NCBI RefSeq assembly: GCF_003201565.1
Contig: NZ_QJJP01000002.1
Span: 1-64,000, forward strand
Source of the DNA: Nitrosomonas sp. Nm84
Lineage (GTDB): Bacteria; Pseudomonadota; Gammaproteobacteria; Burkholderiales; Nitrosomonadaceae
DNA length: 64,000 nucleotides
Reading direction: 5' to 3'
Positions 1 to 64,000 of the stretch are shown here, one piece after another. Position numbers and translations under genes: made by a program. Position 1 is the stretch's first letter, and every line of letters begins with the position of its first letter. The notes beneath the pieces are model-generated. The model was given only the letters and a program-made list of their open reading frames with translations. It ran no database searches and had not been told where the DNA came from.

Positions 1-132
1 CCAGTTCTTGAGTGTCCCCTTGGGTAATGACAGACGTTTTGCAGTTTCAACCAGAGTCAATCCACTTTCTTTGAAAAACTTAACTGATTCCTTCCAAAAT
101 TCCTGGCTATATTGTGTGCGGGGTAATTCCAT
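1..132 (-). CDS. IS3-type transposase OrfA, N-terminal part (cut by window edge)
   Basis: The minus strand encodes a protein starting MELPRTQYSQEFWKES and continuing through a helix-turn-helix of the IS3/IS911 OrfA type (LVETAKRLSLPKGTLKNW). OrfA binds the element ends and is normally joined to OrfB by frameshifting to form the DDE transposase. Only about 44 residues are in the window. An upstream ATG two codons earlier (136-138) sits directly against GGAGG, so the ATG at 130-132 with normal spacing is the better start. The family call is from the helix-turn-helix signature; the IS subgroup cannot be decided here. Confidence 0.75.
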   Translation of the reverse strand, partial: MELPRTQYSQEFWKESVKFFKESGLTLVETAKRLSLPKGTLKNW

Positions 133-150
133 TTTCATCCTCCATTTCAT

Positions 151-198
151 GTCTTCATTTTATGAAACTTCAGACTCCATGAAAATCAGCATACCTCA
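151..198 (-). repeat. IS terminal sequence, copy 1
   Basis: About 48 bp in which 'tttatgaaacttcagactcc' is followed by 'atgaaaatcag'. It matches 17752-17798 at most positions, differing mainly by transitions plus one indel. It lies just outside the OrfA start, where a left inverted repeat would be expected. Confidence 0.55.
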
Positions 199-280
199 AG
201 GATTGAAACGCTGGTACTCAGTTAGATACCAGCGTTGTAGGTCGTAGCGCCCGGCCCTAAAGCCGGGCGAGGATTGAAAC
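199..280 (+). CRISPR. Trailer end of a CRISPR array, truncated by an IS
   Basis: A partial repeat (AGGATTGAAAC, 199-209) is followed by a 31-34 nt spacer and then one full repeat ending at 280. The full repeat is about 37-40 nt, starts at 241-244, has the strong stem CGCCCGGC/GCCGGGCG, and ends GGATTGAAAC. The 3' ATTGAAAC ending is typical of type I and III repeats, so the leader should lie to the left and this is the distal end. The IS3 element sits inside the first repeat. No cas genes are in the window. The spacer contains its own 7-bp inverted repeat (GCTGGTA/TACCAGC). With only one and a half repeats visible, the exact boundaries are uncertain. Confidence 0.6.
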
Positions 281-297
281 CCAAACTCCAGACAGAG

Positions 298-497
298 GGT
301 TGTCCACAGAAGACAACCAAGAAATCAAAATTGAGGGGAACCAATGAAGACCCAATCACTCTTAAAGAGTGAATCAACTCTCCCTTCTTTGATTCTATAA
401 CCGCATCAACCAGTGCATCAATGCATAGTCGGATGGTTGTTTTAACTTCTTACTCTTACTCCTCTTACGCCAGCGCTCTTCCGGTGCTGGTTTTTTT
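298..497 (+). ncRNA. Possible small structured RNA between the CRISPR trailer and a terminator
   Basis: No convincing ORF is present between 281 and 577. The stretch holds two compact inverted repeats, GGTTGTC/GACAACC (298-318) and CACTCTT/AAGAGTG (357-371). It ends in a terminator-like hairpin with seven T residues. A plus-strand terminator with no gene in front of it implies a transcript: either the CRISPR precursor running out of the array, or a separate small RNA. No promoter was identified. Confidence 0.25.
470..497 (+). terminator. Rho-independent terminator, plus strand
   Basis: CCAGC (470-474) pairs with GCTGG (486-490), followed by seven T residues (491-497). The polarity is plus strand only; on the minus strand the hairpin is not followed by T residues. 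It therefore cannot serve the hydrolase gene at 578-1204. Confidence 0.6.
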
Positions 498-577
498 ATT
501 ATCAGCATGCCAAAATATTGAACCCTCACAATCTGAAGCAGCTGTCAGCAATGTTTGCTGATCGGTAAATAATTTGC

Positions 578-1204
578 CTACTTAGCTTTTCCGGCAGCTG
601 GTTTATAGAAAAGAAATTCTTCAACTTGAACCGTCTTCATATACTCTTTAGACCAAGACGGGGTTACTTCTCGATGGTGAAAATATAAGGCGCCATTTGT
701 TCTGTCTTTGAGCTGACGATTTAGAGCCTTTCGGGTTATATCCTTGGCAGTCGCATAGGACTCATCTTCTTTTGCATCGTCCGGACGACCGTCACACCAC
801 CACGAAAATTGACAAGCACCTTTCTCTTGACCTTGTTTAACTACGCCACATACAGTTTCGGGAAATCCCTCATGACCCACTCGATTCATCACAACGTTTG
901 CTACTACTTCCATTCCTGTAATGCTCATCCCCCTTGCTTCCCAGTAAATAGTGCGCGCAAGGCAAGTAATCGCATCTTCCATAGGCTCATCGCCTGTTGG
1001 ATCGACGGCCTGAACTTGTGGTTTTGTAATTAACTGGGCGGGAGAAGGGGGTGTTTTGCTTCCTTCAGACGCAGCTTTCTCTTCCAGAATCTCAGCTTTT
1101 TCTTTTGCAATATCTGCCTTTTTGGCCTGATCATCCGCAGCTGCTGATGAAATTAGAAACGATGCGGTTATGCAGCAAAGCAGAACTTGAGTAGTTTTTT
1201 TCAT
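578..1204 (-). CDS. Cell wall hydrolase of the SleB/Hydrolase_2 family
   Basis: 208 residues with an N-terminal signal peptide (MKKTTQVLLCCITASFLISS, cleavage near SAAA-D). A Lys/Glu/Ala-rich linker follows to about residue 75, then a C-terminal SleB-type domain. The domain shows the family hallmarks ARTIYWEARG, a V-VVMNRV helix, GACQFSWWCDG and a distal TNGALYFHH segment. Relatives in spores are cortex-lytic enzymes; in Gram-negative bacteria they are periplasmic peptidoglycan hydrolases of poorly defined role. It stands alone, with no co-directional neighbour. The family call is firm; the physiological substrate is inference. Confidence 0.85.
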   Translation of the reverse strand: MKKTTQVLLCCITASFLISSAAADDQAKKADIAKEKAEILEEKAASEGSKTPPSPAQLITKPQVQAVDPTGDEPMEDAITCLARTIYWEARGMSITGMEVVANVVMNRVGHEGFPETVCGVVKQGQEKGACQFSWWCDGRPDDAKEDESYATAKDITRKALNRQLKDRTNGALYFHHREVTPSWSKEYMKTVQVEEFLFYKPAAGKAK

Positions 1205-1492
1205 ATTTTAGCTTTTTAAATTTTAATTGTTTATTAAGAAAATCGATGAAACTCATTCTTATGGTTTTAGCAATCCTACTTTCTTATAGAAAGAAATTAA
1301 ATAGGAGAATCGACCTAGGATACTGCTCATTAGCTTTTAGAGTCCGTTCGTTCGTATGGTGTTTTTATATCTATCTTGCAATCAAAATTAAAGCAATGTT
1401 CGGTAGTGTACAGATGAGTTTGAAAAAAATGGGCAGTATTGATATCTCAGGCAAGTAGGTAAACGAATAAGTAAACTTAATATAAGGAAAAA

Positions 1493-1822
1493 ATGAAAAT
1501 GAAACTATTTAATTTTTTATTAGCGATACTGGCGGCATGCCTAATCTTTTCTTCACCGATAATGGCTGCTACTGATCAGGATCCTAACTTCATAACTGAA
1601 AGAAATCGTGAGATTGCAAATGCAAAAGAAAGAATACATATATCGGAAGGGCGGATTGACTGCATACAAAAGGCGAAAGATTTTGAAGCCTTAAAGACAT
1701 GTAATAAAGCAGCGGATAGAAGAATGGATGATTTAGAGGTTAAAATCAAAGTAATCCACTCTGGAAATAAACCTAATCATCCTGATAATAAACAGGACGA
1801 TAGTCAATCTCAGCACAATTAG
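1493..1822 (+). CDS. Small secreted protein of unknown function
   Basis: 109 residues, preceded by AAGGAAAAA just before ATG. A clear signal peptide (MKMKLFNFLLAILAACLIFS...IMAA) leads to a short, highly charged mature region with two cysteines (near residues 57 and 69). The tail is hydrophilic and rich in Asn, Asp, Gln and His. A rho-independent terminator follows at 1849-1878, making this a self-contained unit. I do not recognise a family. A signal peptide, ribosome site and terminator together make it likely to be a real gene. A second in-frame start two codons in (MKLF) is possible. Confidence 0.65.
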   Translation: MKMKLFNFLLAILAACLIFSSPIMAATDQDPNFITERNREIANAKERIHISEGRIDCIQKAKDFEALKTCNKAADRRMDDLEVKIKVIHSGNKPNHPDNKQDDSQSQHN

Positions 1823-1848
1823 TTCGGCAACAACTAAACTTAAAAATC

Positions 1849-1878
1849 GCCCGGCATTCTTTGGATGCGGGCTTTTTT
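1849..1878 (+). terminator. Terminator of the small secreted protein gene
   Basis: GCCCGGCAT pairs with ATGCGGGC, with one bulged G, and six T residues follow at 1873-1878. It lies about 26 bp past the stop codon at 1822. Confidence 0.7.
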
Positions 1879-1914
1879 ATTGCGCGTTGTTTTTTGTAAT
1901 GTGGCACGGGGAAT

Positions 1915-1943
1915 AAAAAAGGATTAGCATTTTAAGCTAATCC
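1915..1943 (-). terminator. Terminator downstream of the CAT tRNA
   Basis: A perfect 8-bp stem, GGATTAGC (1921-1928) and GCTAATCC (1936-1943), has a T-run on the minus strand formed from the A residues at 1915-1920. It lies just past the tRNA 3' end and faces the terminator at 1849-1878, so the two units are closed off from each other. Confidence 0.75.
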
Positions 1944-1954
1944 TCTGTTTTTAT

Positions 1955-2030
1955 TGGTAGCGAATCCCAGATTCGAACTGGGGACCAACGGATTATGATT
2001 CCGCTGCTCTAACCACTGAGCTAATTCGCC
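1955..2030 (-). tRNA. tRNA with CAT anticodon (elongator Met, or Ile2 if lysidine-modified)
   Basis: The minus strand folds as a complete 76-nt cloverleaf. The acceptor GGCGAAT pairs with ATTCGCT and the D-arm is GCTCAGTGGTTAGAGC. The anticodon stem GCGGA/TCCGT encloses the loop ATCATAA, and the T-arm is CCCAG-TTCGAAT-CTGGG. The 3' CCA is encoded. The anticodon is CAT. The D-loop and the TTGGTC variable loop resemble tRNA-Ile2, whose C34 is modified by TilS. The acceptor stem does not settle between Ile2 and elongator Met. It is not initiator Met, which has an unpaired position 1-72. Confidence 0.9.
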
Positions 2031-2054
2031 ATGCGCTATATCGCAAGAGGCAGC

Positions 2055-2083
2055 ATTTTGCCTTTGGGGGGATGGCTTGTCAA
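2055..2083 (-). promoter_or_regulatory. Probable sigma70 promoter of the CAT tRNA
   Basis: On the minus strand a perfect TTGACA (plus 2078-2083) is separated by 17 bp from CAAAAT (plus 2055-2060). The tRNA begins 24 bp further on. The -35 also forms half of an 8-bp inverted repeat, CTTGTCAA/TTGACAAG (2076-2083 and 2099-2106). Its other half gives a plus-strand TTGACA facing the ubiquinone gene. Confidence 0.5.
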
Positions 2084-2295
2084 GATCAAAAATGTGAATT
2101 GACAAGGGTTTATGCGTGTATTCATGGGATTGGGCGATGCTTGTTGGTGCGCTGAATGGGTGCTCAGAATGAATACTTATTAAGCAAGAACACCCGGATT
2201 ATCCGGTTCATCATACAATGAATCAAGCAGCATATTCACGGAGGGATGCAGTTTGTATTACCCGTCCATTACAAAGCGGCTGTATAATCAGCCTC

Positions 2296-3465
2296 ATGAA
2301 ATTCGATATTATCGTGATCGGCGGCGGACTCGTTGGTGCAAGCTTGGTAGCTGCACTGAAAGATAGCGGCCTGAAAATAGCATTGATAGAGCCGCATGAG
2401 GCTGCGCCATTGCCGCAAGATGCAAGTTGGGATAGCCGAGTGTATGCGATAAGTCCTGGGAGTGCGGTTTTCTTGCAAAGCCTGGGAATCTGGCAGCGAT
2501 TGGCTGACGAGCGTGTGGCGCCGGTTTATGAAATGGCGGTGTTCGGCGATGACAATAGCGCGCATATTAATTTCAGCGCGTATGAGATTGGCCTGTCCGA
2601 GTTGGCTTTTATCGCTGAAAACCGCCAGTTGCAAGCAGCAGTCTGGGAAGCGCTCAAATCTTCCAACGAAAATATACAAATCCTCTGTCCTGCAAAATGC
2701 GTTTCGTTGGCATGGCAGGAATCATGTGTCGAAGTGCAGTTGGAAGATGGAAGCCGGCTTGAAGCGTCACTGGTGGTGGGTGCGGATGGCGTGAATTCCT
2801 GGGTGCGCAAGCAAGCGGATATCGAGGAATCGCGGCGTGCGTACCACCAGATTGGCGTGGTCGCCAATTTTAGCGCGGAATTATCGCATCGTCATATCGC
2901 TTATCAGTGGTTTAGGCGGGATGGCGTGCTGGCGTTGTTGCCGCTACCGGACAGGCGGGTGTCGATGGTGTGGTCTACCACGGAGCAGCATGCGGATGTG
3001 CTGCGTAATTTACCGGCGGAAGAACTTTGCCGGTGCGTGGAAGAAGCCTCTTCCTATGCCTTGGACGCACTGCAACTGATAACGCCGCCGGTGGGTTTTC
3101 CATTAAATTTCGTGCATGTGAATCAATTGGTTAAGCCACGCTTGGTGTTGATCGGTGATGCAGCGCACGGTATTCATCCGCTTGCCGGTCAGGGGGTCAA
3201 TTTGGGTTTGCGCGATACGCGAGAACTTGCGGCAATCCTCAATGCACGCGGCATGCAAACGGACTGTGGTGATTTTATGTTGTTGCGGCGTTATGAATTG
3301 GCGCGAAAAGAAGATATTCTGGCATTGGAACTCGTAACGGATGGTTTGCAAAAATTATTCAACAATTCAAATCCGACACTCGCCCGCTTGCGCAATCTGG
3401 GGCTTGAAGTAACCAATCACTTGCCATTGATTAAGAATCGATTGATGCAGCACGCGTTGAATTAA
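2296..3465 (+). CDS. FAD-dependent ubiquinone-biosynthesis hydroxylase (UbiH/UbiF/VisC family)
   Basis: 389 residues from the ATG at 2296, where MKFDIIVIGGGLVGASLV begins the Rossmann FAD-binding motif. The longer reading frame from 2218 adds 26 residues the family lacks. Other family marks are GADGVNSWVRK in the middle and LIGDAAHGIHPLAGQGVNLGL near residue 290, the FAD/ribityl motif of Ubi hydroxylases. These enzymes hydroxylate the aromatic ring of ubiquinone precursors. Which ring position cannot be told from sequence alone, since UbiH, UbiF, UbiI and UbiM are close paralogues. dsbC follows after 26 bp and probably shares the transcript. Confidence 0.85.
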   Translation: MKFDIIVIGGGLVGASLVAALKDSGLKIALIEPHEAAPLPQDASWDSRVYAISPGSAVFLQSLGIWQRLADERVAPVYEMAVFGDDNSAHINFSAYEIGLSELAFIAENRQLQAAVWEALKSSNENIQILCPAKCVSLAWQESCVEVQLEDGSRLEASLVVGADGVNSWVRKQADIEESRRAYHQIGVVANFSAELSHRHIAYQWFRRDGVLALLPLPDRRVSMVWSTTEQHADVLRNLPAEELCRCVEEASSYALDALQLITPPVGFPLNFVHVNQLVKPRLVLIGDAAHGIHPLAGQGVNLGLRDTRELAAILNARGMQTDCGDFMLLRRYELARKEDILALELVTDGLQKLFNNSNPTLARLRNLGLEVTNHLPLIKNRLMQHALN

Positions 3466-3491
3466 ATTTTATTTTTTAAACTGGAGTCGTC

Positions 3492-4235
3492 ATGGCGATA
3501 CGCTTGAGGTTTTTCATTACAATCCTGGTCTTAAGTTTTTTTTCTGCAGCAGCGTGGGCAGACGAGGAAACGGTGAGAAAGGCTGTTCAACCGCATTTCG
3601 AAGGTCATAAAATTGATAGCGTGAAGAAAACGCCTTATTTGGGGTTGTATGAGGTGATTGTAGGCGAAGAATTGTTTTATACCGACGACAAAGTCAGCTA
3701 TTTCTTCTTTGGTCATATCGTTGATACCAAAAACCGCACCAGTGTAACCAATGAACGCATTCAAGAGATCAAGGCGGCACGTCGCGTTTCGCTGGATTCC
3801 TTGCCGCTGCAATCGGCGATCAAGATCGTGAAGGGGGACGGCACACGTCAGGTGGCGATTTTTACCGATCCTAATTGTCCGTACTGCAAGCAATTGGAAA
3901 AAGAACTGGTGAATATTACCAATGTGACCATTTATACCTTGTTGTACCCGGTGCTCAATGGATCAATGGAGCTATCCAAGAAAATCTGGTGCTCCAGCAA
4001 TCAAATCAAGGCGTGGGATGATTTTATGTTGAAAGGTGTCGCACCTACCGGTAAGGATTGCGAAACGCCGCTGGAGGCTCTGGTGAAATCAGGCCGTGAA
4101 AACAAAGTATCGGGAACACCCACATTGATTTTTGCCGATGGTTCGGTGGTCGGCGGCATGATTCCCGCTGCTGTCATCGAAGAAAAGCTAAGCAGTGCAA
4201 GTGACTCGGATACAAAGGGGAAAGCTAAGAAATAA
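3492..4235 (+). CDS. dsbC: Periplasmic thiol:disulfide isomerase, DsbC type
   Basis: 247 residues with GGAG upstream of ATG. A signal peptide ends near AWA-DEE. An N-terminal DsbC dimerisation domain covers about residues 25-85. The thioredoxin-like domain carries the redox motif C129-P-Y-C132 in DPNCPYCKQLEKEL and the cis-proline loop SGTPT near residue 205. Two further cysteines (CSSNQ and DCETP) match the second disulfide of DsbC. The protein reshuffles wrong disulfides in the periplasm. A Lys-rich tail ends the protein. DsbG is an alternative, but the CPYC motif is the E. coli-type one of DsbG and the length fits DsbC, so the paralogue call is not absolute. Confidence 0.8.
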   Translation: MAIRLRFFITILVLSFFSAAAWADEETVRKAVQPHFEGHKIDSVKKTPYLGLYEVIVGEELFYTDDKVSYFFFGHIVDTKNRTSVTNERIQEIKAARRVSLDSLPLQSAIKIVKGDGTRQVAIFTDPNCPYCKQLEKELVNITNVTIYTLLYPVLNGSMELSKKIWCSSNQIKAWDDFMLKGVAPTGKDCETPLEALVKSGRENKVSGTPTLIFADGSVVGGMIPAAVIEEKLSSASDSDTKGKAKK

Positions 4236-4261
4236 AATTCTACACTGCGCCAGTTCGAAAA

Positions 4262-4292
4262 AGCCTGCTGAATAAACTCAGCAGGCTTTTTT
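4262..4292 (+). terminator. Strong terminator after dsbC
   Basis: AGCCTGCTGA (4262-4271) pairs perfectly with TCAGCAGGCT (4278-4287), and a T-run follows. Confidence 0.85.
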
Positions 4293-4386
4293 ATAGAAGT
4301 AATCCTCGCAAAATTAGAACAGTCGGATAAGTGGTAATCTTGCTCAACCCAGGTCATGTAATAGATGGCAGAAGAGGAGCGAGAGT

Positions 4387-4485
4387 ATGAGAAGGACGAG
4401 AAGGAATCATGCAGCGGGATTCAAGGTCAAAGGGCAATGGCTGCGATCAAGGGTGATAAGTACTTGACGAAAAAAACCAAATGAG
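4387..4485 (+). pseudogene. Frameshifted relic of an IS3-type OrfA
   Basis: Reading from the ATG at 4387 gives MRRTRRNHAAGFKVK. One frame over, the same stretch continues AMAAIKGDKYLTKKT. Joined, they match the start of IS407/IS3-group OrfA proteins (RRNHsaaFKaKVALaAIKGDKTL...). A single frameshift near 4432 and the lack of any downstream OrfA or OrfB show it is dead. The rest of 4293-4641 holds no gene I can support. Confidence 0.5.
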
Positions 4486-4641
4486 CTCTACTTCGATAAC
4501 CTGCTTGCAATGCAAAAAACAGGGCGAGCATTAACACAAGATTTCTACTTAAAATATCCGAAAAATTGTCCAAGCAAGCGAGGTCATTTCTTTTGAGCTG
4601 GGCACATTTTCTTAGAGATTAAACAAATATCTGAGGAAAAT

Positions 4642-5838
4642 ATGAATAAATTATTAAAAAGGGTTTTGATTGCAGTGGCGCTGTCAATGCCTGTGGCGGC
4701 AAATGCTAATTGGTCAATTATGGGTTTGGGCAATTTTGGTGGGTCATACAGTGAAGTCGCGGGTCTCAACGATTCCGGACAGGTGGTGGGAAGTTCCGGA
4801 ATCCTCAATGATGAACAACATGCTTTTATGACGGGACCTAACGGGGTAGGTATGACTGATCTGCACACGTTGGTGAGCGGAGGAACAAACTATAGCATTG
4901 CTTCTGATATCAACAATTCCGGGCAGGTAGTGGGATGGGCTGAAGGTCATGCTTTCATAACAGGCAGTAATGGCATCGGCATAACCGAATTGGGTACCTT
5001 TGGTGGATCTCAAACCCTACCCTATGGTATCAACAATTCCGGGCAAGTGGTAGGAAGCTCTGATACCCTGAATGACGTGGGAGAACACGCCTTCATCACG
5101 GGCTCTAACGGTGTTGGTATAACCGATTTGGGTACTCTGGAAGGGGCGGATTACAGTCAAGCTCTTGCTATTAATAATTCTGGGCAGGTGGTGGGAATAA
5201 ATGACTACGCTTTTCGCGCTTTTATCACAGGTCCTGACGGGATAGGAATGACCTATTTAGCTACCTTGGATGGATCACAAGCCTTTGCTTCTGATATCAA
5301 TGACAACGGACAAGTGGGAGGAGCGTTTGTGAACTCTACCAGTGGAGATTTCCGTGCATTCATTACGGGTCCCGATGGCACCGATATGATCGAGCTAGGC
5401 ACTTTAGGTGGATCAGAAAGCAGCGCCCAGGGCATCAATAATTCTGGAGAGGCAGTGGGGACGGCTGAGACAGCTGATGGTGACTGGCATGCCTTTCTCT
5501 ATAGCCATGGTGGTATCACCGATCTTTCACTATTGGATGTAGTCGTCAATGCGGGATGGACTAGTATTTCTGTCGCAGACATTAACAACAATGGGCAGAT
5601 CGCCGGAACCGGGGTAAATAGTCATGGTATTTTTGAACCATTCTTGCTGTCGTATACCCTCGATACTGTATTTACCCCTAGTCCTATATTTATTCCGCCG
5701 CCAGTTATTATACCGCCGCCCCCTCCTCCCCCTCCTCCTCCTCCTCCTCCCATCCCCGAACCCGAAACCTACATGATGCTGCTGGCTGGTTTAGGTTTGA
5801 TCAGGCTTATGATATATCGCAGAAAACAAAATGCTTAA
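4642..5838 (+). CDS. HAF-repeat protein with C-terminal PEP-CTERM sorting signal
   Basis: 398 residues with GAGGAAAA before ATG and signal peptide MNKLLKRVLIAVALSMPVAANA. Residues 25-330 hold about seven HAF-type repeats of roughly 45 residues. Each has INNSGQVVG (or INDNGQV), a HAFITG-sNGvGitdLGTL strand and a GS loop. A run of 13 prolines follows near residue 360. The C-terminus is PEPETYMMLLAGLGLIRLMIYRRKQNA: a PEP motif, a transmembrane helix and a basic tail, the signal cut by exosortases. It is therefore likely anchored or exported through an exosortase route whose enzyme is not in this window. The function of HAF-repeat proteins is unknown. Confidence 0.85.
   Translation: MNKLLKRVLIAVALSMPVAANANWSIMGLGNFGGSYSEVAGLNDSGQVVGSSGILNDEQHAFMTGPNGVGMTDLHTLVSGGTNYSIASDINNSGQVVGWAEGHAFITGSNGIGITELGTFGGSQTLPYGINNSGQVVGSSDTLNDVGEHAFITGSNGVGITDLGTLEGADYSQALAINNSGQVVGINDYAFRAFITGPDGIGMTYLATLDGSQAFASDINDNGQVGGAFVNSTSGDFRAFITGPDGTDMIELGTLGGSESSAQGINNSGEAVGTAETADGDWHAFLYSHGGITDLSLLDVVVNAGWTSISVADINNNGQIAGTGVNSHGIFEPFLLSYTLDTVFTPSPIFIPPPVIIPPPPPPPPPPPPPIPEPETYMMLLAGLGLIRLMIYRRKQNA
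5711..5751 (+). repeat. Proline-coding CCT/CCC triplet tract
   Basis: An uninterrupted pyrimidine tract of CCN triplets, mostly CCT, encodes the proline run before the PEP-CTERM signal. Slippage in whole triplets would change the length of the stalk without breaking the frame. Confidence 0.7.
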
Positions 5839-6161
5839 CATCAGTGATAGTAGAAAAGATATAAGCTTAGGCTATCGAACGCAGGGTGTTTTCTTTCGTT
5901 GGCATTGGTCGCATCTCTGCGCCATGAGTACGCTGATCAAGAAAAGCATCTAGCGAGTTTTTCCGATATTTAACTAAGTGGCCAACTTTTATAAATGGAG
6001 TGTTGTAACCCCACACAACACCAAGCAGACAAAGTCTCTTGAGAAACGTCTAGATATTCTGAAGTTTTTTTGACGTGAAAAGCGGATCAGTGACTTGATT
6101 CTTGATGACTGCAGATGTTTCTGGATTGCGCTTTCATATAAGCTTTCCTGTCTAGTTTTAA
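5839..6161 (+). other. Intergenic stretch without a supported gene
   Basis: About 320 bp between the PEP-CTERM gene and the mltA terminator. Short frames exist on both strands (for example minus 5989-6183), but none has a ribosome site or recognisable content. No clear terminator for the PEP-CTERM gene was seen. Confidence 0.5.
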
Positions 6162-6191
6162 ATGGCCTGCTGCATTCTTGCAACAGGCCAT
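6162..6191 (-). terminator. Terminator of mltA (bidirectional form)
   Basis: TGGCCTG (6163-6169) pairs with CAGGCCA (6184-6190), flanked by A and T residues on both sides so it could work either way. It lies 13 bp past the mltA stop. Confidence 0.7.
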
Positions 6192-6203
6192 TTTATTGTC
6201 GCA

Positions 6204-7394
6204 TCAATCAGGCGCCGCATAGTCGTGCGGCATCAGTATCCACATTTTTCCGGATTGCTTCATTTTGCCTGCCTGGCTGCCGGCTTCCTGACCGAATCCC
6301 CAAAAGAAATCGGCGCGTACTCCGCCTTTGATGGCACTGCCGACATCCTGTGCCACCATCAGACGATTGAGCGGTTTGTGAGTGTTGGGCCAGGTGGTTG
6401 CCAGGAATACCGGCGCGCCTTGCGGGATTGACAGTGGGTCGATGGCGATACTTCTGCCAGCCGTCAGCGGCACACCCATGGCACCGATGGGTCCCGACAA
6501 GTCGGCGGGTAATTCACGGAAAAATACGTAGCGCGCGTTTTGTTGCAGTAATTCGGGCAGCTTGGTTGGGTTTTTCTGGCCCCATTGCTTGATTCCCTGC
6601 ATCGATGCTTGTTCCAGGGCCAATTCACCGCGCTGCACCAATACTTTGCCAATCGAGTTGTATGGGTGGCCATTTTGATCGGCGAAACCGATTTTCATCA
6701 CTTCGCCATTATCGAAAACGATTCGCCCTGATCCTTGAACATGCAGGAAAAACAATTCCACTTCGTCTTCTACCCACAAGAATTCATAACCATTCAGTAT
6801 GCTCGGGTTATTCATGATTTCTGCACGAGTATAATAGGGGACAATCTTGCGTCCATTCAAGCGGCCCCGTAAACGCAGATCTTTCAGTTCCGGATAGGCT
6901 GCGCTCAGATCGATGGTCAGAAGTTCATTGGGGGCGGCATAAATCGGGTGACGATAGCGTTTTGAAGGTTTACGGCTGCCTTTGAGCAAGGGTTCGTAAT
7001 ACCCTGTAATCAATCCTTCTTCAGAGTTATCGATATTGATGACCTGGTAAGGAATGAGGTAGGTTTCAAAGAAATTTCTCAATGCTGCGTTGGTGGGTTT
7101 TTGCAACGATGCGGCGGCTCCGCAGGTTTTCTGCCACAGCGTTTGCTTGCTCAAAACCGTGCAGCTTTTCAAGAAAGCCTGCCACGCGGGTAACAGATCA
7201 TCATTTGCCCAATCGGTCAGAGCAGACCATTGTGCACGTTTATGGATTGATTTCTTGGTCGATTTTTCAGGCGGTGGCGGCGTGACGGTTTCAGCGGGTT
7301 GATCGGGTGCCGGCGTGGGGCTGATTGTGCCGGTAGAACATGCGGTTAGCAGCGAAATCAGAATGATCAGAATAAAACTTAATTGGTTTTTCAT
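6204..7394 (-). CDS. mltA: Membrane-bound lytic murein transglycosylase A
   Basis: 396 residues. The N-terminus is a lipoprotein signal (MKNQLSFILIILISLLTACS), with the lipobox cysteine at about residue 19. A Pro/Thr-rich linker follows, then the MltA domain (YYEPLLKGSRKPSKRYRHPIYA, and FLHVQGSGRIVFDNG in the middle). The C-terminal 3D domain holds DPLSIPQGAPVFLATTWP and AQDVGSAIKGGVRADFFWGFG. The enzyme cleaves glycan strands of peptidoglycan with formation of 1,6-anhydromuramic acid, and acts at the inner face of the outer membrane. It is a single gene, divergent from the small ORF at 7450. Confidence 0.92.
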   Translation of the reverse strand: MKNQLSFILIILISLLTACSTGTISPTPAPDQPAETVTPPPPEKSTKKSIHKRAQWSALTDWANDDLLPAWQAFLKSCTVLSKQTLWQKTCGAAASLQKPTNAALRNFFETYLIPYQVINIDNSEEGLITGYYEPLLKGSRKPSKRYRHPIYAAPNELLTIDLSAAYPELKDLRLRGRLNGRKIVPYYTRAEIMNNPSILNGYEFLWVEDEVELFFLHVQGSGRIVFDNGEVMKIGFADQNGHPYNSIGKVLVQRGELALEQASMQGIKQWGQKNPTKLPELLQQNARYVFFRELPADLSGPIGAMGVPLTAGRSIAIDPLSIPQGAPVFLATTWPNTHKPLNRLMVAQDVGSAIKGGVRADFFWGFGQEAGSQAGKMKQSGKMWILMPHDYAAPD

Positions 7395-7449
7395 TGAATA
7401 TTGGTTAAAGTGGCAGCTTAATTTTTTAATTTTACGGCAATCTTAAATT

Positions 7450-7560
7450 ATGTGGTTACTTGCAGTTGAAGCGGCAGTGGTATTGGTTTTATTGTTTTTT
7501 ATTATCTGGTGGACCATGTTCGCGGGTAAGAAAAAGAAGGATGATGAGGACAAAGACTAA
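7450..7560 (+). CDS. Putative 36-residue single-span membrane protein
   Basis: The reading frame ATG...TAA encodes MWLLAVEAAVVLVLLFFIIW-WTMFAGKKKKDDEDKD. A hydrophobic helix of about 22 residues is followed by a Lys block and an acidic tail. By the positive-inside rule the charged end is cytoplasmic. It lies alone between mltA and the Nif3-like gene. No strong ribosome site is visible. Support rests on the clean membrane-protein composition of a frame that fills the gap. Its function is unknown. Confidence 0.45.
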   Translation: MWLLAVEAAVVLVLLFFIIWWTMFAGKKKKDDEDKD

Positions 7561-7612
7561 AATAGCATCTGCCTGTCATTATATCGTGTAGCGTCAATGT
7601 TGAACCATGACA

Positions 7613-8359
7613 TCACACTGGGTTGTCGATATCGATAAACTGGTGCCGGATGCCGAATTTTTGTGCAATGTGATCTCCCAGTGCTTGTACGCCGTAGCGT
7701 TCGGTGGCGTGATGCCCCGCAGCGATGAATGCAACACCGGATTCACGCGCAGCGTGTACCGATTGTTCTGAGATTTCACCGGTAATAAATGCGTCAACCC
7801 CTTGTCGGATCGCTGCTTCAAAATAGCTTTGCGCAGCACCGGTACACCACGCAATGCGGCAAATGCTTTTGTTTCGATCACCGATCATCATGGGTTTGCG
7901 TAACAAAGTCCGTGATATTTTTTCACCCAATGCGCCCAGTGTGGTTGCTTGGGTGAATTCTCCCTGAACGACAATATCCTGGTCGCCAAAACGGCCTGTT
8001 TCAACCAGTCCCAATTTTTTTCCTAGCAACGCATTATTACCAAACTGCGGATGCACATCGAGCGGCAGGTGATAGGCAAATAAATTGATGGCATGGGTCA
8101 TTAGCAACGCAATACGACGGCTTTTTATACCGGTGATGCGCATATCTTCGCCGCGCCAGAAATAACCATGATGAACCAGAATGGCATCCGCCTTGGCCGT
8201 TATTGCCGCTTGCAGCAGATCAAGTGAGGCGGTGACACCACTGACGAGGGTGTGAATGGTATGATGCCCTTCCACTTGTAAGCCATTTGGGCAATAATCA
8301 TGAAAGCGGGATATTTCCAGTAATTGATTTAGATGGTTCTCAAGTTCATCTCGATGCAT
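7613..8359 (-). CDS. Nif3-like / DUF34 dinuclear metal protein (YbgI type)
   Basis: 248 residues from the ATG at 8359 (MHRDELENHL), which has AAGGAAA at good spacing. The frame opens ten codons earlier, but that start lacks a ribosome site. Family marks are DYCPNGLQVEG near residue 25, the metal-binding ILVHHGYFW near residue 65, a DVHPQFGNNALLGKKLG segment and the C-terminal ITGEISEQSVHAARESGVAFIAAGHHATE, with further metal-site His and Glu. Relatives are toroidal metal proteins sometimes called GTP cyclohydrolase I type 2; their true role is unsettled. It is divergent from the HtrA gene. Confidence 0.85.
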   Translation of the reverse strand: MHRDELENHLNQLLEISRFHDYCPNGLQVEGHHTIHTLVSGVTASLDLLQAAITAKADAILVHHGYFWRGEDMRITGIKSRRIALLMTHAINLFAYHLPLDVHPQFGNNALLGKKLGLVETGRFGDQDIVVQGEFTQATTLGALGEKISRTLLRKPMMIGDRNKSICRIAWCTGAAQSYFEAAIRQGVDAFITGEISEQSVHAARESGVAFIAAGHHATERYGVQALGDHIAQKFGIRHQFIDIDNPV

Positions 8360-8436
8360 AGATCTTTCCTTTGATTCTAGGCTATTCAATAAGTGATATT
8401 ACCGCAGCCATTCTAATTGGGGAGTAAAACGTTTTC

Positions 8437-9576
8437 ATGTACAGACTTTGGTTGATTTTTGCACAAACTGCGACAGTATTGCTGGCTATTTTTTTTGTAA
8501 TTTCCACATTGCGGCCGGAATTATTGCCCTGGAAGCCGCGCGGGGAAATCGTGACGGTTAAGGAAGTTGCGCCGGCGGTCGACACCGAAAGGCCCGACAG
8601 TTATGCCAAGGCGGCTGAAGTCGCCATGCCCTCGGTGGTTAATATATTTACCAGCAAGGAAATCAGCGAACCTTCGAATCCGCTGTTGAACGATCCCGCA
8701 TTGCGCAAATTCTTTGGCGAGCAGCCTGAAATGCGGCCGCGACGCACATCAAGTTTGGGTTCCGGTGTCATTGTCAGTCCGAATGGTTATATATTGACGA
8801 ATCATCATGTGATAGAAGCGGCAGATGAAGTGGAGGTGGCATTGGTCGATGGCAGGAAAGCCAAAGCCACCATGATCGGCTCGGATCCTGAGTCCGACTT
8901 GGCGGTGTTGAAAGTTAAGTTAGATGATCTGCCGGCGATTACGTTTGGTCAATCACAACAAGTTAAAGTCGGCGACGTTGTGCTGGCAGTCGGCAATCCG
9001 TTTGGCGTCGGGCAAAGTGTTACTATGGGAATAGTGAGTGCGCTGAGTAGAAGCCGGGTGGGAATCAATACCTTTGAAAATTTCATTCAAACCGATGCAG
9101 CGGTTAATCCGGGTAATTCCGGTGGTGCATTGACGGATACATCAGGCAACTTGATTGGCATCAATACGGCAATTTATTCTCGTACCGGCGGTTCACTGGG
9201 CATTGGTTTTGCCATTCCCACCCATGTGGCCAAACAGATTATGGAGCAAATCATTCAGTCCGGCAGCGTGATCCGCGGTTGGCTGGGTGTCAGTATGCAG
9301 GATATGACGCAGGATCTGGCCGAGTCATTCGGTATGGACAATTTAACGGGGTCTCTGATCGCCGGTGTGCTTAAAGATGGCCCGGCAGATCAAGCAGGTA
9401 TCAAACCTGGCGATATCTTGATTGCTGTGGAAGGCAAGCCGGTTAAAAGCTCATCGGAGCTGTTGAATTTGGTGGCGGCATTACCGCCCGGAGACACAGT
9501 AACAGTGACCGTGATTCGCAGTAAGCAGGAAAAATTCATTCCGATTAAAGTGGGCGTGCGTCCCAGGCAGAAGTGA
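8437..9576 (+). CDS. Membrane-anchored HtrA serine protease (DegS/AlgW type)
   Basis: 379 residues. A single N-terminal hydrophobic helix (about residues 4-24) lacks a typical cleavage site, suggesting a membrane anchor as in DegS. The trypsin-like domain has the full triad: H124 in TNHHVI, D154 in SDLAVLK and S228 in NPGNSGGAL. One C-terminal PDZ domain (about 280-375) contains DGPADQAGIKPGDILIAVEG. One PDZ and an anchor favour DegS/AlgW over DegP/DegQ. Such proteases cleave anti-sigma factors or misfolded periplasmic proteins; the target here is unknown. Confidence 0.85.
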   Translation: MYRLWLIFAQTATVLLAIFFVISTLRPELLPWKPRGEIVTVKEVAPAVDTERPDSYAKAAEVAMPSVVNIFTSKEISEPSNPLLNDPALRKFFGEQPEMRPRRTSSLGSGVIVSPNGYILTNHHVIEAADEVEVALVDGRKAKATMIGSDPESDLAVLKVKLDDLPAITFGQSQQVKVGDVVLAVGNPFGVGQSVTMGIVSALSRSRVGINTFENFIQTDAAVNPGNSGGALTDTSGNLIGINTAIYSRTGGSLGIGFAIPTHVAKQIMEQIIQSGSVIRGWLGVSMQDMTQDLAESFGMDNLTGSLIAGVLKDGPADQAGIKPGDILIAVEGKPVKSSSELLNLVAALPPGDTVTVTVIRSKQEKFIPIKVGVRPRQK

Positions 9577-9649
9577 GCAATCCAACTTTGAATCAACTAA
9601 TTGATAATTTGAATAATTGCGAGCGTTTTGTTGGAGATGGCGTGAATTA

Positions 9650-11302
9650 ATGATGAAGAATCTACTACTATCCAACGGATTTCTATCCGTGATTGCTCAG
9701 TGGTTTAGCGCCAATATTCTTGCATTAGGGCGGGAAATGCGACTGTCTTATCTGCCACCACTTATGGTTTATGTCGCCGCAGGTATTTCTGGTCTGACGG
9801 GCATTGTGGGCACGTTCTACGTCAAAGAAAAGCTGGGGCTTTCCGCCGAATTTCTGGCAATGCTGGGATTCTGGATGATGTTGCCGTGGGCGCTAAAAAT
9901 GCCATTGGGTCATCTGGTTGATCTGGTATGGCGCTGGAAAGGTCTGATGGTGTATTTGGGTGCCAGTTTGATCATGTTGAGCTTACTCATCATGATCGGA
10001 TTGCTTGGACATACCGAAGCGATGGCAGCTATGGCATCGATTGAAACTTGGTATGTGCTATCAGCCCTGCTCGCGCCGATCGGTTATGTGTTGCAAGATG
10101 TGGTGGCGGATGCGATGACCGTTGAAGCAGTACCGCGTGTCGACGAGGATGGCCAGAAGCTGGATACGGAAAAACGCAAACTCATGCATGTCACCATGCA
10201 AACTTTGGGACGTGTTGCCATCATCGGCGGCGGGGTGCTGGTGTCCGTGGCCAATGTTTTTTTATTGCGTGACGCGGGAACATTGCCGGAAGCTGAGAAA
10301 GAAGCGGTGTATTTGCTGGTCTATGAGCTGGCTTTGATTATTCCGCTCATATCGATTTTTGGTGTGGTCTTTGCCGCCTGGTTGCAGCGGCGTGAACGCA
10401 AGCGTTTTTTGGCACAGGGGTACAGCCGACAAGAAGTCGATACATTGCTCGGCATGCACGCAGAATCACCTGCGATTAACTGGTGGATTCTGGGTGGCGG
10501 ATTGGTTTTTACGGTCATATCATTGGGTGTCGGCGTAAGCCGTATATCGGGTGGAGAAGAGATTGTTTTCGGGATCTCCATGGCTATTGTCGTATTTCTG
10601 ATGTGGCGACTGACCGATGAACTTGAGCCTGACGCGCGCAACGTGCTGGTCGGTACGGCCGTGCTGATATTCGTTTTTCGTGCGATTCCCGGGCCTGGCG
10701 CCGGTTCTACTTGGTGGATGATCGACACATTGGGCTTTGATCAACAATTTCTCGCGATATTGTCCTTAGTGGGTGCGATATTGACGCTATTCGGCATGTT
10801 CATTTTTCGTCGCTTCATGGCGGAGCGTTCCATTGCGTATATCATCGGTTTTCTGACCATTGTGGGCACCTTCTTGTCGTTTCCCATCATCGGCATGTAC
10901 TTCGGCCTGCATGAATGGACCGCCGCAATGACGGGTGGTGTGGTCGATGCGCGTTTCATCGTGTTGATCGACACCGCGTTGGAATCACCGTTGGGCCAGA
11001 TTGCCATGATTCCGATGTTGGCTTGGATTGCGAATTCCGCCCCAGAAAAACTCAAAGCCACCTTTTTTGCGGTCATGGCGTCTTTTACCAATTTGGCTTT
11101 ATCGGCTTCGCAATTGGGAACCAAGTATCTGAATCAAGTGTATGAAGTGAAGCGTGAAGTAAAGGATGCTGTCGGTGAGGTGACAATACCGGCGGATTAC
11201 AGTGAGCTGGGACACTTATTGATTACCGTCACCATCATTGGTTTTGTATTGCCGCTCATTACGATTCTGATCGTTAAACACTCGCGTTTTCGTAATGCTT
11301 AA
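9650..11302 (+). CDS. Major facilitator-type permease (BT1/folate-biopterin-like)
   Basis: About 550 residues from the ATG at 9650; the longer frame uses a TTG at 9617. It has 12 or more hydrophobic segments and ends in a short basic tail. The motif GHLVDLVWRWKGLMVYLGA in the first loops matches the loop-2/3 region of major facilitators. The arrangement resembles BT1-type folate/biopterin carriers. The substrate cannot be read from the sequence. It follows the HtrA gene by 73 bp on the same strand. A possible terminator lies at 11516-11543 inside the DnaA-box element. Confidence 0.6.
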   Translation: MMKNLLLSNGFLSVIAQWFSANILALGREMRLSYLPPLMVYVAAGISGLTGIVGTFYVKEKLGLSAEFLAMLGFWMMLPWALKMPLGHLVDLVWRWKGLMVYLGASLIMLSLLIMIGLLGHTEAMAAMASIETWYVLSALLAPIGYVLQDVVADAMTVEAVPRVDEDGQKLDTEKRKLMHVTMQTLGRVAIIGGGVLVSVANVFLLRDAGTLPEAEKEAVYLLVYELALIIPLISIFGVVFAAWLQRRERKRFLAQGYSRQEVDTLLGMHAESPAINWWILGGGLVFTVISLGVGVSRISGGEEIVFGISMAIVVFLMWRLTDELEPDARNVLVGTAVLIFVFRAIPGPGAGSTWWMIDTLGFDQQFLAILSLVGAILTLFGMFIFRRFMAERSIAYIIGFLTIVGTFLSFPIIGMYFGLHEWTAAMTGGVVDARFIVLIDTALESPLGQIAMIPMLAWIANSAPEKLKATFFAVMASFTNLALSASQLGTKYLNQVYEVKREVKDAVGEVTIPADYSELGHLLITVTIIGFVLPLITILIVKHSRFRNA

Positions 11303-11515
11303 TTCGATTACCCATCCGATGGTCCTTCAATTTATAGACAGCTCACATCGTTCGCATTTATAAAAAATCAGGAATTACTTTAATCACTCAGAAGTGAACA
11401 TTATTCCTATATTTTTCACTTGACATTGCAAATAATCCACAATCTAGGAAGATTGTGAAAATTATCTCAATCAATCATCCAACGAACCGCGAGTAGGATA
11501 TAACTGACTGATAAG

Positions 11516-11543
11516 TGACACATAATTAAAGTGTCAGCTTTTT
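11516..11543 (+). terminator. Possible terminator of the permease gene
   Basis: TGACAC (11516-11521) pairs with GTGTCA (11531-11536); GC then five T residues follow. The stem is short (6 bp). The equivalent part of the second element copy lacks the left arm. Confidence 0.35.
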
Positions 11544-11598
11544 AAGCAACCTAAGTAAGCCCTTAGAAATACATAGATTAGTTGCATATACCAAACGG

Positions 11599-11633
11599 TT
11601 ATTCACAAACTTATCCACAGGATTTGTGGATAA
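11599..11633 (+). promoter_or_regulatory. Triplet of DnaA boxes (copy 1)
   Basis: TTATTCACA (11599-11607) and TTATCCACA (11611-11619) lie in the same direction 3 bp apart. TGTGGATAA (11625-11633) lies in the opposite direction 5 bp further on. All three fit the DnaA-box consensus TTATNCACA exactly. Confidence 0.8.
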
Positions 11634-11667
11634 CGAAAAAACTTCATGTGAAATAAAACGATAGACC

Positions 11668-11694
11668 GAAACCCGCACATCTTGTTTGGGTTTC
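11668..11694. repeat. Inverted repeat between convergent genes
   Basis: GAAACCC (11668-11674) pairs perfectly with GGGTTTC (11688-11694). There is no T-run on either strand, so it is only a weak terminator candidate for secF. Confidence 0.35.
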
Positions 11695-11731
11695 TAATCT
11701 GAAAAGGTATTCGGTAATTGGCGATACTTGG

Positions 11732-12670
11732 TTACACGACAGCGCCGTCATTCTCGAGCGGTTTCTTCTCTAGTCTAACAAGATCCTCTCGTTTCACACC
11801 CAATAGCATAATAATCGAGCTGCCAACCATAATGGAAGAGTAAATGCCAAACAAAATCCCGATCGTTAGTGCCAATGCAAAATAGTGCAGCACCTCACCA
11901 CCAAATAGCAGCATCGCGATCACAACCATTTGAGTACAGCCATGGGTAATGACTGTACGCGACATAGTCCGCGTGATGGCATTATCGATTACCCGTGTCA
12001 CCGATGCTCCCCGCATTTTGCGGAAATTTTCTCGAATACGGTCAAAAATAATTACGGATTCATTAACAGAATAACCCAATATGGCCAATATAGCGGCTAA
12101 TACGGTCAATGAGAATTCCCATTGAAAAAATGCAAAACAACCGACGATGATAACGACATCGTGCAAATTCGCGATGATGCCCGCTACGCCAAATTTCCAC
12201 TCGAACCGTATGGCCAAGTAAGCGACTATGCCCAGTGAAACGAATAACAAGGCTAGCGCGCCATTTTCAAGTAATTCCTCACCAACCTGCGGGCCGACAA
12301 ATTCCACACGTTTCATTTCTACTGAAGGATCAGCTTGCCTAAGCGCGTCCAGAACGACTTCAGACAGCTGTGCACTGGAAGTCTCCGGTTTGATGGGTAA
12401 CCGTATCAACACATCCCGGGAAGTACCAAAGTTTTGCACGCTGGCATCAGACATCTCGAGATTAGCCAGCACACTTCTTACTTTCTCGAGATCAGCTGTT
12501 TGACTATAACTGACTTCCAGAACAGTTCCACCTGTGAAGTCCACATTAAAATTTAGTCCTTTGGTGGCAATAAAGAAAATAGAAAGAATAAATGTTGCGA
12601 TTGAAATGACGGCTCCTGACCGTCTCCAGCTCATGAAAGGAATATCACGATTAAATCTAAAAAATTCCAT
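11732..12670 (-). CDS. secF: Protein translocase subunit SecF
   Basis: 312 residues with six membrane segments. A first helix precedes a periplasmic P1 domain (LNFNVDFTGGTVLEVSY at about 36-52). The C-terminal bundle contains the family segments ILAILGYSVNESVIIFDRIRENFRK and TRTMSRTVITHG. With SecD and YajC it uses the proton gradient to help pull proteins through SecYEG. It is the last gene of the queA-tgt-yajC-secD-secF run, 28 bp after secD. Confidence 0.95.
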   Translation of the reverse strand: MEFFRFNRDIPFMSWRRSGAVISIATFILSIFFIATKGLNFNVDFTGGTVLEVSYSQTADLEKVRSVLANLEMSDASVQNFGTSRDVLIRLPIKPETSSAQLSEVVLDALRQADPSVEMKRVEFVGPQVGEELLENGALALLFVSLGIVAYLAIRFEWKFGVAGIIANLHDVVIIVGCFAFFQWEFSLTVLAAILAILGYSVNESVIIFDRIRENFRKMRGASVTRVIDNAITRTMSRTVITHGCTQMVVIAMLLFGGEVLHYFALALTIGILFGIYSSIMVGSSIIMLLGVKREDLVRLEKKPLENDGAVV

Positions 12671-12698
12671 AGTTAGGCCCTTATTAACCGATTATTGA

Positions 12699-14768
12699 CT
12701 ACTTGGATTGTTTAACACTCGATGACTTGCGCTTACTTTTTGCTTTACCAACAATCTTCTCATCGGGTTTAACCGGAGCGTTGCTATCAGCCTGATGGCT
12801 TGTGTCGATTTCGGCTTTGACTGAATCAACAGTCTCTGACTCACTATTTTCTTCTTTTATCGGCCCTTTAGTTTTTTTTATAGTCTCGGCCTTAATATCA
12901 TCATTGTCGGATACGATTTTATCGATAACCGGACTTTGCTTGGGTGTCCATACTTGTCCAATAGGAACGCGATCCAGCTTGCGACGGCTACCATATACCA
13001 GGTTTACCATGCCTCTGGCTACAAAAGTTGCGGTGAATACTGAAGTCAGAATACCCAGGCAAAGTACTACCGCAAATCCTTTAACTGGGCCTGAGCCAAA
13101 AGCAAACAGAGCAATGCCAGCAATTAAGGTGGTAATGTTGGAATCCACAATGGTACCAAAGGCGCGCTCAAAACCAGTGTGAATAGCGAGTTGCGGAGAA
13201 GCTCCCCCACGCAACTCATCTCGGATACGTTCATTAATCAGGACATTCGCGTCAATAGCCATGCCCACAGTCAGTGCCAGTGCAGCCATTCCAGGCAATG
13301 TCAGTGTGGCTTGTATAATAGATAATAGACCCACCAACAGTAATACGTTGAGAGCGAGGGCAATGACTGAGATAGCACCAAACGCCGTGTAATAAACCAT
13401 GACGAAGATGGCCACAGCCAAAAATCCATAAAGTGTAGAATTAAAGCCTCGGGCAATATTCTCAGCACCCAAGCTCGGACCGACTGTGCGCTCTTCAATG
13501 ATGCCCATGGGAGCAGCCAGTGCGCCGGCACGCAGTAATAATGCCACATCGCGCGCTTCTATATTGGTCATGCGGCCGCTGATCTGCACGCGTCCGCCGC
13601 CTATTTCTTCACGAATAACCGGCGCAGTAACGACTTCAGCTTTATTTTTTTCAATCAAAAGAATCGCCATTCGTTTACCGACATTATCGCGCGTCAATTG
13701 CTTGAAAATACGTGAGCCGCTGCCATCCAGATTGATATGCACTGCCGGCTGATTATCTTTATCGAAACCCGGTTGGGCATCGGTAATCCGTTCACCGGTC
13801 AGTAATACCTGTTTTTTAACCAATAGCGGACTACCACCACGCTCCGTATAAAGCTCGGTACCAAATGGCACTTTGCCGCGCATCGCGGCATCAAGATCGC
13901 GCTCATCATCGACCATGCGTATTTCCAGTGTGGCGGTTCGTCCCAGTATGTCTTTGGCCTTGGCGGTATCCTGTACACCGGGCAATTGCACAATGACACG
14001 ATCCCCCCCGGCTTTCTGAATGATCGGTTCAGCTACACCTAATTCGTTTACACGATTGCGCAATGTCGTGATATTTTGCATCACGGCTGAATCCTGCATG
14101 CGTGTTTGGGCTTCAGGCTTGATCACAGTCACAAGGTGAAACCGGTTATCGACTTGTTCTTCACTGAAACCGAGATCAGGGTAATTTGATTTCAACTCAG
14201 CTTGTGCTTTTGTGCGCGATTCACTATCGCGAAACTTCAGGATCAGTTTTTTGCCTTGTTTCTCAAGTCCCGCATAGGAAATTTTTTGTTCACGTAACGT
14301 ATTGCGAATATCAGCGCTGTAGCGATCCAGTGACTTCTCAAGCGCACCATCCATATCCACTTCCAGCATGAAATGCACGCCGCCACGTAAATCAAGCCCC
14401 AGGTACATCGGCAACGCGCCAAGATTGCTCAACCATGCAGGAGAATTGGGCAATAGATTCAGTGCAACGACATAATCATTACCCAAAGTTGATTCAAGCA
14501 GGTCTTTCGCTTTGATTTGTACATCAGTATCAGCAAAGCGTGCTTTGATGCTGTTTCCTTCCAACAGGATGCCATTCGTTGCGATATCGGCCTGTTTCAA
14601 TGCATCTTCGACGCGCTGCAGCAAGGCGCTGTCAGCATTCATGGAAGTGCGCAATGGAGAGATCTGCACTGCGGGTGATTCGCCATAAAAATTGGGTAGG
14701 GTATACAGCAGTCCAAGAACAAGCGAAACCACAATAATCAGGTATTGCCAAAGTGCGTAGCGATTCAT
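12699..14768 (-). CDS. secD: Protein translocase subunit SecD with a long charged C-terminal tail
   Basis: 689 residues against about 615-620 in E. coli. It has an N-terminal helix, the P1 domain with YLGLDLRGGVHFMLEV (about residues 122-137), then the membrane bundle with LTLPGMAALALTVGMAIDANVLI-NERIRDELR. After the last helix, about 75 residues (from VIDKIVSDNDD to the end) are rich in Lys, Glu and Ser with no hydrophobic segment. The tail is predicted cytoplasmic and looks like a lineage-specific extension. It works with SecF and YajC in protein export. Confidence 0.93.
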   Translation of the reverse strand: MNRYALWQYLIIVVSLVLGLLYTLPNFYGESPAVQISPLRTSMNADSALLQRVEDALKQADIATNGILLEGNSIKARFADTDVQIKAKDLLESTLGNDYVVALNLLPNSPAWLSNLGALPMYLGLDLRGGVHFMLEVDMDGALEKSLDRYSADIRNTLREQKISYAGLEKQGKKLILKFRDSESRTKAQAELKSNYPDLGFSEEQVDNRFHLVTVIKPEAQTRMQDSAVMQNITTLRNRVNELGVAEPIIQKAGGDRVIVQLPGVQDTAKAKDILGRTATLEIRMVDDERDLDAAMRGKVPFGTELYTERGGSPLLVKKQVLLTGERITDAQPGFDKDNQPAVHINLDGSGSRIFKQLTRDNVGKRMAILLIEKNKAEVVTAPVIREEIGGGRVQISGRMTNIEARDVALLLRAGALAAPMGIIEERTVGPSLGAENIARGFNSTLYGFLAVAIFVMVYYTAFGAISVIALALNVLLLVGLLSIIQATLTLPGMAALALTVGMAIDANVLINERIRDELRGGASPQLAIHTGFERAFGTIVDSNITTLIAGIALFAFGSGPVKGFAVVLCLGILTSVFTATFVARGMVNLVYGSRRKLDRVPIGQVWTPKQSPVIDKIVSDNDDIKAETIKKTKGPIKEENSESETVDSVKAEIDTSHQADSNAPVKPDEKIVGKAKSKRKSSSVKQSK

Positions 14769-14856
14769 GAGATCAGTTAGGTATTAGATAATAGGGGGTG
14801 AGAAAGCATGCAAGATAGATGCTGGCGATAGCAATTTTTCTTTGTGTCATGAACGG

Positions 14857-15315
14857 TTATTTCTTTTCGACAGCTTTCTCGGTTTCAGCATCTTTGTTTT
14901 CTGAAGCTTCGCTGACACTTTCGGCTGAATTGCCTTCTGCAGCAGTTGTTTTTGCTATTTTGGTTTTAGGTGTTTTTCCACCTTTGGGTTCAATGCTCTT
15001 CAGTGTTCCTTTAGGCAATAAGGTCTGCACTGAGGATCTTTGTAACGTGATTTCTACACCCGATGCAATTTCAACAATAACATAACCTTCACTGACATTA
15101 ACGACCAAGCCCAATATGCCGCCGTTAGTGATCACTTCGTCACCGCGTTGCAGTGCTTCCACCATTTGTTTATGTTCTTTGGCGCGTTTTGATTGTGGGC
15201 GGATCAGCAGAAAATAAAAAATAACGAGTATTCCGACCATCGGTAATAGACTCAACCATTCTTGGCCAGCTTGCGCCGGCGCAGCAGCTTGAGCAAATGC
15301 GTCACTAATCAGCAT
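14857..15315 (-). CDS. yajC: Preprotein translocase accessory protein YajC
   Basis: 152 residues with GGAGAATTCT before ATG. A single membrane helix (LLPMVGILVIFYFLLIRPQ) is followed by the family signature KRAKEHKQMVEALQRGDEVITNGGI and a small beta domain. The family is usually about 110 residues. Here a further 45 residues rich in Lys, Thr, Ala and Glu follow, parallel to the tail seen on SecD. YajC associates with SecDF in the inner membrane. Confidence 0.93.
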   Translation of the reverse strand: MLISDAFAQAAAPAQAGQEWLSLLPMVGILVIFYFLLIRPQSKRAKEHKQMVEALQRGDEVITNGGILGLVVNVSEGYVIVEIASGVEITLQRSSVQTLLPKGTLKSIEPKGGKTPKTKIAKTTAAEGNSAESVSEASENKDAETEKAVEKK

Positions 15316-15368
15316 AGAATTCTCCGGAAACGTTGATCAAAAAAAGCACATATTAGCATGATGACCGC

Positions 15369-17485
<2,117 letters not shown>

Positions 17486-17492
17486 GCCGACT

Positions 17493-17498
17493 ATTATA
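17493..17498 (-). promoter_or_regulatory. TATAAT -10 box immediately upstream of queA
   Basis: On the minus strand TATAAT ends 7 bp before the queA ATG, which puts the expected transcription start at or next to the start codon. The hexamer 17 bp further upstream (TGGGCG) is a poor -35. No ribosome-binding sequence fits between. Confidence 0.45.
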
Positions 17499-17593
17499 CC
17501 GTCGCAACATGTTTCCGCCCATGCAGCTTGCTGTGCTAGCGGTTTTCAGTGATAATTGCGCCTTCTGCGGAACAAATATCAACAGATAATCTA

Positions 17594-17680
17594 GCCGGGA
17601 TGGCGGAATTGGTAGACGCACGGGACTCAAAATCCCGCGAAGGCGACTTCATGGGGGTTCGATTCCCCCTCCCGGCACCA
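17594..17680 (+). tRNA. tRNA-Leu (CAA)
   Basis: 87-nt class II cloverleaf. The acceptor GCCGGGA pairs with TCCCGGC. The anticodon stem CGGGA/TCCCG encloses CTCAAAA, anticodon CAA. A long variable arm (CGAAGGCGACTTCATG) and the T-arm GGGGG-TTCGATT-CCCCC complete the fold, and CCA is encoded. The long variable arm and CAA anticodon define leucine. Confidence 0.96.
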
Positions 17681-17751
17681 ATAACATGAAACTGTACCGA
17701 CTCATCTCCTCTTCTCAAATCATCTTATTTCCAGAAAACCCGGGACGATTA

Positions 17752-17798
17752 GTCTCTTTATTTTACGAAACCTCAGATTCCATAAAATCAGTGTGTCA
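17752..17798. repeat. IS terminal sequence, copy 2 (relic next to tRNA-Leu)
   Basis: 'tttacgaaacctcagattcc' followed by 'ataaaatcag' closely matches the IS3-type terminus at 151-198. It is in the same orientation, with transitions and one indel. No transposase gene flanks it, so it is a solo end or a decayed element, about 70 bp past the tRNA. Confidence 0.55.
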
Positions 17799-17883
17799 GG
17801 CAGAACAAAGCGAGTTGAAAATTGATCAAGTATCGCTTGGTTTTATTTCATCACTGCATACGAACTAACTAGATAGCATAGTT

Positions 17884-19155
17884 ATGAAGTATTTTCTGGT
17901 TGTATTTGTTGGTTCAATTTTTTTTCTCGGATATGCGCAATATATTTTTGCGGAAAAACCGCCTTATGCGGCGAAACCGGATTTTGAGGAGAAACCGGGA
18001 AAGGAGTTGGAATCGAAAAAATATATCCTAGATTCCAGATTTGACTCTGGCATTTTTTTCTCCACACCAGATAAGAATTTTCAAGCTAAATTTGGAGCGT
18101 TACTTCAATTTGATGGTATTTCTTTGAATACGAATAAAGCAATCCTTGATGAAGAATCAGGTGTTCGTCGTTCTCGATTGATATTAGACATGCTTTTTCT
18201 CAAGAATTGGCAAATTATGGCCATGTATGATGTTGCGGTTCGTCCATTGAATCTTGGTGGTTTTCAGTATTTTTATATAGGCTATCTAGGCATTCCCAAG
18301 ACACGTCTGACATTGGGGAACCAACAGGAAAAAGTTGGTCTTGAATGGAATACAAGCTCTCAAGAAATACCATTCTTAGAACGCTCTATAATGACATCTC
18401 TTCTACCGCCAATGCACTTAGGGATTTTAGCAAATACTCACGGTGATTCATGGTCCTACGGACTGGGTGTTTTTGGCGGTAGAATAACTGAGGGTTTTCA
18501 TTTCCACAATAACTGGGGAGCGAGTTCTCGATTCACATACACTCCCATACGTAATGATGACACCATTCTTCATTTAGGAATTTCCAGTGCTTATCGGGAT
18601 CAGCTCGGAATAGTTTCGCCAGCAGAAGTAGCTGGTGCCGGAACTTCCAATGCGGAAGCAGCACGTTTCAGTTCTTCTGAGAATTTAAGTTTTTATAATC
18701 AGCTTGTAGGAACCGAAGTTGCGCTAAGAAAAGGATCTTTTACAGCGCAATTTGAATATTTGCGAAACTTTAAGAATGCAGAACAAGGAATTCCGAAAGT
18801 TGAATATGATTCTTGGTATGTGCAAGGCGTTTGGATTTTAACCGGAGAAGTACGCAACTACATTTCAATGAACGGTATCTTTGGTTCTATTAATCCCATA
18901 AGAAAATCTAGCGGAGGATATAATATTGGCGCTTGGGAAATCGCGGTACGTTATGCCGAAAACAATGTCACAAAAGGTGTAAGTGTATTGGATTACGATA
19001 AAAGTAATATAACCATTGGGTTAAACTGGCACTTGAGCGAAAATGTGCGCGTCATAACGAACTATATCCGAGTGGAATCAGATCAATCTGCGACACCTTC
19101 TCGCGGTAAAGAGTATGCCAATGCTATTGGTACTCGTATACAAATTAACTTTTAG
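17884..19155 (+). CDS. Outer-membrane porin of the OprO/OprP (phosphate-selective) family
   Basis: 423 residues with a signal peptide ending near IFA-EKPP, then a Pro/Lys-rich linker. The beta-barrel domain of the Porin_O_P family follows (FQAKFGALLQFDGISLNTN, VRRSRLILDMLFLKNWQIMAMYDVA). The last strand ends AIGTRIQINF with the C-terminal Phe expected for outer-membrane insertion. OprP binds phosphate and OprO binds polyphosphate; the actual anion here is not determined by sequence. It is a single gene with no pst or pho neighbours. Confidence 0.8.
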   Translation: MKYFLVVFVGSIFFLGYAQYIFAEKPPYAAKPDFEEKPGKELESKKYILDSRFDSGIFFSTPDKNFQAKFGALLQFDGISLNTNKAILDEESGVRRSRLILDMLFLKNWQIMAMYDVAVRPLNLGGFQYFYIGYLGIPKTRLTLGNQQEKVGLEWNTSSQEIPFLERSIMTSLLPPMHLGILANTHGDSWSYGLGVFGGRITEGFHFHNNWGASSRFTYTPIRNDDTILHLGISSAYRDQLGIVSPAEVAGAGTSNAEAARFSSSENLSFYNQLVGTEVALRKGSFTAQFEYLRNFKNAEQGIPKVEYDSWYVQGVWILTGEVRNYISMNGIFGSINPIRKSSGGYNIGAWEIAVRYAENNVTKGVSVLDYDKSNITIGLNWHLSENVRVITNYIRVESDQSATPSRGKEYANAIGTRIQINF

Positions 19156-19234
19156 TATGAAATGTGCTGCCGAATAAATCCATTGATTTAGATCACTAGG
19201 GAAGCTCTAAATAATTCGCTATATAACAATTCGG

Positions 19235-19744
19235 TTATTTTAACGCCAAGCGAATCGCCTCATGCCAGATTCTGCATTTGTCATCCAATGACAGTCGCGC
19301 GTTGGCCGGGCTGGTTGAAGGTAACCGCACAAGTTTCAACCAGTGCAAGTCATTTTTCGGTAACACATAGCGTTTAAAGCAGGCTTCCGCTTTTCCACCG
19401 TTAAAGAATACATGCGTAATTTTGTTATGCGCGGCGAAAAAAGATTCAAAATCGTTGCTGATCTGGGTATCTGTTTCGATGCTGGAGTCCAGACTGCCTG
19501 AGCGTTTGCAGGATTTGAGCACATCCCAAAGCGCGATGGACGACGCTTTCAGTGTTGCTATTTTTTCCTCGTAGGGTGCATCCGAGTGGATTTGCAGCAG
19601 TTGTGCGATGATCGGCCAGAAGGCATTGCGGGAATGCGCGTAATACTGGTTGACGGTCAGCGAGGCTGCGCCTGGCATGCTGCCGAGAATCAGAATTTTT
19701 GCATGATTGCCTGCAACGGGCGCAAAACTATAAAGGATTGTCAT
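19235..19744 (-). CDS. Hypoxanthine/uracil-DNA glycosylase, UDG superfamily (family 6 type)
   Basis: 169 residues. Motif I is LILGSMPGAASL near residue 20, with YAHSRNAFWPII just after. Motif II near the end is LPSTSPANARLS. These match the family 6 HDG group, which removes deaminated adenine (hypoxanthine) from DNA and has little activity on uracil. It is the last gene of the run starting at 23992, 16 bp after gpmA. The superfamily is certain; substrate preference is family-level inference. Confidence 0.8.
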   Translation of the reverse strand: MTILYSFAPVAGNHAKILILGSMPGAASLTVNQYYAHSRNAFWPIIAQLLQIHSDAPYEEKIATLKASSIALWDVLKSCKRSGSLDSSIETDTQISNDFESFFAAHNKITHVFFNGGKAEACFKRYVLPKNDLHWLKLVRLPSTSPANARLSLDDKCRIWHEAIRLALK

Positions 19745-19760
19745 GCTGAATCAGAGCAGG

Positions 19761-20498
19761 CTATTTCAGATCATCTACGTAATAATGCCGGACGGAGCTG
19801 AGTTGCTGATCCAATTCGTATACCAATGGCCGGCCGGTAGCGAGTTTTAATTGCATGACTTGTGTGGGGGCGAGCTGATCCAACAGCATCATCAGGACGC
19901 GCAGGGTGTTTCGGTGGGAAATGATGAGCACGTGCTTTCCTTGTTGTATTTCCGGCTGTATGGTTTCCTGCCAATAGGGTCTGACGCGCGCGAGGGTTTT
20001 CTGTATGCTCTCTCCGGTCGGCAGTTCATTTTTATCAATACCGGCATAACCGGATTGATTGCCGGGAAAACGCGGATCTTCAGTCGTCAGATGGGGAGGG
20101 GTTGCGTCAAACTTGATCTGACAACCCAGGATAGGCCAGATACCGAATTTTTTGATGGCCGGCCAGCGTTCCATGCCTTCCAGTGCGCCATAATGACGCT
20201 CATTCAAACGCCAGCTCTCAACTACCGGTATATTCAAAGGCATGGCGGACAATACGATCTGTGCCGTGGTTCTGGCGCGCTGCAATGTGGAGCAAAAGCA
20301 TAGATCGAACGTGAAACCTGCCTGCTTCAGTAAATACGCGGCTTGTTCCGCTTCCTTCTCACCTTTGGGGCTCAACGGGACATCGCTCCAGCCGGTGAAT
20401 TTCTTGTCGCGATTCCAGATGCTTTGTCCATGCCGCAATAAAACAAGCTTTGTGATGCTATGCTGGGGATGTTCTGCCGATGGGATGGCTTTCAGCAT
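19761..20498 (-). CDS. gpmA: 2,3-bisphosphoglycerate-dependent phosphoglycerate mutase
   Basis: 245 residues. The catalytic [26 protein letters not shown] places the phospho-His at residue 23. [18 protein letters not shown] is present, as is the second His in [17 protein letters not shown]. The enzyme interconverts 3- and 2-phosphoglycerate. About 15 extra residues precede the usual start. The loop after [10 protein letters not shown] ([23 protein letters not shown]) differs from the typical IWRRS-PPP form. The ATG overlaps the desaturase stop by one base (TAATG). Confidence 0.85.
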
Positions 20499-21568
20499 TA
20501 GTTGTTGTGCTGTTCAGAAGTGCTGGCAGCTTTAGAGGATTCGCGCCAGATGTGTGTCAGCGCATCCCATAATCCGTTGCGTAGCGTTTTCAGATATTGG
20601 GTATTGTCCGTCAAGCCATTCACCAGACGACGCTGCGCTTTACCCAAATTATGATAGGGCATGCTCATGAACAGATGATGTGTGGCGTGGTAACGCAACC
20701 CAACCGGCGCCCAGAGCGGTGTGATGAGGAAATTGCCCGGTATGTTGATGGAATCCAGATATTGTTCCGCCAGCGTCATTTTGTGCTCGCCGGGATTGCG
20801 ATAGGCGTGGGCAGCCAGCGTGCGAAGTGAGTTGAGGATGAAAACGGTCACTGCAATCAGGTACCAGAGCACCAATAGTGAATAAGGAAACACGCCCAGC
20901 ACGACCAAAGCGATGATGCTTGTGCCAAACAGGCAGGCGGCGATTTCCTGTTGGTGCCAGTTGAGATCGTTGCGGATAGCATTTTCAGCGCGCCGGTAAG
21001 TAGGATCTATCGTCAGTGACGAGGCGCGTTCCCAGACAATCTTGCGCAGCGGCGGAATCAAATAAGATAGTGGTGTCAGCACGACGAATCGCATGAACAG
21101 AAAAATGGGTATGAGGAAAGACAATAGTACATAAACCACCATTTCTGCAGGCCTGCGTGTTGCAAAGGGAAGATATTCGCCGTCCGCATTGGTGCCGTAG
21201 ACATCCGGCTTGTGATGGTCATTATGCACACCATCATAAGTAAACGACGGAATCATGAACGGAATACCGCACAGGGCGTTCCATGCCAGTCGGAAGTTTT
21301 TGAATGTGCCTTTTTTTAAGTGCGCTAATTCATGCACAAAAATAGCCGAACGATACAGAGCCAGTACCGCGACTATAAATCCCGCCAGCTGCCACAGGGA
21401 AAACGGCGGGGAGAACAATGCCGTGAAAAAGGCCGCCCAGCCCAGCGTGATGTGAAACAAAAAATCAGTCCAATAGATCCACGGATTCGGTGTCATCAGG
21501 TCGCGTACCAGATGATGAGCTTCCCGCAACGGGAATTCTTTGACGTAAGGTGGTTTTTCTTCGGTCAC
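20498..21568 (-). CDS. Fatty acid desaturase family membrane enzyme
   Basis: 356 residues with a GTG start. Three histidine clusters bind the di-iron centre: HELAH (79-83), HNDHH (115-119) and HATHH (294-298). Hydrophobic pairs of helices lie at about 40-75 and 215-250. Such enzymes insert double bonds or hydroxyl groups into lipids or terpenoids at the cytoplasmic membrane face. Neighbours (a nucleotidyltransferase and a HIT-like protein) suggest lipid head-group work, but the substrate is unknown. Confidence 0.8.
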
Positions 21569-21590
21569 GTATTGTCTCGCATTGTTTTAC

Positions 21591-22055
21591 TTAAGACCAG
21601 CAAGATTGAATGTGATTCATAATGTGCTCATTAATCGCCGCATCAGTTTTATTGATTTGACTCAAATTAGGCATGGCCGGCCAGCCCGCATCGACGAATT
21701 CCAAACCGGCAAACTGCTTGGGTTGCGCATAACGCGGCAGCACGTGGAAATGCACATCCGGATCAACCATCATCAACATCAAATAGTTGATTTTGTCGTT
21801 TTGAAAGGCCTTCGCTAACGTCGCTTCAATATGCCGGGTAATGTCGTGCAGTTCGATAAAACTTGCCAGACTCAGTTCTGAGAAGGCTTGGGCGGGTTCG
21901 TGGGCGGCCAAGACCAGCGCACCAAGCGTCACTTGCGCCGGGCGCAGCATCACAGACCAATATTGGTACTGCCGGATAATCGTCTGTGGCGCACCAAATT
22001 TGCGCATGGTGGCATTCAAGCTGTGAGGTTCCGGGGATGCCGCAGGTTTATTCAT
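21591..22055 (-). CDS. HIT-like family protein
   Basis: 154 residues from ATG; a GTG at 22070 would add five. The segment LMLMMVDPDVHFHVLPRYAQ is the HIT-type active loop. The first His of the usual HxHxH is Asp here, leaving HFH. The catalytic central His is kept, so a nucleotide-hydrolase or transferase role remains possible. The start region overlaps or abuts the end of the nucleotidyltransferase gene, indicating coupling. A particular substrate cannot be named. Confidence 0.65.
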   Translation of the reverse strand: MNKPAASPEPHSLNATMRKFGAPQTIIRQYQYWSVMLRPAQVTLGALVLAAHEPAQAFSELSLASFIELHDITRHIEATLAKAFQNDKINYLMLMMVDPDVHFHVLPRYAQPKQFAGLEFVDAGWPAMPNLSQINKTDAAINEHIMNHIQSCWS

Positions 22056-22815
22056 GATGGGATGAGTCACTAAAAATCATGCCGGCTTTTGCCAAGTCTT
22101 CAATAAAATCAATTTCACACCAGCGATAGTCTTTGACTGAACAGGAATTGACCAGGTGTTGCTTTGCCAGTGTATCAATAATCGACAGATACCACGATTT
22201 TAATTCCGCCGGATGGCGCAGTGCCGATTCCACGGCTTTCCTGAAAATTTGCGGGCCTTGTTCACGAAAGTAAATCAGGCCGATCGATTCCGCGTCAACC
22301 TGATGCGGCGGCACGATTTTACTGACCTGCTGTACCCATCCATCCGTGTCCAGTTGCACTTTCATATCGTCGGCATCATAAACGTTTTTATAATCCACGC
22401 TGAGTGTAATGGGCGCGGATTCCGAATTCAAGACCTTATTCAGCAGCGCGGATTCGATCACGGTATCGCCGTTTAGCAGCAGAAAATCACCGTCCATCAT
22501 AGTGCGTGCGATCCAGCAGCTGGCAAGATTATCCGCTACTTCATAAAAAGGGTTGAACAGTATTTTGATTGCGGGATGATTGGCGTATTGCTGTTGTAAC
22601 AGCGTTTCGATAAGATTTACCTGGAAACCTGCAACAATCGTAATTTCTTCGATACCAGCTGCAAGCAGCGCATCAATTTGCCATGCCAGTACGGGTTTAT
22701 CAGAAACCGGCAACAAGCATTTGGGTGTACTTTCGGTCAATGGTAGCAGCCGCCGTCCTTGTCCGGCACTGAGAATGATGGCTTTGAGCGGTGTGGTGTT
22801 GGTGTTTTTCGTCAT
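22048..22815 (-). CDS. NTP transferase of the sugar/choline-phosphate nucleotidyltransferase type
   Basis: 255 residues. The signature AIILSAGQGRRLLPLTESTPKCLLPVSDKPVLAWQID at about residues 12-47 binds the NTP and metal. DFLLLNGDTVIES carries the second metal Asp, and the C-terminus ends with RWCEIDFIEDLAKA. Relatives include LicC-like CTP:phosphocholine cytidylyltransferases and sugar-1-phosphate enzymes. The short length and C-terminal WCEID-DL form favour the former, but this is inference. Confidence 0.7.
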   Translation of the reverse strand: MTKNTNTTPLKAIILSAGQGRRLLPLTESTPKCLLPVSDKPVLAWQIDALLAAGIEEITIVAGFQVNLIETLLQQQYANHPAIKILFNPFYEVADNLASCWIARTMMDGDFLLLNGDTVIESALLNKVLNSESAPITLSVDYKNVYDADDMKVQLDTDGWVQQVSKIVPPHQVDAESIGLIYFREQGPQIFRKAVESALRHPAELKSWYLSIIDTLAKQHLVNSCSVKDYRWCEIDFIEDLAKAGMIFSDSSHHE

Positions 22816-22828
22816 GAGTGGATTGGTT

Positions 22829-23992
22829 TTAGCTGGAAAGACTGCTGATTTGCTTCAATGCTGTGACAATGTGTTGCGTTACGCGTAAGAAATCCTCGAC
22901 TTGCGCCAAGGTGTTGTTGCCGCCCAGGCTGACGCGCACGGCACCACGCGCTAGCATCGGATCAACTTGCATGGCAGCCAGCACATGGCTTTGCCCCGGA
23001 TTCACGCTGGAACAGGCGGCACCCGCAGCGACGGCAAAGCCGGCTTTGTCCAGTTTAACCACCAAGGTATCGCCTTCAATGTCCGGCAACGCAAAATAAC
23101 AGGTGTTCGGTATGCGCGCGGCACTCGCGCCAAAAATTACCGCGCCCATTGCAACCAATTCCTTTTCCAGATGATCGCGCAATTGCGCGACATGCCGTGC
23201 TGTTTCCGTCATGCGTGTTTGCGCTAACTCACAGGCCGCGCCAAAGCCGACAATCGCAGGTACATTCTCGGTACCGGAACGTAGTCCGTTTTCATGTCCG
23301 CCACCGTAAATCAGCGGTTTTAATAACAACCGTTTGTCCACGATTAAAGCTGCCGCGCCTTTCGGGCCATAGATCTTGTGCGCGGATAACGTCATGGCAT
23401 GTACCTTAAGCGACGTAAAGTCCACCGGAATTTTCCCCAGCCCTTGGATGGCGTCGGTATGCACATAAGCGCCGTGCGATCGCGCCATGTCAGCAATACC
23501 GGCGACATCCTGAATGACACCGGTTTCATTATTGGCGAGCATGACGGAAACCAAACCCGGTTTATGTTCGCGCATGGCATTGCCGGCAGCATTCAAATCA
23601 ATTTGCCCTGATGGATTGACGGCTAATTGTTGCATTGCCCATTGATCACAACTGCGACGTGTCAATGCTTGTGCCGGTTTCAGAACGCAAGGGTGCTCAA
23701 TGGCGCTGATAAAAATATTCGTCGGCTTCAAACTATCCGCTGCACCGCGAATAAACAGGTTATTGGCTTCCGAGCCGCCGCTGGTGAAAATTACCTGCAC
23801 CGGCTGCACGCCCACCGCATCAGCGACTTGTTTGCGCGCTTTATCAATTGCCCGTCGGGCGGTTATACCATAAGTATGGCGGCTGGATGCATTGCCGAAT
23901 TCCTGCTGAAAAAACGGCAGCATGGCTGCCAGCACCGCATCATCAGTACGGGTGGTGGCGTTGTGGTCGAAATATACGAGGGTCATGGGCAC
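22829..23992 (-). CDS. Cysteine desulfurase, NifS/IscS type
   Basis: 387 residues beginning MPMTLVYFDHNATT (the second Met gives the usual start). The PLP lysine is K206 in LSAHKIYGPKG. The substrate-handling GGGHENGLRSGTENV and the active cysteine C327 in AAGAACSSVNPGQ are all present. It mobilises sulfur from cysteine for Fe-S clusters or thio-modifications. No isc or suf scaffold genes follow; instead it leads a run with lipid-type genes, so its job may be specialised. The DnaA-box element copy 2 lies directly upstream. Confidence 0.85.
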   Translation of the reverse strand: MPMTLVYFDHNATTRTDDAVLAAMLPFFQQEFGNASSRHTYGITARRAIDKARKQVADAVGVQPVQVIFTSGGSEANNLFIRGAADSLKPTNIFISAIEHPCVLKPAQALTRRSCDQWAMQQLAVNPSGQIDLNAAGNAMREHKPGLVSVMLANNETGVIQDVAGIADMARSHGAYVHTDAIQGLGKIPVDFTSLKVHAMTLSAHKIYGPKGAAALIVDKRLLLKPLIYGGGHENGLRSGTENVPAIVGFGAACELAQTRMTETARHVAQLRDHLEKELVAMGAVIFGASAARIPNTCYFALPDIEGDTLVVKLDKAGFAVAAGAACSSVNPGQSHVLAAMQVDPMLARGAVRVSLGGNNTLAQVEDFLRVTQHIVTALKQISSLSS

Positions 23993-24111
23993 AAGGTGTT
24001 ATTCGGTGGAGGGTCATTTTAACTGTATTTCTTAGAAATCACATCACACAACTCATAAACTGGATTACAGGAGATCGACGTATCATCTTATTTGTCATAA
24101 GATTTTTATCA

Positions 24112-24146
24112 TTATCCACAATTTCTGTGGATAACTTTGTGAATAA
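24112..24146 (-). promoter_or_regulatory. Triplet of DnaA boxes (copy 2)
   Basis: On the plus strand: TTATCCACA (24112-24120), TGTGGATAA (24126-24134) and TGTGAATAA (24138-24146). All three fit TTATNCACA on one strand or the other. Spacings are 5 and 3 bp, identical to copy 1 when inverted. Confidence 0.8.
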
Positions 24147-24320
24147 CGTTTGTGTTTGAGCCGCTAACTTGTATATTTCTAAGGATTTTTCTTAGGTTGA
24201 TTAATTATTTGACACCTAATTTAGATGTTGTTTATCAATAAGTTGTGTTTTTTGATGGAAGTTGTGCAAATATATTCAAAACAACATTTACATCTTATCT
24301 AAACTGTGGATTGTTTAAAG

Positions 24321-24326
24321 TGTCAA
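24321..24326 (-). promoter_or_regulatory. Perfect -35-like TTGACA in element copy 2
   Basis: TTGACA on the minus strand is followed 17 bp later by TTTAGA, with TAAGAT overlapping. The matching TTGACA in copy 1 is at 11420-11425. If active, it would transcribe across the element towards the cysteine desulfurase gene. Confidence 0.35.
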
Positions 24327-24439
24327 GGAAAAATATTGAATGGACTGTAGAGAATGTGTGCATGAATATAACAAATTACAAACAATCTTTATTGAAATCA
24401 GGGGTGAGAAGTTAAGCATTCAATCTTGTTTTTTAAGAA

Positions 24440-26284
24440 CTAATACTTAGTACCTGCGACAGCTCTATTACGGGAGTGTGTTGCGGCGGCAATTTCAGCG
24501 CGTATTCTTGCAGCGGCCGCGGCGGTTGCTTCCTTGTCAGCCTGAGAACGCGCAAATAGCGCTTCTTTTGCCATGACTTCAACGGCTTCGCGCTCTGTAG
24601 CAGCTTCTAGTGCTTTAGATTCCAGTGCCAAACGTTCCTGCATGGCGACGAGCGCCGCTGATTCAGTTCTGGCTTTTTCTAAAGCGATTTTGGTCGCTGC
24701 TTTTTCTGCTTCAAGCTGGGCTTTAGCCTTGTTGGTGGCAATTATTTTAGCTTGTGCTCTGGTTATTGCCAAGCCGGTAATTTTTTGCTCGATTTCAAGA
24801 CGCTCGGCCACAGCTTGCTTTGCATCAATCATTGCCTTGGCGCGAATTTCCGCATCTTCTAATAAACGTTTTTCCAATTCGGCTTTAGCGTTTGTTTCTT
24901 GTGCGGTGAGCGTATCCATCTGCGCTTTTGCTTCTGCTGTAGTTTTTAATCGTATTTCTGCATCCGCTCTATTTTTGGCAGCATTCTTGGCGGCTACTTC
25001 AGCCTCTGTTCGTGTTTCCGCTTCCTTAATGGCTTTTTCTTCTGCTTTGGCGCGTTTTTGATATTCTTTTGTCGCAGTACTTTCAGTTTTTTTCCTGTCG
25101 TTAGCGATAAGTGTAGCTTCTTTTTCGGCGCATAAAGCTGCTTCAGCAGCAATTGATGCCTCGGCCTCGATTTGCATGCGTTGATTTACTTCTTCAAGCA
25201 ATTCGGATTCCGCGATAAGACGGGTTTTGATGGCATCGGCAGCTGCATTTTCTTTGGCAATGATGGATTCTGCGACTTTCATGGCGACCTGTTCAGCGTC
25301 TGCTCTGTCTCGTGCCGCGATAGTTGCCTGAGCATCCAATTCCGCTCTTTTTCTTGCTTGTTCGGCAGCTATCGTTTCAGCTTCGGCTTTTTCCATTGCG
25401 GCTTGTACAGCAGCGATTTCAACCTGCATTCTATCGTCTTCCGCCGCTTTTGCTTGTATTTCGATATCCAGGCGCCGGGTAGCTTGTGTCAAGGCTTGTG
25501 CTTCTAATTGGGAGCGGGTTTGTGTTTCTTCCAGCACTTGTTTCTCAGTCTCTTCACGTGCTTTAGCCAAGGCAATGATTCTTTGCGATTCTTGAATTTT
25601 TGCCTGCGTGAGCATCAGTGCATTGGTTTCGACTGTAATTGCGGCCAATGCAATCAGTCGAGCTTCTTCGGCTAGTTTGGCGCTGCGTATGGCCGCTTCA
25701 GCTGCTTCATGTTCTTTCAATGCAGTGGCATGAGCCTGGTCTAGAGCAGCAGCTTCTTGTTCAACACGTTTTTGCGTTTTCTCGACGATAGAAGCCTCGG
25801 CTTTAAGTTGGGCTTCCAATAGTGCACTTAAAGCTTTTTCCGCTTTGTATTTTTCGTCTGCGAGTTGCTTGGTTTTGATTTCCAGTTCATAGCGAGCATG
25901 GGCTTCTTGAATTGCAAGTGTTTCCGCTTTTGCTCGAGCCCGAGCTTGCTCGGTTGCAGCTGTTTCAGCCTGAATTCTAGTTTCGGCTGCAATTCTCGCA
26001 TTGGCTTCAGCTCTTGCTCTTGCTTCAGCTGCTACGCGTGCAATGCTTTCTGCTTCAATGCGTTTCTGCGCTTCCTTAATAGCCTGATCTTCTGCACTCA
26101 GACGGTCGCGATAAGCATTTTCAAGTTGCTGCTTGAGATCATGGATGAGCGAAGATTGCTGGTCAGCGTCAAATGCATCGCTGGATTGTGGTTCACTATT
26201 CAACGCGACTATTTCCTTATCATCGTGAGATTCCGACGATGAAATTTTGCGTAGTGAACTGAGTAAGCGCGACTTAAAGGTCAT
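24440..26284 (-). CDS. Long helical protein of 40 tandem 14-residue repeats
   Basis: 614 residues. The first 53 form a polar, Ser/Asp-rich head with no signal peptide. Residues 54-613 divide without any insertion or gap into 40 units of 14 residues. The loose consensus is A-x-x-x-A-x-x-R-x-x-A-E-x-x, with Arg or Lys favoured at position 8 and Glu at 12. One Tyr ends the chain. Fourteen residues equal two heptads, so a continuous coiled coil or long single helix of roughly 80 nm is expected. It is cytoplasmic by lack of any export signal. It stands between flagellar genes and the element copy 2. I do not recognise a characterised homologue; a cytoskeletal or spacer role is speculation. Confidence 0.8.
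   Translation of the reverse strand: MTFKSRLLSSLRKISSSESHDDKEIVALNSEPQSSDAFDADQQSSLIHDLKQQLENAYRDRLSAEDQAIKEAQKRIEAESIARVAAEARARAEANARIAAETRIQAETAATEQARARAKAETLAIQEAHARYELEIKTKQLADEKYKAEKALSALLEAQLKAEASIVEKTQKRVEQEAAALDQAHATALKEHEAAEAAIRSAKLAEEARLIALAAITVETNALMLTQAKIQESQRIIALAKAREETEKQVLEETQTRSQLEAQALTQATRRLDIEIQAKAAEDDRMQVEIAAVQAAMEKAEAETIAAEQARKRAELDAQATIAARDRADAEQVAMKVAESIIAKENAAADAIKTRLIAESELLEEVNQRMQIEAEASIAAEAALCAEKEATLIANDRKKTESTATKEYQKRAKAEEKAIKEAETRTEAEVAAKNAAKNRADAEIRLKTTAEAKAQMDTLTAQETNAKAELEKRLLEDAEIRAKAMIDAKQAVAERLEIEQKITGLAITRAQAKIIATNKAKAQLEAEKAATKIALEKARTESAALVAMQERLALESKALEAATEREAVEVMAKEALFARSQADKEATAAAAARIRAEIAAATHSRNRAVAGTKY
24446..26125 (-). repeat. Forty in-phase 42-bp coding repeats
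   Basis: These encode residues 54-613 of the protein above. The repeats are diverged at DNA level but keep strict 42-bp spacing throughout. Confidence 0.8.
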
Positions 26285-26447
26285 AGTTATTAATCAAACT
26301 AACGAGTACTTGAACTGATTATGCTAAAAATAGCTTGGTAACTGAGTGGATACTGTAACAACTTTTGGATAAAAGGCTTATGTTGAAAAAGCGGGGGAAA
26401 TCGCATCTGTTTACCTATTAATGGCCATAGTAGTTTTAAAAACAGAG

Positions 26448-27245
26448 TCATGGCATATTGATTTTGCTGACATTAAGAATTCCCATCATCAAACGTAAAC
26501 TGTCATGCACGAGATGCTCCAGAATCGGTGCGTAAAAAGGCATACTGAGTGCCAGCACGAGAAGACCGATGGAAAGTGTCAACGGAAAACCTACTGCAAA
26601 GATATTTAATTGCGGCGCGGCGCGTGTCAGAATGCCCAAAGCAAGATTGGTGATAAGCAGTGCGGTTAAAACGGGCAACGATAATTGCAGACCGGATTTG
26701 AAAATCTCACTTCCCCAATTTGCAAGTGTGGTGAATGTGGCCTCTGTGACGCCGTCAGGGCTAACCGGTAATGTGCTAAAACTTTGCGAAATCAGGGCGA
26801 TCATCATTAGATGACCGTCAATTGCCAAAAATGCCAAACTGGCAATGATGCCCAGGAAGCGACCAATAATGTCTATCTGACCGGAGTTTTGCGGATCAAA
26901 GAAAATTGCAAAACCAAGCCCCATTTGTAAGCCAATGAGCTCGCCGGCCATTTCTACTGCAACAAAAACAATACGCATGACAAATCCAATCGCAACACCA
27001 ATCAGTATTTGCTGCAGCAGGATGATTAAGCCTATACCTGTGGACGGATCAATTTGTGGTAATGATTTCTCAACGGTAGGTGCGACCAGAATGGTGATCA
27101 TCAATGCCAATCCCAGTTTCACCCTGATCGGGATACTTGGGTTGCCCAAGATAGGGGCTGATGCTATCAATGCCAGAATTCTGCTGAGTGGCCAGATGAA
27201 GGTTGCCAGCAATGTATTGAGCTCTGCGGTAGTGATACTGATCAT
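26448..27245 (-). CDS. fliR: Flagellar export apparatus protein FliR
   Basis: 265 residues with multiple membrane helices. It begins MISITTAELNTLLATFIWPLSRILALIASAPILG and contains GLQMGLGFAIFFDPQNSGQIDIIGRF, the FliR/SpaR signature. With FliP and FliQ it forms the export gate of the flagellar type III system. It is the last gene of the fliF-R run. Confidence 0.95.
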   Translation of the reverse strand: MISITTAELNTLLATFIWPLSRILALIASAPILGNPSIPIRVKLGLALMITILVAPTVEKSLPQIDPSTGIGLIILLQQILIGVAIGFVMRIVFVAVEMAGELIGLQMGLGFAIFFDPQNSGQIDIIGRFLGIIASLAFLAIDGHLMMIALISQSFSTLPVSPDGVTEATFTTLANWGSEIFKSGLQLSLPVLTALLITNLALGILTRAAPQLNIFAVGFPLTLSIGLLVLALSMPFYAPILEHLVHDSLRLMMGILNVSKINMP

Positions 27246-27325
27246 GATGCTGAGTATTCAGTTATTTGGCGCGTTTCGAATTGATCGCAACATCAACGGA
27301 TAAGCTATTGTTATGAATGACAATA

Positions 27326-27598
27326 TTAACCAATTGCCAGCCAAGGGATGCTGGTAAACAGGCGCTGCATATAATCCGTCATCAGATTGATCATCCAAGG
27401 TCCGGCCAGTACCATGACCAGAAACATGACTAATAATTTGGGTATGAATGACAAGGTCATTTCATTGATCTGCGTCGCGGCTTGGAAAATACTGACTAAT
27501 AAACCGGTTGCCAAAGCTGAGAGCAACAGAGGAGCGGAAACCATGAATGTGATTTCAAGCGCTTGCCGACCGATTGTCATTGCACTTTCTGGAGTCAT
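27326..27598 (-). CDS. fliQ: Flagellar export apparatus protein FliQ
   Basis: 90 residues with two membrane helices. MTPESAMTIGRQALEITFMVSAPLLLSALATGLLVSIFQAATQINEMTLSFIPK matches FliQ throughout. It is part of the export gate, between fliP and fliR. Confidence 0.95.
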   Translation of the reverse strand: MTPESAMTIGRQALEITFMVSAPLLLSALATGLLVSIFQAATQINEMTLSFIPKLLVMFLVMVLAGPWMINLMTDYMQRLFTSIPWLAIG

Positions 27599-27611
27599 AA
27601 TGAGCTTCCTT

Positions 27612-28394
27612 TCAGGTGTAGAAGCTTTGTGTCAGTGAGCCGATGATGAGATGCCAGCCATCGACCAAAACAAAAAGCATTAATTTAAAGGGCAGTGAAA
27701 TGATCATCGGTGACAGCATCATCATACCCATGGCCATCAATACACTGGATACAACCAAGTCAATGATTAAGAATGGGATAAATATCACAAAACCAATCTG
27801 GAATGCAGTTTTTAGTTCACTGGTGATATACGCGGGAACCAGTATCTTCAACGGTACATTGTCGCGGCTTTCGATTTCCTCGCTGCCTGAGATTTGCACG
27901 AATAGCGCTAAATCTGTTTCCCGGGTTTGGTGCAGCATAAATGATTTTAACGGCACACTGGCTTTATCCGCCGCTTCCATGATGCTTATTTTGTCTTCAG
28001 AAAAAGGTATATAAGCTTCTTTGTAAACCCGATCAATAACCGGTGACATGATAAAAAAGGTCAGAAATAACGCCAATCCGAGTAATACCTGATTAGGTGG
28101 GGAGGATTGCGTGCCTAACGCCAGTCTAAGCAATGACAAGACGATAATGATACGTGTGAAACTTGACATCATGAGTACTATTGCAGGTAAAAATGTCAGT
28201 GAAGTCAGCAACAGTAATGTCTGTAAGTTCAACGCATACGTTGTACTGCCACCCGCGCCGGGTGAACTGGTGAATGCTGGAAAACCGGATTTTTGTGCAA
28301 ATGCCGGTAGCGCGATGCAGCTGGCCAGAAAAAATAGTATCTTGAGCGCGCTCAATCTAGTGTTCCGAATGGCGGGTGTGCGATTGTTAGGCAT
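27612..28394 (-). CDS. fliP: Flagellar export apparatus protein FliP
   Basis: 260 residues from the ATG at 28394 (MPNNRT), which overlaps the fliO stop (ATGCCTAA). A longer frame exists but is out of context. A signal-like helix ends near LPAFAQ. Family segments are [41 protein letters not shown] and the C-terminal [30 protein letters not shown]. It forms the pentameric core of the export gate. Confidence 0.94.
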
Positions 28395-28824
28395 TGTTTT
28401 TCTGAATACTCTCGTTAAGTTGCACAGCAAAAGCCTCAGTGTGCGGGCTATTTTGCGCTTTATCGGTAGTACCAAGTGCGGGCTTGTCCATTGTATGCAG
28501 CTTGTTGACGCGACCCGGTGCCACACCAAGGACTAACCAAGTATTGTCAATTTCAACGACCACCACCCGTTCTCTTTGGCCTACTCCGGTTGCCGCAACC
28601 ACTTTAAGTGTGCCTGTGGCGGTAGTAGGAATGAGTGCAAAGCGTTTGAGAAGCCATGTAATCCCCGCTATGACTGCCAACACCAGTATTAATCCACCCA
28701 TCATTTGCAGTGTACTTTCAGTGGATACCACGGAAGGAGGAGGTACATAGCTAGGTTTTGCCGTTTCAGCAAGGGCATGAAGTGGGAGCATCCAACCTAA
28801 AAGTATCCAATAACGATTTAACAT
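28387..28824 (-). CDS. fliO: Flagellar biosynthesis protein FliO
   Basis: 145 residues. A signal peptide ([20 protein letters not shown]) is followed by a membrane helix ([22 protein letters not shown]). A small beta domain has [32 protein letters not shown], typical of FliO. It assists FliP assembly. Its stop overlaps the fliP start. Confidence 0.92.
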
Positions 28825-28832
28825 AGACGACT

Positions 28833-29339
28833 CTAGCGATTAAGTTTACGAATGCGTTCGCTGGGGGTGATGATATCCGTCAAGCGGATGCCGAACTTAT
28901 CATTGACGACCACCACTTCACCTTGGGCAATCAAGCAGCCGTTGACCAGTACGTCCATCGGTTCGCCAGCCATACCATCCAGTTCAACAACCGAGCCTTG
29001 TGCCAATTGCAGTAAATTCTTGATGGCAATCTTAGTGCGACCTAACTCAACCGTCAGTTGCACGGGGATATCGAGAATCATGTCGATATCATGACGGGTA
29101 TTGCGCATCGTGTTATCTTTTGAGAATTCTTCGAATACTGAAGCCGTTTGTGCACCAGGCATCGTATTGCTGCTTTTTACTGTATCAGTCGATGCTGTTT
29201 GCTCGGCCATCGCGGCGGCCCAATCATCAACTTCTGTTTCTTTTTCGGTCGAGTCGTTTTGAGTGGATGCTGCTTGTTCAGCCATCGCGGCGGCCCAATC
29301 GTCGGTGTCGGTCTGATTACTTGCTGTGGATTCTGACAT
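28833..29339 (-). CDS. fliN: Flagellar motor switch protein FliN with duplicated N-terminal motif
   Basis: 168 residues from the ATG at 29339, which has GGAG at good spacing; an earlier in-frame start lacks one. The C-terminal SpoA domain (about 88-165) has DIPVQLTVELGRTKIAIKNLLQLAQGSVVELDGMAGEPMDVLVNG, the FliN/YscQ signature. The N-terminal region carries two copies of DDWAAAMAEQ(A/T)AST about 26 residues apart. FliN forms the lower C-ring that binds CheY-P and FliH. Confidence 0.94.
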   Translation of the reverse strand: MSESTASNQTDTDDWAAAMAEQAASTQNDSTEKETEVDDWAAAMAEQTASTDTVKSSNTMPGAQTASVFEEFSKDNTMRNTRHDIDMILDIPVQLTVELGRTKIAIKNLLQLAQGSVVELDGMAGEPMDVLVNGCLIAQGEVVVVNDKFGIRLTDIITPSERIRKLNR

Positions 29340-29355
29340 ATTAGTCTCCAATGGA

Positions 29356-30333
29356 TTATTCGGTTTCTGACGAGGAGATCATTGCATTGACCCTAAGGGC
29401 ATACTGCCCATTTATGGTGCCATAGTGACAATCCATAACGGGTATGCCGTCGACATGTGCGGTAACAGTTTTAGGAATGTCTAGCGGGATGATATCTCCT
29501 GCTTGCATGCTGAGAATTTGATCAAAGGTGACTTTCGTATGCCCAAAGTTGGCAATCAACTCTACTTCTGCGCCTTGTACCTGTTGTGACAGCAACTTGA
29601 TCCAGCGTTTATCAATCTCCAGATGGTCACCCTGCAAGGAGCTGTATAGAGTATCCCGGATGGGTTCGATCATGGAGTATGGAATGCAGACATGTAATGC
29701 GCCGCCTTTGTTGCCCATATCAATATCGAAAGTAACCGTAACGACTACTTCATTGGGAGTGGCGATCGTCGCAAACTGCGGATTCATCTCGGAGCGGATA
29801 TACTCGAATTTAACGGGATAAACCGATTTCCATGATTTTTCGTAATCTTCAAATACCACATTGAGCAAGCGCTGAATAATGCGTTGTTCGGTTTGAGTAA
29901 AGTCTCTGCCTTCAACGCGGGTGTGATACCGGCCATCGCCGCCAAACAAATTATCTACAATCAGAAAAATCAGATTGGGATCAAGAACGAATAACGCGGT
30001 ACCTCGAAGTGGTTTCATATGAACCATGTTCAGATTGGTTGGCACCACCAGATTGCGTACGAACTCACTGAACTTGATGACCTTAACGGGACTCACTGAA
30101 ATATCCACTGAGCGACGCATGAAGTTGAATAAACCGATACGCAATGAGCGTGCAAACCGTTCATTGATAATTTCATACGTAGGCATCCGTCCACGAACAA
30201 TGCGTTCTTGCGTAGCAATGTTATAGGCTCGAACGCCCCCTTTTTCTTCTTCATTCTGCGCTTCATCGCTTTCGCCAGTGGCGCCTTTGAGAAGTGCGTC
30301 AACCTCGTCTTGTGAGAGAAAGTCTTCAGCCAT
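29356..30333 (-). CDS. fliM: Flagellar motor switch protein FliM
   Basis: 325 residues. The N-terminal CheY-binding peptide FLSQDEVDALLKG is at about 4-16. The middle domain holds RRSVDISVSPVKVIKFSEFVRNLVVPTNLNMVHMKPLRGTALFV, and a C-terminal SpoA domain ends the protein. It is 7 bp downstream of fliL. Confidence 0.96.
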   Translation of the reverse strand: MAEDFLSQDEVDALLKGATGESDEAQNEEEKGGVRAYNIATQERIVRGRMPTYEIINERFARSLRIGLFNFMRRSVDISVSPVKVIKFSEFVRNLVVPTNLNMVHMKPLRGTALFVLDPNLIFLIVDNLFGGDGRYHTRVEGRDFTQTEQRIIQRLLNVVFEDYEKSWKSVYPVKFEYIRSEMNPQFATIATPNEVVVTVTFDIDMGNKGGALHVCIPYSMIEPIRDTLYSSLQGDHLEIDKRWIKLLSQQVQGAEVELIANFGHTKVTFDQILSMQAGDIIPLDIPKTVTAHVDGIPVMDCHYGTINGQYALRVNAMISSSETE

Positions 30334-30340
30334 TTGAGAT

Positions 30341-30829
30341 TTACTGAATCACGAATGATGTAAATAATACTTCCAGTACATCTTCTTGCAGTTCTACTGG
30401 ACCTAAGGATCGTTTGATTTCATCCACAATCTGCTGGCTGAGTTGTTGCTTTCCTTCAATACCAGCAACATCTGCAGCTTTTTTACTGGAAAGCAGCATT
30501 AAGATGCGATTGCGGATTTCTGGCATTTGTTTCTTGATCTCAGCGACGACAGGAGTTTCTCTGGTTTTTGCTGTGAGCCCAACCTGCAAATATTGAACGT
30601 TTTCTTCCGGCTGAAGATTAACCGTAAAAGTATCAAGATCTACAAATGTAGTCGGCTTTTCCTTGGGTTTCTCAGGTTCTGATTCTCCGTCACCTAACAT
30701 CTTCATCGCATACCATGTGCCGCCGGCACCCGCGCCGATAGCGATAATTGCTATCAAGATTATGATTATCAGGCTTTTCTTGTTCTTTTTTCCATCTGTT
30801 CCAGAGGGTGCTTCAATAGTTTTTGACAT
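30341..30829 (-). CDS. fliL: Flagellar basal body-associated protein FliL
   Basis: 162 residues from the ATG at 30829 (MSKTIEAPSG), which has AAGGAG 9 bp upstream. One membrane helix (SLIIIILIAIIAIGAGAGGTWYAM) is followed by the periplasmic FliL domain (VDLDTFTVNLQPEENVQYLQVGLTAKTRE). It sits next to the stators and supports torque. Confidence 0.93.
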   Translation of the reverse strand: MSKTIEAPSGTDGKKNKKSLIIIILIAIIAIGAGAGGTWYAMKMLGDGESEPEKPKEKPTTFVDLDTFTVNLQPEENVQYLQVGLTAKTRETPVVAEIKKQMPEIRNRILMLLSSKKAADVAGIEGKQQLSQQIVDEIKRSLGPVELQEDVLEVLFTSFVIQ

Positions 30830-30969
30830 TTTGCTCAACTCCTTATTGGATGAGCTCAATTATCTTAGACGGAACAGTAAACTGATGTGACAAATAGCAA
30901 TGAAATTAGGTCGCTATTTTCAAGTACGAGAGTAAATTAAGAATCTAGCACTGTTGTTCATTTAAATGA

Positions 30970-32241
30970 TCACGCATAAGTGTTGACCATACCATTGTGT
31001 CTGCTAGACGAAACGGCTGTTTCAATTTGACCAATAGCCTCCGTTCTTGTGCTGGCAGAATGAGAGGTATTCTCTGTTGGGCTATACGCTTGCTGTTGTT
31101 TATTTTCTTGTTGGAATGATTCGGCGCCTACCATGACATTACCCAATTGAATGCCATTTTCAGCCATCATTTCTCTTAATCTTGGCAAGGCTGCTTCAAT
31201 GGCTTCACGTACTGCTAAATGCGGAGATAAGAATTGTGCAGTGGCTTGATCTTGCGTAATGCTGAGCATCACTTCAACAGGACCTAGGTGAGCTGGGTTT
31301 AAATGGATTTCAGCTACCTGGTTTTGTTGTGAAGTTAACCAGATAATTTTTTGTGCAAACTCGTTACCCCATTTGGGTTGGCCTACTGGAAGATCGACTT
31401 GAACATTCTGCGGTGTTGTATTGAGGGGAGTGGTAGTTGCAGTGTTGCTTAAGCCCAGTAGCTGTGTAGAAACAGACTCATTGGATACTGAAAATATAGT
31501 TTCTCCTGTAGTGGCCTGGATAGCATCGCTCATTTCTGAAGAGAATGGTAAAAGTTTGCCGTCAATGGCAGAATCTGCCGCTCCCACTGATTGCCAAAAG
31601 TCATCCAGTGCATAAGTAAGATTACTTTCAGCTGCAGTAGCTTGCGCCATTTTTTGTTGCAGCATTTGACCAGCGAGCAGTGCCGGGCTTGTCGCCAGTT
31701 TGCTATCTTGCGGAATGAATGAATTTTGAGGTGATGTGGATAACGCCATCGGTATGATCGGTGTTGCCGTCAATATGTCCGGGTTTGTTGGATCAAATGG
31801 GGGTAACAATTGATCTGCTGCATATGTACTATTTGTAGCCTCAAAAAATAGCTTGCTGATCAGATTGTGTGCGCAGGATGTGTCCGTTGCTGCAACCGAA
31901 GCGGTGTCGTCATCTGTCGGTAAGGTTATTTTTTCTGAGGACTCCGATGTTGTGGCAGAGGCGCTTGTTTCTAGTTTGCTGCCTGATGTTGTGGCAGAGG
32001 TGCTTGTTTCTCGCTTGCTGTCTGATGCTGTGGCAGGGGTACTTGTTTTTCGTTTGCTGTCTGTTGCCGTGGCAGGGGTGCTGGTTTCTCGTTTACTGTC
32101 TGTTCCGGACACTTCGCGTTTCAATACTTTAGAAAATTTTTCTGTCGCGGGTTCTCGTGTATTGCTAGGCTCAGGACTACTAGTCAGTATTGGATTGCCA
32201 GTGGACGATTTGATTTGAAGTGCGGCAGACATATTTAGCAT
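30970..32241 (-). CDS. fliK: Flagellar hook-length control protein FliK
   Basis: 423 residues. The long variable Thr/Ser/Ala-rich N-terminal ruler includes four tandem 13-residue repeats (residues 48-99). The conserved C-terminal domain (about 290-380) has NEFAQKIIWLTSQQNQVAEIHLNPAHLGPVEVMLSI and LRLREMMAENGIQLGNVMV-like strands. FliK measures hook length and switches export specificity. The start at 32241 or three codons later (MSAAL) cannot be decided. Confidence 0.88.
   Translation of the reverse strand: MLNMSAALQIKSSTGNPILTSSPEPSNTREPATEKFSKVLKREVSGTDSKRETSTPATATDSKRKTSTPATASDSKRETSTSATTSGSKLETSASATTSESSEKITLPTDDDTASVAATDTSCAHNLISKLFFEATNSTYAADQLLPPFDPTNPDILTATPIIPMALSTSPQNSFIPQDSKLATSPALLAGQMLQQKMAQATAAESNLTYALDDFWQSVGAADSAIDGKLLPFSSEMSDAIQATTGETIFSVSNESVSTQLLGLSNTATTTPLNTTPQNVQVDLPVGQPKWGNEFAQKIIWLTSQQNQVAEIHLNPAHLGPVEVMLSITQDQATAQFLSPHLAVREAIEAALPRLREMMAENGIQLGNVMVGAESFQQENKQQQAYSPTENTSHSASTRTEAIGQIETAVSSSRHNGMVNTYA
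31945..32100 (-). repeat. Four 39-bp tandem repeats in fliK
   Basis: These encode DSKRETSTPATAT, DSKRKTSTPATAS, DSKRETSTSATTS and GSKLETSASATTS. The unit is 13 residues, so unit gain or loss would lengthen or shorten the ruler region in frame. Confidence 0.8.
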
Positions 32242-32326
32242 AAATTTTTGGTCTCAAGTAAGTGTGATGCTGTTGCCAGTTAGTATATGCAATCTCTATG
32301 CCAGTTTCGGCTATTGTGAGAGATTC

Positions 32327-32785
32327 CTAGTTGTCGTTCTTAGGAAATGAGTGACGGTTGAAAGCATTCGAAGCAAATTCATCTTGTAATTTTTGTTCAT
32401 ACTTTGATTGCCGCAGATTTTCTGCGGTTTGCTGGCGTTGTGACAGCGTGTCGTAGGATTTGAGTTTGCGCTGATGGAATAAAAATTCATTGCTTCCGGC
32501 AATCCGTTTATTCTGGGCATGCAAAACTGCTTGGCGCTGTTCAGTGATGGCGGCATCGAGCTTATTCATGAATGCAGTGAAATTAAGCCATTCCATGTGA
32601 TCAATTCCTGTTTCGATAGAATTCTGCAGGTGCGCCTGGTAACTATGGCGATATTGCAACAGCAAATTTAATTTCTTTTCTGCTTCCTGTTGCTGAAAAT
32701 TCAATTTCCCCAGTTTTTTGGATGACGCATCCGTTTGCTGCTGCGCTAACTCCAGAAGTAGTTTTAGCGATGACGATGTGGACAT
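32327..32785 (-). CDS. fliJ: Flagellar export chaperone FliJ
   Basis: 152 residues, almost all helical and charged (LLELAQQQTDASSKKLGKLNFQQQEAEKKLNLLLQY). This is the antiparallel coiled coil of FliJ, which links the FliI ATPase to FlhA. Its position between fliI and fliK is the usual one. Confidence 0.88.
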   Translation of the reverse strand: MSTSSSLKLLLELAQQQTDASSKKLGKLNFQQQEAEKKLNLLLQYRHSYQAHLQNSIETGIDHMEWLNFTAFMNKLDAAITEQRQAVLHAQNKRIAGSNEFLFHQRKLKSYDTLSQRQQTAENLRQSKYEQKLQDEFASNAFNRHSFPKNDN

Positions 32786-32803
32786 AAGAGCGTTTGTTTC
32801 TGA

Positions 32804-34219
32804 TTATCGGGTTGCGTTGCTATCAAATAACTGGGTCAGTTTCTCAAGACTATTGGCGAAATTCTCCTGTTGCGACATGTTCTGATTTAAAAATTTTTCG
32901 AATGCGGGATACAGCTTAATGGCCCGATCCAGTTCCGGATCTGTGCCGGCGACATACGCACCCACACTGATCAAGTCATGGCTGCGTTGATAGCGCGAAT
33001 ATAGACTCTTGAATTGTCTGGCCATGTCAATTTGTTTTTGTGGTACCACACTGGTCATGATGCGGCTGATCGAAGCCTCGATATCAATTGCCGGGTAATG
33101 GCCGGCTTCGGCTAATCGGCGCGATAGTACGATATGTCCATCGAGAATGGCGCGAGCGCTATCGGCGATGGGATCGTTCTGATCATCCCCTTCAGTCAAT
33201 ACCGTATAAAAGGCTGTAATCGATCCATTTTCTTGGTTGCCGTTACCGGCGCGTTCCACCAGTTGTGGTAGTTTGGCAAATACGGAAGGTGGATAGCCTT
33301 TGGTCGCCGGAGGCTCGCCGATAGCCAGAGCTATTTCCCGTTGCGCCATGGCATAGCGAGTCAGTGAATCCATAATCAGTAAAACATGTTTGCCGCTATC
33401 GCGAAAATATTCGGCGATGGCTGTTGCATACGCTGCACCTTGCAAACGTAATAATGGTGAAGTGTCTGCGGGTGCTGCGACAACTACCGAGCGTGCAAGT
33501 CCTTCTGCGCCGAGAATATGCTCTATAAATTCTTTAACTTCACGTCCCCGTTCACCGATGAGTCCCACAACGATTACATCGGCACTGGTATAACGTGCCA
33601 TCATGCCAAGCAATACGCTTTTGCCCACACCGCTGCCGGCAAACAATCCCATGCGTTGTCCCCGCCCAACAGTCAGCAGCGTGTTGATTGCACGCACTCC
33701 AACGTCAAGCGGTTGAGTGACGGGAATTCTTTCCAATGGATTATAAGGGCGGCTGTATAACGGTACGCTGTGTTCCGCGCGCGTGGGGCCAAGGCGATCC
33801 AGCGGTTCACCCAGTCCGTTTATCACGCGTCCCAGTAGTTCTGGGCCAACGCTGATATGTTTGGCGCGATCCGCTGCGCGCCTGCGGGGATGCTGAAAAT
33901 TACCGATCTTGATGGGATCAACAGCACATTCCGTAGGGACTACTTTGGCGCCTGGAGATAATCCATACACATCGTTGGATGGCATTAAAAATAGGCGATC
34001 TCCGGAAAATCCAACGACTTCTGCCGAAACGCTATGGCCATTCGATAGGAGTATAGTGCAACTACTGCCAACAGCCAGCCGAAGTCCTACCGCTTCCATC
34101 ACTAGCCCGGCAACGCGTGTAATCGTGCCGCTTGATAGCAGTGGATTGGCGGGGGTAATCAGCTGGGTGCAATTTTTCAAGAAACTGCCCCATTGTTCAT
34201 GGCGGTTCATATTAGTCAT
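32804..34219 (-). CDS. fliI: Flagellum-specific ATP synthase FliI
   Basis: 471 residues from the ATG at 34219 ([10 protein letters not shown]), which overlaps the fliH stop by 8 bp and has GGAGAAAA upstream. A frame open to 34351 adds non-family sequence. Walker A is [15 protein letters not shown], Walker B is [37 protein letters not shown], and [11 protein letters not shown] is present. It is the hexameric export ATPase. Confidence 0.95.
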
Positions 34220-34925
34220 TTTTCTCCAACCAGCTGTCGTTCTGACCGATGGCTGATAATACCCTGTGCCAGCGTATCTCCAGGCTTGCGTCGATTTCGC
34301 TGCCATTGGCTTCGATGCGGCAGCCGCCTTTGGATAATTGTTCATCTTCACGGATAGACCAGCTATCTTGCGCTAACTGACTGTCCAAGTGCATATGGAC
34401 TATTTTGGCATCGTCGGGATGCAAATAAAGCCGCGGATGTTGCATCGCACTGGGCAGATTTCGAATCGCCTCCTGTACGATGGGTACGATGAGTTCGGGC
34501 TTCAGCTGTAATGCCTGGGTAATCATTTTCTTGGTAAGCGCTATGGCGAGATCCAATAAATCATCCGCAACGTGCTGATCCATTGTATGCAGATCGTGAT
34601 CGAGATTGGATAGCAGCGCTTGGAGGCGGGCTACTTCGGCTGTGATCTCTATTTCGGCTGCTTTTCTACCTTCTGTGTACCCCGCTGTGTTTCCCTCTTG
34701 ATAGCCTGCTGCATAGCCTTCTTTTTTTGCATGCTGAAGAATTGCTGCAATTTCTTCTTCAGTTGGCAAGGTGGCCTTATCCTGCTCGTTTGCCAGGGTA
34801 TTGTCTTTAGTCTTGAGCTGTTGATCTTGTTCTTTCCGGATTGGATCGGGTACATCCAAAGAATTCATTTCCCATCGTTGATAGGCATTGAGTTCTGCTT
34901 TTGGAATGAAACTGCTTGTCGCCAT
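34212..34925 (-). CDS. fliH: Flagellar assembly protein FliH
   Basis: 237 residues. The N-terminal half is polar. A Gly-rich segment ([25 protein letters not shown], about 85-110) is the GxxxG helix typical of FliH. The C-terminal V-ATPase E-like domain has [27 protein letters not shown]. It regulates FliI and tethers it to FliN. Confidence 0.93.
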
Positions 34926-35009
34926 TTGTAAACCTTTATTGCAATAGTCACTAGGTAAAATACTTAGCTACTCAAGCTGATTGAATGAGTTTAATAGGGG
35001 CTATATTTG

Positions 35010-36005
35010 TTAAACAAAATTGTCTTCACCTTTTCCGCCGAGTACGACTTTCCCATCGTCAGCCAGTTGACGGAGCACCTTAAGAATTTCTTTTTGCTCG
35101 GCTTCGACTTCAGATACACGTACCGGGCCTTTGCTTTCAAGATCTTCTCTCAGCGCTTCAGCAGCACGTTGCGACATGTTTTTGAAAATTTTCTTGCGTA
35201 GTTCTTCTTGCGCACCTTTTAAAGCGATAATCAGAGATTCCGACTGGACTTCTCTGAGGAGCAACTGGATACCATGATCGTCAATATCAATCAGATTATC
35301 GAACACGAACATCTCATCCATGATTTTCTGTGCCAGCTCTTCATCGTACTGCTTGATGTTATCAATGACGCTGGTTTCTTGAGCGGTTGGGACGAAATTG
35401 AGAATTTCCGCCGCAGCACGTATTCCGCCCATAGCCGTTTTGCGAATATTATTGCTGCCCGATAGTAACTTTGTCAGCACATCATTGAGTTCGCGCAGTG
35501 CATCCGGCTGAATACTGTCCAATGTGGCAATACGTAATAAGGTATCGTTGCGCAATCGCTCGGTGAATAAGCTTAATATCTCGCTGGCTTGATCGCGATC
35601 TAAGTGAACTAAGATGGTTGCGATAATTTGTGGGTGTTCATCCTTAATGAGTTCGGCTACCGATGGCCCATCCATCCACTTCAATCCTTCAATACCACTG
35701 GTGTCGCCGCCATGTAAGATGCGATCAATGAGATTGGCAGCTTTTTCATCACCCAATGCATTGGTTAGAACCTTGCGAATATAATCGGCCGAATCCTGAC
35801 CTAGCGTGGTCCTTCCTTCCGCTTCATCGCAGAATTCTTTAAGTATGTCTTCAATTTCGGCGCGTGAGATATTCTGCAAATTGGACATTGTTTCGCCCAG
35901 TTTCTGCACTTCCTTGGGACCTAATAGTTTAATGACTGATGCCGCTTCTTGTTCGCCCAACGTCATCAGCAAGATGGCGCTCTTTTTGATTCCTTCGTCA
36001 TCCAT
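35010..36005 (-). CDS. fliG: Flagellar motor switch protein FliG
   Basis: 331 residues from the ATG at 36005 (MDDEGIKKSAILLMTLGE), overlapping the fliF stop by 8 bp. The middle domain has the EHPQ motif (LIKDEHPQIIATILVHLD). The C-terminal torque helix contains ALKGAQEELRKKIFKNMSQRAAEALREDLE with the charged residues that face MotA. It forms the upper C-ring. Confidence 0.95.
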   Translation of the reverse strand: MDDEGIKKSAILLMTLGEQEAASVIKLLGPKEVQKLGETMSNLQNISRAEIEDILKEFCDEAEGRTTLGQDSADYIRKVLTNALGDEKAANLIDRILHGGDTSGIEGLKWMDGPSVAELIKDEHPQIIATILVHLDRDQASEILSLFTERLRNDTLLRIATLDSIQPDALRELNDVLTKLLSGSNNIRKTAMGGIRAAAEILNFVPTAQETSVIDNIKQYDEELAQKIMDEMFVFDNLIDIDDHGIQLLLREVQSESLIIALKGAQEELRKKIFKNMSQRAAEALREDLESKGPVRVSEVEAEQKEILKVLRQLADDGKVVLGGKGEDNFV

Positions 36006-37671
36006 TTTTAGATACCCAATCTTTAACAACGTTGGCGACAATGGCCGGCTCATCTATAGCCAGTTGTTTGGCTTTTTTAAGATTTTCCTCAAATAGGGAT
36101 TGCTGGATTGCCTGAACGGCGGTTCCATCTACCTGTCCTGGCAACTGATCTAACGTTGCTTCGCCAGCCACTTTCTCTGGCAGTGCAGGAGGAGGCTGAG
36201 TTAAGCTTTTTAAGAATGGCCGTAGGATTTTTAATAGGAAAAACATAACAATGGCTGCAATTAGCAGCTGCTTGCCAATGTCTTTTGCCAGCATTATGAC
36301 ATCGGGGTCTTTCCAGAATGCAGCATCCAATATCGTTTCACTTTCAGCGGTGAACAAGCTATTGGTTACAGTCAGCGAGTCTCCGCGTTTCTCGCTGTAA
36401 CCCATGGCTTCTCTAACAAGGCTATTGATTTCCTTGATTTCTTCGGCAGTCAGTGGTTCATGGGCAATCTCACCATTTTCATTGATTTTCTTGCGATAAT
36501 TCACGACAACTGCTGCAGTGAGGCGTTTGATACCACCAGTGGATTGCTGTGTGTGTTGTACTGTCTTGTCCACTTCATAATTGATCGTAGATTCTTTTTT
36601 CTTATCAGTCGGTAACGGTGGTGGTGCTTTATCGCCCGCTTCTGTGTTTTCGCCACCGGCTTCTATAGGCGCAGCAGCAGGCTCAGGAGGGCGGTTCGTC
36701 AGTGCTCCGGGAATGCCTCCATCAATTTTTGAACCTGTGGAAGTCGCTTCAAGAGTTTGTTGGCTGCGAATAGCGGCAGCATCCGCTTCAGTATTGTTTG
36801 GTCGATAGATTTCTTCAGCACGCTCGATACGGGAGAAATCCAGATCTGCAGTGACCTGAGCGCGCACATTGGAGGCACCTGTAATGGGTGACAGTATGGT
36901 TTCGATACGACGAATATAGTTTTCTTCAAGCTCCTGGATGTATTGTAATTGCTTGGCGTCAAATCCTTTATCCTGTTTGTTTTCATGCTGCGTGCTGAGT
37001 AGGTTGCCATTTTGATCAACCACGGTTACATTTTTTGTCGGTAGATTGGGTACGCTGCTCGACATCAAGTGTACGATTGCACTGACTTGTTCGACGCTCA
37101 ATACCCTGCCTGGATACAAATTGAGTAGTACAGAAACGCTGGGTTGTTGTTTTTCTCTTGAGAATACGGAGGGTTTGGCAATTGCCAAGTGTACGCGTGC
37201 ATTTTGCACCGCTGACAATGATTGAACTGAGCGTGCTAATTCACCTTCTAACGCGCGTTGATAATTGACCTGTTCGAGAAATTGGCTGGAGCCAAACTTC
37301 TGATTCTCCATTAATTCAAATCCTGGTAGATCGCCTTTGGGCAACCCTTGACCCGCTAAGCGTAGACGTACTTCATGGATCTGTTTTTCGGGAATTAAGA
37401 TGGCGCCGCTGCTGTCGGAAAATTTGTACGGGACATTCATTTGCTGCAAGGAGCTGATGATGGCGGCACCGTCCTGATTCGATACGTTACTATAGAGAAC
37501 ACGATAATCCGGCGTCTGACTCCACATCAAAGCACCTGCCAGTAAGGCGACGACGGCTGCAGCAGCTAGGATCAACCCCAATTTCTTTTGATTGGATAGT
37601 TGGCTGAGTTGTTCCAGTTTAAATGTTTTAGCTGGTGGTGTCGTATTGGATTCACTTGGTACTGTTGCCAC
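35998..37671 (-). CDS. fliF: Flagellar MS-ring protein FliF
   Basis: 557 residues with a GTG start preceded by AGGAG. Membrane helices lie at about 30-50 and 460-480. The YscJ-like ring domains include LYSNVSNQDGAAIISSLQQMNVPYKF and the long SVSVLLNLYPGRVLSVEQVSAIVHLMSSSVPNL. The C-terminal tail binds FliG. It is the first gene of the fliFGHIJKLMNOPQR run, transcribed away from the flrB/flrC/fliE side. Confidence 0.95.
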   Translation of the reverse strand: MATVPSESNTTPPAKTFKLEQLSQLSNQKKLGLILAAAAVVALLAGALMWSQTPDYRVLYSNVSNQDGAAIISSLQQMNVPYKFSDSSGAILIPEKQIHEVRLRLAGQGLPKGDLPGFELMENQKFGSSQFLEQVNYQRALEGELARSVQSLSAVQNARVHLAIAKPSVFSREKQQPSVSVLLNLYPGRVLSVEQVSAIVHLMSSSVPNLPTKNVTVVDQNGNLLSTQHENKQDKGFDAKQLQYIQELEENYIRRIETILSPITGASNVRAQVTADLDFSRIERAEEIYRPNNTEADAAAIRSQQTLEATSTGSKIDGGIPGALTNRPPEPAAAPIEAGGENTEAGDKAPPPLPTDKKKESTINYEVDKTVQHTQQSTGGIKRLTAAVVVNYRKKINENGEIAHEPLTAEEIKEINSLVREAMGYSEKRGDSLTVTNSLFTAESETILDAAFWKDPDVIMLAKDIGKQLLIAAIVMFFLLKILRPFLKSLTQPPPALPEKVAGEATLDQLPGQVDGTAVQAIQQSLFEENLKKAKQLAIDEPAIVANVVKDWVSKNG

Positions 37672-37873
37672 GTACTATTCTCCTGCTGAGGTCTCACGAA
37701 TTAAATGCATCAATGTTTGGGATGTACCCGCTTTACATGGACAAAATTTTATTGATGCGATGATTATCGATAAATTTACGCAATATGAATGCTTAAATAG
37801 AATAGCTTTGTCCGCTTTATTCAGATCATGAAGAGGACTGGTATAAATGTAAGCTACCGGCAATTCTTAATAA

Positions 37874-39079
37874 TTGTCATTTAAACCAGTGCAAGCAAAT
37901 AAAATCAGCGAAATCAGAACAATTCTGGCAGAGCAGGAACAGCTTCAGCTTGCGTTTGCCGCGTTTAATGAGGCATCTGAGCAGCTCTCAGGTGTGTATC
38001 AGGAATTACAACACCAGGTAACACAGTTAACCCGAGAACTTGCACTTGCTAATGGTGAATTGCACAGACAGCTGATTGCAAAAGAGGATTTATCCAGGCA
38101 ATTAAGCTTCTTGTTAAATGCGTTGCCTGGTGGCGTTTTGGCGCTTAATGGAAACGAATGTATAGAGCAAGTGAATCCGGCCGCGCTTACTATGCTTGGA
38201 GAGCCATTACTTGAGCTGACATGGCATCAGGTTGTTCAAGAACGCTTATCACCAACTGCGGTTATTAACGAGTGGTATGTGACACAGCAGAAAACAGCAG
38301 AGCAGCGTCGCATCCGTATCGAAAGTAGTGCGCTGGATTCAACCGGTAGGCGGATTTTGTTGGTAAATGATATTACTGAAGCTTATGTCGTTCAGGAAAA
38401 GATAAGGCGGAATCAGCGTTTGACTGCTATGGGTGAAATGGCAGCGAATCTTGCGCATCAGTTGCGCACACCGCTTGCAACTGCATTGCTCTATGCGAAT
38501 CACCTCGGCAGCGATGCACTGACTCCCGATGATCGTCAAAAATTTGCCACCAAAACCGTTGAACGTTTGCATCATTTGGAGCATTTAACAAAAGATATGT
38601 TGCGTTTTGTCAAAGGCGAGACGACGCAGCTCGAAAGAGTTTTAGTCAGTGATTTGTTAACGGAATTGCAACAAGTCATTGAGCCTCAGTTGATTCCGCT
38701 TAATTTGCAGTTAATTGTGCGTGACCATAGCCAGGCAGAATGTCTGATGACGAATCATCAAGCGCTGTGTGGAGCGATGATTAATTTACTTGAGAACGCA
38801 ATGCAGGTGTCTGCACCCAATGACCGGATCATTTTAACGGGGTGTGTGGAAGGAGAAAACATCGTTTTAAGTGTGCATGATGATGGACCCGGTATTGATG
38901 CAGCATTGCAAGAGAGATTATTTGAGCCATTCTTTACCACACGTGTAGAAGGTACTGGCTTAGGTCTGGCCATTGTGCGGGGGGTGATTCAGTCAATGGG
39001 CGGTACCGTGCAGATTAACTCATTGCCTGATACAGGGAGTGAATTTGTGGTGTGTTTGCCCAGGAACAAAGGAGATTGA
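37874..39079 (+). CDS. Sensor histidine kinase of the FlrB/FleS type
   Basis: About 401 residues from a TTG; a GTG at 37889 is equally possible and neither has a strong ribosome site. A helical N-terminus is followed by a PAS-like sensor (LLNALPGGVLALNGNECIEQVNPAALTMLGE, about 78-108). The H-box is MGEMAANLAHQLRTPLATALLYANHL with His near residue 195, and an HATPase domain has N, G1 and G2 boxes (LLENAMQVS, DDGPGID, GTGLGLAIV). There is no membrane helix, so it is cytoplasmic. With the regulator that follows it controls sigma54-dependent flagellar genes. Confidence 0.85.
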   Translation: MSFKPVQANKISEIRTILAEQEQLQLAFAAFNEASEQLSGVYQELQHQVTQLTRELALANGELHRQLIAKEDLSRQLSFLLNALPGGVLALNGNECIEQVNPAALTMLGEPLLELTWHQVVQERLSPTAVINEWYVTQQKTAEQRRIRIESSALDSTGRRILLVNDITEAYVVQEKIRRNQRLTAMGEMAANLAHQLRTPLATALLYANHLGSDALTPDDRQKFATKTVERLHHLEHLTKDMLRFVKGETTQLERVLVSDLLTELQQVIEPQLIPLNLQLIVRDHSQAECLMTNHQALCGAMINLLENAMQVSAPNDRIILTGCVEGENIVLSVHDDGPGIDAALQERLFEPFFTTRVEGTGLGLAIVRGVIQSMGGTVQINSLPDTGSEFVVCLPRNKGD

Positions 39080-39083
39080 TGCG

Positions 39084-40397
39084 ATGAGACCGTTACCTGT
39101 TCTGGTAGTGGAGGATGATCAGGATTTATTGGAAGCGATTTGCGCTACTTTGAAGTTGGCTGGTTATCAGGTGCTTGCAGCAGCAAATGGTCATGACGCC
39201 ATGACGATATTGCAAGACTATCAAGTAGGTATCGTAGTGAGCGATGTACAGATGAAACCCATGGATGGATTGGCGCTGTTAAAAAAAATTAAAGCTTTTG
39301 ATCTGGAATTGCCAGTGTTATTGATGACAGCTTATCGAGAAATCGACAAAGCGGTGACTGCAATGCGCATTGGAGCTTGCGATTATTTACTGAAGCCATT
39401 TGACCCGGATAGCTTGCTGGCACATATCAGACAATACTCAGTGTCTGAGTCTGAGCAGGATGATCGAGTAATTGCTAAGGATCCGCGGACACGCGCATTA
39501 TTGTCGCTTGCCAAACGGGTTGCGAGATCGCCCGCAACGGTGATGCTGACGGGTGAAAGCGGATGCGGTAAGGAAGTGATCGCACGCTATATTCATCGCC
39601 ATTCATTGCGTTCTTCTAAGCCATTTGTTGCCATTAATTGTGCCGCTATTCCCGAGAATTTACTGGAAGCCACCCTGTTTGGTTACGAGAAGGGTGCTTT
39701 TACCGGCGCGACTCAAGCCCAGCCGGGGAAGTTTGAGCAAGCGGAAGGCGGTACATTGTTACTGGACGAAATTTCGGAAATGCCTTTGGAATTACAAGCA
39801 AAATTATTGCGAGTATTGCAGGAAAGGGAGGTTGAAAGAGTTGGTGGACACAAGACCATCAAACTGGATATTCGAGTTCTAGCGACTTCGAATCGCGACA
39901 TGATGGCAATGGTTAAGCGTAATCAATTTCGTGAGGATCTGTATTACCGGCTCAATGTGTTTCCAATAGAAATTCCGGCACTGCGCGAACGATCCTTGGA
40001 TATTGAACCCCTGGCGCAGCGTGTGCTTGAAACGGCAGTCGCCGGATCAGGGCAACCACTTTGTAAGATGACCCGGGCCGCGATCGATAAGTTGACTCAG
40101 TATACTTGGCCGGGCAATGTCAGAGAGTTGGAGAATGTGATGCAGCGTGCCATGATCCTGGCAACGGATAACACAATCGAAGCTGAGCATATCAGCTTGC
40201 CGGAAGCGGTTTTTGATCAAGAGGTTGATGAGAGAGATCTGGAGTCACCTACAACCGATATGAAAACGCTCGAACGTAAACATATTCTGGAAACGCTTGC
40301 AGCCGTTAATGGTTCCCGAAAACTGGCCGTAAAAAAGCTAGGAATCTCTGAACGAACTTTGCGTTATAAGTTGCAGCAATATCGTATGATGAGTTAG
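39084..40397 (+). CDS. Sigma54-activating response regulator of the FlrC/FleR type
   Basis: 437 residues from the ATG at 39084, with AAAGGAG upstream; the longer frame overlaps the kinase gene. The receiver domain has the phospho-Asp in VVSDVQMKPMDG and LLKPFD. The AAA+ domain has Walker A GESGCGKE and the sigma54-contact loop GAFTGA near residue 206. A Fis-type helix-turn-helix forms the C-terminus (NGSRKLAVKKLGISERTLRYKLQQY). This fits the class III flagellar activator. Confidence 0.9.
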   Translation: MRPLPVLVVEDDQDLLEAICATLKLAGYQVLAAANGHDAMTILQDYQVGIVVSDVQMKPMDGLALLKKIKAFDLELPVLLMTAYREIDKAVTAMRIGACDYLLKPFDPDSLLAHIRQYSVSESEQDDRVIAKDPRTRALLSLAKRVARSPATVMLTGESGCGKEVIARYIHRHSLRSSKPFVAINCAAIPENLLEATLFGYEKGAFTGATQAQPGKFEQAEGGTLLLDEISEMPLELQAKLLRVLQEREVERVGGHKTIKLDIRVLATSNRDMMAMVKRNQFREDLYYRLNVFPIEIPALRERSLDIEPLAQRVLETAVAGSGQPLCKMTRAAIDKLTQYTWPGNVRELENVMQRAMILATDNTIEAEHISLPEAVFDQEVDERDLESPTTDMKTLERKHILETLAAVNGSRKLAVKKLGISERTLRYKLQQYRMMS

Positions 40398-40494
40398 TGA
40401 ATGTGTGTCATGTTTTTATGAATCTGATTTATAAAAGTTATTTTAAGTTTCCGAGCTTCTGAGTGATACTTGAAAATTAATTATGTGGGGGTAG

Positions 40495-40821
40495 ATGATG
40501 GATAAATCCGGAATTGACAATATTCTGCAGCAACTGCAAGCAACTTCGGCGCTTGCTTCCGGTGTCAAAAAACAATCGGGCGCTGATGAAATTGCGAGTG
40601 TGGATTTCAGCGAAAAACTTAAATCCGCAGTAGATCAGGTCAATAATGTACAGCAAACAGCGGATAAGCTAAGCATGCAATTTGTCGGCGGTGAGTCCAA
40701 TGTCGATTTGCATGAAGTAATGATTTCACTGCAAAAAGCCAATGTATCATTTCAATCAATGATACAGGTTCGAAATAAATTGGTAACAGCCTATCAAGAA
40801 ATTATGAACATGCAAGTTTAA
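40495..40821 (+). CDS. fliE: Flagellar hook-basal body protein FliE
   Basis: 108 residues; a second ATG at 40498 follows GGGGG at better spacing. The conserved C-terminus [46 protein letters not shown] is diagnostic. FliE joins the MS ring to the rod. It lies downstream of the regulator pair and apart from the fliF run, though often it is the gene next to fliF. Confidence 0.95.
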
Positions 40822-40882
40822 GAAGACTATTGAGCGGTACTAGCCAAAACTCGATCAAGTCAATTGATCCAACTTATATTTT

Positions 40883-42736
40883 TTATTCCTCCAGCGCTAC
40901 TTCCAGCTTCAGCCAGTCTTCTTCCAGGTCAGCTACTTTTTTCTCGAGTGTTGCGTGAATTGTACTCAGCTGATCAATTTCATCGCGGGAACAGTTGGCG
41001 TAAGTAGCCGGATCGGCTAGCCGGCGATTCGCTTCCGTTAATTCCCTCTGTACAATCGTTAAGGCAGCTTCAAGTTTTGCTTGCTTGGAAAGTAGTATTT
41101 TTTTGTTCGGTTTGGCAGATGTGTTAGATTGCGCTTTTTGTGAGGATGGCCGTGATCCAGCAACTTCATTAGAGCGACGGGTTTCTATCCAATCTTTATA
41201 ATCTTCCAGATCGCCATCCAGCAATTGTGCTTTGCCATCAGCTACCAGCCACAATTCATCGGCTACGGCACGTATCAGGCTGCGATCATGTGATACCAGT
41301 ACCACCGCTCCACTATAAGCTTCCAATGCCAAAGTCAAGGCATCGCGCATATCCAAATCCAAATGGTTGGTCGGCTCATCCAATAACAACAAATGTGGCT
41401 TTTTCCATGCCAACAAGGCAAGTGCCAGACGGCTTTTCTCGCCTCCAGAAAAACTGGCCACCGGACGATCTTCGCTATCACCACCCAGACCGAATCGCCC
41501 CAGGAATTTTCGCAAATCCAGTTCTGTTTGTGCAGGTGCCAGTTGCACCATATGTTGCAAAGGCGTTGCATGGCCGTCCAGATTTTCCAGTTGATGCTGT
41601 GCGAAGTAGCCTATACGTATATTCGGTGTCCATTCCAATGTGCCTGAGGTGGGCTCGACTTCTCCGACCAGAAGTTTTATCAATGTGGATTTTCCTGCGC
41701 CATTCGGACCTAGCAAGGCAATTCGAGCACCTGCTTGCAAAATGAGGTGCACATGTTGAAATAACAGGCAGTTATCATAGCCAAAGCTCATATCTTTCGC
41801 GCGCAATAAAACATCAGGGCTGCGTTCAGGTGCTTCAATCTGCAATTCAAAATGCCCGTCTTCGATATGCATCGGTGCAAGACGCGTCAAGCGCTCCAAG
41901 GCCTTGATGCGACTTTGTGCTTGCTTGGCTTTGGTCGCCTTGGCGCGAAAACGACGTACAAAGTCCTCCATGTGCGCGATCTTTCTCTGTTGTTGCTGAA
42001 AAGCCTGGGCGTGTTGCATGAGACGTTCAGCGCGCGCACGCTCGAAATCATCATAATTGCCACTATAGTCATCAATTTGCCGATTATTGATATGCGCGAT
42101 GCGATTAATGCAGGCATTGAGAAATTCTCTGTCGTGTGAAACTACCATTAGGCTACCCGGATAGCGTGCCAGATATTGCTCCAGCCAGAGAATGGCTTCC
42201 AGATCCAGGTGATTGGTCGGTTCGTCCAGCAACAACAAATCAGCACGATGCATCAGAGCGCGAGCCAAACTTAAGCGCATGCGCCAGCCACCAGAAAAAT
42301 GGCTGACAGGTTGCTCCAATGCATGATTGGCAAAACCCAGTCCATTCAATAATTGCGCTGCCCGTGCTCGAGCTATATAACCATTGATGGTTTCATAACG
42401 TTGTTGTGCTTCGAACCAGGCGGTATCATGTTCGGCCTGCGTCAAGATCTTCTCCAGCTGCCGTAACTCAACATCGCCATCCAGCACAAACTCAATGGCA
42501 AGTTGGTCTGAATTAATAATCTCTTGTTCAACAAAAGCAATGGTTTTTCCGGGTTGTAAGCTGACTTCTCCGCTATCCGGTTTAATTACGCCACGGATCA
42601 AACGAAATAAGGTGGACTTGCCGCAACCATTTTTACCAACCAGGCCAACGCGCTGATTGGCAAAAACCTGCAGATTGCTGTTTTCAAGTAATGGGGTTCC
42701 GCCCTGTAGAAAGATCAGAGATTGGATATTTAACAT
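40883..42736 (-). CDS. ABC-F ATPase of the YheS/Uup group
   Basis: 617 residues from the ATG at 42736 (MLNIQSLIFLQGG); the frame runs 45 codons further without family sequence. Two ABC domains each have Walker A (GLVGKNGCGKSTL and ALLGPNGAGKSTL), a signature (HFSGGWRMRLSLARAL and SFSGGEKSRLALALL) and Walker B (LLLLDEPTNHLDL twice). A linker of about 80 residues joins them, and a C-terminal coiled coil of about 90 residues follows. It has no membrane part; ABC-F proteins act on ribosomes. The domain layout matches E. coli YheS best. Confidence 0.85.
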   Translation of the reverse strand: MLNIQSLIFLQGGTPLLENSNLQVFANQRVGLVGKNGCGKSTLFRLIRGVIKPDSGEVSLQPGKTIAFVEQEIINSDQLAIEFVLDGDVELRQLEKILTQAEHDTAWFEAQQRYETINGYIARARAAQLLNGLGFANHALEQPVSHFSGGWRMRLSLARALMHRADLLLLDEPTNHLDLEAILWLEQYLARYPGSLMVVSHDREFLNACINRIAHINNRQIDDYSGNYDDFERARAERLMQHAQAFQQQQRKIAHMEDFVRRFRAKATKAKQAQSRIKALERLTRLAPMHIEDGHFELQIEAPERSPDVLLRAKDMSFGYDNCLLFQHVHLILQAGARIALLGPNGAGKSTLIKLLVGEVEPTSGTLEWTPNIRIGYFAQHQLENLDGHATPLQHMVQLAPAQTELDLRKFLGRFGLGGDSEDRPVASFSGGEKSRLALALLAWKKPHLLLLDEPTNHLDLDMRDALTLALEAYSGAVVLVSHDRSLIRAVADELWLVADGKAQLLDGDLEDYKDWIETRRSNEVAGSRPSSQKAQSNTSAKPNKKILLSKQAKLEAALTIVQRELTEANRRLADPATYANCSRDEIDQLSTIHATLEKKVADLEEDWLKLEVALEE

Positions 42737-42883
42737 GACGTATTGGATTTCTTGGAATACGAAATCGGTGTAAAAGTGTTTTTTAGATAGGCTATCGAGT
42801 ACAATTTGGTTTTTGCTTGAATAAGCCGGGAATAGCTCAATAAAATGACTGTTGTTTTTGTGCAACATCAATTTAATATTGCC

Positions 42884-42910
42884 TTGACAGGAAAAAGTAC
42901 CTTATATAAG
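42884..42910 (+). promoter_or_regulatory. Possible promoter of the lipid operon
   Basis: A perfect TTGACA (42884-42889) is followed by TATAAG (42905-42910) at 15 bp, or TAAGCT at 17 bp. It lies about 190 bp upstream of the acyl-AMP ligase. The -10 is imperfect in either register. Confidence 0.3.
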
Positions 42911-43098
42911 CTGCGGTGTGGTCAAATATGACACACTTATATTTATTAAGCAATGTCAGCGGTAAGCGTTTGAATGAAAATTTTCCAGCCAACAAAAAGT
43001 GCGTTATTACGGATTAATAATCAGAGTTGGCACGCTCAACCAGAATTACTTGCTCAGCAGAGTAAGATGACAAGTACTATTACTTCGAGGGGAAGATC

Positions 43099-44925
43099 TT
43101 GAGTTCGACAATAACCAAGTTGAACGCTCCGCTAACGCAAGCGTTTGATTCTCAACCTTCAAGCGAATTACAATTAACACCGACACCGACGCTCAATACA
43201 CTGGATCAGCGGTTAGCGGGTTTTGATACCCTAACGAGCGCTTTAGAATATGCGGCGGAGGGTACGACAGGGTATAATTTTTATGACGCGAGAGGTAACC
43301 TACGTTCGATTCTGCCTTATAGTATGCTTAGGCAGAACGCTCGTACATTAGCTCAGCGTTTATCTGGTTTTGATTTGCCCCGTGGAAGTCGAGTAGCAAT
43401 CATTGCTGATACTTCCCCAGAATTTGTCGAGTTGTTTTTTGCATGTCGCTATGTTGGTTTAGTGCCTTTTGCGATGCCGATTCCGGTCAATCTTGGCAGT
43501 CATGCAATATATGTTCAGCAATTAAGAGGTATGCTTGAAAGCAGTCAAGCGAGTATTGCGCTGGCGAATATTGATTATATTAATTTCCTGGAAGAAGCTG
43601 TGGAAGGGGTACCCGGTATACAGTGGGTGGGAACACCGGGGAAATTAAATGAGCTATCTGCTAGAGATATAGAATTACAGCCTAATCATCCTGACGAGAC
43701 TGCTTATTTGCAGTTTACATCGGGTAGTACACGTACTCCGAGAGGGGTGGTTATTACCGAGCGAGCCTTGATGTGTAATTTGCAAGGTATTGTAAGGAAT
43801 GGATTGGAAATAAGGCCTGGCGATCGTTCTGCATCATGGTTGCCTTTTTATCATGATATGGGATTGGTTGGTTTAGTTTTGGCGCCGATGGTTACACAAA
43901 TCTCCGTTGATTATTTGGCAACACGGGATTTTGCAATTCGGCCTTTGCAGTGGCTGCGCTTGATTAGCCGCAATCGTTGTACCGTGGCATTTAGTCAACC
44001 GTTTGGTCTTAAGCTTTGTACTTTACGTGTCAGAGAATCTGATCTGAAAGAATTGGATCTTAGTTGCTGGCGGGCTGCTGGTATTGGAGCCGAAATGATT
44101 CGGCCGGAAACTTTGAGGAACTTCGCAGAAAAATTTGCATCGGCTGGTTTCGATGAAAATGCTTTCTTGCCTTGCTATGGTCTTGCAGAATCAACGCTGG
44201 CAGTTACTTTTTCAAAAATTGGTGAAGGATGCAAAAGCATACAAGTAGATAGCAAGACACTGATCGATAAGAGAATGGCCGCCCGATTGCAGACTGAGGG
44301 ACGTAAGCAAAACGAATTTGTAAATTGTGGGCGTCCATTGCCTGGACATATCGTTAAGATAGTCGATGAGGATGGCCAACAATTGTCAGAAATGATGGTC
44401 GGTAGTGTTCTGGTGCATGGCGATAGCGTGATGACGGGATACTATAACAATCTCGAAGAAACTAACAAAGCGCTTAAATCCGGCAACTGGTTAGATACCG
44501 GCGATATTGGATTCCTGCTTGAGGGGGATCTATTTATTACCGGGCGTCGTACCGATGTCATTATTGTTAATGGTCGCAATATTCGTGCACAAGATATAGA
44601 AGAACTGGCTGAGCAGCAACCTGAAGTCAGATCACGAGAAGCTTCTGCATTCGGCGTCAATGATGAAGATGGAACAACGACTATCGTACTCGTCATCGAG
44701 TGCCGATTGACAGCTGTGACGGAACGGCAATCACTGACAGTTAGATTGCAACAACTTGTATATATGGCATTTGGAGTCAATTGCGTTGTTGAATTGGTTC
44801 CACCGCATACCTTGCCACGGACTTCATCTGGGAAGCTATCACGCTTTGCAGCGCGACAAGGTTATATTCAAAGAACAAGCTTGGCAACAGGCCAATTGTC
44901 TTTTGTAGAATCAGGTGACAGATAA
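43099..44925 (+). CDS. Fatty acyl-AMP ligase / acyl-ACP synthetase (AMP-binding superfamily)
   Basis: 608 residues. The AMP-binding P-loop LQFTSGSTRTPRGVVIT is near residue 206. SASWLPFYHDMGLVGLVLAPM and FLPCYGLAESTLAVTFSKI match the FadD32-like FAAL group, which forms acyl-adenylates and loads acyl carrier proteins. The C-terminal part has LDTGDIGFLLEGDLFITGRRTDVIIVNGRNI and the catalytic Lys region TSSGKLSRFAAR. An ACP gene lies two genes downstream, supporting an acyl-ACP role. It is the first gene of a tight four-gene operon. Confidence 0.85.
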   Translation: MSSTITKLNAPLTQAFDSQPSSELQLTPTPTLNTLDQRLAGFDTLTSALEYAAEGTTGYNFYDARGNLRSILPYSMLRQNARTLAQRLSGFDLPRGSRVAIIADTSPEFVELFFACRYVGLVPFAMPIPVNLGSHAIYVQQLRGMLESSQASIALANIDYINFLEEAVEGVPGIQWVGTPGKLNELSARDIELQPNHPDETAYLQFTSGSTRTPRGVVITERALMCNLQGIVRNGLEIRPGDRSASWLPFYHDMGLVGLVLAPMVTQISVDYLATRDFAIRPLQWLRLISRNRCTVAFSQPFGLKLCTLRVRESDLKELDLSCWRAAGIGAEMIRPETLRNFAEKFASAGFDENAFLPCYGLAESTLAVTFSKIGEGCKSIQVDSKTLIDKRMAARLQTEGRKQNEFVNCGRPLPGHIVKIVDEDGQQLSEMMVGSVLVHGDSVMTGYYNNLEETNKALKSGNWLDTGDIGFLLEGDLFITGRRTDVIIVNGRNIRAQDIEELAEQQPEVRSREASAFGVNDEDGTTTIVLVIECRLTAVTERQSLTVRLQQLVYMAFGVNCVVELVPPHTLPRTSSGKLSRFAARQGYIQRTSLATGQLSFVESGDR

Positions 44926-44930
44926 AGCGC

Positions 44931-45851
44931 ATGCCAAAATTAGTAGCCGTAACAGGTGCTACTGGCTTCATTGGCAATGTGCTGATACAGAAATTGATTC
45001 AGAATGGATGGTCGGTTCGTGCACTTACGCGAACTGGCCGTTATTCAACAGATGAATCTGTTCAATGGATTCAAGGCGATCTCAATAACTTAGCGGCGCT
45101 GCATCATTTAGTTGATGGTGTAGCGTTCGTTATACACTGTGCAGCAACGGTAAGAGGGAGTTCCTTTCAAGAATTCGAGCATACAAATATTGAAGGTACT
45201 AAAAATATTTTATGCGCGCTTACTCAGGCTAAGCAAACACAATTCTCACGCTTCTTGTTAATTTCATCCTTGGCAGCACGGCAGCCAGAATTATCATGGT
45301 ATGCTCAAAGTAAATATTTGGCTGAGCAAGCACTCATTGAATATTCAGGGCAGTTGCAGTGGACAATATTTCGACCTACGGCTGTTTATGGTCCGGGCGA
45401 TAAGGAGTTAAAGCCACTTTTTCAAGCGATGCGCCGTGGAATATTGCCGGTCGTTGGAAAAATTCATAATCGATTCGGGTTAATACATGTGTATGATCTG
45501 GTTGCAGCTATTCAGGCTTGGCTTGAGTCCGACAAAGTTATCAACGGGGTTTTTGAGCTTGATGACGGTATACCAGGAGGGTACAGTTATCAAAGCCTAG
45601 TTACCATAGCGCAGCAAGTATGGAAGAGCCCCGTTCATTGTGTTGTCATACCGGATCTGCTTATCCGAGGTATTGCTTCATCAAATCTTTGGATTGCCCG
45701 CCTATTTCATTATTCTCCCATGCTGACCCCAGGAAAAGTTAATGAGTTACAACATAACGACTGGGTATGTGATAATACTCCCCTAATCCATGCGCTTCCC
45801 GCGTGGCGACCGAGTATCCGTTTACAAGATGTATTATCTGAAGTAATCTAA
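44931..45851 (+). CDS. NAD(P)-dependent epimerase/dehydratase (extended SDR), CerR-like position
   Basis: 306 residues starting 6 bp after the ligase. The cofactor motif VTGATGFIGNVL is at residues 6-17, and the active Tyr/Lys is YAQSKYLAEQ near residue 124. A cap domain follows. In Caulobacter-type sphingolipid loci an SDR of this class next to the SPT reduces the oxo-group of the ceramide. The sequence alone shows only the extended SDR fold; the assignment rests on context. Confidence 0.75.
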   Translation: MPKLVAVTGATGFIGNVLIQKLIQNGWSVRALTRTGRYSTDESVQWIQGDLNNLAALHHLVDGVAFVIHCAATVRGSSFQEFEHTNIEGTKNILCALTQAKQTQFSRFLLISSLAARQPELSWYAQSKYLAEQALIEYSGQLQWTIFRPTAVYGPGDKELKPLFQAMRRGILPVVGKIHNRFGLIHVYDLVAAIQAWLESDKVINGVFELDDGIPGGYSYQSLVTIAQQVWKSPVHCVVIPDLLIRGIASSNLWIARLFHYSPMLTPGKVNELQHNDWVCDNTPLIHALPAWRPSIRLQDVLSEVI

Positions 45852-45882
45852 ATCTAAAATTTAACCGCGATGAATTAAACCT

Positions 45883-46137
45883 ATGACTGAAAGTAATTAC
45901 GATGAGATCATGATGTTACTCTGTGATCGCCTAAGTAGTTTAACGAATTCTAATGTTCAGATTACTTCCGAAACAAACCTGATTAGTCAATTATCGATCG
46001 ATTCCATTAAGCTACTCAATCTAATTATGGAGATTGAAGATACTTTCGATGTCTCAATTCCTATTAATGCATTAACAGACATTCAAACTGTTCGCGAGCT
46101 GGCCGACTTAGTACACAAAATTAAATCAGCATCATAA
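45883..46137 (+). CDS. Acyl carrier protein
   Basis: 84 residues with the phosphopantetheine serine S41 in LSIDSIKLLNLIMEIED. The body is acidic and helical as in ACPs. It is a specialised ACP, distinct from the fatty-acid acpP by its context between an acyl-AMP ligase/SDR pair and an alpha-oxoamine synthase. Its stop overlaps the next start (TAATGA). Confidence 0.9.
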   Translation: MTESNYDEIMMLLCDRLSSLTNSNVQITSETNLISQLSIDSIKLLNLIMEIEDTFDVSIPINALTDIQTVRELADLVHKIKSAS

Positions 46138-47324
46138 TGAATTTACTTGAAAAACTAGACGCAGCCGCGGCTGCAAGAAAAGCACTTTTGCCCGATGGTG
46201 TGGGTGCTTTTGGTATCCCGATAGAAGAAGTTTATTCGGCTACAGAAGCTCGGATTGGTGATCGTCGTGTACTGCTGCTCGGCACTAACAATTATTTGGG
46301 ATTGACCTTCGCGCCTGAATGTATTCGTGCAGCACATGAGGCAATTGATAAAGAAGGCACCGGTACTACGGGATCCCGGATGGCAAATGGCAGTTATTTT
46401 GGCCATCGCGCATTGGAAAGAGAATTCGCTGACTTTTATCAATGTAGCTCCGGTATTGTCTTTACTACGGGTTATCAAGCCAACTTAGGCACTATTTCAG
46501 GCCTGGTAGGTCCTGGCGATACCGTATTGATTGATGGTGATTCTCATGCAAGTATCTATGACGGTTGTATTTTAAGTGGTGCGGATATCATTCGCTTCAA
46601 GCACAATGATATGGTTGATATGGAGAAACGCTTGCGCCGCTTAGGTGATCGTGTTGAAACGACGCTGATTATTGCTGAAGGCATATACAGTATGCTCGGC
46701 GACCAAGCGCCGCTAGCTGAAATCGTCAAATTAAAAAATACCTATGGCGGTACTTTGCTTATTGATGAGGCTCATTCATTAGGGGTACTCGGTGAAACTG
46801 GACAAGGTCTGGTAGAAAAAACCGGATTACTGCAAGAAGTCGATTTTATTACGGGCACGTTTAGCAAGAGCCTATGTAGTATCGGTGGATATTGTGTCAG
46901 TAATCACCCGCAACTTGAACAGTTGCGCTATGTGAGCCACCCTTATATTTTTACCGCATCACCATCGCCAGCAACGATTGCTTCCACTCGTGCAGCATTG
47001 GAATTATTACGTAAAGGAAGCCATTTACGTAAGCAACTGTGGCGTAACTGTACGCAACTCTATGCGCAGCTTAAAGAAGCCGGTTATACGCTCGGCCCGG
47101 ACCCTGGGCCGGTCATTGCTGCCATGCTTGATACACCGCAACAAGCACTCTTGCTTTGGCAAAATTTGCTTGAACATAATATTTATGTCAATTTGATATT
47201 GCCTCCAGCTGCTCCAGAAGGTAGATCACTTGTACGGTGTAGTGTAAACGCTGCTCACACAAAAGAACAAATTCAATATGTTGGTGATACCTTTGCAAAA
47301 CTGCACAGTTTGGTATGTGGATGA
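46137..47324 (+). CDS. Alpha-oxoamine synthase, serine palmitoyltransferase-like
   Basis: 395 residues. The PLP lysine is K244 in TGTFSKSLCSIGGY. The ring-stacking His is H137 in DGDSHASIYDG. D210 and H213 are in LLIDEAHSLGVLGETGQG, and TGSRMANGSYFGHRALE is near residue 78. The family condenses an acyl thioester with an amino acid: SPT (serine), KBL, BioF, HemA. The upstream ACP and acyl-ACP synthetase point to SPT, giving 3-oxo-sphinganine. BioF or KBL activity is not excluded by sequence alone. Confidence 0.85.
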   Translation: MNLLEKLDAAAAARKALLPDGVGAFGIPIEEVYSATEARIGDRRVLLLGTNNYLGLTFAPECIRAAHEAIDKEGTGTTGSRMANGSYFGHRALEREFADFYQCSSGIVFTTGYQANLGTISGLVGPGDTVLIDGDSHASIYDGCILSGADIIRFKHNDMVDMEKRLRRLGDRVETTLIIAEGIYSMLGDQAPLAEIVKLKNTYGGTLLIDEAHSLGVLGETGQGLVEKTGLLQEVDFITGTFSKSLCSIGGYCVSNHPQLEQLRYVSHPYIFTASPSPATIASTRAALELLRKGSHLRKQLWRNCTQLYAQLKEAGYTLGPDPGPVIAAMLDTPQQALLLWQNLLEHNIYVNLILPPAAPEGRSLVRCSVNAAHTKEQIQYVGDTFAKLHSLVCG

Positions 47325-47338
47325 CAAATGGTGAATCG

Positions 47339-47977
47339 ATGAAAATGCTACGGATATTGGTGTTCACAATATTCTCTCTCCTGTTTCAGGGCAATGTCTT
47401 TGGAACCTCTATTGCATACAGCGGATTTATATGCCTGAATACAATCGATATTAATGACATTACATCGAGCGGCATTCCAATCGAAAGTAGATTTGAGGTG
47501 ATAGAAGATGTTGGTGGTGGGATATTTCGATTGAGGCTAACCGGCGGCATTCCTCGCATTGTCAATAATGATCGTAACGTGTGTATTGATAACGTGACAG
47601 CTATTGGATATTCTGGATTTCCGTTGCCTGAATTGTTAGAGGCGATTGATGCAATAGCTTATTTTAGCGGGCAAGAGCTGATAATTGTGGTCAGTTCGAT
47701 GTTTACTGACTTGAGTGCCAGAAGAGGGGCGTTTTCGTCCTTCAGTACCAGTAAGATATTAGCGATTACAAATACCTTAATCTTTGCATTCAATCCTCAA
47801 GCGTCGTCATTCAGCCTAAGTAAGGTGATACGCAACACAGGATTTACCCATACAGAAACCGGATCGACAATTTCCATTCCATTTCTGGAAACAGTGCTGC
47901 CATCAGATAACGGAGTTTCGCAAAGCAAACCTCTGATACTGACACCAACATCCAGTATTGAGTATCGTCTGGAATAG
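47339..47977 (+). CDS. Secreted protein of unknown function after the SPT-like gene
   Basis: 212 residues from the ATG at 47339, with a signal peptide (MKMLRILVFTIFSLLFQGNVFG). The mature protein is rich in Ser, Ile and Thr and predicted mostly beta. It has two cysteines (FICLNT and NVCIDN) that could form a disulfide. It lies 14 bp after the SPT-like gene, so it is probably in the same transcript. I do not recognise a family. Confidence 0.6.
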   Translation: MKMLRILVFTIFSLLFQGNVFGTSIAYSGFICLNTIDINDITSSGIPIESRFEVIEDVGGGIFRLRLTGGIPRIVNNDRNVCIDNVTAIGYSGFPLPELLEAIDAIAYFSGQELIIVVSSMFTDLSARRGAFSSFSTSKILAITNTLIFAFNPQASSFSLSKVIRNTGFTHTETGSTISIPFLETVLPSDNGVSQSKPLILTPTSSIEYRLE

Positions 47978-48067
47978 TAGTGTCTCTAATCCTAACAATT
48001 AGTTAAAGCATTGGTTTTTTGCCATTGTCGCATTACGTAGCTTCTAATTGATATTGACGATCATTGC

Positions 48068-49213
48068 TTATCTTCGGTTCTGATTAAAACGTACCACAAA
48101 TGCGCGATCAATATAATTTTTCCACCACCAGACCCACTTTCCATGTCCAAATAGTGGGCCCCATGAGGCGATGGCATGACGATCGCCTGTCGTTAATAAG
48201 CTCAGAAAACGTTTCTGCGGTTTAAAAGCTAGTAGCGGGTGCTGTTTAAGCGTGGCAGCTAGATTGCTTGCCAGTACTGGTCCTTGACGAATTGCATAAA
48301 CACCGGCTTTAGGTAAGGGTGTCATGAAAGCAGCGATATCGCCCACAGCAAATATGTCTGGATGTGAGACGCTGCGGAGATATTGGTCAATCTGAATAAA
48401 CCCTTTGTTATCGCACTTTAATCCACTTTCTGCCGGCCAGAATTGCGCACCGGCATGAGTGGCCCAGGCAGAAAAATCATAATCCAGGATCGTGCCATCA
48501 TCCAGCGTTAGTTGATGTTGATTGATGGCAGCGACATGTCTCCCGCTGATGATGGTGATGTCGAGAGTTTTTAGGTGGCGCTTGAAAAACACCTGTACGC
48601 GTTCATTAAATGAACTTAGGATGTTTTGATTGGCGCAAACTAAAGTAAAGCTTGCATGAATAGATGTGGTATGGCGAAGTTTGTAATGCATTGCCAACAA
48701 TACCTCAATACTGGCAGCTCCGCCCCCAGTCATTACAATTCGCTGTAATACATTGGTATTCATACTCTGAGCTATTTTAAGCCAGTGCTGCCAATAATCA
48801 AGAAATTGCTGAAATGGTTTAATGGGGCAACCATGTTTATTGGCACCTTTAATATCATTCAATGCTGGCTGAGAACCGATATTAATCGACAACAAATCGT
48901 ACTGCAGCGATGGATGTTGATAGCAATAGATTCTCTTGGTCAGCGGATCAATGTGTTGAACTTCACTGTGAACAAACTGAACACCGGCCCGCTGACAAAG
49001 TTTCTGTAAATCGATATGACAGTCTTCAAAAGTATAGTGGCCAGCAATTAACCCTGGCAGCATTCCAGAATAAGGTATGAGCGAATCAGTGCTGATGAGT
49101 GTGACTTTGGTGTCAGGAAGAGGACATATGCCCAGTTTCTTGATAATGGAAATGTGGCTGTGACCGCAACCAATTAGAAATAAGTATTTTTTATGAGATG
49201 CTGGAGTGATCAT
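48068..49213 (-). CDS. FAD-dependent pyridine-nucleotide oxidoreductase (NDH-2 / SelD-N-like)
   Basis: 381 residues. The FAD motif is FLIGCGHSHISIIKKLG at the N-terminus, with LIPYSGMLPGLIAGHYTFEDCHIDL next. A second nucleotide motif, IVMTGGGAASIEVLLAM, is near residue 165, and DIFAVGDIAAFMTPLPKAGVYAIRQGP near residue 300. The GCGHSH and MLPGLIAGHY forms match the group sometimes fused to SelD; no SelD domain is present here. Its electron acceptor is unknown. It is transcribed towards the lipid operon. Confidence 0.75.
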   Translation of the reverse strand: MITPASHKKYLFLIGCGHSHISIIKKLGICPLPDTKVTLISTDSLIPYSGMLPGLIAGHYTFEDCHIDLQKLCQRAGVQFVHSEVQHIDPLTKRIYCYQHPSLQYDLLSINIGSQPALNDIKGANKHGCPIKPFQQFLDYWQHWLKIAQSMNTNVLQRIVMTGGGAASIEVLLAMHYKLRHTTSIHASFTLVCANQNILSSFNERVQVFFKRHLKTLDITIISGRHVAAINQHQLTLDDGTILDYDFSAWATHAGAQFWPAESGLKCDNKGFIQIDQYLRSVSHPDIFAVGDIAAFMTPLPKAGVYAIRQGPVLASNLAATLKQHPLLAFKPQKRFLSLLTTGDRHAIASWGPLFGHGKWVWWWKNYIDRAFVVRFNQNRR

Positions 49214-49424
49214 TAACTTATTCAGATTGCGTTATTTTCAGAAAAGTGTGATAGTTCATATCGCAACATCATTAGTTAGTCCATGCTACTACAAATAAAA
49301 TCAAATGTATTTCTATGGCTTCTAGGGCTAATTAGGTAAGATATTGAAAGTATTTCATTTTATCATTGCGACGTGTTTTTCACGATTAATGATTTTTAAA
49401 TTTATTTACTCATGGAGGGGAATA

Positions 49425-49931
49425 ATGAAATCTAGTAAGATCAGTACATTAGCGGCTTATACTATTCTTTTATTAGTAACAGGGCTGTTATTCGCATGTA
49501 AGCCGATTTTCGACAAAAAGCCGCTGCCTGATAAGGAAGGAAGCAAAGAAGTGGCATCGGAACCGGCACCAGCACCAGCACCAGCACCAGCACCAGCAGC
49601 AAGTGCGCCCACTCCCATTGAACCAGCTACCAAAATTGAAGAAGTTGAAACTATACAGAGTTTAGAATTTGCTGTTGAGACGCCTGATGCAACCAGCAAA
49701 GACGCTCAAGTACAGATGGCTGATGATGGAGATGATGTTGTAAAAATCACACCTGTAATTATGCGTAAAGTACAGCAGGCGCTTGTGAATGCAGGGCTTA
49801 ATCCTGGTCCTGTGGATGGTGTCAGTGGCGCTAAAACAGTTTCTGCTATTGAGAGCTTCCAAAAGCAGAGTAACATCCCAGTAGGTAAGTTGAATAAAAG
49901 AACGTTGCGTGCGCTAAATGTTGATTTTTAA
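49425..49931 (+). CDS. Peptidoglycan-binding lipoprotein
   Basis: 168 residues from the ATG at 49425 with GGAGGGG before it; the frame open to 49344 lacks a ribosome site. A lipobox (LLFAC) is at about residue 24. A linker with six Ala-Pro units is followed by an acidic stretch and a C-terminal PG_binding_1 domain (MRKVQQALVNAGLNPGPVDGVSGAKTVSAIESFQKQSNIPVGKLNKRTLRAL). It is probably an outer-membrane lipoprotein contacting the wall. It is a single gene. Confidence 0.85.
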   Translation: MKSSKISTLAAYTILLLVTGLLFACKPIFDKKPLPDKEGSKEVASEPAPAPAPAPAPAASAPTPIEPATKIEEVETIQSLEFAVETPDATSKDAQVQMADDGDDVVKITPVIMRKVQQALVNAGLNPGPVDGVSGAKTVSAIESFQKQSNIPVGKLNKRTLRALNVDF

Positions 49932-49958
49932 TAATAAAAGATAGTCTGTCAGTATTCT

Positions 49959-49993
49959 AAATACGCCAGGAGCTTACAGTTCTTGGTGTATTT
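49959..49993 (+). terminator. Hairpin after the peptidoglycan-binding lipoprotein
   Basis: AAATACGCCA (49959-49968) pairs with TGGTGTATTT (49984-49993) with one G-T pair. There is no strong T-run beyond the last three T residues. It is a likely but not typical terminator. Confidence 0.45.
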
Positions 49994-50076
49994 GCTTGTA
50001 CATAAGAATCTCTTATAAGGACATGATGTATCCGATTTGTCGGATGGTTATAGGTATTAAGGTGATTTAAAAAAAT

Positions 50077-50105
50077 TTGCTATAGAAGAAGGCATGTTCT
50101 ATAGT
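50077..50105 (+). promoter_or_regulatory. Likely promoter of the hpnH operon
   Basis: TTGCTA (50077-50082), 17 bp, then TATAGT (50100-50105). The expected start leaves a leader of about 240 nt before the hpnH ATG at 50349. The AT-rich leader holds a frame (50105-50464) rich in hydrophobic residues that overlaps hpnH by over 110 bp and is not called. Confidence 0.4.
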
Positions 50106-50348
50106 TGAGTGCACAAATAAGAATCGGTTTCAGAGTTTATTCAGGTAATTATGGAAATGTACAAAGGTTGGCAGTCTTGGATATTGTTTATTGTGAACTT
50201 TTATTTTCTTGGTATTTGAATTTATTTGGATTTTTATTTATCTATCTATATGAGCTTTTAGTTGGTTTCAACATCACAGGTTCTATTTATATAATTCTTG
50301 GTAGTGTAGGTCATTACTTGCTTTTGAAGTACTTTTGGAGGTTTTCTC

Positions 50349-51467
50349 ATGGGAGTTCCTTTACGTCAACAGATCGCAGTTGGCAGTTATCTAATCAAAC
50401 AAAAACTAAAGGGAGTAAAAAAATATCCCTTAGTGCTCATGCTGGAGCCTTTGTTTCGCTGTAATCTCGCATGTGCGGGGTGTGGAAAAATTGCACATCC
50501 GGAAGACGTTCTTGATCAACGCCTTTCTTATGAAGAGTGTATGCAGGCAGTCGATGAGTGCGGTGCTCCGATGGTATCAATTCCGGGCGGTGAGCCACTG
50601 CTGCATAAAGAGATGCCGCAGATTGTTGCGGGCATCATTCAGCGCAAAAAATATGTTTACCTGTGTACCAACGCATTATTGTTAAAGAAAAGGATTGATG
50701 ATTATACCCCATCACCGTATTTAACGTTCTCAATCCATTTGGATGGCATGAAAGAGCGTCATGATGCATCGGTTTGTCAGGATGGTGTTTTTGATCGTGC
50801 GGTTGAAGCGATAAAGCTGGCTCTGGATAAAGGTTTTAGAGTTACTGTGAATTGTACGTTGTTTCAAGGCGAAACACCGAAGGATGTTGCCGAGTTTCTG
50901 GATTATGCGATGGAGTTGGGTGTTGAGGCAGCAACGATTGCTCCTGGGTTTAGCTATGAAAAGGCACCTCAGCAAGATGTTTTTATCAAAAGCCAAGATA
51001 CAAAAGTATTGTTTCGTGGCATTTTTGAATTAGGTAAGCGACTAAAGCGAAAATGGAGGTTGAACCACTCAGCGCTTTATTTGGATTATCTGGCGGGAAA
51101 CCAGGATTATGAATGTACACCATGGGGTAATCCGACACGCAATGTGTTTGGCTGGCAAAAGCCTTGCTACCTGTTATCGGATGAGGGTTATGCAAAAACC
51201 TTCAAAGAACTTCTTGATGATACGCCGTGGGAAAAGTATGGTACGGCAAATAATCCGAAATGTGCGCAATGTATGGCGCATTGTGGATATGAAGCAACTG
51301 CAGTTGAAGATACACTCCAACATCCATGGAAAGCACTGATTGCATCGCTAAAAGGACCGAGAACGACAGGCCCGATGGTGGCTGAGCCTACTCCCAAATG
51401 GGCAGTGGGAGAAAACAAAACGCCGAAGAAACTATCTGATATACCGGTAACACTGGTTAACAAATAA
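50349..51467 (+). CDS. hpnH: Hopanoid biosynthesis radical SAM protein HpnH
   Basis: 372 residues with GGAGG before ATG. The radical SAM cluster motif is C38-x3-C42-x2-C45 in PLFRCNLACAGCGK. PGGEPLLHKEMP follows as the SAM-binding GGE, and the C-terminal CAQCMAHCGYEATA is family-specific. HpnH adds the adenosyl group to diploptene, the first step towards bacteriohopanepolyols. It heads the hpnHBMN run. No squalene-hopene cyclase gene is in the window. Confidence 0.93.
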   Translation: MGVPLRQQIAVGSYLIKQKLKGVKKYPLVLMLEPLFRCNLACAGCGKIAHPEDVLDQRLSYEECMQAVDECGAPMVSIPGGEPLLHKEMPQIVAGIIQRKKYVYLCTNALLLKKRIDDYTPSPYLTFSIHLDGMKERHDASVCQDGVFDRAVEAIKLALDKGFRVTVNCTLFQGETPKDVAEFLDYAMELGVEAATIAPGFSYEKAPQQDVFIKSQDTKVLFRGIFELGKRLKRKWRLNHSALYLDYLAGNQDYECTPWGNPTRNVFGWQKPCYLLSDEGYAKTFKELLDDTPWEKYGTANNPKCAQCMAHCGYEATAVEDTLQHPWKALIASLKGPRTTGPMVAEPTPKWAVGENKTPKKLSDIPVTLVNK

Positions 51468-51515
51468 GCAGATACAGAGTATCGGTACTGGTTGATAGCA
51501 TTTGCTGCAAGTAGA

Positions 51516-52652
51516 ATGATGATGGAATTCGTATTATATCTGTCTATTTTCGGTGTCTTATGTTGGTGGTCATTAATACTGCTTCCGTGGCGCCCTTGGA
51601 GTACCCGTGAAAAGGTAGAAGTTGGAATTTCTGAAAATTCTGATACCTTGCTAAGTGATATTACAATACTGATTCCCGCGCGCAATGAAGGCCCCTATAT
51701 TCAACATACACTGAATGGTGTGAAAGCGCAGGGGGAAGGCGCGTGCATCATCGTAATAGATGACCAGTCTGATGATAATACGGCGCAGCAGGCTAAGCAG
51801 TGTGGTGTGCAGGTCATATCCGGTAGCGCACCCCCTGCGGGATGGAGTGGAAAGCTATGGGCGCTTGAGCAAGGACTCAAGGCAGTTAGGACGCCTTATA
51901 CACTGTTACTGGATGCTGATATTGAGTTAGCACCTGGGATTGTTTCTGAGTTGCGGCGAAAAGCGCAGAATGAAAATATCGCGTTTATTTCATTGATGGC
52001 TGAACCTTCCATGAAGAATTTCATAGAGCGCTTACTCATGCCGGCGTTTATTTTTTTCTTCAAGTTGCTATATCCTTTTGGACCAGCAAATAGGCCAACT
52101 TCACGAGTTGCCGCAGCTGCGGGGGGATGTATTTTGGTGGAAACACAAGCATTGCGCACAGTGGGTGCTTTTGCCAATTTGCATGATGCATTGATCGATG
52201 ATTGCACGTTAGCGGCACATACCAAGCGCGCAGGTTATCACACTTGGATAGGATTAAGTCATGCGGCACATAGCCACCGCAGCTACCACGCATTAAAGCC
52301 TATCTGGGAAATGGTGGCCCGTACGGCTTATACGCAGTTAAGGTATTCGTTCATTTTACTTGCTCTCTGTACATTGATCATGATATCGATGTTCTGGGCG
52401 GCACCGTTGGCCTTTTTGCTACAATCTGTGCAAGAAGAAATTTATATGGTGAGTTTACTGGCATGGGTGGCGATGTTGATTACCTATATGCCAACTTTAA
52501 TTTATTATCAACGTTCTCCACTTTGGGGATTCGCATTGCCTATCATCGGTACACTGTACCTTGCTATGACTTGGACATCCGCACTACGATACTGGCGTGG
52601 AGAGCGTGCTTGTTGGAAAGATCGTCGATATGAAAGTAAAATTAACAATTAA
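51516..52652 (+). CDS. hpnB: Hopanoid-associated glycosyltransferase HpnB
   Basis: 378 residues from the first of three ATGs at 51516; the longer frame opens with TTG. A membrane helix is at the N-terminus. The GT2 fold has ITILIPARNEGPYI, the Asp-rich VIDDQSDDNTA, TLLLDADIELAPG and LHDALIDDCTLAAHTKRAGY. Three or four membrane helices follow at the C-terminus. It is a family member of hopanoid loci; the sugar or acceptor is not established. It overlaps hpnM by 23 bp. Confidence 0.88.
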   Translation: MMMEFVLYLSIFGVLCWWSLILLPWRPWSTREKVEVGISENSDTLLSDITILIPARNEGPYIQHTLNGVKAQGEGACIIVIDDQSDDNTAQQAKQCGVQVISGSAPPAGWSGKLWALEQGLKAVRTPYTLLLDADIELAPGIVSELRRKAQNENIAFISLMAEPSMKNFIERLLMPAFIFFFKLLYPFGPANRPTSRVAAAAGGCILVETQALRTVGAFANLHDALIDDCTLAAHTKRAGYHTWIGLSHAAHSHRSYHALKPIWEMVARTAYTQLRYSFILLALCTLIMISMFWAAPLAFLLQSVQEEIYMVSLLAWVAMLITYMPTLIYYQRSPLWGFALPIIGTLYLAMTWTSALRYWRGERACWKDRRYESKINN

Positions 52653-53265
52653 ATTAATGGCGTGGTGCCTAATAGGGATGTGGCTGTTGTCAGCTAGTTC
52701 TACGGTATTCAGCGAATCCGATTCAGTATCTGAGAATCCGGAACAGGTGATACAAAACTTACAGTCTGCCTTACTTCAGGTAATGCGTGAAAGTGAGCAA
52801 CTGGGTTATGAAGGGCGATTTAAATTCTTGGAGCCTGTCATTGAGCAATCGCATGACCTTGAGTTGATCATTAAAACGATACTGGGCGCAACTTACTGGT
52901 CGCAATTGGATAAAGACCAAAAAAACCTGGTTATTGATACATTTCGCCAATTGAGTATCGCTACCTACGCGGGGCGATTCAATCAATATGAAGGAGAGCA
53001 GTTCGAAGTGATTGAGCAACGGACTTTACCGCACGAACAAACACTGGTGCGAAGCCAATTAACTAAATCGGATGGCGGTACAGTAAATTTTGACTATGTT
53101 CTACAGCAAACCGAGGGACGCTGGCGTATTGTCAATATCTTATTTGATGGCGTGAGCGATCTCGCCATCAAACGCGGAGAGTATCGCGCAATTATGCAGC
53201 GAGATGGTTTCCAGGCGTTGATTGAATTGCTGAAAGAAAAGATTAGCCTGGCCCGGCAGAATTGA
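52630..53265 (+). CDS. hpnM: Hopanoid-associated MlaC-like periplasmic protein HpnM
   Basis: 211 residues from the ATG at 52630 (MKVKLTIKLM). A signal peptide ends near TVFS-ESD. The Tgt2/MlaC fold is shown by FKFLEPVIEQSHDLELIIKTILGATYWSQLDKDQKNLVIDTFRQL and GRWRIVNILFDGVSDLAIKRGEYRAIM. MlaC relatives carry lipids across the periplasm. With HpnN this suggests hopanoid shuttling to the outer membrane. Confidence 0.88.
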   Translation: MKVKLTIKLMAWCLIGMWLLSASSTVFSESDSVSENPEQVIQNLQSALLQVMRESEQLGYEGRFKFLEPVIEQSHDLELIIKTILGATYWSQLDKDQKNLVIDTFRQLSIATYAGRFNQYEGEQFEVIEQRTLPHEQTLVRSQLTKSDGGTVNFDYVLQQTEGRWRIVNILFDGVSDLAIKRGEYRAIMQRDGFQALIELLKEKISLARQN

Positions 53266-53301
53266 CAGCAGGATGACTGCATCTTCTCCTAAAGGATTTC
53301 T

Positions 53302-55971
53302 TTGAGCGTAATCAGCGCACATAGCCGTAGCTATCGGATTTTTGCACGGTGGGCCGAATTTTGCTATCAGAATGCCATTGGAGTCATTCTGTTCGTATTG
53401 GTATTGACTGTATTGAGTACAGTGTATACGGTCAATAATCTTGGAGTGCACACCGACACGACAGACATGCTCTCTGAGGATGTTCCTTTTCGTGCGAATC
53501 ATATCCGCTATAAACAATCATTTTCCCAATACGAAGACACATTATTGCTGGTATTGGATGCGCCCACGCCGGAGCAGGCGCATGCCGCAGCAAAACGTAT
53601 CGCTACCTATCTGCAACAAAATAACACTCAGTTTCCGAATACTTATTATTTGAGTGGAGATCCTTTCTTTGAACAGAATGGTCTCTTTTTCAAGAGCATA
53701 CCGGAATTAGGTCGTATTACCGATCACTTGGCAACGGCACAGCCCTTGGTTGCGCGTATCGCGGAAAATCCTACGCTATATACTTTCTCTTCAATACTCA
53801 CTGAAGCCATTGATGAATTAAGGGCTGGCCGCACGTTAGAGCTGGAACCGGTAATGAATGGTGTCAGTGCAACGATAGATGCGCAATTAGCTGGTAAATC
53901 CCGTGCATTATCATGGCAGGTACTATTGAGCGGTGAAGCGCAAAAAGCAAGCTACCAGGAATTCATTGTAGTCAAACCGGAGCTTGATTATTCCCAAATA
54001 TTTGCTGCTGAAGAACCGATCAAGTTAATTCGTGCAGCCGCTCAAGATATGGGTTTGACCGCCGATGCCGCGGAGAAATTGCGTATAACCGGTGAAGTAG
54101 CGCTGGCTCACGACGAACTGAATAGTGCGATGCATGGTGCGCAGGATGCCGGGTTATTGGCGCTAGTCATGGTGGCCGGTGTGTTGTTCATTGCGTTGCG
54201 ATCTGCCGGAGCGATGTTAACAGTAATACTGAGTCTGATTCTTGGCTTGTTGTTGACAGCAGCATTTGCCACTGTTGCTGTGGGATATTTGAATCTGATT
54301 TCCATCGCGTTTGCTGTGTTATATATCGGTCTCGGAGTTGATTATGCCATTCATTTTTTGCTGCGGCATGAAGAACTAAGGAAACATAGTCAATCCGTTG
54401 CGGAGGCTTTGTATAAAACTGGTGGAGATATGGGGCAATCATTGTTGATCTGTGCGATCACGACCGCAATCGGTTTTTATGCATTCATGCCGACGACTTA
54501 CAGAGGTGTTGCAGAACTGGGGTTGATATCGGGTACAGGAATGATGATCAGCTTTTTGATTACAATGACACTGATTCCTGCCTTGCAAAGATTTCTTCCA
54601 ATGCGCATCGGAAGTTCACCCACTTCCATTACATCAATTAACCGCATTTTGGATCTGCCCAGACACTTTCGTAAATCGGTATATGCGCTCACAACAATTG
54701 CTATTCTGGTTTCTGCCGTGACATTACCGCATATCAGATTTGATTATAATTTGCTGAATATGAATAACCCGCACGCGGAGTCGGTGCTGACTTTTCAGGA
54801 ATTGTTAAAGAATACGGAAGATTCACCTTGGCATATCGATATACTCGTTGATCAATTTCAGGAGACGGAATCCGTAGTGCAACGCCTTAAGGCTTTGCCG
54901 GAAGTTGATAAAGTGATCAGTATTCTTGATCTGGTGCCACAGGAACAAGCAGAAAAGAGTCTTTTGATTGAGGAAATGGCGCTCACACTTGGGCCGATTT
55001 CTTTTTCCCCGGCAGCATTTCAGCAGGCGAATCGCCATACGGTTGCGCAGCAACGCATGGCACTGGAAAAATTGAATCATGCATTAACCCAGTTTATAGC
55101 CGAGCAACCAGATCATTCCGCAATAGCTTCTGCTCGCATATTGCGTTCTTCACTGTCTGATTTGCTGGCACGGTTGGATAAAGATGCACTAGACAATGTT
55201 CAGGCAGAGGAGCGATTATTAAGCACTCTCAGCAAAGATCTGATCGGTCTGCTGCCTGAGTCTATCGAGCGTCTGCAACGAGCACTCGAGGCAAAGCCCT
55301 TTACGCAAGAAACATTGCCGACGACGATCAGTACGCACTGGCATAGTCACGATGATGCTTATCGCATCGCGGTTTATCCATCGGAAAATATTGATGACAA
55401 TGATGCGCTACGTAGATTTGTGCATGCGGTTCAGAGTGTAGTACCCAGTGCAACCGGTGCGCCGGTTATTAGTCTGGAAGCCGGTGAAGCGGTGGTGGAT
55501 GCGTTTATACATGCTTTCTCATTGGCGCTGCTGGGTGTCATCCTGGCGTTATGGATAATGCTCAGAAGTATCACTGCTACTGCGCTGGTACTAATACCGC
55601 TTTTATTGGCGACTTTGTTCACTGGCGCTTGCACCGTTTTGCTTGGCCTGCCGTTCAATTTTGCCAATATTATCGCCTTACCATTATTACTGGGTATTGG
55701 CATCGACAGCAGCTTGCATATGGTGCACAGGAGTCGTAATACCGGCGCGGTGTACGAGAATTTATTGCATACCAGTACAGCGCGCGCAATTTACTATAGT
55801 GCATTAACAACGCTGGTGGGGTTTGGCAGTCTGGTATTTTCCACACACCAAGGTACCGCCGGTATGGGATTGCTGTTGACAGTCGGATTATTTCTAACGC
55901 TGGTTTGCGTGTTGATTATTTTGCCGGTGTTATTACAGTCGAGCAGTAAAAAGAAAGCGAATGTCGCTTAA
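53302..55971 (+). CDS. hpnN: Hopanoid transporter HpnN (RND/MMPL family)
   Basis: 889 residues with a TTG start; AAAGGA lies at good spacing and no ATG or GTG fits. The first helix (NAIGVILFVLVLTVLSTVYTV) precedes a large periplasmic loop. A first block of five helices contains IAFAVLYIGLGVDYAIHFLLRHEE, the loop repeats, and a second block has ALPLLLGIGIDSSLHMVHRSR. This is the doubled RND layout. HpnN is needed to move hopanoids to the outer membrane in studied bacteria. Confidence 0.9.
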   Translation: MSVISAHSRSYRIFARWAEFCYQNAIGVILFVLVLTVLSTVYTVNNLGVHTDTTDMLSEDVPFRANHIRYKQSFSQYEDTLLLVLDAPTPEQAHAAAKRIATYLQQNNTQFPNTYYLSGDPFFEQNGLFFKSIPELGRITDHLATAQPLVARIAENPTLYTFSSILTEAIDELRAGRTLELEPVMNGVSATIDAQLAGKSRALSWQVLLSGEAQKASYQEFIVVKPELDYSQIFAAEEPIKLIRAAAQDMGLTADAAEKLRITGEVALAHDELNSAMHGAQDAGLLALVMVAGVLFIALRSAGAMLTVILSLILGLLLTAAFATVAVGYLNLISIAFAVLYIGLGVDYAIHFLLRHEELRKHSQSVAEALYKTGGDMGQSLLICAITTAIGFYAFMPTTYRGVAELGLISGTGMMISFLITMTLIPALQRFLPMRIGSSPTSITSINRILDLPRHFRKSVYALTTIAILVSAVTLPHIRFDYNLLNMNNPHAESVLTFQELLKNTEDSPWHIDILVDQFQETESVVQRLKALPEVDKVISILDLVPQEQAEKSLLIEEMALTLGPISFSPAAFQQANRHTVAQQRMALEKLNHALTQFIAEQPDHSAIASARILRSSLSDLLARLDKDALDNVQAEERLLSTLSKDLIGLLPESIERLQRALEAKPFTQETLPTTISTHWHSHDDAYRIAVYPSENIDDNDALRRFVHAVQSVVPSATGAPVISLEAGEAVVDAFIHAFSLALLGVILALWIMLRSITATALVLIPLLLATLFTGACTVLLGLPFNFANIIALPLLLGIGIDSSLHMVHRSRNTGAVYENLLHTSTARAIYYSALTTLVGFGSLVFSTHQGTAGMGLLLTVGLFLTLVCVLIILPVLLQSSSKKKANVA

Positions 55972-56106
55972 TACAAGTCGTTGAAGAGCTTCTGCATTGC
56001 CGCTACGGTATTAAAGACAGGTTCAAATACTTATTGATCACGCATGAGCTGCGTTTTGTCGCCTGTTCTTGCCCGATAATCGCTACCTCGAAAACGTTTT
56101 GATTCT

Positions 56107-57381
56107 TTATTCCGATTGTTGTGTGACAACAGTGCGCGTTAAAGCTGCGGCAAAGAAACCATCAGTTTGATGCAATTTAGGGGATAGTTGCAAAAACTCA
56201 CCGGTATCCAGTGGTATTTTCTGTTGTGACAATAATTCTGTGCAGTTTAACAAGGTAAATTGAGGGTGTGCAACCAGAAAATCATGAATAATGGTTTGGT
56301 TTTCTTCTGGCAGAAAACTGCACGTTGCATACACCAGTCGGCCGCCTGGCTTGAGCAAGCCGGCTGCTGCTGCAAGAATAGCGGCTTGTTTTGTTTTGAG
56401 TTCTTCGATGCTTTGCGGGGATTGACGCCATTTTAAATCCGGATTGCGCCGCAATGTTCCAAGTCCGCTACAAGGGGCATCTACTAGTACTCGATCTATT
56501 TTTCCGGCCAATCGTTTGATCTTAATATCATTTTCGTTTGCGATGCGTTGCGCATGTAGATTCGATAGGCCTGAACGCTTAAAGCGCGGTTTCAGATTGC
56601 TCAATCGTTTTTCAGAAATATCAAACGCATAAAGACGTCCTTTGGAATTCATCAAAGCACCCAGCAGCAGTGATTTTCCGCCTGCGCCGGCGCAGAAATC
56701 GACAACCATTTCACCCCGCTTTGGGGCCAACAGGTATCCAAGTATTTGACTGCCTTCGTCTTGTACCTCTATTTTTCCAGACAAGAAGAGTGTATGACGG
56801 TTGATTGCAGGCTTGCCGGTAAGGCGAATACCGCATGGAGAATAAGGTGTTTCCTGTGCTTCGATGCCTTCCTGTTTGAGCGTATCAAGTACTTCGGAAC
56901 GTTTGGCGAGGATTGTGTTCACCCGGAGATCAAGGGGTGCGGATTTTTGTAACGATAATCCTAGATCAAGAATATCTGTATCCGGCATAAACTGCTGTAA
57001 TTTCCCTACCAGCCATTCAGGAAATTCTGCCTGAACGGGAAGTGGTAATGCATCGATATGAATCGCTTTAATTTCCGATAACCATTTGGTTTCCGTTTCA
57101 CTGATCAGCGCAGCTAATTCCCGTAAATTCATGCCGTGAAATTTAACCAGATACGCTAAAACCAGTGCGCGCGGTGTTACGAGTTTGGTTAGGTTTTCGA
57201 GAAAAAAACGGTGGCGTAATATGCCAAAGACTGTCTCAGCAATAAATGCGCGGTCTTGTGCGCCGAGCATAGGATTTTCACGGAAGAAATTCCGCAAAAT
57301 TGCATCGGCGGGATATTCCAAAGGAAGTATCGTGCGTAACGCAACTACCGCTGCGTCCAGCTGAAAAGGGGTTAATTGCAT
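56107..57381 (-). CDS. rsmB: 16S rRNA cytosine-C5 methyltransferase RsmB-type
   Basis: 424 residues. An N-terminal NusB-like helical domain covers about 1-130. The SAM-binding VVDFCAGAGGKSLLLGALM is near residue 230. The two catalytic cysteines are in VLVDAPCSGLGTLRRNPD and LVYATCSFLPEENQ. Length and the N-terminal domain fit RsmB (m5C967) of the NOP2/Sun family. It follows purN and DUF3108 on the same strand. Confidence 0.85.
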   Translation of the reverse strand: MQLTPFQLDAAVVALRTILPLEYPADAILRNFFRENPMLGAQDRAFIAETVFGILRHRFFLENLTKLVTPRALVLAYLVKFHGMNLRELAALISETETKWLSEIKAIHIDALPLPVQAEFPEWLVGKLQQFMPDTDILDLGLSLQKSAPLDLRVNTILAKRSEVLDTLKQEGIEAQETPYSPCGIRLTGKPAINRHTLFLSGKIEVQDEGSQILGYLLAPKRGEMVVDFCAGAGGKSLLLGALMNSKGRLYAFDISEKRLSNLKPRFKRSGLSNLHAQRIANENDIKIKRLAGKIDRVLVDAPCSGLGTLRRNPDLKWRQSPQSIEELKTKQAAILAAAAGLLKPGGRLVYATCSFLPEENQTIIHDFLVAHPQFTLLNCTELLSQQKIPLDTGEFLQLSPKLHQTDGFFAAALTRTVVTQQSE

Positions 57382-57420
57382 GGGTTTCCTGATGTGTGTT
57401 TGATCCGCTGATGCATCGGA

Positions 57421-58140
57421 TTAATGACGGCCGGCTTTGTAGCTAATATTAATTCCGGTAACTATTTTATCGATTTCCCGGCCATTTTCTTCTACCGAAA
57501 CGATGCGAACAGGCAACATGTGATTGCTCGGCGCAAGCCATAGTTTCCTTTTAAGTTTGGAGTTTTTATCTTCCTGACGGGTCAGTACGATTGCTTCTAT
57601 TTCTCCAATCGGAGTACTGAGTATTTCTTTGGTTACTTTGTAGCGCGACAATTGCAGACTATGCCCATTGGTAACATATCGCTCTATATAATGCTTAGAT
57701 AGCGAAGTAAACATGAAATTGTACGATAAGCTCAGGCGATCCAAAGTACCTTCCGGCAATTTTTCCTGTACCTGATGTCCTTTATGACTCAACGTGATGA
57801 TGTGATTACTCCAGTCAAACACAGCTATGCTGGGTTCTTTTTTTCCGCGTTTCTCATAGGCGCGAGAAGGCCGTAATCCCTGTTTGGAGATAGTTCCTTC
57901 GCTATGACGCACAATGCTATTGGGTTCTATGATTTTGAAAACGCCAGTAGCTTGCGCTTCGCTATTAATAGTATAGCTATGCCCGCCATGCGCATGCGTG
58001 ATTTCCATCACTTCAGTGATTTCCCCTTGGCCAATATCCGTTGTCACGGCGTAGCTGATTTCAATGCGTGACGGTATATCTGCCGCAGATACTGAAAAAC
58101 TGAATATGCATAGTAGAAAAATCGGTGAGAAAAATTTCAT
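57421..58140 (-). CDS. DUF3108 family periplasmic protein
   Basis: 239 residues with a signal peptide (MKFFSPIFLLCIFSFSVSA). The family is beta-rich with IEISYAVTTDIGQGEITEVMEI at the start and GLRPSRAYEKRGKKEPSIAVFDW in the middle. The end contains WLAPSNHMLPVRIVSVEENGREIDKIVTGI. Its function is unknown. Its start overlaps the purN stop (58137-58140), and it usually travels with purN in betaproteobacteria. Confidence 0.75.
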   Translation of the reverse strand: MKFFSPIFLLCIFSFSVSAADIPSRIEISYAVTTDIGQGEITEVMEITHAHGGHSYTINSEAQATGVFKIIEPNSIVRHSEGTISKQGLRPSRAYEKRGKKEPSIAVFDWSNHIITLSHKGHQVQEKLPEGTLDRLSLSYNFMFTSLSKHYIERYVTNGHSLQLSRYKVTKEILSTPIGEIEAIVLTRQEDKNSKLKRKLWLAPSNHMLPVRIVSVEENGREIDKIVTGINISYKAGRH

Positions 58141-58775
58141 TCAGGTAATTCCGGTGAATAAAGCGCTGTTTCATTGACACGGGAATCCATCACTTCAACG
58201 TGATTTTCGCCCAATTTGATCCGGTCTTCCATAAACCAGCGTACAGCCTGAGGATAGATGCGGTGTTCCTGTTGCAACACACGGGTCGCCAATATTTCTT
58301 CAGTATCGCCAGATAGTACAGGGATGGCAGCCTGTATCACAATAGGGCCATGATCCAGTTGTGGCGTGACAAAATGAACAGTGCAGCCATGAATTTTGAT
58401 ACCTTCCTGTAGCGCACGTGCATGTGTTCTTAAACCAGGAAATGCGGGTAATAATGATGGATGAATATTCATTAATCGGCCTTGAAAACGGTGCACAAAG
58501 CGATCGCTGAGTATGCGCATGAAGCCGGCCAGTGCAATCAGTTTCGGCTGGCAGGCATCGATTCTTTCTGCCAAAGTAGCATCGAATGATTCGCGATCCG
58601 GAAAAGTGCGATGATCCAAGATAATGGTTTCAATACCATATTTTTTAGCAATTGCTAAGCCTTCTGCATTGGGGTTGCTACTGATGACCGTGATGCGATC
58701 CATTTCAAACTCGGCCTCCAGCAGCGCTTGCATATTACTACCACGACCCGATATCAGAATAACCAATGATTTCAT
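58137..58775 (-). CDS. purN: Phosphoribosylglycinamide formyltransferase
   Basis: 212 residues. The substrate loop is LISGRGSNMQALLEA. The catalytic Asn/His/Asp set lies in ALAGFMRILSDRFV, MNIHPSLLPAFPGLRTHARALQEGIKIHGCTVHFV and LDHGPIVIQAAI. It formylates GAR in purine synthesis. It is 23 bp after purM. Confidence 0.96.
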   Translation of the reverse strand: MKSLVILISGRGSNMQALLEAEFEMDRITVISSNPNAEGLAIAKKYGIETIILDHRTFPDRESFDATLAERIDACQPKLIALAGFMRILSDRFVHRFQGRLMNIHPSLLPAFPGLRTHARALQEGIKIHGCTVHFVTPQLDHGPIVIQAAIPVLSGDTEEILATRVLQQEHRIYPQAVRWFMEDRIKLGENHVEVMDSRVNETALYSPELPE

Positions 58776-58798
58776 GATGTTGTCGTATAAATAATCAC

Positions 58799-59857
58799 TT
58801 ACACTAAAATAGTGGGCGGCTGATTGGGTATGCGCTGTTTGATTTCACCAACTTGCCAGACAGTTTCACCCGAAGTACGCAAACTGTGCATGGCGTTTTC
58901 GGCATGATCTCGCGCAATAACGATCACCATGCCAATGCCGCAATTAAATACGCGCGCCATTTCATAATCCGCGACATTGCCCTGTTGCTGCAACCAGTGA
59001 AATAGCGGCGGCATTTCCCATGTGTTTTTATGCAAAACTGCCATGACTTGATCCGGCAGGATACGCGGCACATTCTCGACCAATCCACCGCCGGTAATGT
59101 GCGCTAAACCCTTAATAGGCAATCGTTTAAGCAACTCAAGCACGGGTTTGACATAAATGCGCGTCGGCGCCATGATGGTGTCGGCAAGCGTCTTGCCGTC
59201 AAGATCGCTGGACAAATCAACGCGGTTATTTTCAATAATCTTGCGAATCAGCGAATATCCATTGGAATGTGCGCCACTGGACGCAAGACCCAGCACAATA
59301 TCGCCTTCCTGTATTGTGGCCCCATTGATGATTCGGTTTTTTTCGACAACACCGACAGCAAATCCGGCCAGATCGTACTCATCGTGCGGATACATGCCGG
59401 GCATTTCGGCCGTTTCGCCGCCAATCAACGCACAACCTGCCAGTTCGCACCCTTTGGCAATACCGCTGATCACTGCAGTAGCTGTTTCCACATTAAGTTT
59501 GCCACAAGCGAAATAATCCAGGAAAAATAAAGGCTCTGCGCCTTGCACCAGAATATCGTTGACACTCATTGCGACCAGATCGATGCCAATGCTGTCATGC
59601 TGATTGAGCTGAAAAGCCAATTTAAGTTTGGTGCCCACGCCATCGGTACCGGAGACCAAGACAGGGTTCTGGTATTGTTTGGAAATTTCAAATAATGCGC
59701 CAAAGCCGCCGATTCCATTGAGCACTTCGGGACGTAAAGTGCGCTTGGCAAATGGTTTGATATTTTCAACCAAGCGATCCCCTGCATCGATGTCTACGCC
59801 GGCATCGCGATAGGAAAGCTGTGTTGTATCAGGATGATCAGAATGAGATGAAGTCAA
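58799..59857 (-). CDS. purM: Phosphoribosylformylglycinamidine cyclo-ligase (AIR synthetase)
   Basis: 352 residues. The family signatures [40 protein letters not shown] and [24 protein letters not shown] are complete. It closes the imidazole ring in purine synthesis. It is the first gene of purM-purN-DUF3108-rsmB. Confidence 0.97.
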
Positions 59858-60114
59858 ATTGAGTTCTCGCGTGATTACAGGCAGCGTTGTTTAAAGATGG
59901 TGATTTTACCGCAAATGGATGATGCGCATGCTGTGGATGCGTAAAATCATCTGAATTTCCATTTTAACACCCTCTGGTTGGAGCTAGCATGGGATAGGTA
60001 ACGGGTTGGCAATGCAATTCTGAGTGGGCGATGCTTGATGGTGAGTCGAACGCGTTAGTTTTTCTGAATTTAGGTTGTAATCATATGAAATAAAGTGGTT
60101 TTTTGTGATTCTGT
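59858..60114 (+). other. Gap upstream of purM without a supported gene
   Basis: No ORF with a ribosome site was seen. TGGGCGATGCTTGATGGTG at 60025-60043 matches 18 of 19 bases of 2131-2149. A plus-strand promoter for the next gene follows at 60115-60143. Confidence 0.5.
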
Positions 60115-60143
60115 TTGACATGATGAGATGGCAGTGATATACA
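60115..60143 (+). promoter_or_regulatory. Near-consensus sigma70 promoter
   Basis: TTGACA (60115-60120), 17 bp, then TATACA (60138-60143). It is about 80 bp upstream of the secreted-protein start at 60226. Confidence 0.65.
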
Positions 60144-60225
60144 GAAAATGCAAGAGGGCTGTCTGGTTTGAAATGGATATTCTCTTGATCTTGTGGTGCT
60201 AATTAATCTTTAGAGGAATATGATC

Positions 60226-60759
60226 ATGAAAGTAATCAATTCTGCATTAATGCTGTTGGGACTTTTGGGTTTATTCTGTGGACAAGCTTATGCGACAAAC
60301 GATAGGGTAGGTGGTTCTGGAACCACGGTTAATGTTACGATCAGCGATGAGGTATTGTGGACTACCTTGCGTTCCGTAACCCATACCGTCACCGGCGCTG
60401 GTTTTAATGACTGCATGATCGTAGCCAGTGCCGATGTACAACATCCTGGCGTTGGGGCGGCAGTTCCTGTCGGCGTAGAGCAGACATACCATTTTACGAT
60501 TACAAGGAATGTAACGACGTCGGCGAAAAATACCAGTTGCAGCCGCCAGCTCGGATTTGTCCAAAATAGCGGTGTGAATGATATCAATAGTTCTCCGGTT
60601 GCTACCAATTGCAGTTTTACCGGACTGACTACAACAAATGGCATTGGTGGAGGACCGACACATACTTTCCATTTGCTGGGTATAAAGGATGTTGCCGCTA
60701 CAGTTGATACGCCAGCTTTAGATAGCCGTATTGATTTTGTGTGTGTTGATAGAGACTAA
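60226..60759 (+). CDS. Secreted protein of unknown function
   Basis: 177 residues from the ATG at 60226, with AGAGGA about 10 bp upstream; an in-frame ATG two codons earlier is too close to it. The signal peptide is MKVINSALMLLGLLGLFCGQAYA. The mature part is Thr/Val/Asn-rich, with a beta-type pattern. It has four cysteines (NDCMIV, NTSCSR, TNCSF, DFVCVD) that could pair in two disulfides. No family is recognised. A strong promoter and a weak hairpin after it suggest a single-gene unit. Confidence 0.65.
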   Translation: MKVINSALMLLGLLGLFCGQAYATNDRVGGSGTTVNVTISDEVLWTTLRSVTHTVTGAGFNDCMIVASADVQHPGVGAAVPVGVEQTYHFTITRNVTTSAKNTSCSRQLGFVQNSGVNDINSSPVATNCSFTGLTTTNGIGGGPTHTFHLLGIKDVAATVDTPALDSRIDFVCVDRD

Positions 60760-60944
60760 TTGTTAAGAAAGGTTGCAATCTTAATCCGTGCCGGTAAATT
60801 TTATCTGTCGGTATGATCATTTCAGCAATTTGCCGGGATGGATCTAATATTCACTGATCTTGATTTGGTAACACTCTGAGGAAAGATTCCAATTTTATCA
60901 ACGAAGCTTCCTTGGTGCCTGCCTCAACAGATTACTGTGAAAAG

Positions 60945-60968
60945 AAGCTGTATTCAATAACAGCTTTT
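60945..60968 (+). terminator. Weak terminator-like hairpin
   Basis: AAGCTGT (60945-60951) pairs with ACAGCTT (60960-60966), with the T-run only four long. It lies about 185 bp past the secreted-protein stop. Confidence 0.35.
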
Positions 60969-61136
60969 CGGTTCAGTTCAACGGTTCTTCGCCGGTGTGC
61001 GCATTGAATTTACCTTTCATTTGCGTCAGAATCCCGCTCAAGTATTATGTAATTGTAAATAGTGTCATCATTACGCGTTTCCAGCGGCAATAAAAAGCCG
61101 TTGAGTGGTATGATCAACGCTATTTTGTTGGCAATG

Positions 61137-61166
61137 ATACCGTCGTTACGCGGTATTCGTTTTTTT
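61137..61166 (+). terminator. Hairpin plus T-run in the leader of the aminotransferase (possible attenuator)
   Basis: ATACCG (61137-61142) pairs with CGGTAT (61151-61156), and seven T residues follow (61160-61166). It ends 70 bp before the ATG at 61236, so it could stop transcription before the gene or close an upstream unit. The 475-bp gap 60760-61235 holds no other feature I can support. Confidence 0.45.
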
Positions 61167-61235
61167 CTCTTTTCAGGAACCCGTAGATTCCAGCTTCCAG
61201 TTTTGCTGGTGGTTTTTCAAATGCAGAGGTCGTTC

Positions 61236-62624
61236 ATGTCTTTCAGTATCGCTAACTTGTTATCACAACATCGCACGGATAAATTTGACTTGCACGAGCG
61301 CTATCTGAATGCTCAGATGGTCAGGGTTTTGAAAACAATCGGTTATGATCGGAATTATGAGCGCGCTATCGGGCAATATTTGTATGATGAACACGGTAAC
61401 GAATATCTTGATCTGCTGAGCGGCTTCGGTGTTTATGCGTTTGGCCGCAATCATCCGACCATCGTCAATGCATTAAAAGAGGTGCTGTCACTCGAGATGC
61501 CCGATTTGGTGCAGATGGATGTATCGGTTTTGAGCGGTTTGCTGGCGAAGGAGATTCTGCTCACGACACCGGACAATCTGGAGAGGGTTTTCTTTTGTAA
61601 TTCGGGCACGGAAGCGGTTGAAGCGGCGATAAAGTTTGCGCGTTACGTGACCAAACGCAATCGGATTGTTTGCTGCGATCATGCTTACCATGGTTTGACG
61701 ATGGGGGCTTTATCGTTAAATGGCGAGCAGATTTTTAAGGATGGTTTTGGCCCGTTGTTACAGGATTGTGGTTCGGTGCCATTTAATGATCTTGCAGCAT
61801 TGGAAAGAGCTTTGAGCAACCGCGATGTAGCGGCTTTTATTGTCGAGCCGATTCAGGGCAAGGGCGTCAACATTCCGGATGATAACTATTTGCCTGAGAT
61901 CGAGAAATTATGCAAAAAATATGGCACCTTGTTTGTCGCAGATGAAATTCAAACCGGCCTTGGGCGCACCGGTAAATTCTGGGCGATTGAACACTGGGGT
62001 GTAAAGCCGGACATGATTTGCATGGCTAAGGCGCTTTCCGGCGGTTTTGTTCCGGTCGGCGCGGTGGCCATGACGCAGCAGATTATGGACAAGGTGTTTA
62101 ACCGCATGGACCGTGCGGTCGTGCATGGTTCCACTTTTTCCAAGAATAATATGGCGATGGCTGCTGGTCTGGCCAGCCTGGAAGTGATCAAAGCAGAGAA
62201 TCTGGTTGAGAACAGCGCGAAAATAGGTGCTGAAATAATTAGCAAAATAAATGCACTAACCGATCAATTTGAATTCCTGAAAGAAGTGCGCGGTAAAGGT
62301 TCAATGATTGCGGTGGAGTTCAAATCACCCAGCAGTCTGTCGCTCAAGGCCGCATGGATGATGCTGGAAGCGGCCAACAAAGGATTGTTCTGTCAGATGA
62401 TTACCATTCCATTATTCAAAGAACACAGAATCCTGACGCAAGTGGCAGGGCATGGCATGAATGTAGTCAAACTATTGCCGCCGTTGATACTGACGCAAAA
62501 AGATCTGGATCACATCATCAGTGCATTTACCAAAACCATTGCGGATACCCATCAAGTACCTGGTTCTATTTGGGAGCTCGGCAAAAATCTTGCCAGTCAT
62601 GCGTTAAAAACGAAGGCTGGCTAA
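61236..62624 (+). CDS. Class III aminotransferase, HpnO-like
   Basis: 462 residues from the ATG at 61236 (MSFSIANLL) with AGAGG at good spacing; 58 earlier in-frame residues are not family sequence. The class III (ornithine/acetylornithine type) fold shows VFFCNSGTEAVEAAIKFAR, CCDHAYHGLTMGALSL and FVADEIQTGLGRTGKFWAIEHWGVKPDM. The PLP Lys lies in CMAKALSGGFVPVGAVAM. HpnO enzymes add the amino group of aminobacteriohopanetriol. The closeness to hpnHBMN (5 kb) and the overall form support HpnO, but a generic aminotransferase is possible. Confidence 0.65.
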   Translation: MSFSIANLLSQHRTDKFDLHERYLNAQMVRVLKTIGYDRNYERAIGQYLYDEHGNEYLDLLSGFGVYAFGRNHPTIVNALKEVLSLEMPDLVQMDVSVLSGLLAKEILLTTPDNLERVFFCNSGTEAVEAAIKFARYVTKRNRIVCCDHAYHGLTMGALSLNGEQIFKDGFGPLLQDCGSVPFNDLAALERALSNRDVAAFIVEPIQGKGVNIPDDNYLPEIEKLCKKYGTLFVADEIQTGLGRTGKFWAIEHWGVKPDMICMAKALSGGFVPVGAVAMTQQIMDKVFNRMDRAVVHGSTFSKNNMAMAAGLASLEVIKAENLVENSAKIGAEIISKINALTDQFEFLKEVRGKGSMIAVEFKSPSSLSLKAAWMMLEAANKGLFCQMITIPLFKEHRILTQVAGHGMNVVKLLPPLILTQKDLDHIISAFTKTIADTHQVPGSIWELGKNLASHALKTKAG

Positions 62625-62633
62625 GCATACGAT

Positions 62634-63698
62634 ATGAGCACTGAACGCGCTGACGATATGCATTATCTCTGGTGGTTAATACTGGTTTGCGTCACCGGCG
62701 GATTGATTTATCTGCTCAGTCCGATCCTGACGCCCTTTTTACTGGCAGCAGTGATTGCTTATATCTGCAATCCGATGGTGGCGCATATGGCCGATAAAAG
62801 AATACCACGGACAGCGGGTGCGGTATTGGTGATGTTTTTGTTGCTTGGGGTGTTTGCGGCTTTGGTCCTGATCATGGTGCCGCTATTTGAGGAAGAAGCG
62901 CGGCGCTTGCTGAACAAGATGCCGGTTTACCTGGATCTGTTAAAGAATCATGTGGTTCCCTGGCTGGAAACAAGATTCAACATCAGTTTGCAGCCGGATA
63001 TGAATGTGTTGAAGCAGGCCATATCAGAACACTGGAAGAGTGCCGGCGGCTTTGCTGCGAAAGCGTTGCCTTCCTTAACCAGCGGCGGAATGGCAGTGGT
63101 TGAGTTTGTGGTCAATTTGCTGTTGGTGCCTGTTGTATTGTTTTATCTGCTGCGCGATTGGAATAAGCTGATCAAGTTGATCGATGAGATGATTCCGCGC
63201 TATTGGCACCATCAGGTTTCGCTATTAGCGCATGAGACGGACCGGATTCTGGCGGAATTTTTGCGCGGGCAATTATCCGTCATCGTGCTGATGAGCATGT
63301 GCTATATCACAGGCCTCTGGCTGGTGGGGCTGGAATTTGCGTTACCCATCGGATTAGTGGCTGGGATTCTGGTGTTTGTACCGTATCTCGGCATGATTGT
63401 CGGCCTGACGCTGGCAACGTTTGCCGCAGTGATGCAGTTTCAGGGGTGGGGCGGAGTGATTCCCGTGTGGATTGTGTTTGGTGCTGGTCAATTGCTCGAG
63501 GGCATGCTGATTACACCGTGGCTGGTCGGTGATCGCATTGGATTGCATCCGGTCATGGTCATTTTTGCGTTAATGGCGTTCGGCCAGTTATTTGGCTTCC
63601 TGGGTATTTTGTTGGCACTGCCGGTGAGTGCCGTGCTGTTGGTTTGGCTGCGTCATCTGCATCAGCGCTACCTAGAGAGCAATCTCTATAATTCATAG
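62634..63698 (+). CDS. AI-2E/PerM family membrane transporter
   Basis: 354 residues with seven or eight membrane helices. The family pattern is an N-terminal pair of helices (LWWLILVCVTGGLIYLLSPILTPFLLAAVIAYICNPMV) and a soluble middle. The C-terminal bundle has FVPYLGMIVGLTLATFAAVMQF and LITPWLVGDRIGLHPVMVIFALMAFGQLFGFLGILLALPVSAVLLV. The substrate is unknown; the AI-2 export name is not established here. It follows the aminotransferase by 9 bp. Confidence 0.85.
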   Translation: MSTERADDMHYLWWLILVCVTGGLIYLLSPILTPFLLAAVIAYICNPMVAHMADKRIPRTAGAVLVMFLLLGVFAALVLIMVPLFEEEARRLLNKMPVYLDLLKNHVVPWLETRFNISLQPDMNVLKQAISEHWKSAGGFAAKALPSLTSGGMAVVEFVVNLLLVPVVLFYLLRDWNKLIKLIDEMIPRYWHHQVSLLAHETDRILAEFLRGQLSVIVLMSMCYITGLWLVGLEFALPIGLVAGILVFVPYLGMIVGLTLATFAAVMQFQGWGGVIPVWIVFGAGQLLEGMLITPWLVGDRIGLHPVMVIFALMAFGQLFGFLGILLALPVSAVLLVWLRHLHQRYLESNLYNS

Positions 63699-63737
63699 TT
63701 ATTTGCATGGCTGGACTATGCAGATTGAGCGATTACC

Positions 63738-64000
63738 ATGCAACAGTTGCTGCTAGACATTAAACCTCTGCCATTCCCTACACTGACAAATTTCCTGCCG
63801 GGGCGCAATACTGAGTTGTTGCACATGCTGACTACTATCCTGTCAGGGCAGGAAAAAGAACACTTTGTTTACCTGTGGGGTGGTTTGGGATGCGGTAAAA
63901 GCCATTTGTTACAGGCAACCGTTGCTGCCTATACCCAAAAAAACCTAAAAGCGGTATATTTCTCCGCCGGGAAACGCTGCGAGTTTTCTGTGGATGGTGA
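63738..64000 (+). CDS. hda: DnaA inactivator Hda, N-terminal part (cut by window end)
   Basis: The ATG at 63738 starts MQQLLLDIKPLPFPTLTNFLPGRNTELL, and the Walker A motif GGLGCGKSHLL follows near residue 52. This is the DnaA-like AAA+ domain of Hda, which with the sliding clamp promotes ATP hydrolysis by DnaA. About 87 residues are visible. It is 39 bp after the transporter gene. Confidence 0.88.
   Translation, partial: MQQLLLDIKPLPFPTLTNFLPGRNTELLHMLTTILSGQEKEHFVYLWGGLGCGKSHLLQATVAAYTQKNLKAVYFSAGKRCEFSVDG

Follow-up and report, generated by a model that had tools for sequence, protein, structure and literature searches.

What is the function of two similar non-coding elements, each with three DnaA boxes, that lie in opposite orientation on one contig of a Nitrosomonas genome? 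The window, that is, the whole stretch of 64,000 nucleotides analysed here, comes from contig C2 of a 3.47-Mb draft genome. It contains a pair of intergenic elements of about 230 bp at 11415-11645 and, inverted, at 24104-24337, which are separated by 12.5 kb and have the three DnaA boxes in common. Each of them is probably a DARS-type site that recharges ADP-DnaA under the control of IHF, a reading based on sequence features and on analogy with Escherichia coli in which we place good, though not full, confidence.

Architecture of the two elements

Single near-matches to the DnaA box numbered 25 in the window compared to 15.8 expected, with at least 25 in 2 of 100 shuffles. Two-box patterns with 3 mismatches occurred 10 times versus 1 per strand in the control, and in another run 6 and 9 times versus 4 and 1. 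Since the counts of single near-boxes were too noisy, arrays with fixed gaps were taken instead. Read from the strand of box I, each copy consists of TTATCCACA - 5 bp - TGTGGATAA - 3 bp - TGTGAATAA, with the following positions:

11415..11645, minus strand in the DARS reading: element copy 1, between an MFS transporter gene and secF
11625..11633, minus strand: DnaA box I of copy 1, TTATCCACA, from the box scan and the alignment of the copies
11611..11619, plus strand: DnaA box II of copy 1, TTATCCACA, head-to-head with box I at a gap of 5 bp
11599..11607, plus strand: DnaA box III of copy 1, TTATTCACA, 3 bp from box II
24104..24337, plus strand in the DARS reading: element copy 2, between a cysteine desulfurase gene and a gene for a 614-aa coiled-coil-like protein
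24112..24120, plus strand: DnaA box I of copy 2, TTATCCACA
24126..24134, minus strand: DnaA box II of copy 2, TTATCCACA
24138..24146, minus strand: DnaA box III of copy 2, TTATTCACA

In a global alignment of copy 1 with copy 2, 167 of 248 columns are identical, at a score of 71.5 compared to a maximum of 9.5 in 300 shuffles, and the best 140 bp of copy 1 show 75% identity to copy 2. The initial annotation had described paired, inverted non-coding elements of about 230 bp with DnaA-box triplets at 3- and 5-bp spacing, and this description is borne out by the alignment. The limits it had given (11410-11640 and 24100-24337) need small corrections, as the similarity begins further left, a few bases left of CTTGACA (ATATTTTTC), and extends about 14 bp rightward beyond the boxes. 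TTGACA and AATCCACA, which it had assigned to one common end, are indeed present in both copies; AATCCACA is located at the far end, inside 11433-11441 (plus strand) and 24305-24313 (minus strand).

Within the diverged middle of the elements, an IHF consensus is conserved, and an A+T-rich block is present as well. The accessory sites, with positions numbered from the first base of box I, are:

11501..11513, minus strand: predicted IHF site of copy 1, TATCAGTCAGTTA, at +120, 0 mismatches to the consensus WATCARNNNNTTR
24233..24245, plus strand: predicted IHF site of copy 2, TATCAATAAGTTG, at +121, 0 mismatches to the consensus
11433..11441, plus strand: distal DnaA box of copy 1, TAATCCACA, 1 mismatch, same direction as boxes II and III
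24305..24313, minus strand: distal DnaA box of copy 2, CAATCCACA, at +193, 2 mismatches
24199..24213, plus strand: Fis-like site of copy 2, GATTAATTATTTGAC, at +87, 2 mismatches to GNTYAAWWWTTRANC
11420..11425, plus strand: conserved TTGACA of copy 1
24321..24326, minus strand: conserved TTGACA of copy 2

At the matching position of copy 1 no Fis-like site was found (4 mismatches). A dyad, GTGACAC-N9-GTGTCA, occupies 11515-11536 of this copy in place of the Fis-like block of the other copies. TTGACA precedes the distal box in full-length Nitrosomonas elements, with no matching -10 hexamer.

Conservation of the core and of the accessory sites

When up to 3 mismatches are allowed in the 27 fixed bases, 83 of the 85 Nitrosomonas genomes contain the core, as do 198 of the 399 genomes drawn from the order, the latter covering 92 of 158 genera; the reversed-pattern control gave 0 in both searches. 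A lack of conservation of the boxes in related strains, named at the outset as the result that would speak against a function, was checked and is contradicted by the count for the genus. Among 84,980 species genomes the exact core was retrieved in 64 stretches assigned by their titles to Nitrosomonas, Gallionellaceae, Sulfuriferula, other betaproteobacteria, many gammaproteobacteria or, more broadly, to Proteobacteria/Pseudomonadota. When the gap between facing perfect boxes was left free from 0 to 30 bp, 94 matches were obtained in 47 of the 85 Nitrosomonas genomes. Among the 75 places listed, the gap was 5 bp in 63, 17 bp in 11 and 7 bp in 1, with the 17-bp class representing box I to box III within one array. 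The facing pair of boxes I and II, set exactly 5 bp apart, belongs to the best-preserved features of the element. A blastn search with the 56 bases around the boxes against 5,426 E. coli genomes gave 8 partial matches, each in a different genome and none covering 80%. In five small E. coli plasmids of about 40 kb (H4-H8), a stretch of 29-30 bases is about 90% identical to the core region.

For the accessory sites, loci were picked by the exact core alone. This gave 66 distinct loci, 63 of them with the full stretch (18 Nitrosomonas, 5 other beta, 40 gamma/other), which were grouped by record title, or by gene or sequence likeness in the case of four loci titled only Proteobacteria (L142, L156, L162, L181). 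The accessory sites keep set distances from the core, with the IHF consensus at +119 to +121. With at most 1 mismatch it is present near +120 in 16 of the 18 Nitrosomonas, all 5 other beta and 27 of the 40 gamma/other loci, and is perfect in 9, 1 and 12 of them, respectively; controls on the opposite side of the core yielded 6/288, 0/74 and 7/628. A distal DnaA box directed like boxes II and III was found in 13/18, 4/5 and 24/40 loci of the same groups (controls: 5/288, 1/74 and 13/628). In the beta groups it is positioned at +191 to +194; the gamma group mostly has it at +202 to +205 (about +203), i.e. roughly one helical turn beyond the beta distal box. The Fis-like 15-mer at +85 to +87 occurs in 17/18, 2/5 and 31/40 loci (controls: 2/288, 0/74 and 6/628). 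With the looser published Fis consensus, Nitrosomonas showed no excess (6 matches versus 5.5 in shuffles) and the gamma group peaked at the Fis-like position, L161 and L162, which are gamma-like in sequence, still being grouped with Nitrosomonas in this count.

At the level of the order, loci retrieved with the loose core were scored at 32 of 33 sites (one stretch was too short), which derive from 30 loci among the 198 matching genomes. The IHF consensus lies at +117 to +123 in 28 of these 32 sites, 22 times without mismatch, compared to a control mean of 1.4%. The distal box was observed with at most 1 mismatch in 14 sites and the Fis-like site in none of the 32. In a set of 80 sites, fetched partly with the whole of copy 1 as query, the IHF site and the distal box occur together in 56 (random positions: 0.17%), so that arm conservation in this set is partly a product of selection, and this applies equally to the set in which TTGACA was seen to be conserved. 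The counts for the 63 exact-core loci and the 32 order sites are free of it.

Genomic setting and core-only copies

Besides the two elements, the following genes and sites are relevant to the discussion:

63780..64000, plus strand, continuing past the window end (C2:63780-64403): hda (DnaA inactivator), over the TIGR03420 cut-off with 235 bits, context only
C22:17398, C29:27053, C5:61773 and C26:22444 (L052-L055): trbN-linked cores, the one on C26 with 5 mismatches
L051:6970, L200:4698, L215 and L218: examples of the site upstream of xseA

The genome also encodes IHF-alpha, over its profile cut-off, and a Fis relative, a 90-aa frame with 40% identity to residues 24-96 of E. coli Fis. The dnaA gene is on contig C6; the gap after it is A+T-rich, has boxes without DARS geometry and is likely oriC. 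The initial statement that the paired elements are not the usual origin fits this location of dnaA on another contig.

Both copies are in place in the sister genome G061, where copy 1 is 88% identical. Five further Nitrosomonas contigs, including one from G061, have the coiled-coil neighbour of copy 2 beside the site, and three of the five also have the desulfurase gene. This neighbour (24440-26284) encodes a 614-aa low-complexity protein that is rich in alanine and glutamate and coiled-coil-like by eye; it has no NCBIfam match and is kept beside copy 2. In other Nitrosomonas genomes, elements are located near queA and an HlyD-family gene, in the same chromosome stretch as the genes of the window.

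A further DARS-type site was encountered upstream of xseA in the 7 Nitrosomonas genomes fetched there, in 13 of the 30 order loci and in the own genome (C15:56969); for the seven, the gene was identified in one genome. It shares the core geometry and an IHF consensus near +120 with the element, and the own-genome site additionally has a Fis-like site and a distal box. It differs in its fixed place and, in Nitrosomonas, in weaker boxes I and III, and no Fis-like site was seen in the order loci read. Distances from dnaA derive from 9 of 13 genomes with a dnaA position. The queA-linked sites are 0.107-0.138 of the genome away from dnaA in five genomes of one or two contigs, whereas the cluster of G042 (89% complete) is found at 0.41. 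The queA gene of G017 lies 3.5 kb from its site, and the queA-linked core of G026 has 4 mismatches. The sites near xseA range from 0.106 to 0.391 (six genomes) and other sites from 0.07 to 0.48. As this spread indicates, the position of the element relative to dnaA is not strictly fixed. At the start of the window, 244-280 gives a single match to the CRISPR repeat family RF01322 with no other family match beside it, either a relic or an array end.

Many scattered copies with decayed boxes had also been named as a finding that would count against the proposal. Conservation was found instead, although decayed copies and copies with nothing but the core were also met, in particular on conjugative elements. 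Four core copies of the own genome follow trbN-family genes (trbN is named on C29, in a Trb conjugation operon), and neither IHF nor distal sites were found in the three Trb-linked copies scored (C5, C22 and C29). A conjugative element may use or titrate the DnaA of its host through a core of DARS geometry. The core, with the third box R-degenerate, was also detected on 13 viral contigs (L252-L264), nine of which have nearly the same core and flank; an IHF site is present on none of the 13. At L050:5770 (C34:15769) boxes I and II are perfect and box III has decayed; 1.3 kb from this site lies a gene that, by eye, resembles one for a sigma factor. Core matches numbered 16 and 18 in G002 and G003.

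Proposed function and comparison with E. coli DARS and datA

From E. coli we infer how DnaA, IHF and Fis could bind to such a site, how ADP could be released and how a loop could form. DnaA would bind the head-to-head boxes I and II, and box III would recruit a further molecule. With the facing ATPase domains in contact, ADP-DnaA would lose its ADP, and the freed DnaA could take up ATP and fire oriC. IHF at +120 would bend the DNA so that the distal box, directed like boxes II and III, reaches the core and tunes the reaction, with the distal box feeding back or stabilising. Where a Fis-like site is present, Fis may assist. Against the DARS reading stand the Fis-like site missing from copy 1 and from all 32 order sites, its location away from the Fis consensus of DARS2, the lack of an excess in Nitrosomonas with the looser Fis consensus, the scarcity of E. 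coli DARS and datA neighbour genes (only nnr) in the short stretches searched, and the 2 mismatches in the distal box of copy 2. A DARS-like role, one of those suggested initially, is nevertheless strongly supported because the core geometry is identical to that of E. coli DARS.

With IHF at +120 as in datA, and not as in DARS2, the arm could serve DnaA inactivation. In such a datA-like site the IHF bend would bring DnaA on the distal box head-to-tail to DnaA on boxes III and II, and ATP would be hydrolysed. We attach a small probability to this alternative, which had been proposed from the beginning. It agrees with the layout of the arm (box, IHF, TTATTCACA), which parallels E. coli datA: co-directional boxes with IHF between two of them occur here in the arm only, as distal box, IHF and box III. 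The essential boxes of datA, however, all have the same direction according to the accessible part of PMC5742627, whereas boxes I and II, the best-kept pair here, are arranged head-to-head with 5 bp between them. The DARS geometry itself fits the datA stretch poorly, with 6 of 24 mismatches at best (overlapping box 2) compared to 2 in DARS1 and 3 in DARS2, and the order sites retain core and IHF, yet the distal box (at most 1 mismatch) in only 14 of 32. Passive titration of DnaA would be in accordance with 3-4 strong boxes within 230 bp and several copies per genome; it would work, however, without a set orientation or helical phase and without an IHF site or a distal box, all of which are kept, and we judge it very unlikely.

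The initially suggested dispersed or mobile repeat, a non-coding sequence carrying DnaA boxes by chance, would explain copies near queA, xseA, the desulfurase gene and the HlyD-family gene, in some cases two or three of them within a few kb, as well as the core-only copies on Trb conjugation operons. The copies in the window have diverged to only 75% identity over the best 140 bp while keeping their boxes, though, synteny across species holds for several loci (G061 has both copies in place, five contigs share copy 2, and the xseA site recurs), and no near-identical copy of either element was found in G000, which makes a repeat highly improbable. Least credible is that the element acts as a further origin of replication, or as a promoter under DnaA control that serves a neighbouring gene or a small RNA and has TTGACA as -35. 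A+T-rich DNA does adjoin the DnaA boxes and TTGACA is conserved, but the region downstream of dnaA on C6 is the likelier oriC, no TATAAT-like hexamer is seen by eye 17 bp from TTGACA, and the neighbours vary between loci. The elements gave no Rfam match at gathering cut-offs, and full CTAAG/CTTAG pairing of an RNA hairpin is kept in 16 of 39 scorable elements, in a crude test with 18 of 57 unscorable. On these grounds we dropped the ideas of a TTGACA promoter, of an RNA hairpin and of an Rfam family. As identities of the element, mobile repeat, oriC and RNA gene fit poorly.

The DARS-type assignment can be compared directly with the two sites of E. coli MG1655, read by coordinate. DARS1, between bioD and uvrB, has the core TTATCCACT-5-TGTGGATAA-3-TGTGTATTA, and DARS2, between rppH and mutH, TTATTCACC-5-TGTGGATAG-3-TGTGAAGAA. 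A placement of DARS2 on the mutH-ygdR side was dropped after the core had been found between rppH and mutH; the DARS2 primer sequences quoted in the accessible text of PMC4585315 fit the latter location. Box order, orientation and the 5- and 3-bp gaps are identical to those of the element. For both E. coli cores, the available portion of PMC5742627 describes box I as opposite to II and III at equal spacing, and excerpts of PMC10380432 call the head-to-head pair of boxes I and II essential for DARS function. Like the element, DARS1 and DARS2 are intergenic and occur more than once per genome, and the DARS2 core is also flanked by IHF-like sites.

Differences concern the boxes, the arm and the surroundings. 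The boxes of the element are closer to consensus than those of E. coli DARS. Its IHF consensus is at +120, whereas the IHF-like sites of DARS2 (1 mismatch) lie at +93, on the opposite strand, and at +109. Its distal box is co-directional at +192/+193, compared to TTATCCACA at +211 on the opposite strand in DARS2. The Fis consensus of DARS2 lies at +145, whereas the Fis-like site of the element is elsewhere (+87 in copy 2). In DARS2, a 5-bp displacement of the IHF or Fis site was worse than a 10-bp one in 2 of 3 shifts, as given in the accessible part of PMC4245941, which fits a tolerance of one-turn shifts. The neighbour genes differ from those of E. coli DARS. When the short stretches around 94 loci were searched for neighbours of E. 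coli DARS1, DARS2 and datA, only nnr was found, in L177. There, on a Nitrosomonas contig, an nnr relative with 36% identity over 499 aa is about 1.3 kb from the element at L177:3967; nnr of E. coli is a near neighbour of datA, with queG in between.

The DARS and datA work found is on E. coli and near relatives. The available portion of PMC5742627 states that the spacings of core, IHF and Fis sites in DARS2 are kept in beta- or gammaproteobacteria close to E. coli, and the 2014 paper (PMC4245941) describes, in its accessible part, conservation of DARS2 in gamma species related to E. coli. On DARS-like sequences in other proteobacteria, the excerpts of two reviews (PMC10380432, PMC5742627) state only that they occur. 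A search for literature on DARS outside E. coli, in Betaproteobacteria or in Nitrosomonas revealed no title on the element, with most subscription journals outside its range. While the conserved spacings of DARS2 near E. coli are already known, the surprising part is the composite arm. The precise, alignable architecture, which includes an IHF consensus and a fourth box in phase, extends across beta- and gammaproteobacteria and is found in slow-growing ammonia oxidisers, so that it becomes testable in non-pathogens how the ADP/ATP-DnaA cycle arose and what logic it follows.

For the comparison with datA, TTATTCACA on the plus strand was placed at 0. E. coli datA then has TTATCCACA (plus) at -162, the IHF site TATCAATAGGTTA (minus) at -97, TTATTCACA (plus) at 0 and an inverted box at +12. 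In the same frame, the copies in the window show a box (plus) at -166/-167, the perfect IHF consensus (minus) at -98/-99, TTATTCACA (plus) at 0, box II (plus) at +12 and box I (minus) at +26. Distal box, IHF site and TTATTCACA are thus alike in order and orientation; the IHF-to-box distance is equal within 2 bp and the distal distance within 5 bp. At +12, in contrast, the inverted box of datA is replaced by the co-directional box II, and datA is without box I and hence without the head-to-head pair at 5 bp. From its sequence, the element looks like a DARS core joined to a datA-like arm, with box III shared. It is conceivable, although we regard it as speculative and unlikely, that this 230-bp combination of DARS core and datA-like IHF loop around a shared box III is an ancestral DnaA switch of beta- and gammaproteobacteria that works both ways. 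The state of the IHF loop would choose between ADP release and ATP hydrolysis, and datA and DARS2 of E. coli would each descend from this switch with one half kept. If this held true, the 'on' and 'off' sites of E. coli would share one ancestor.
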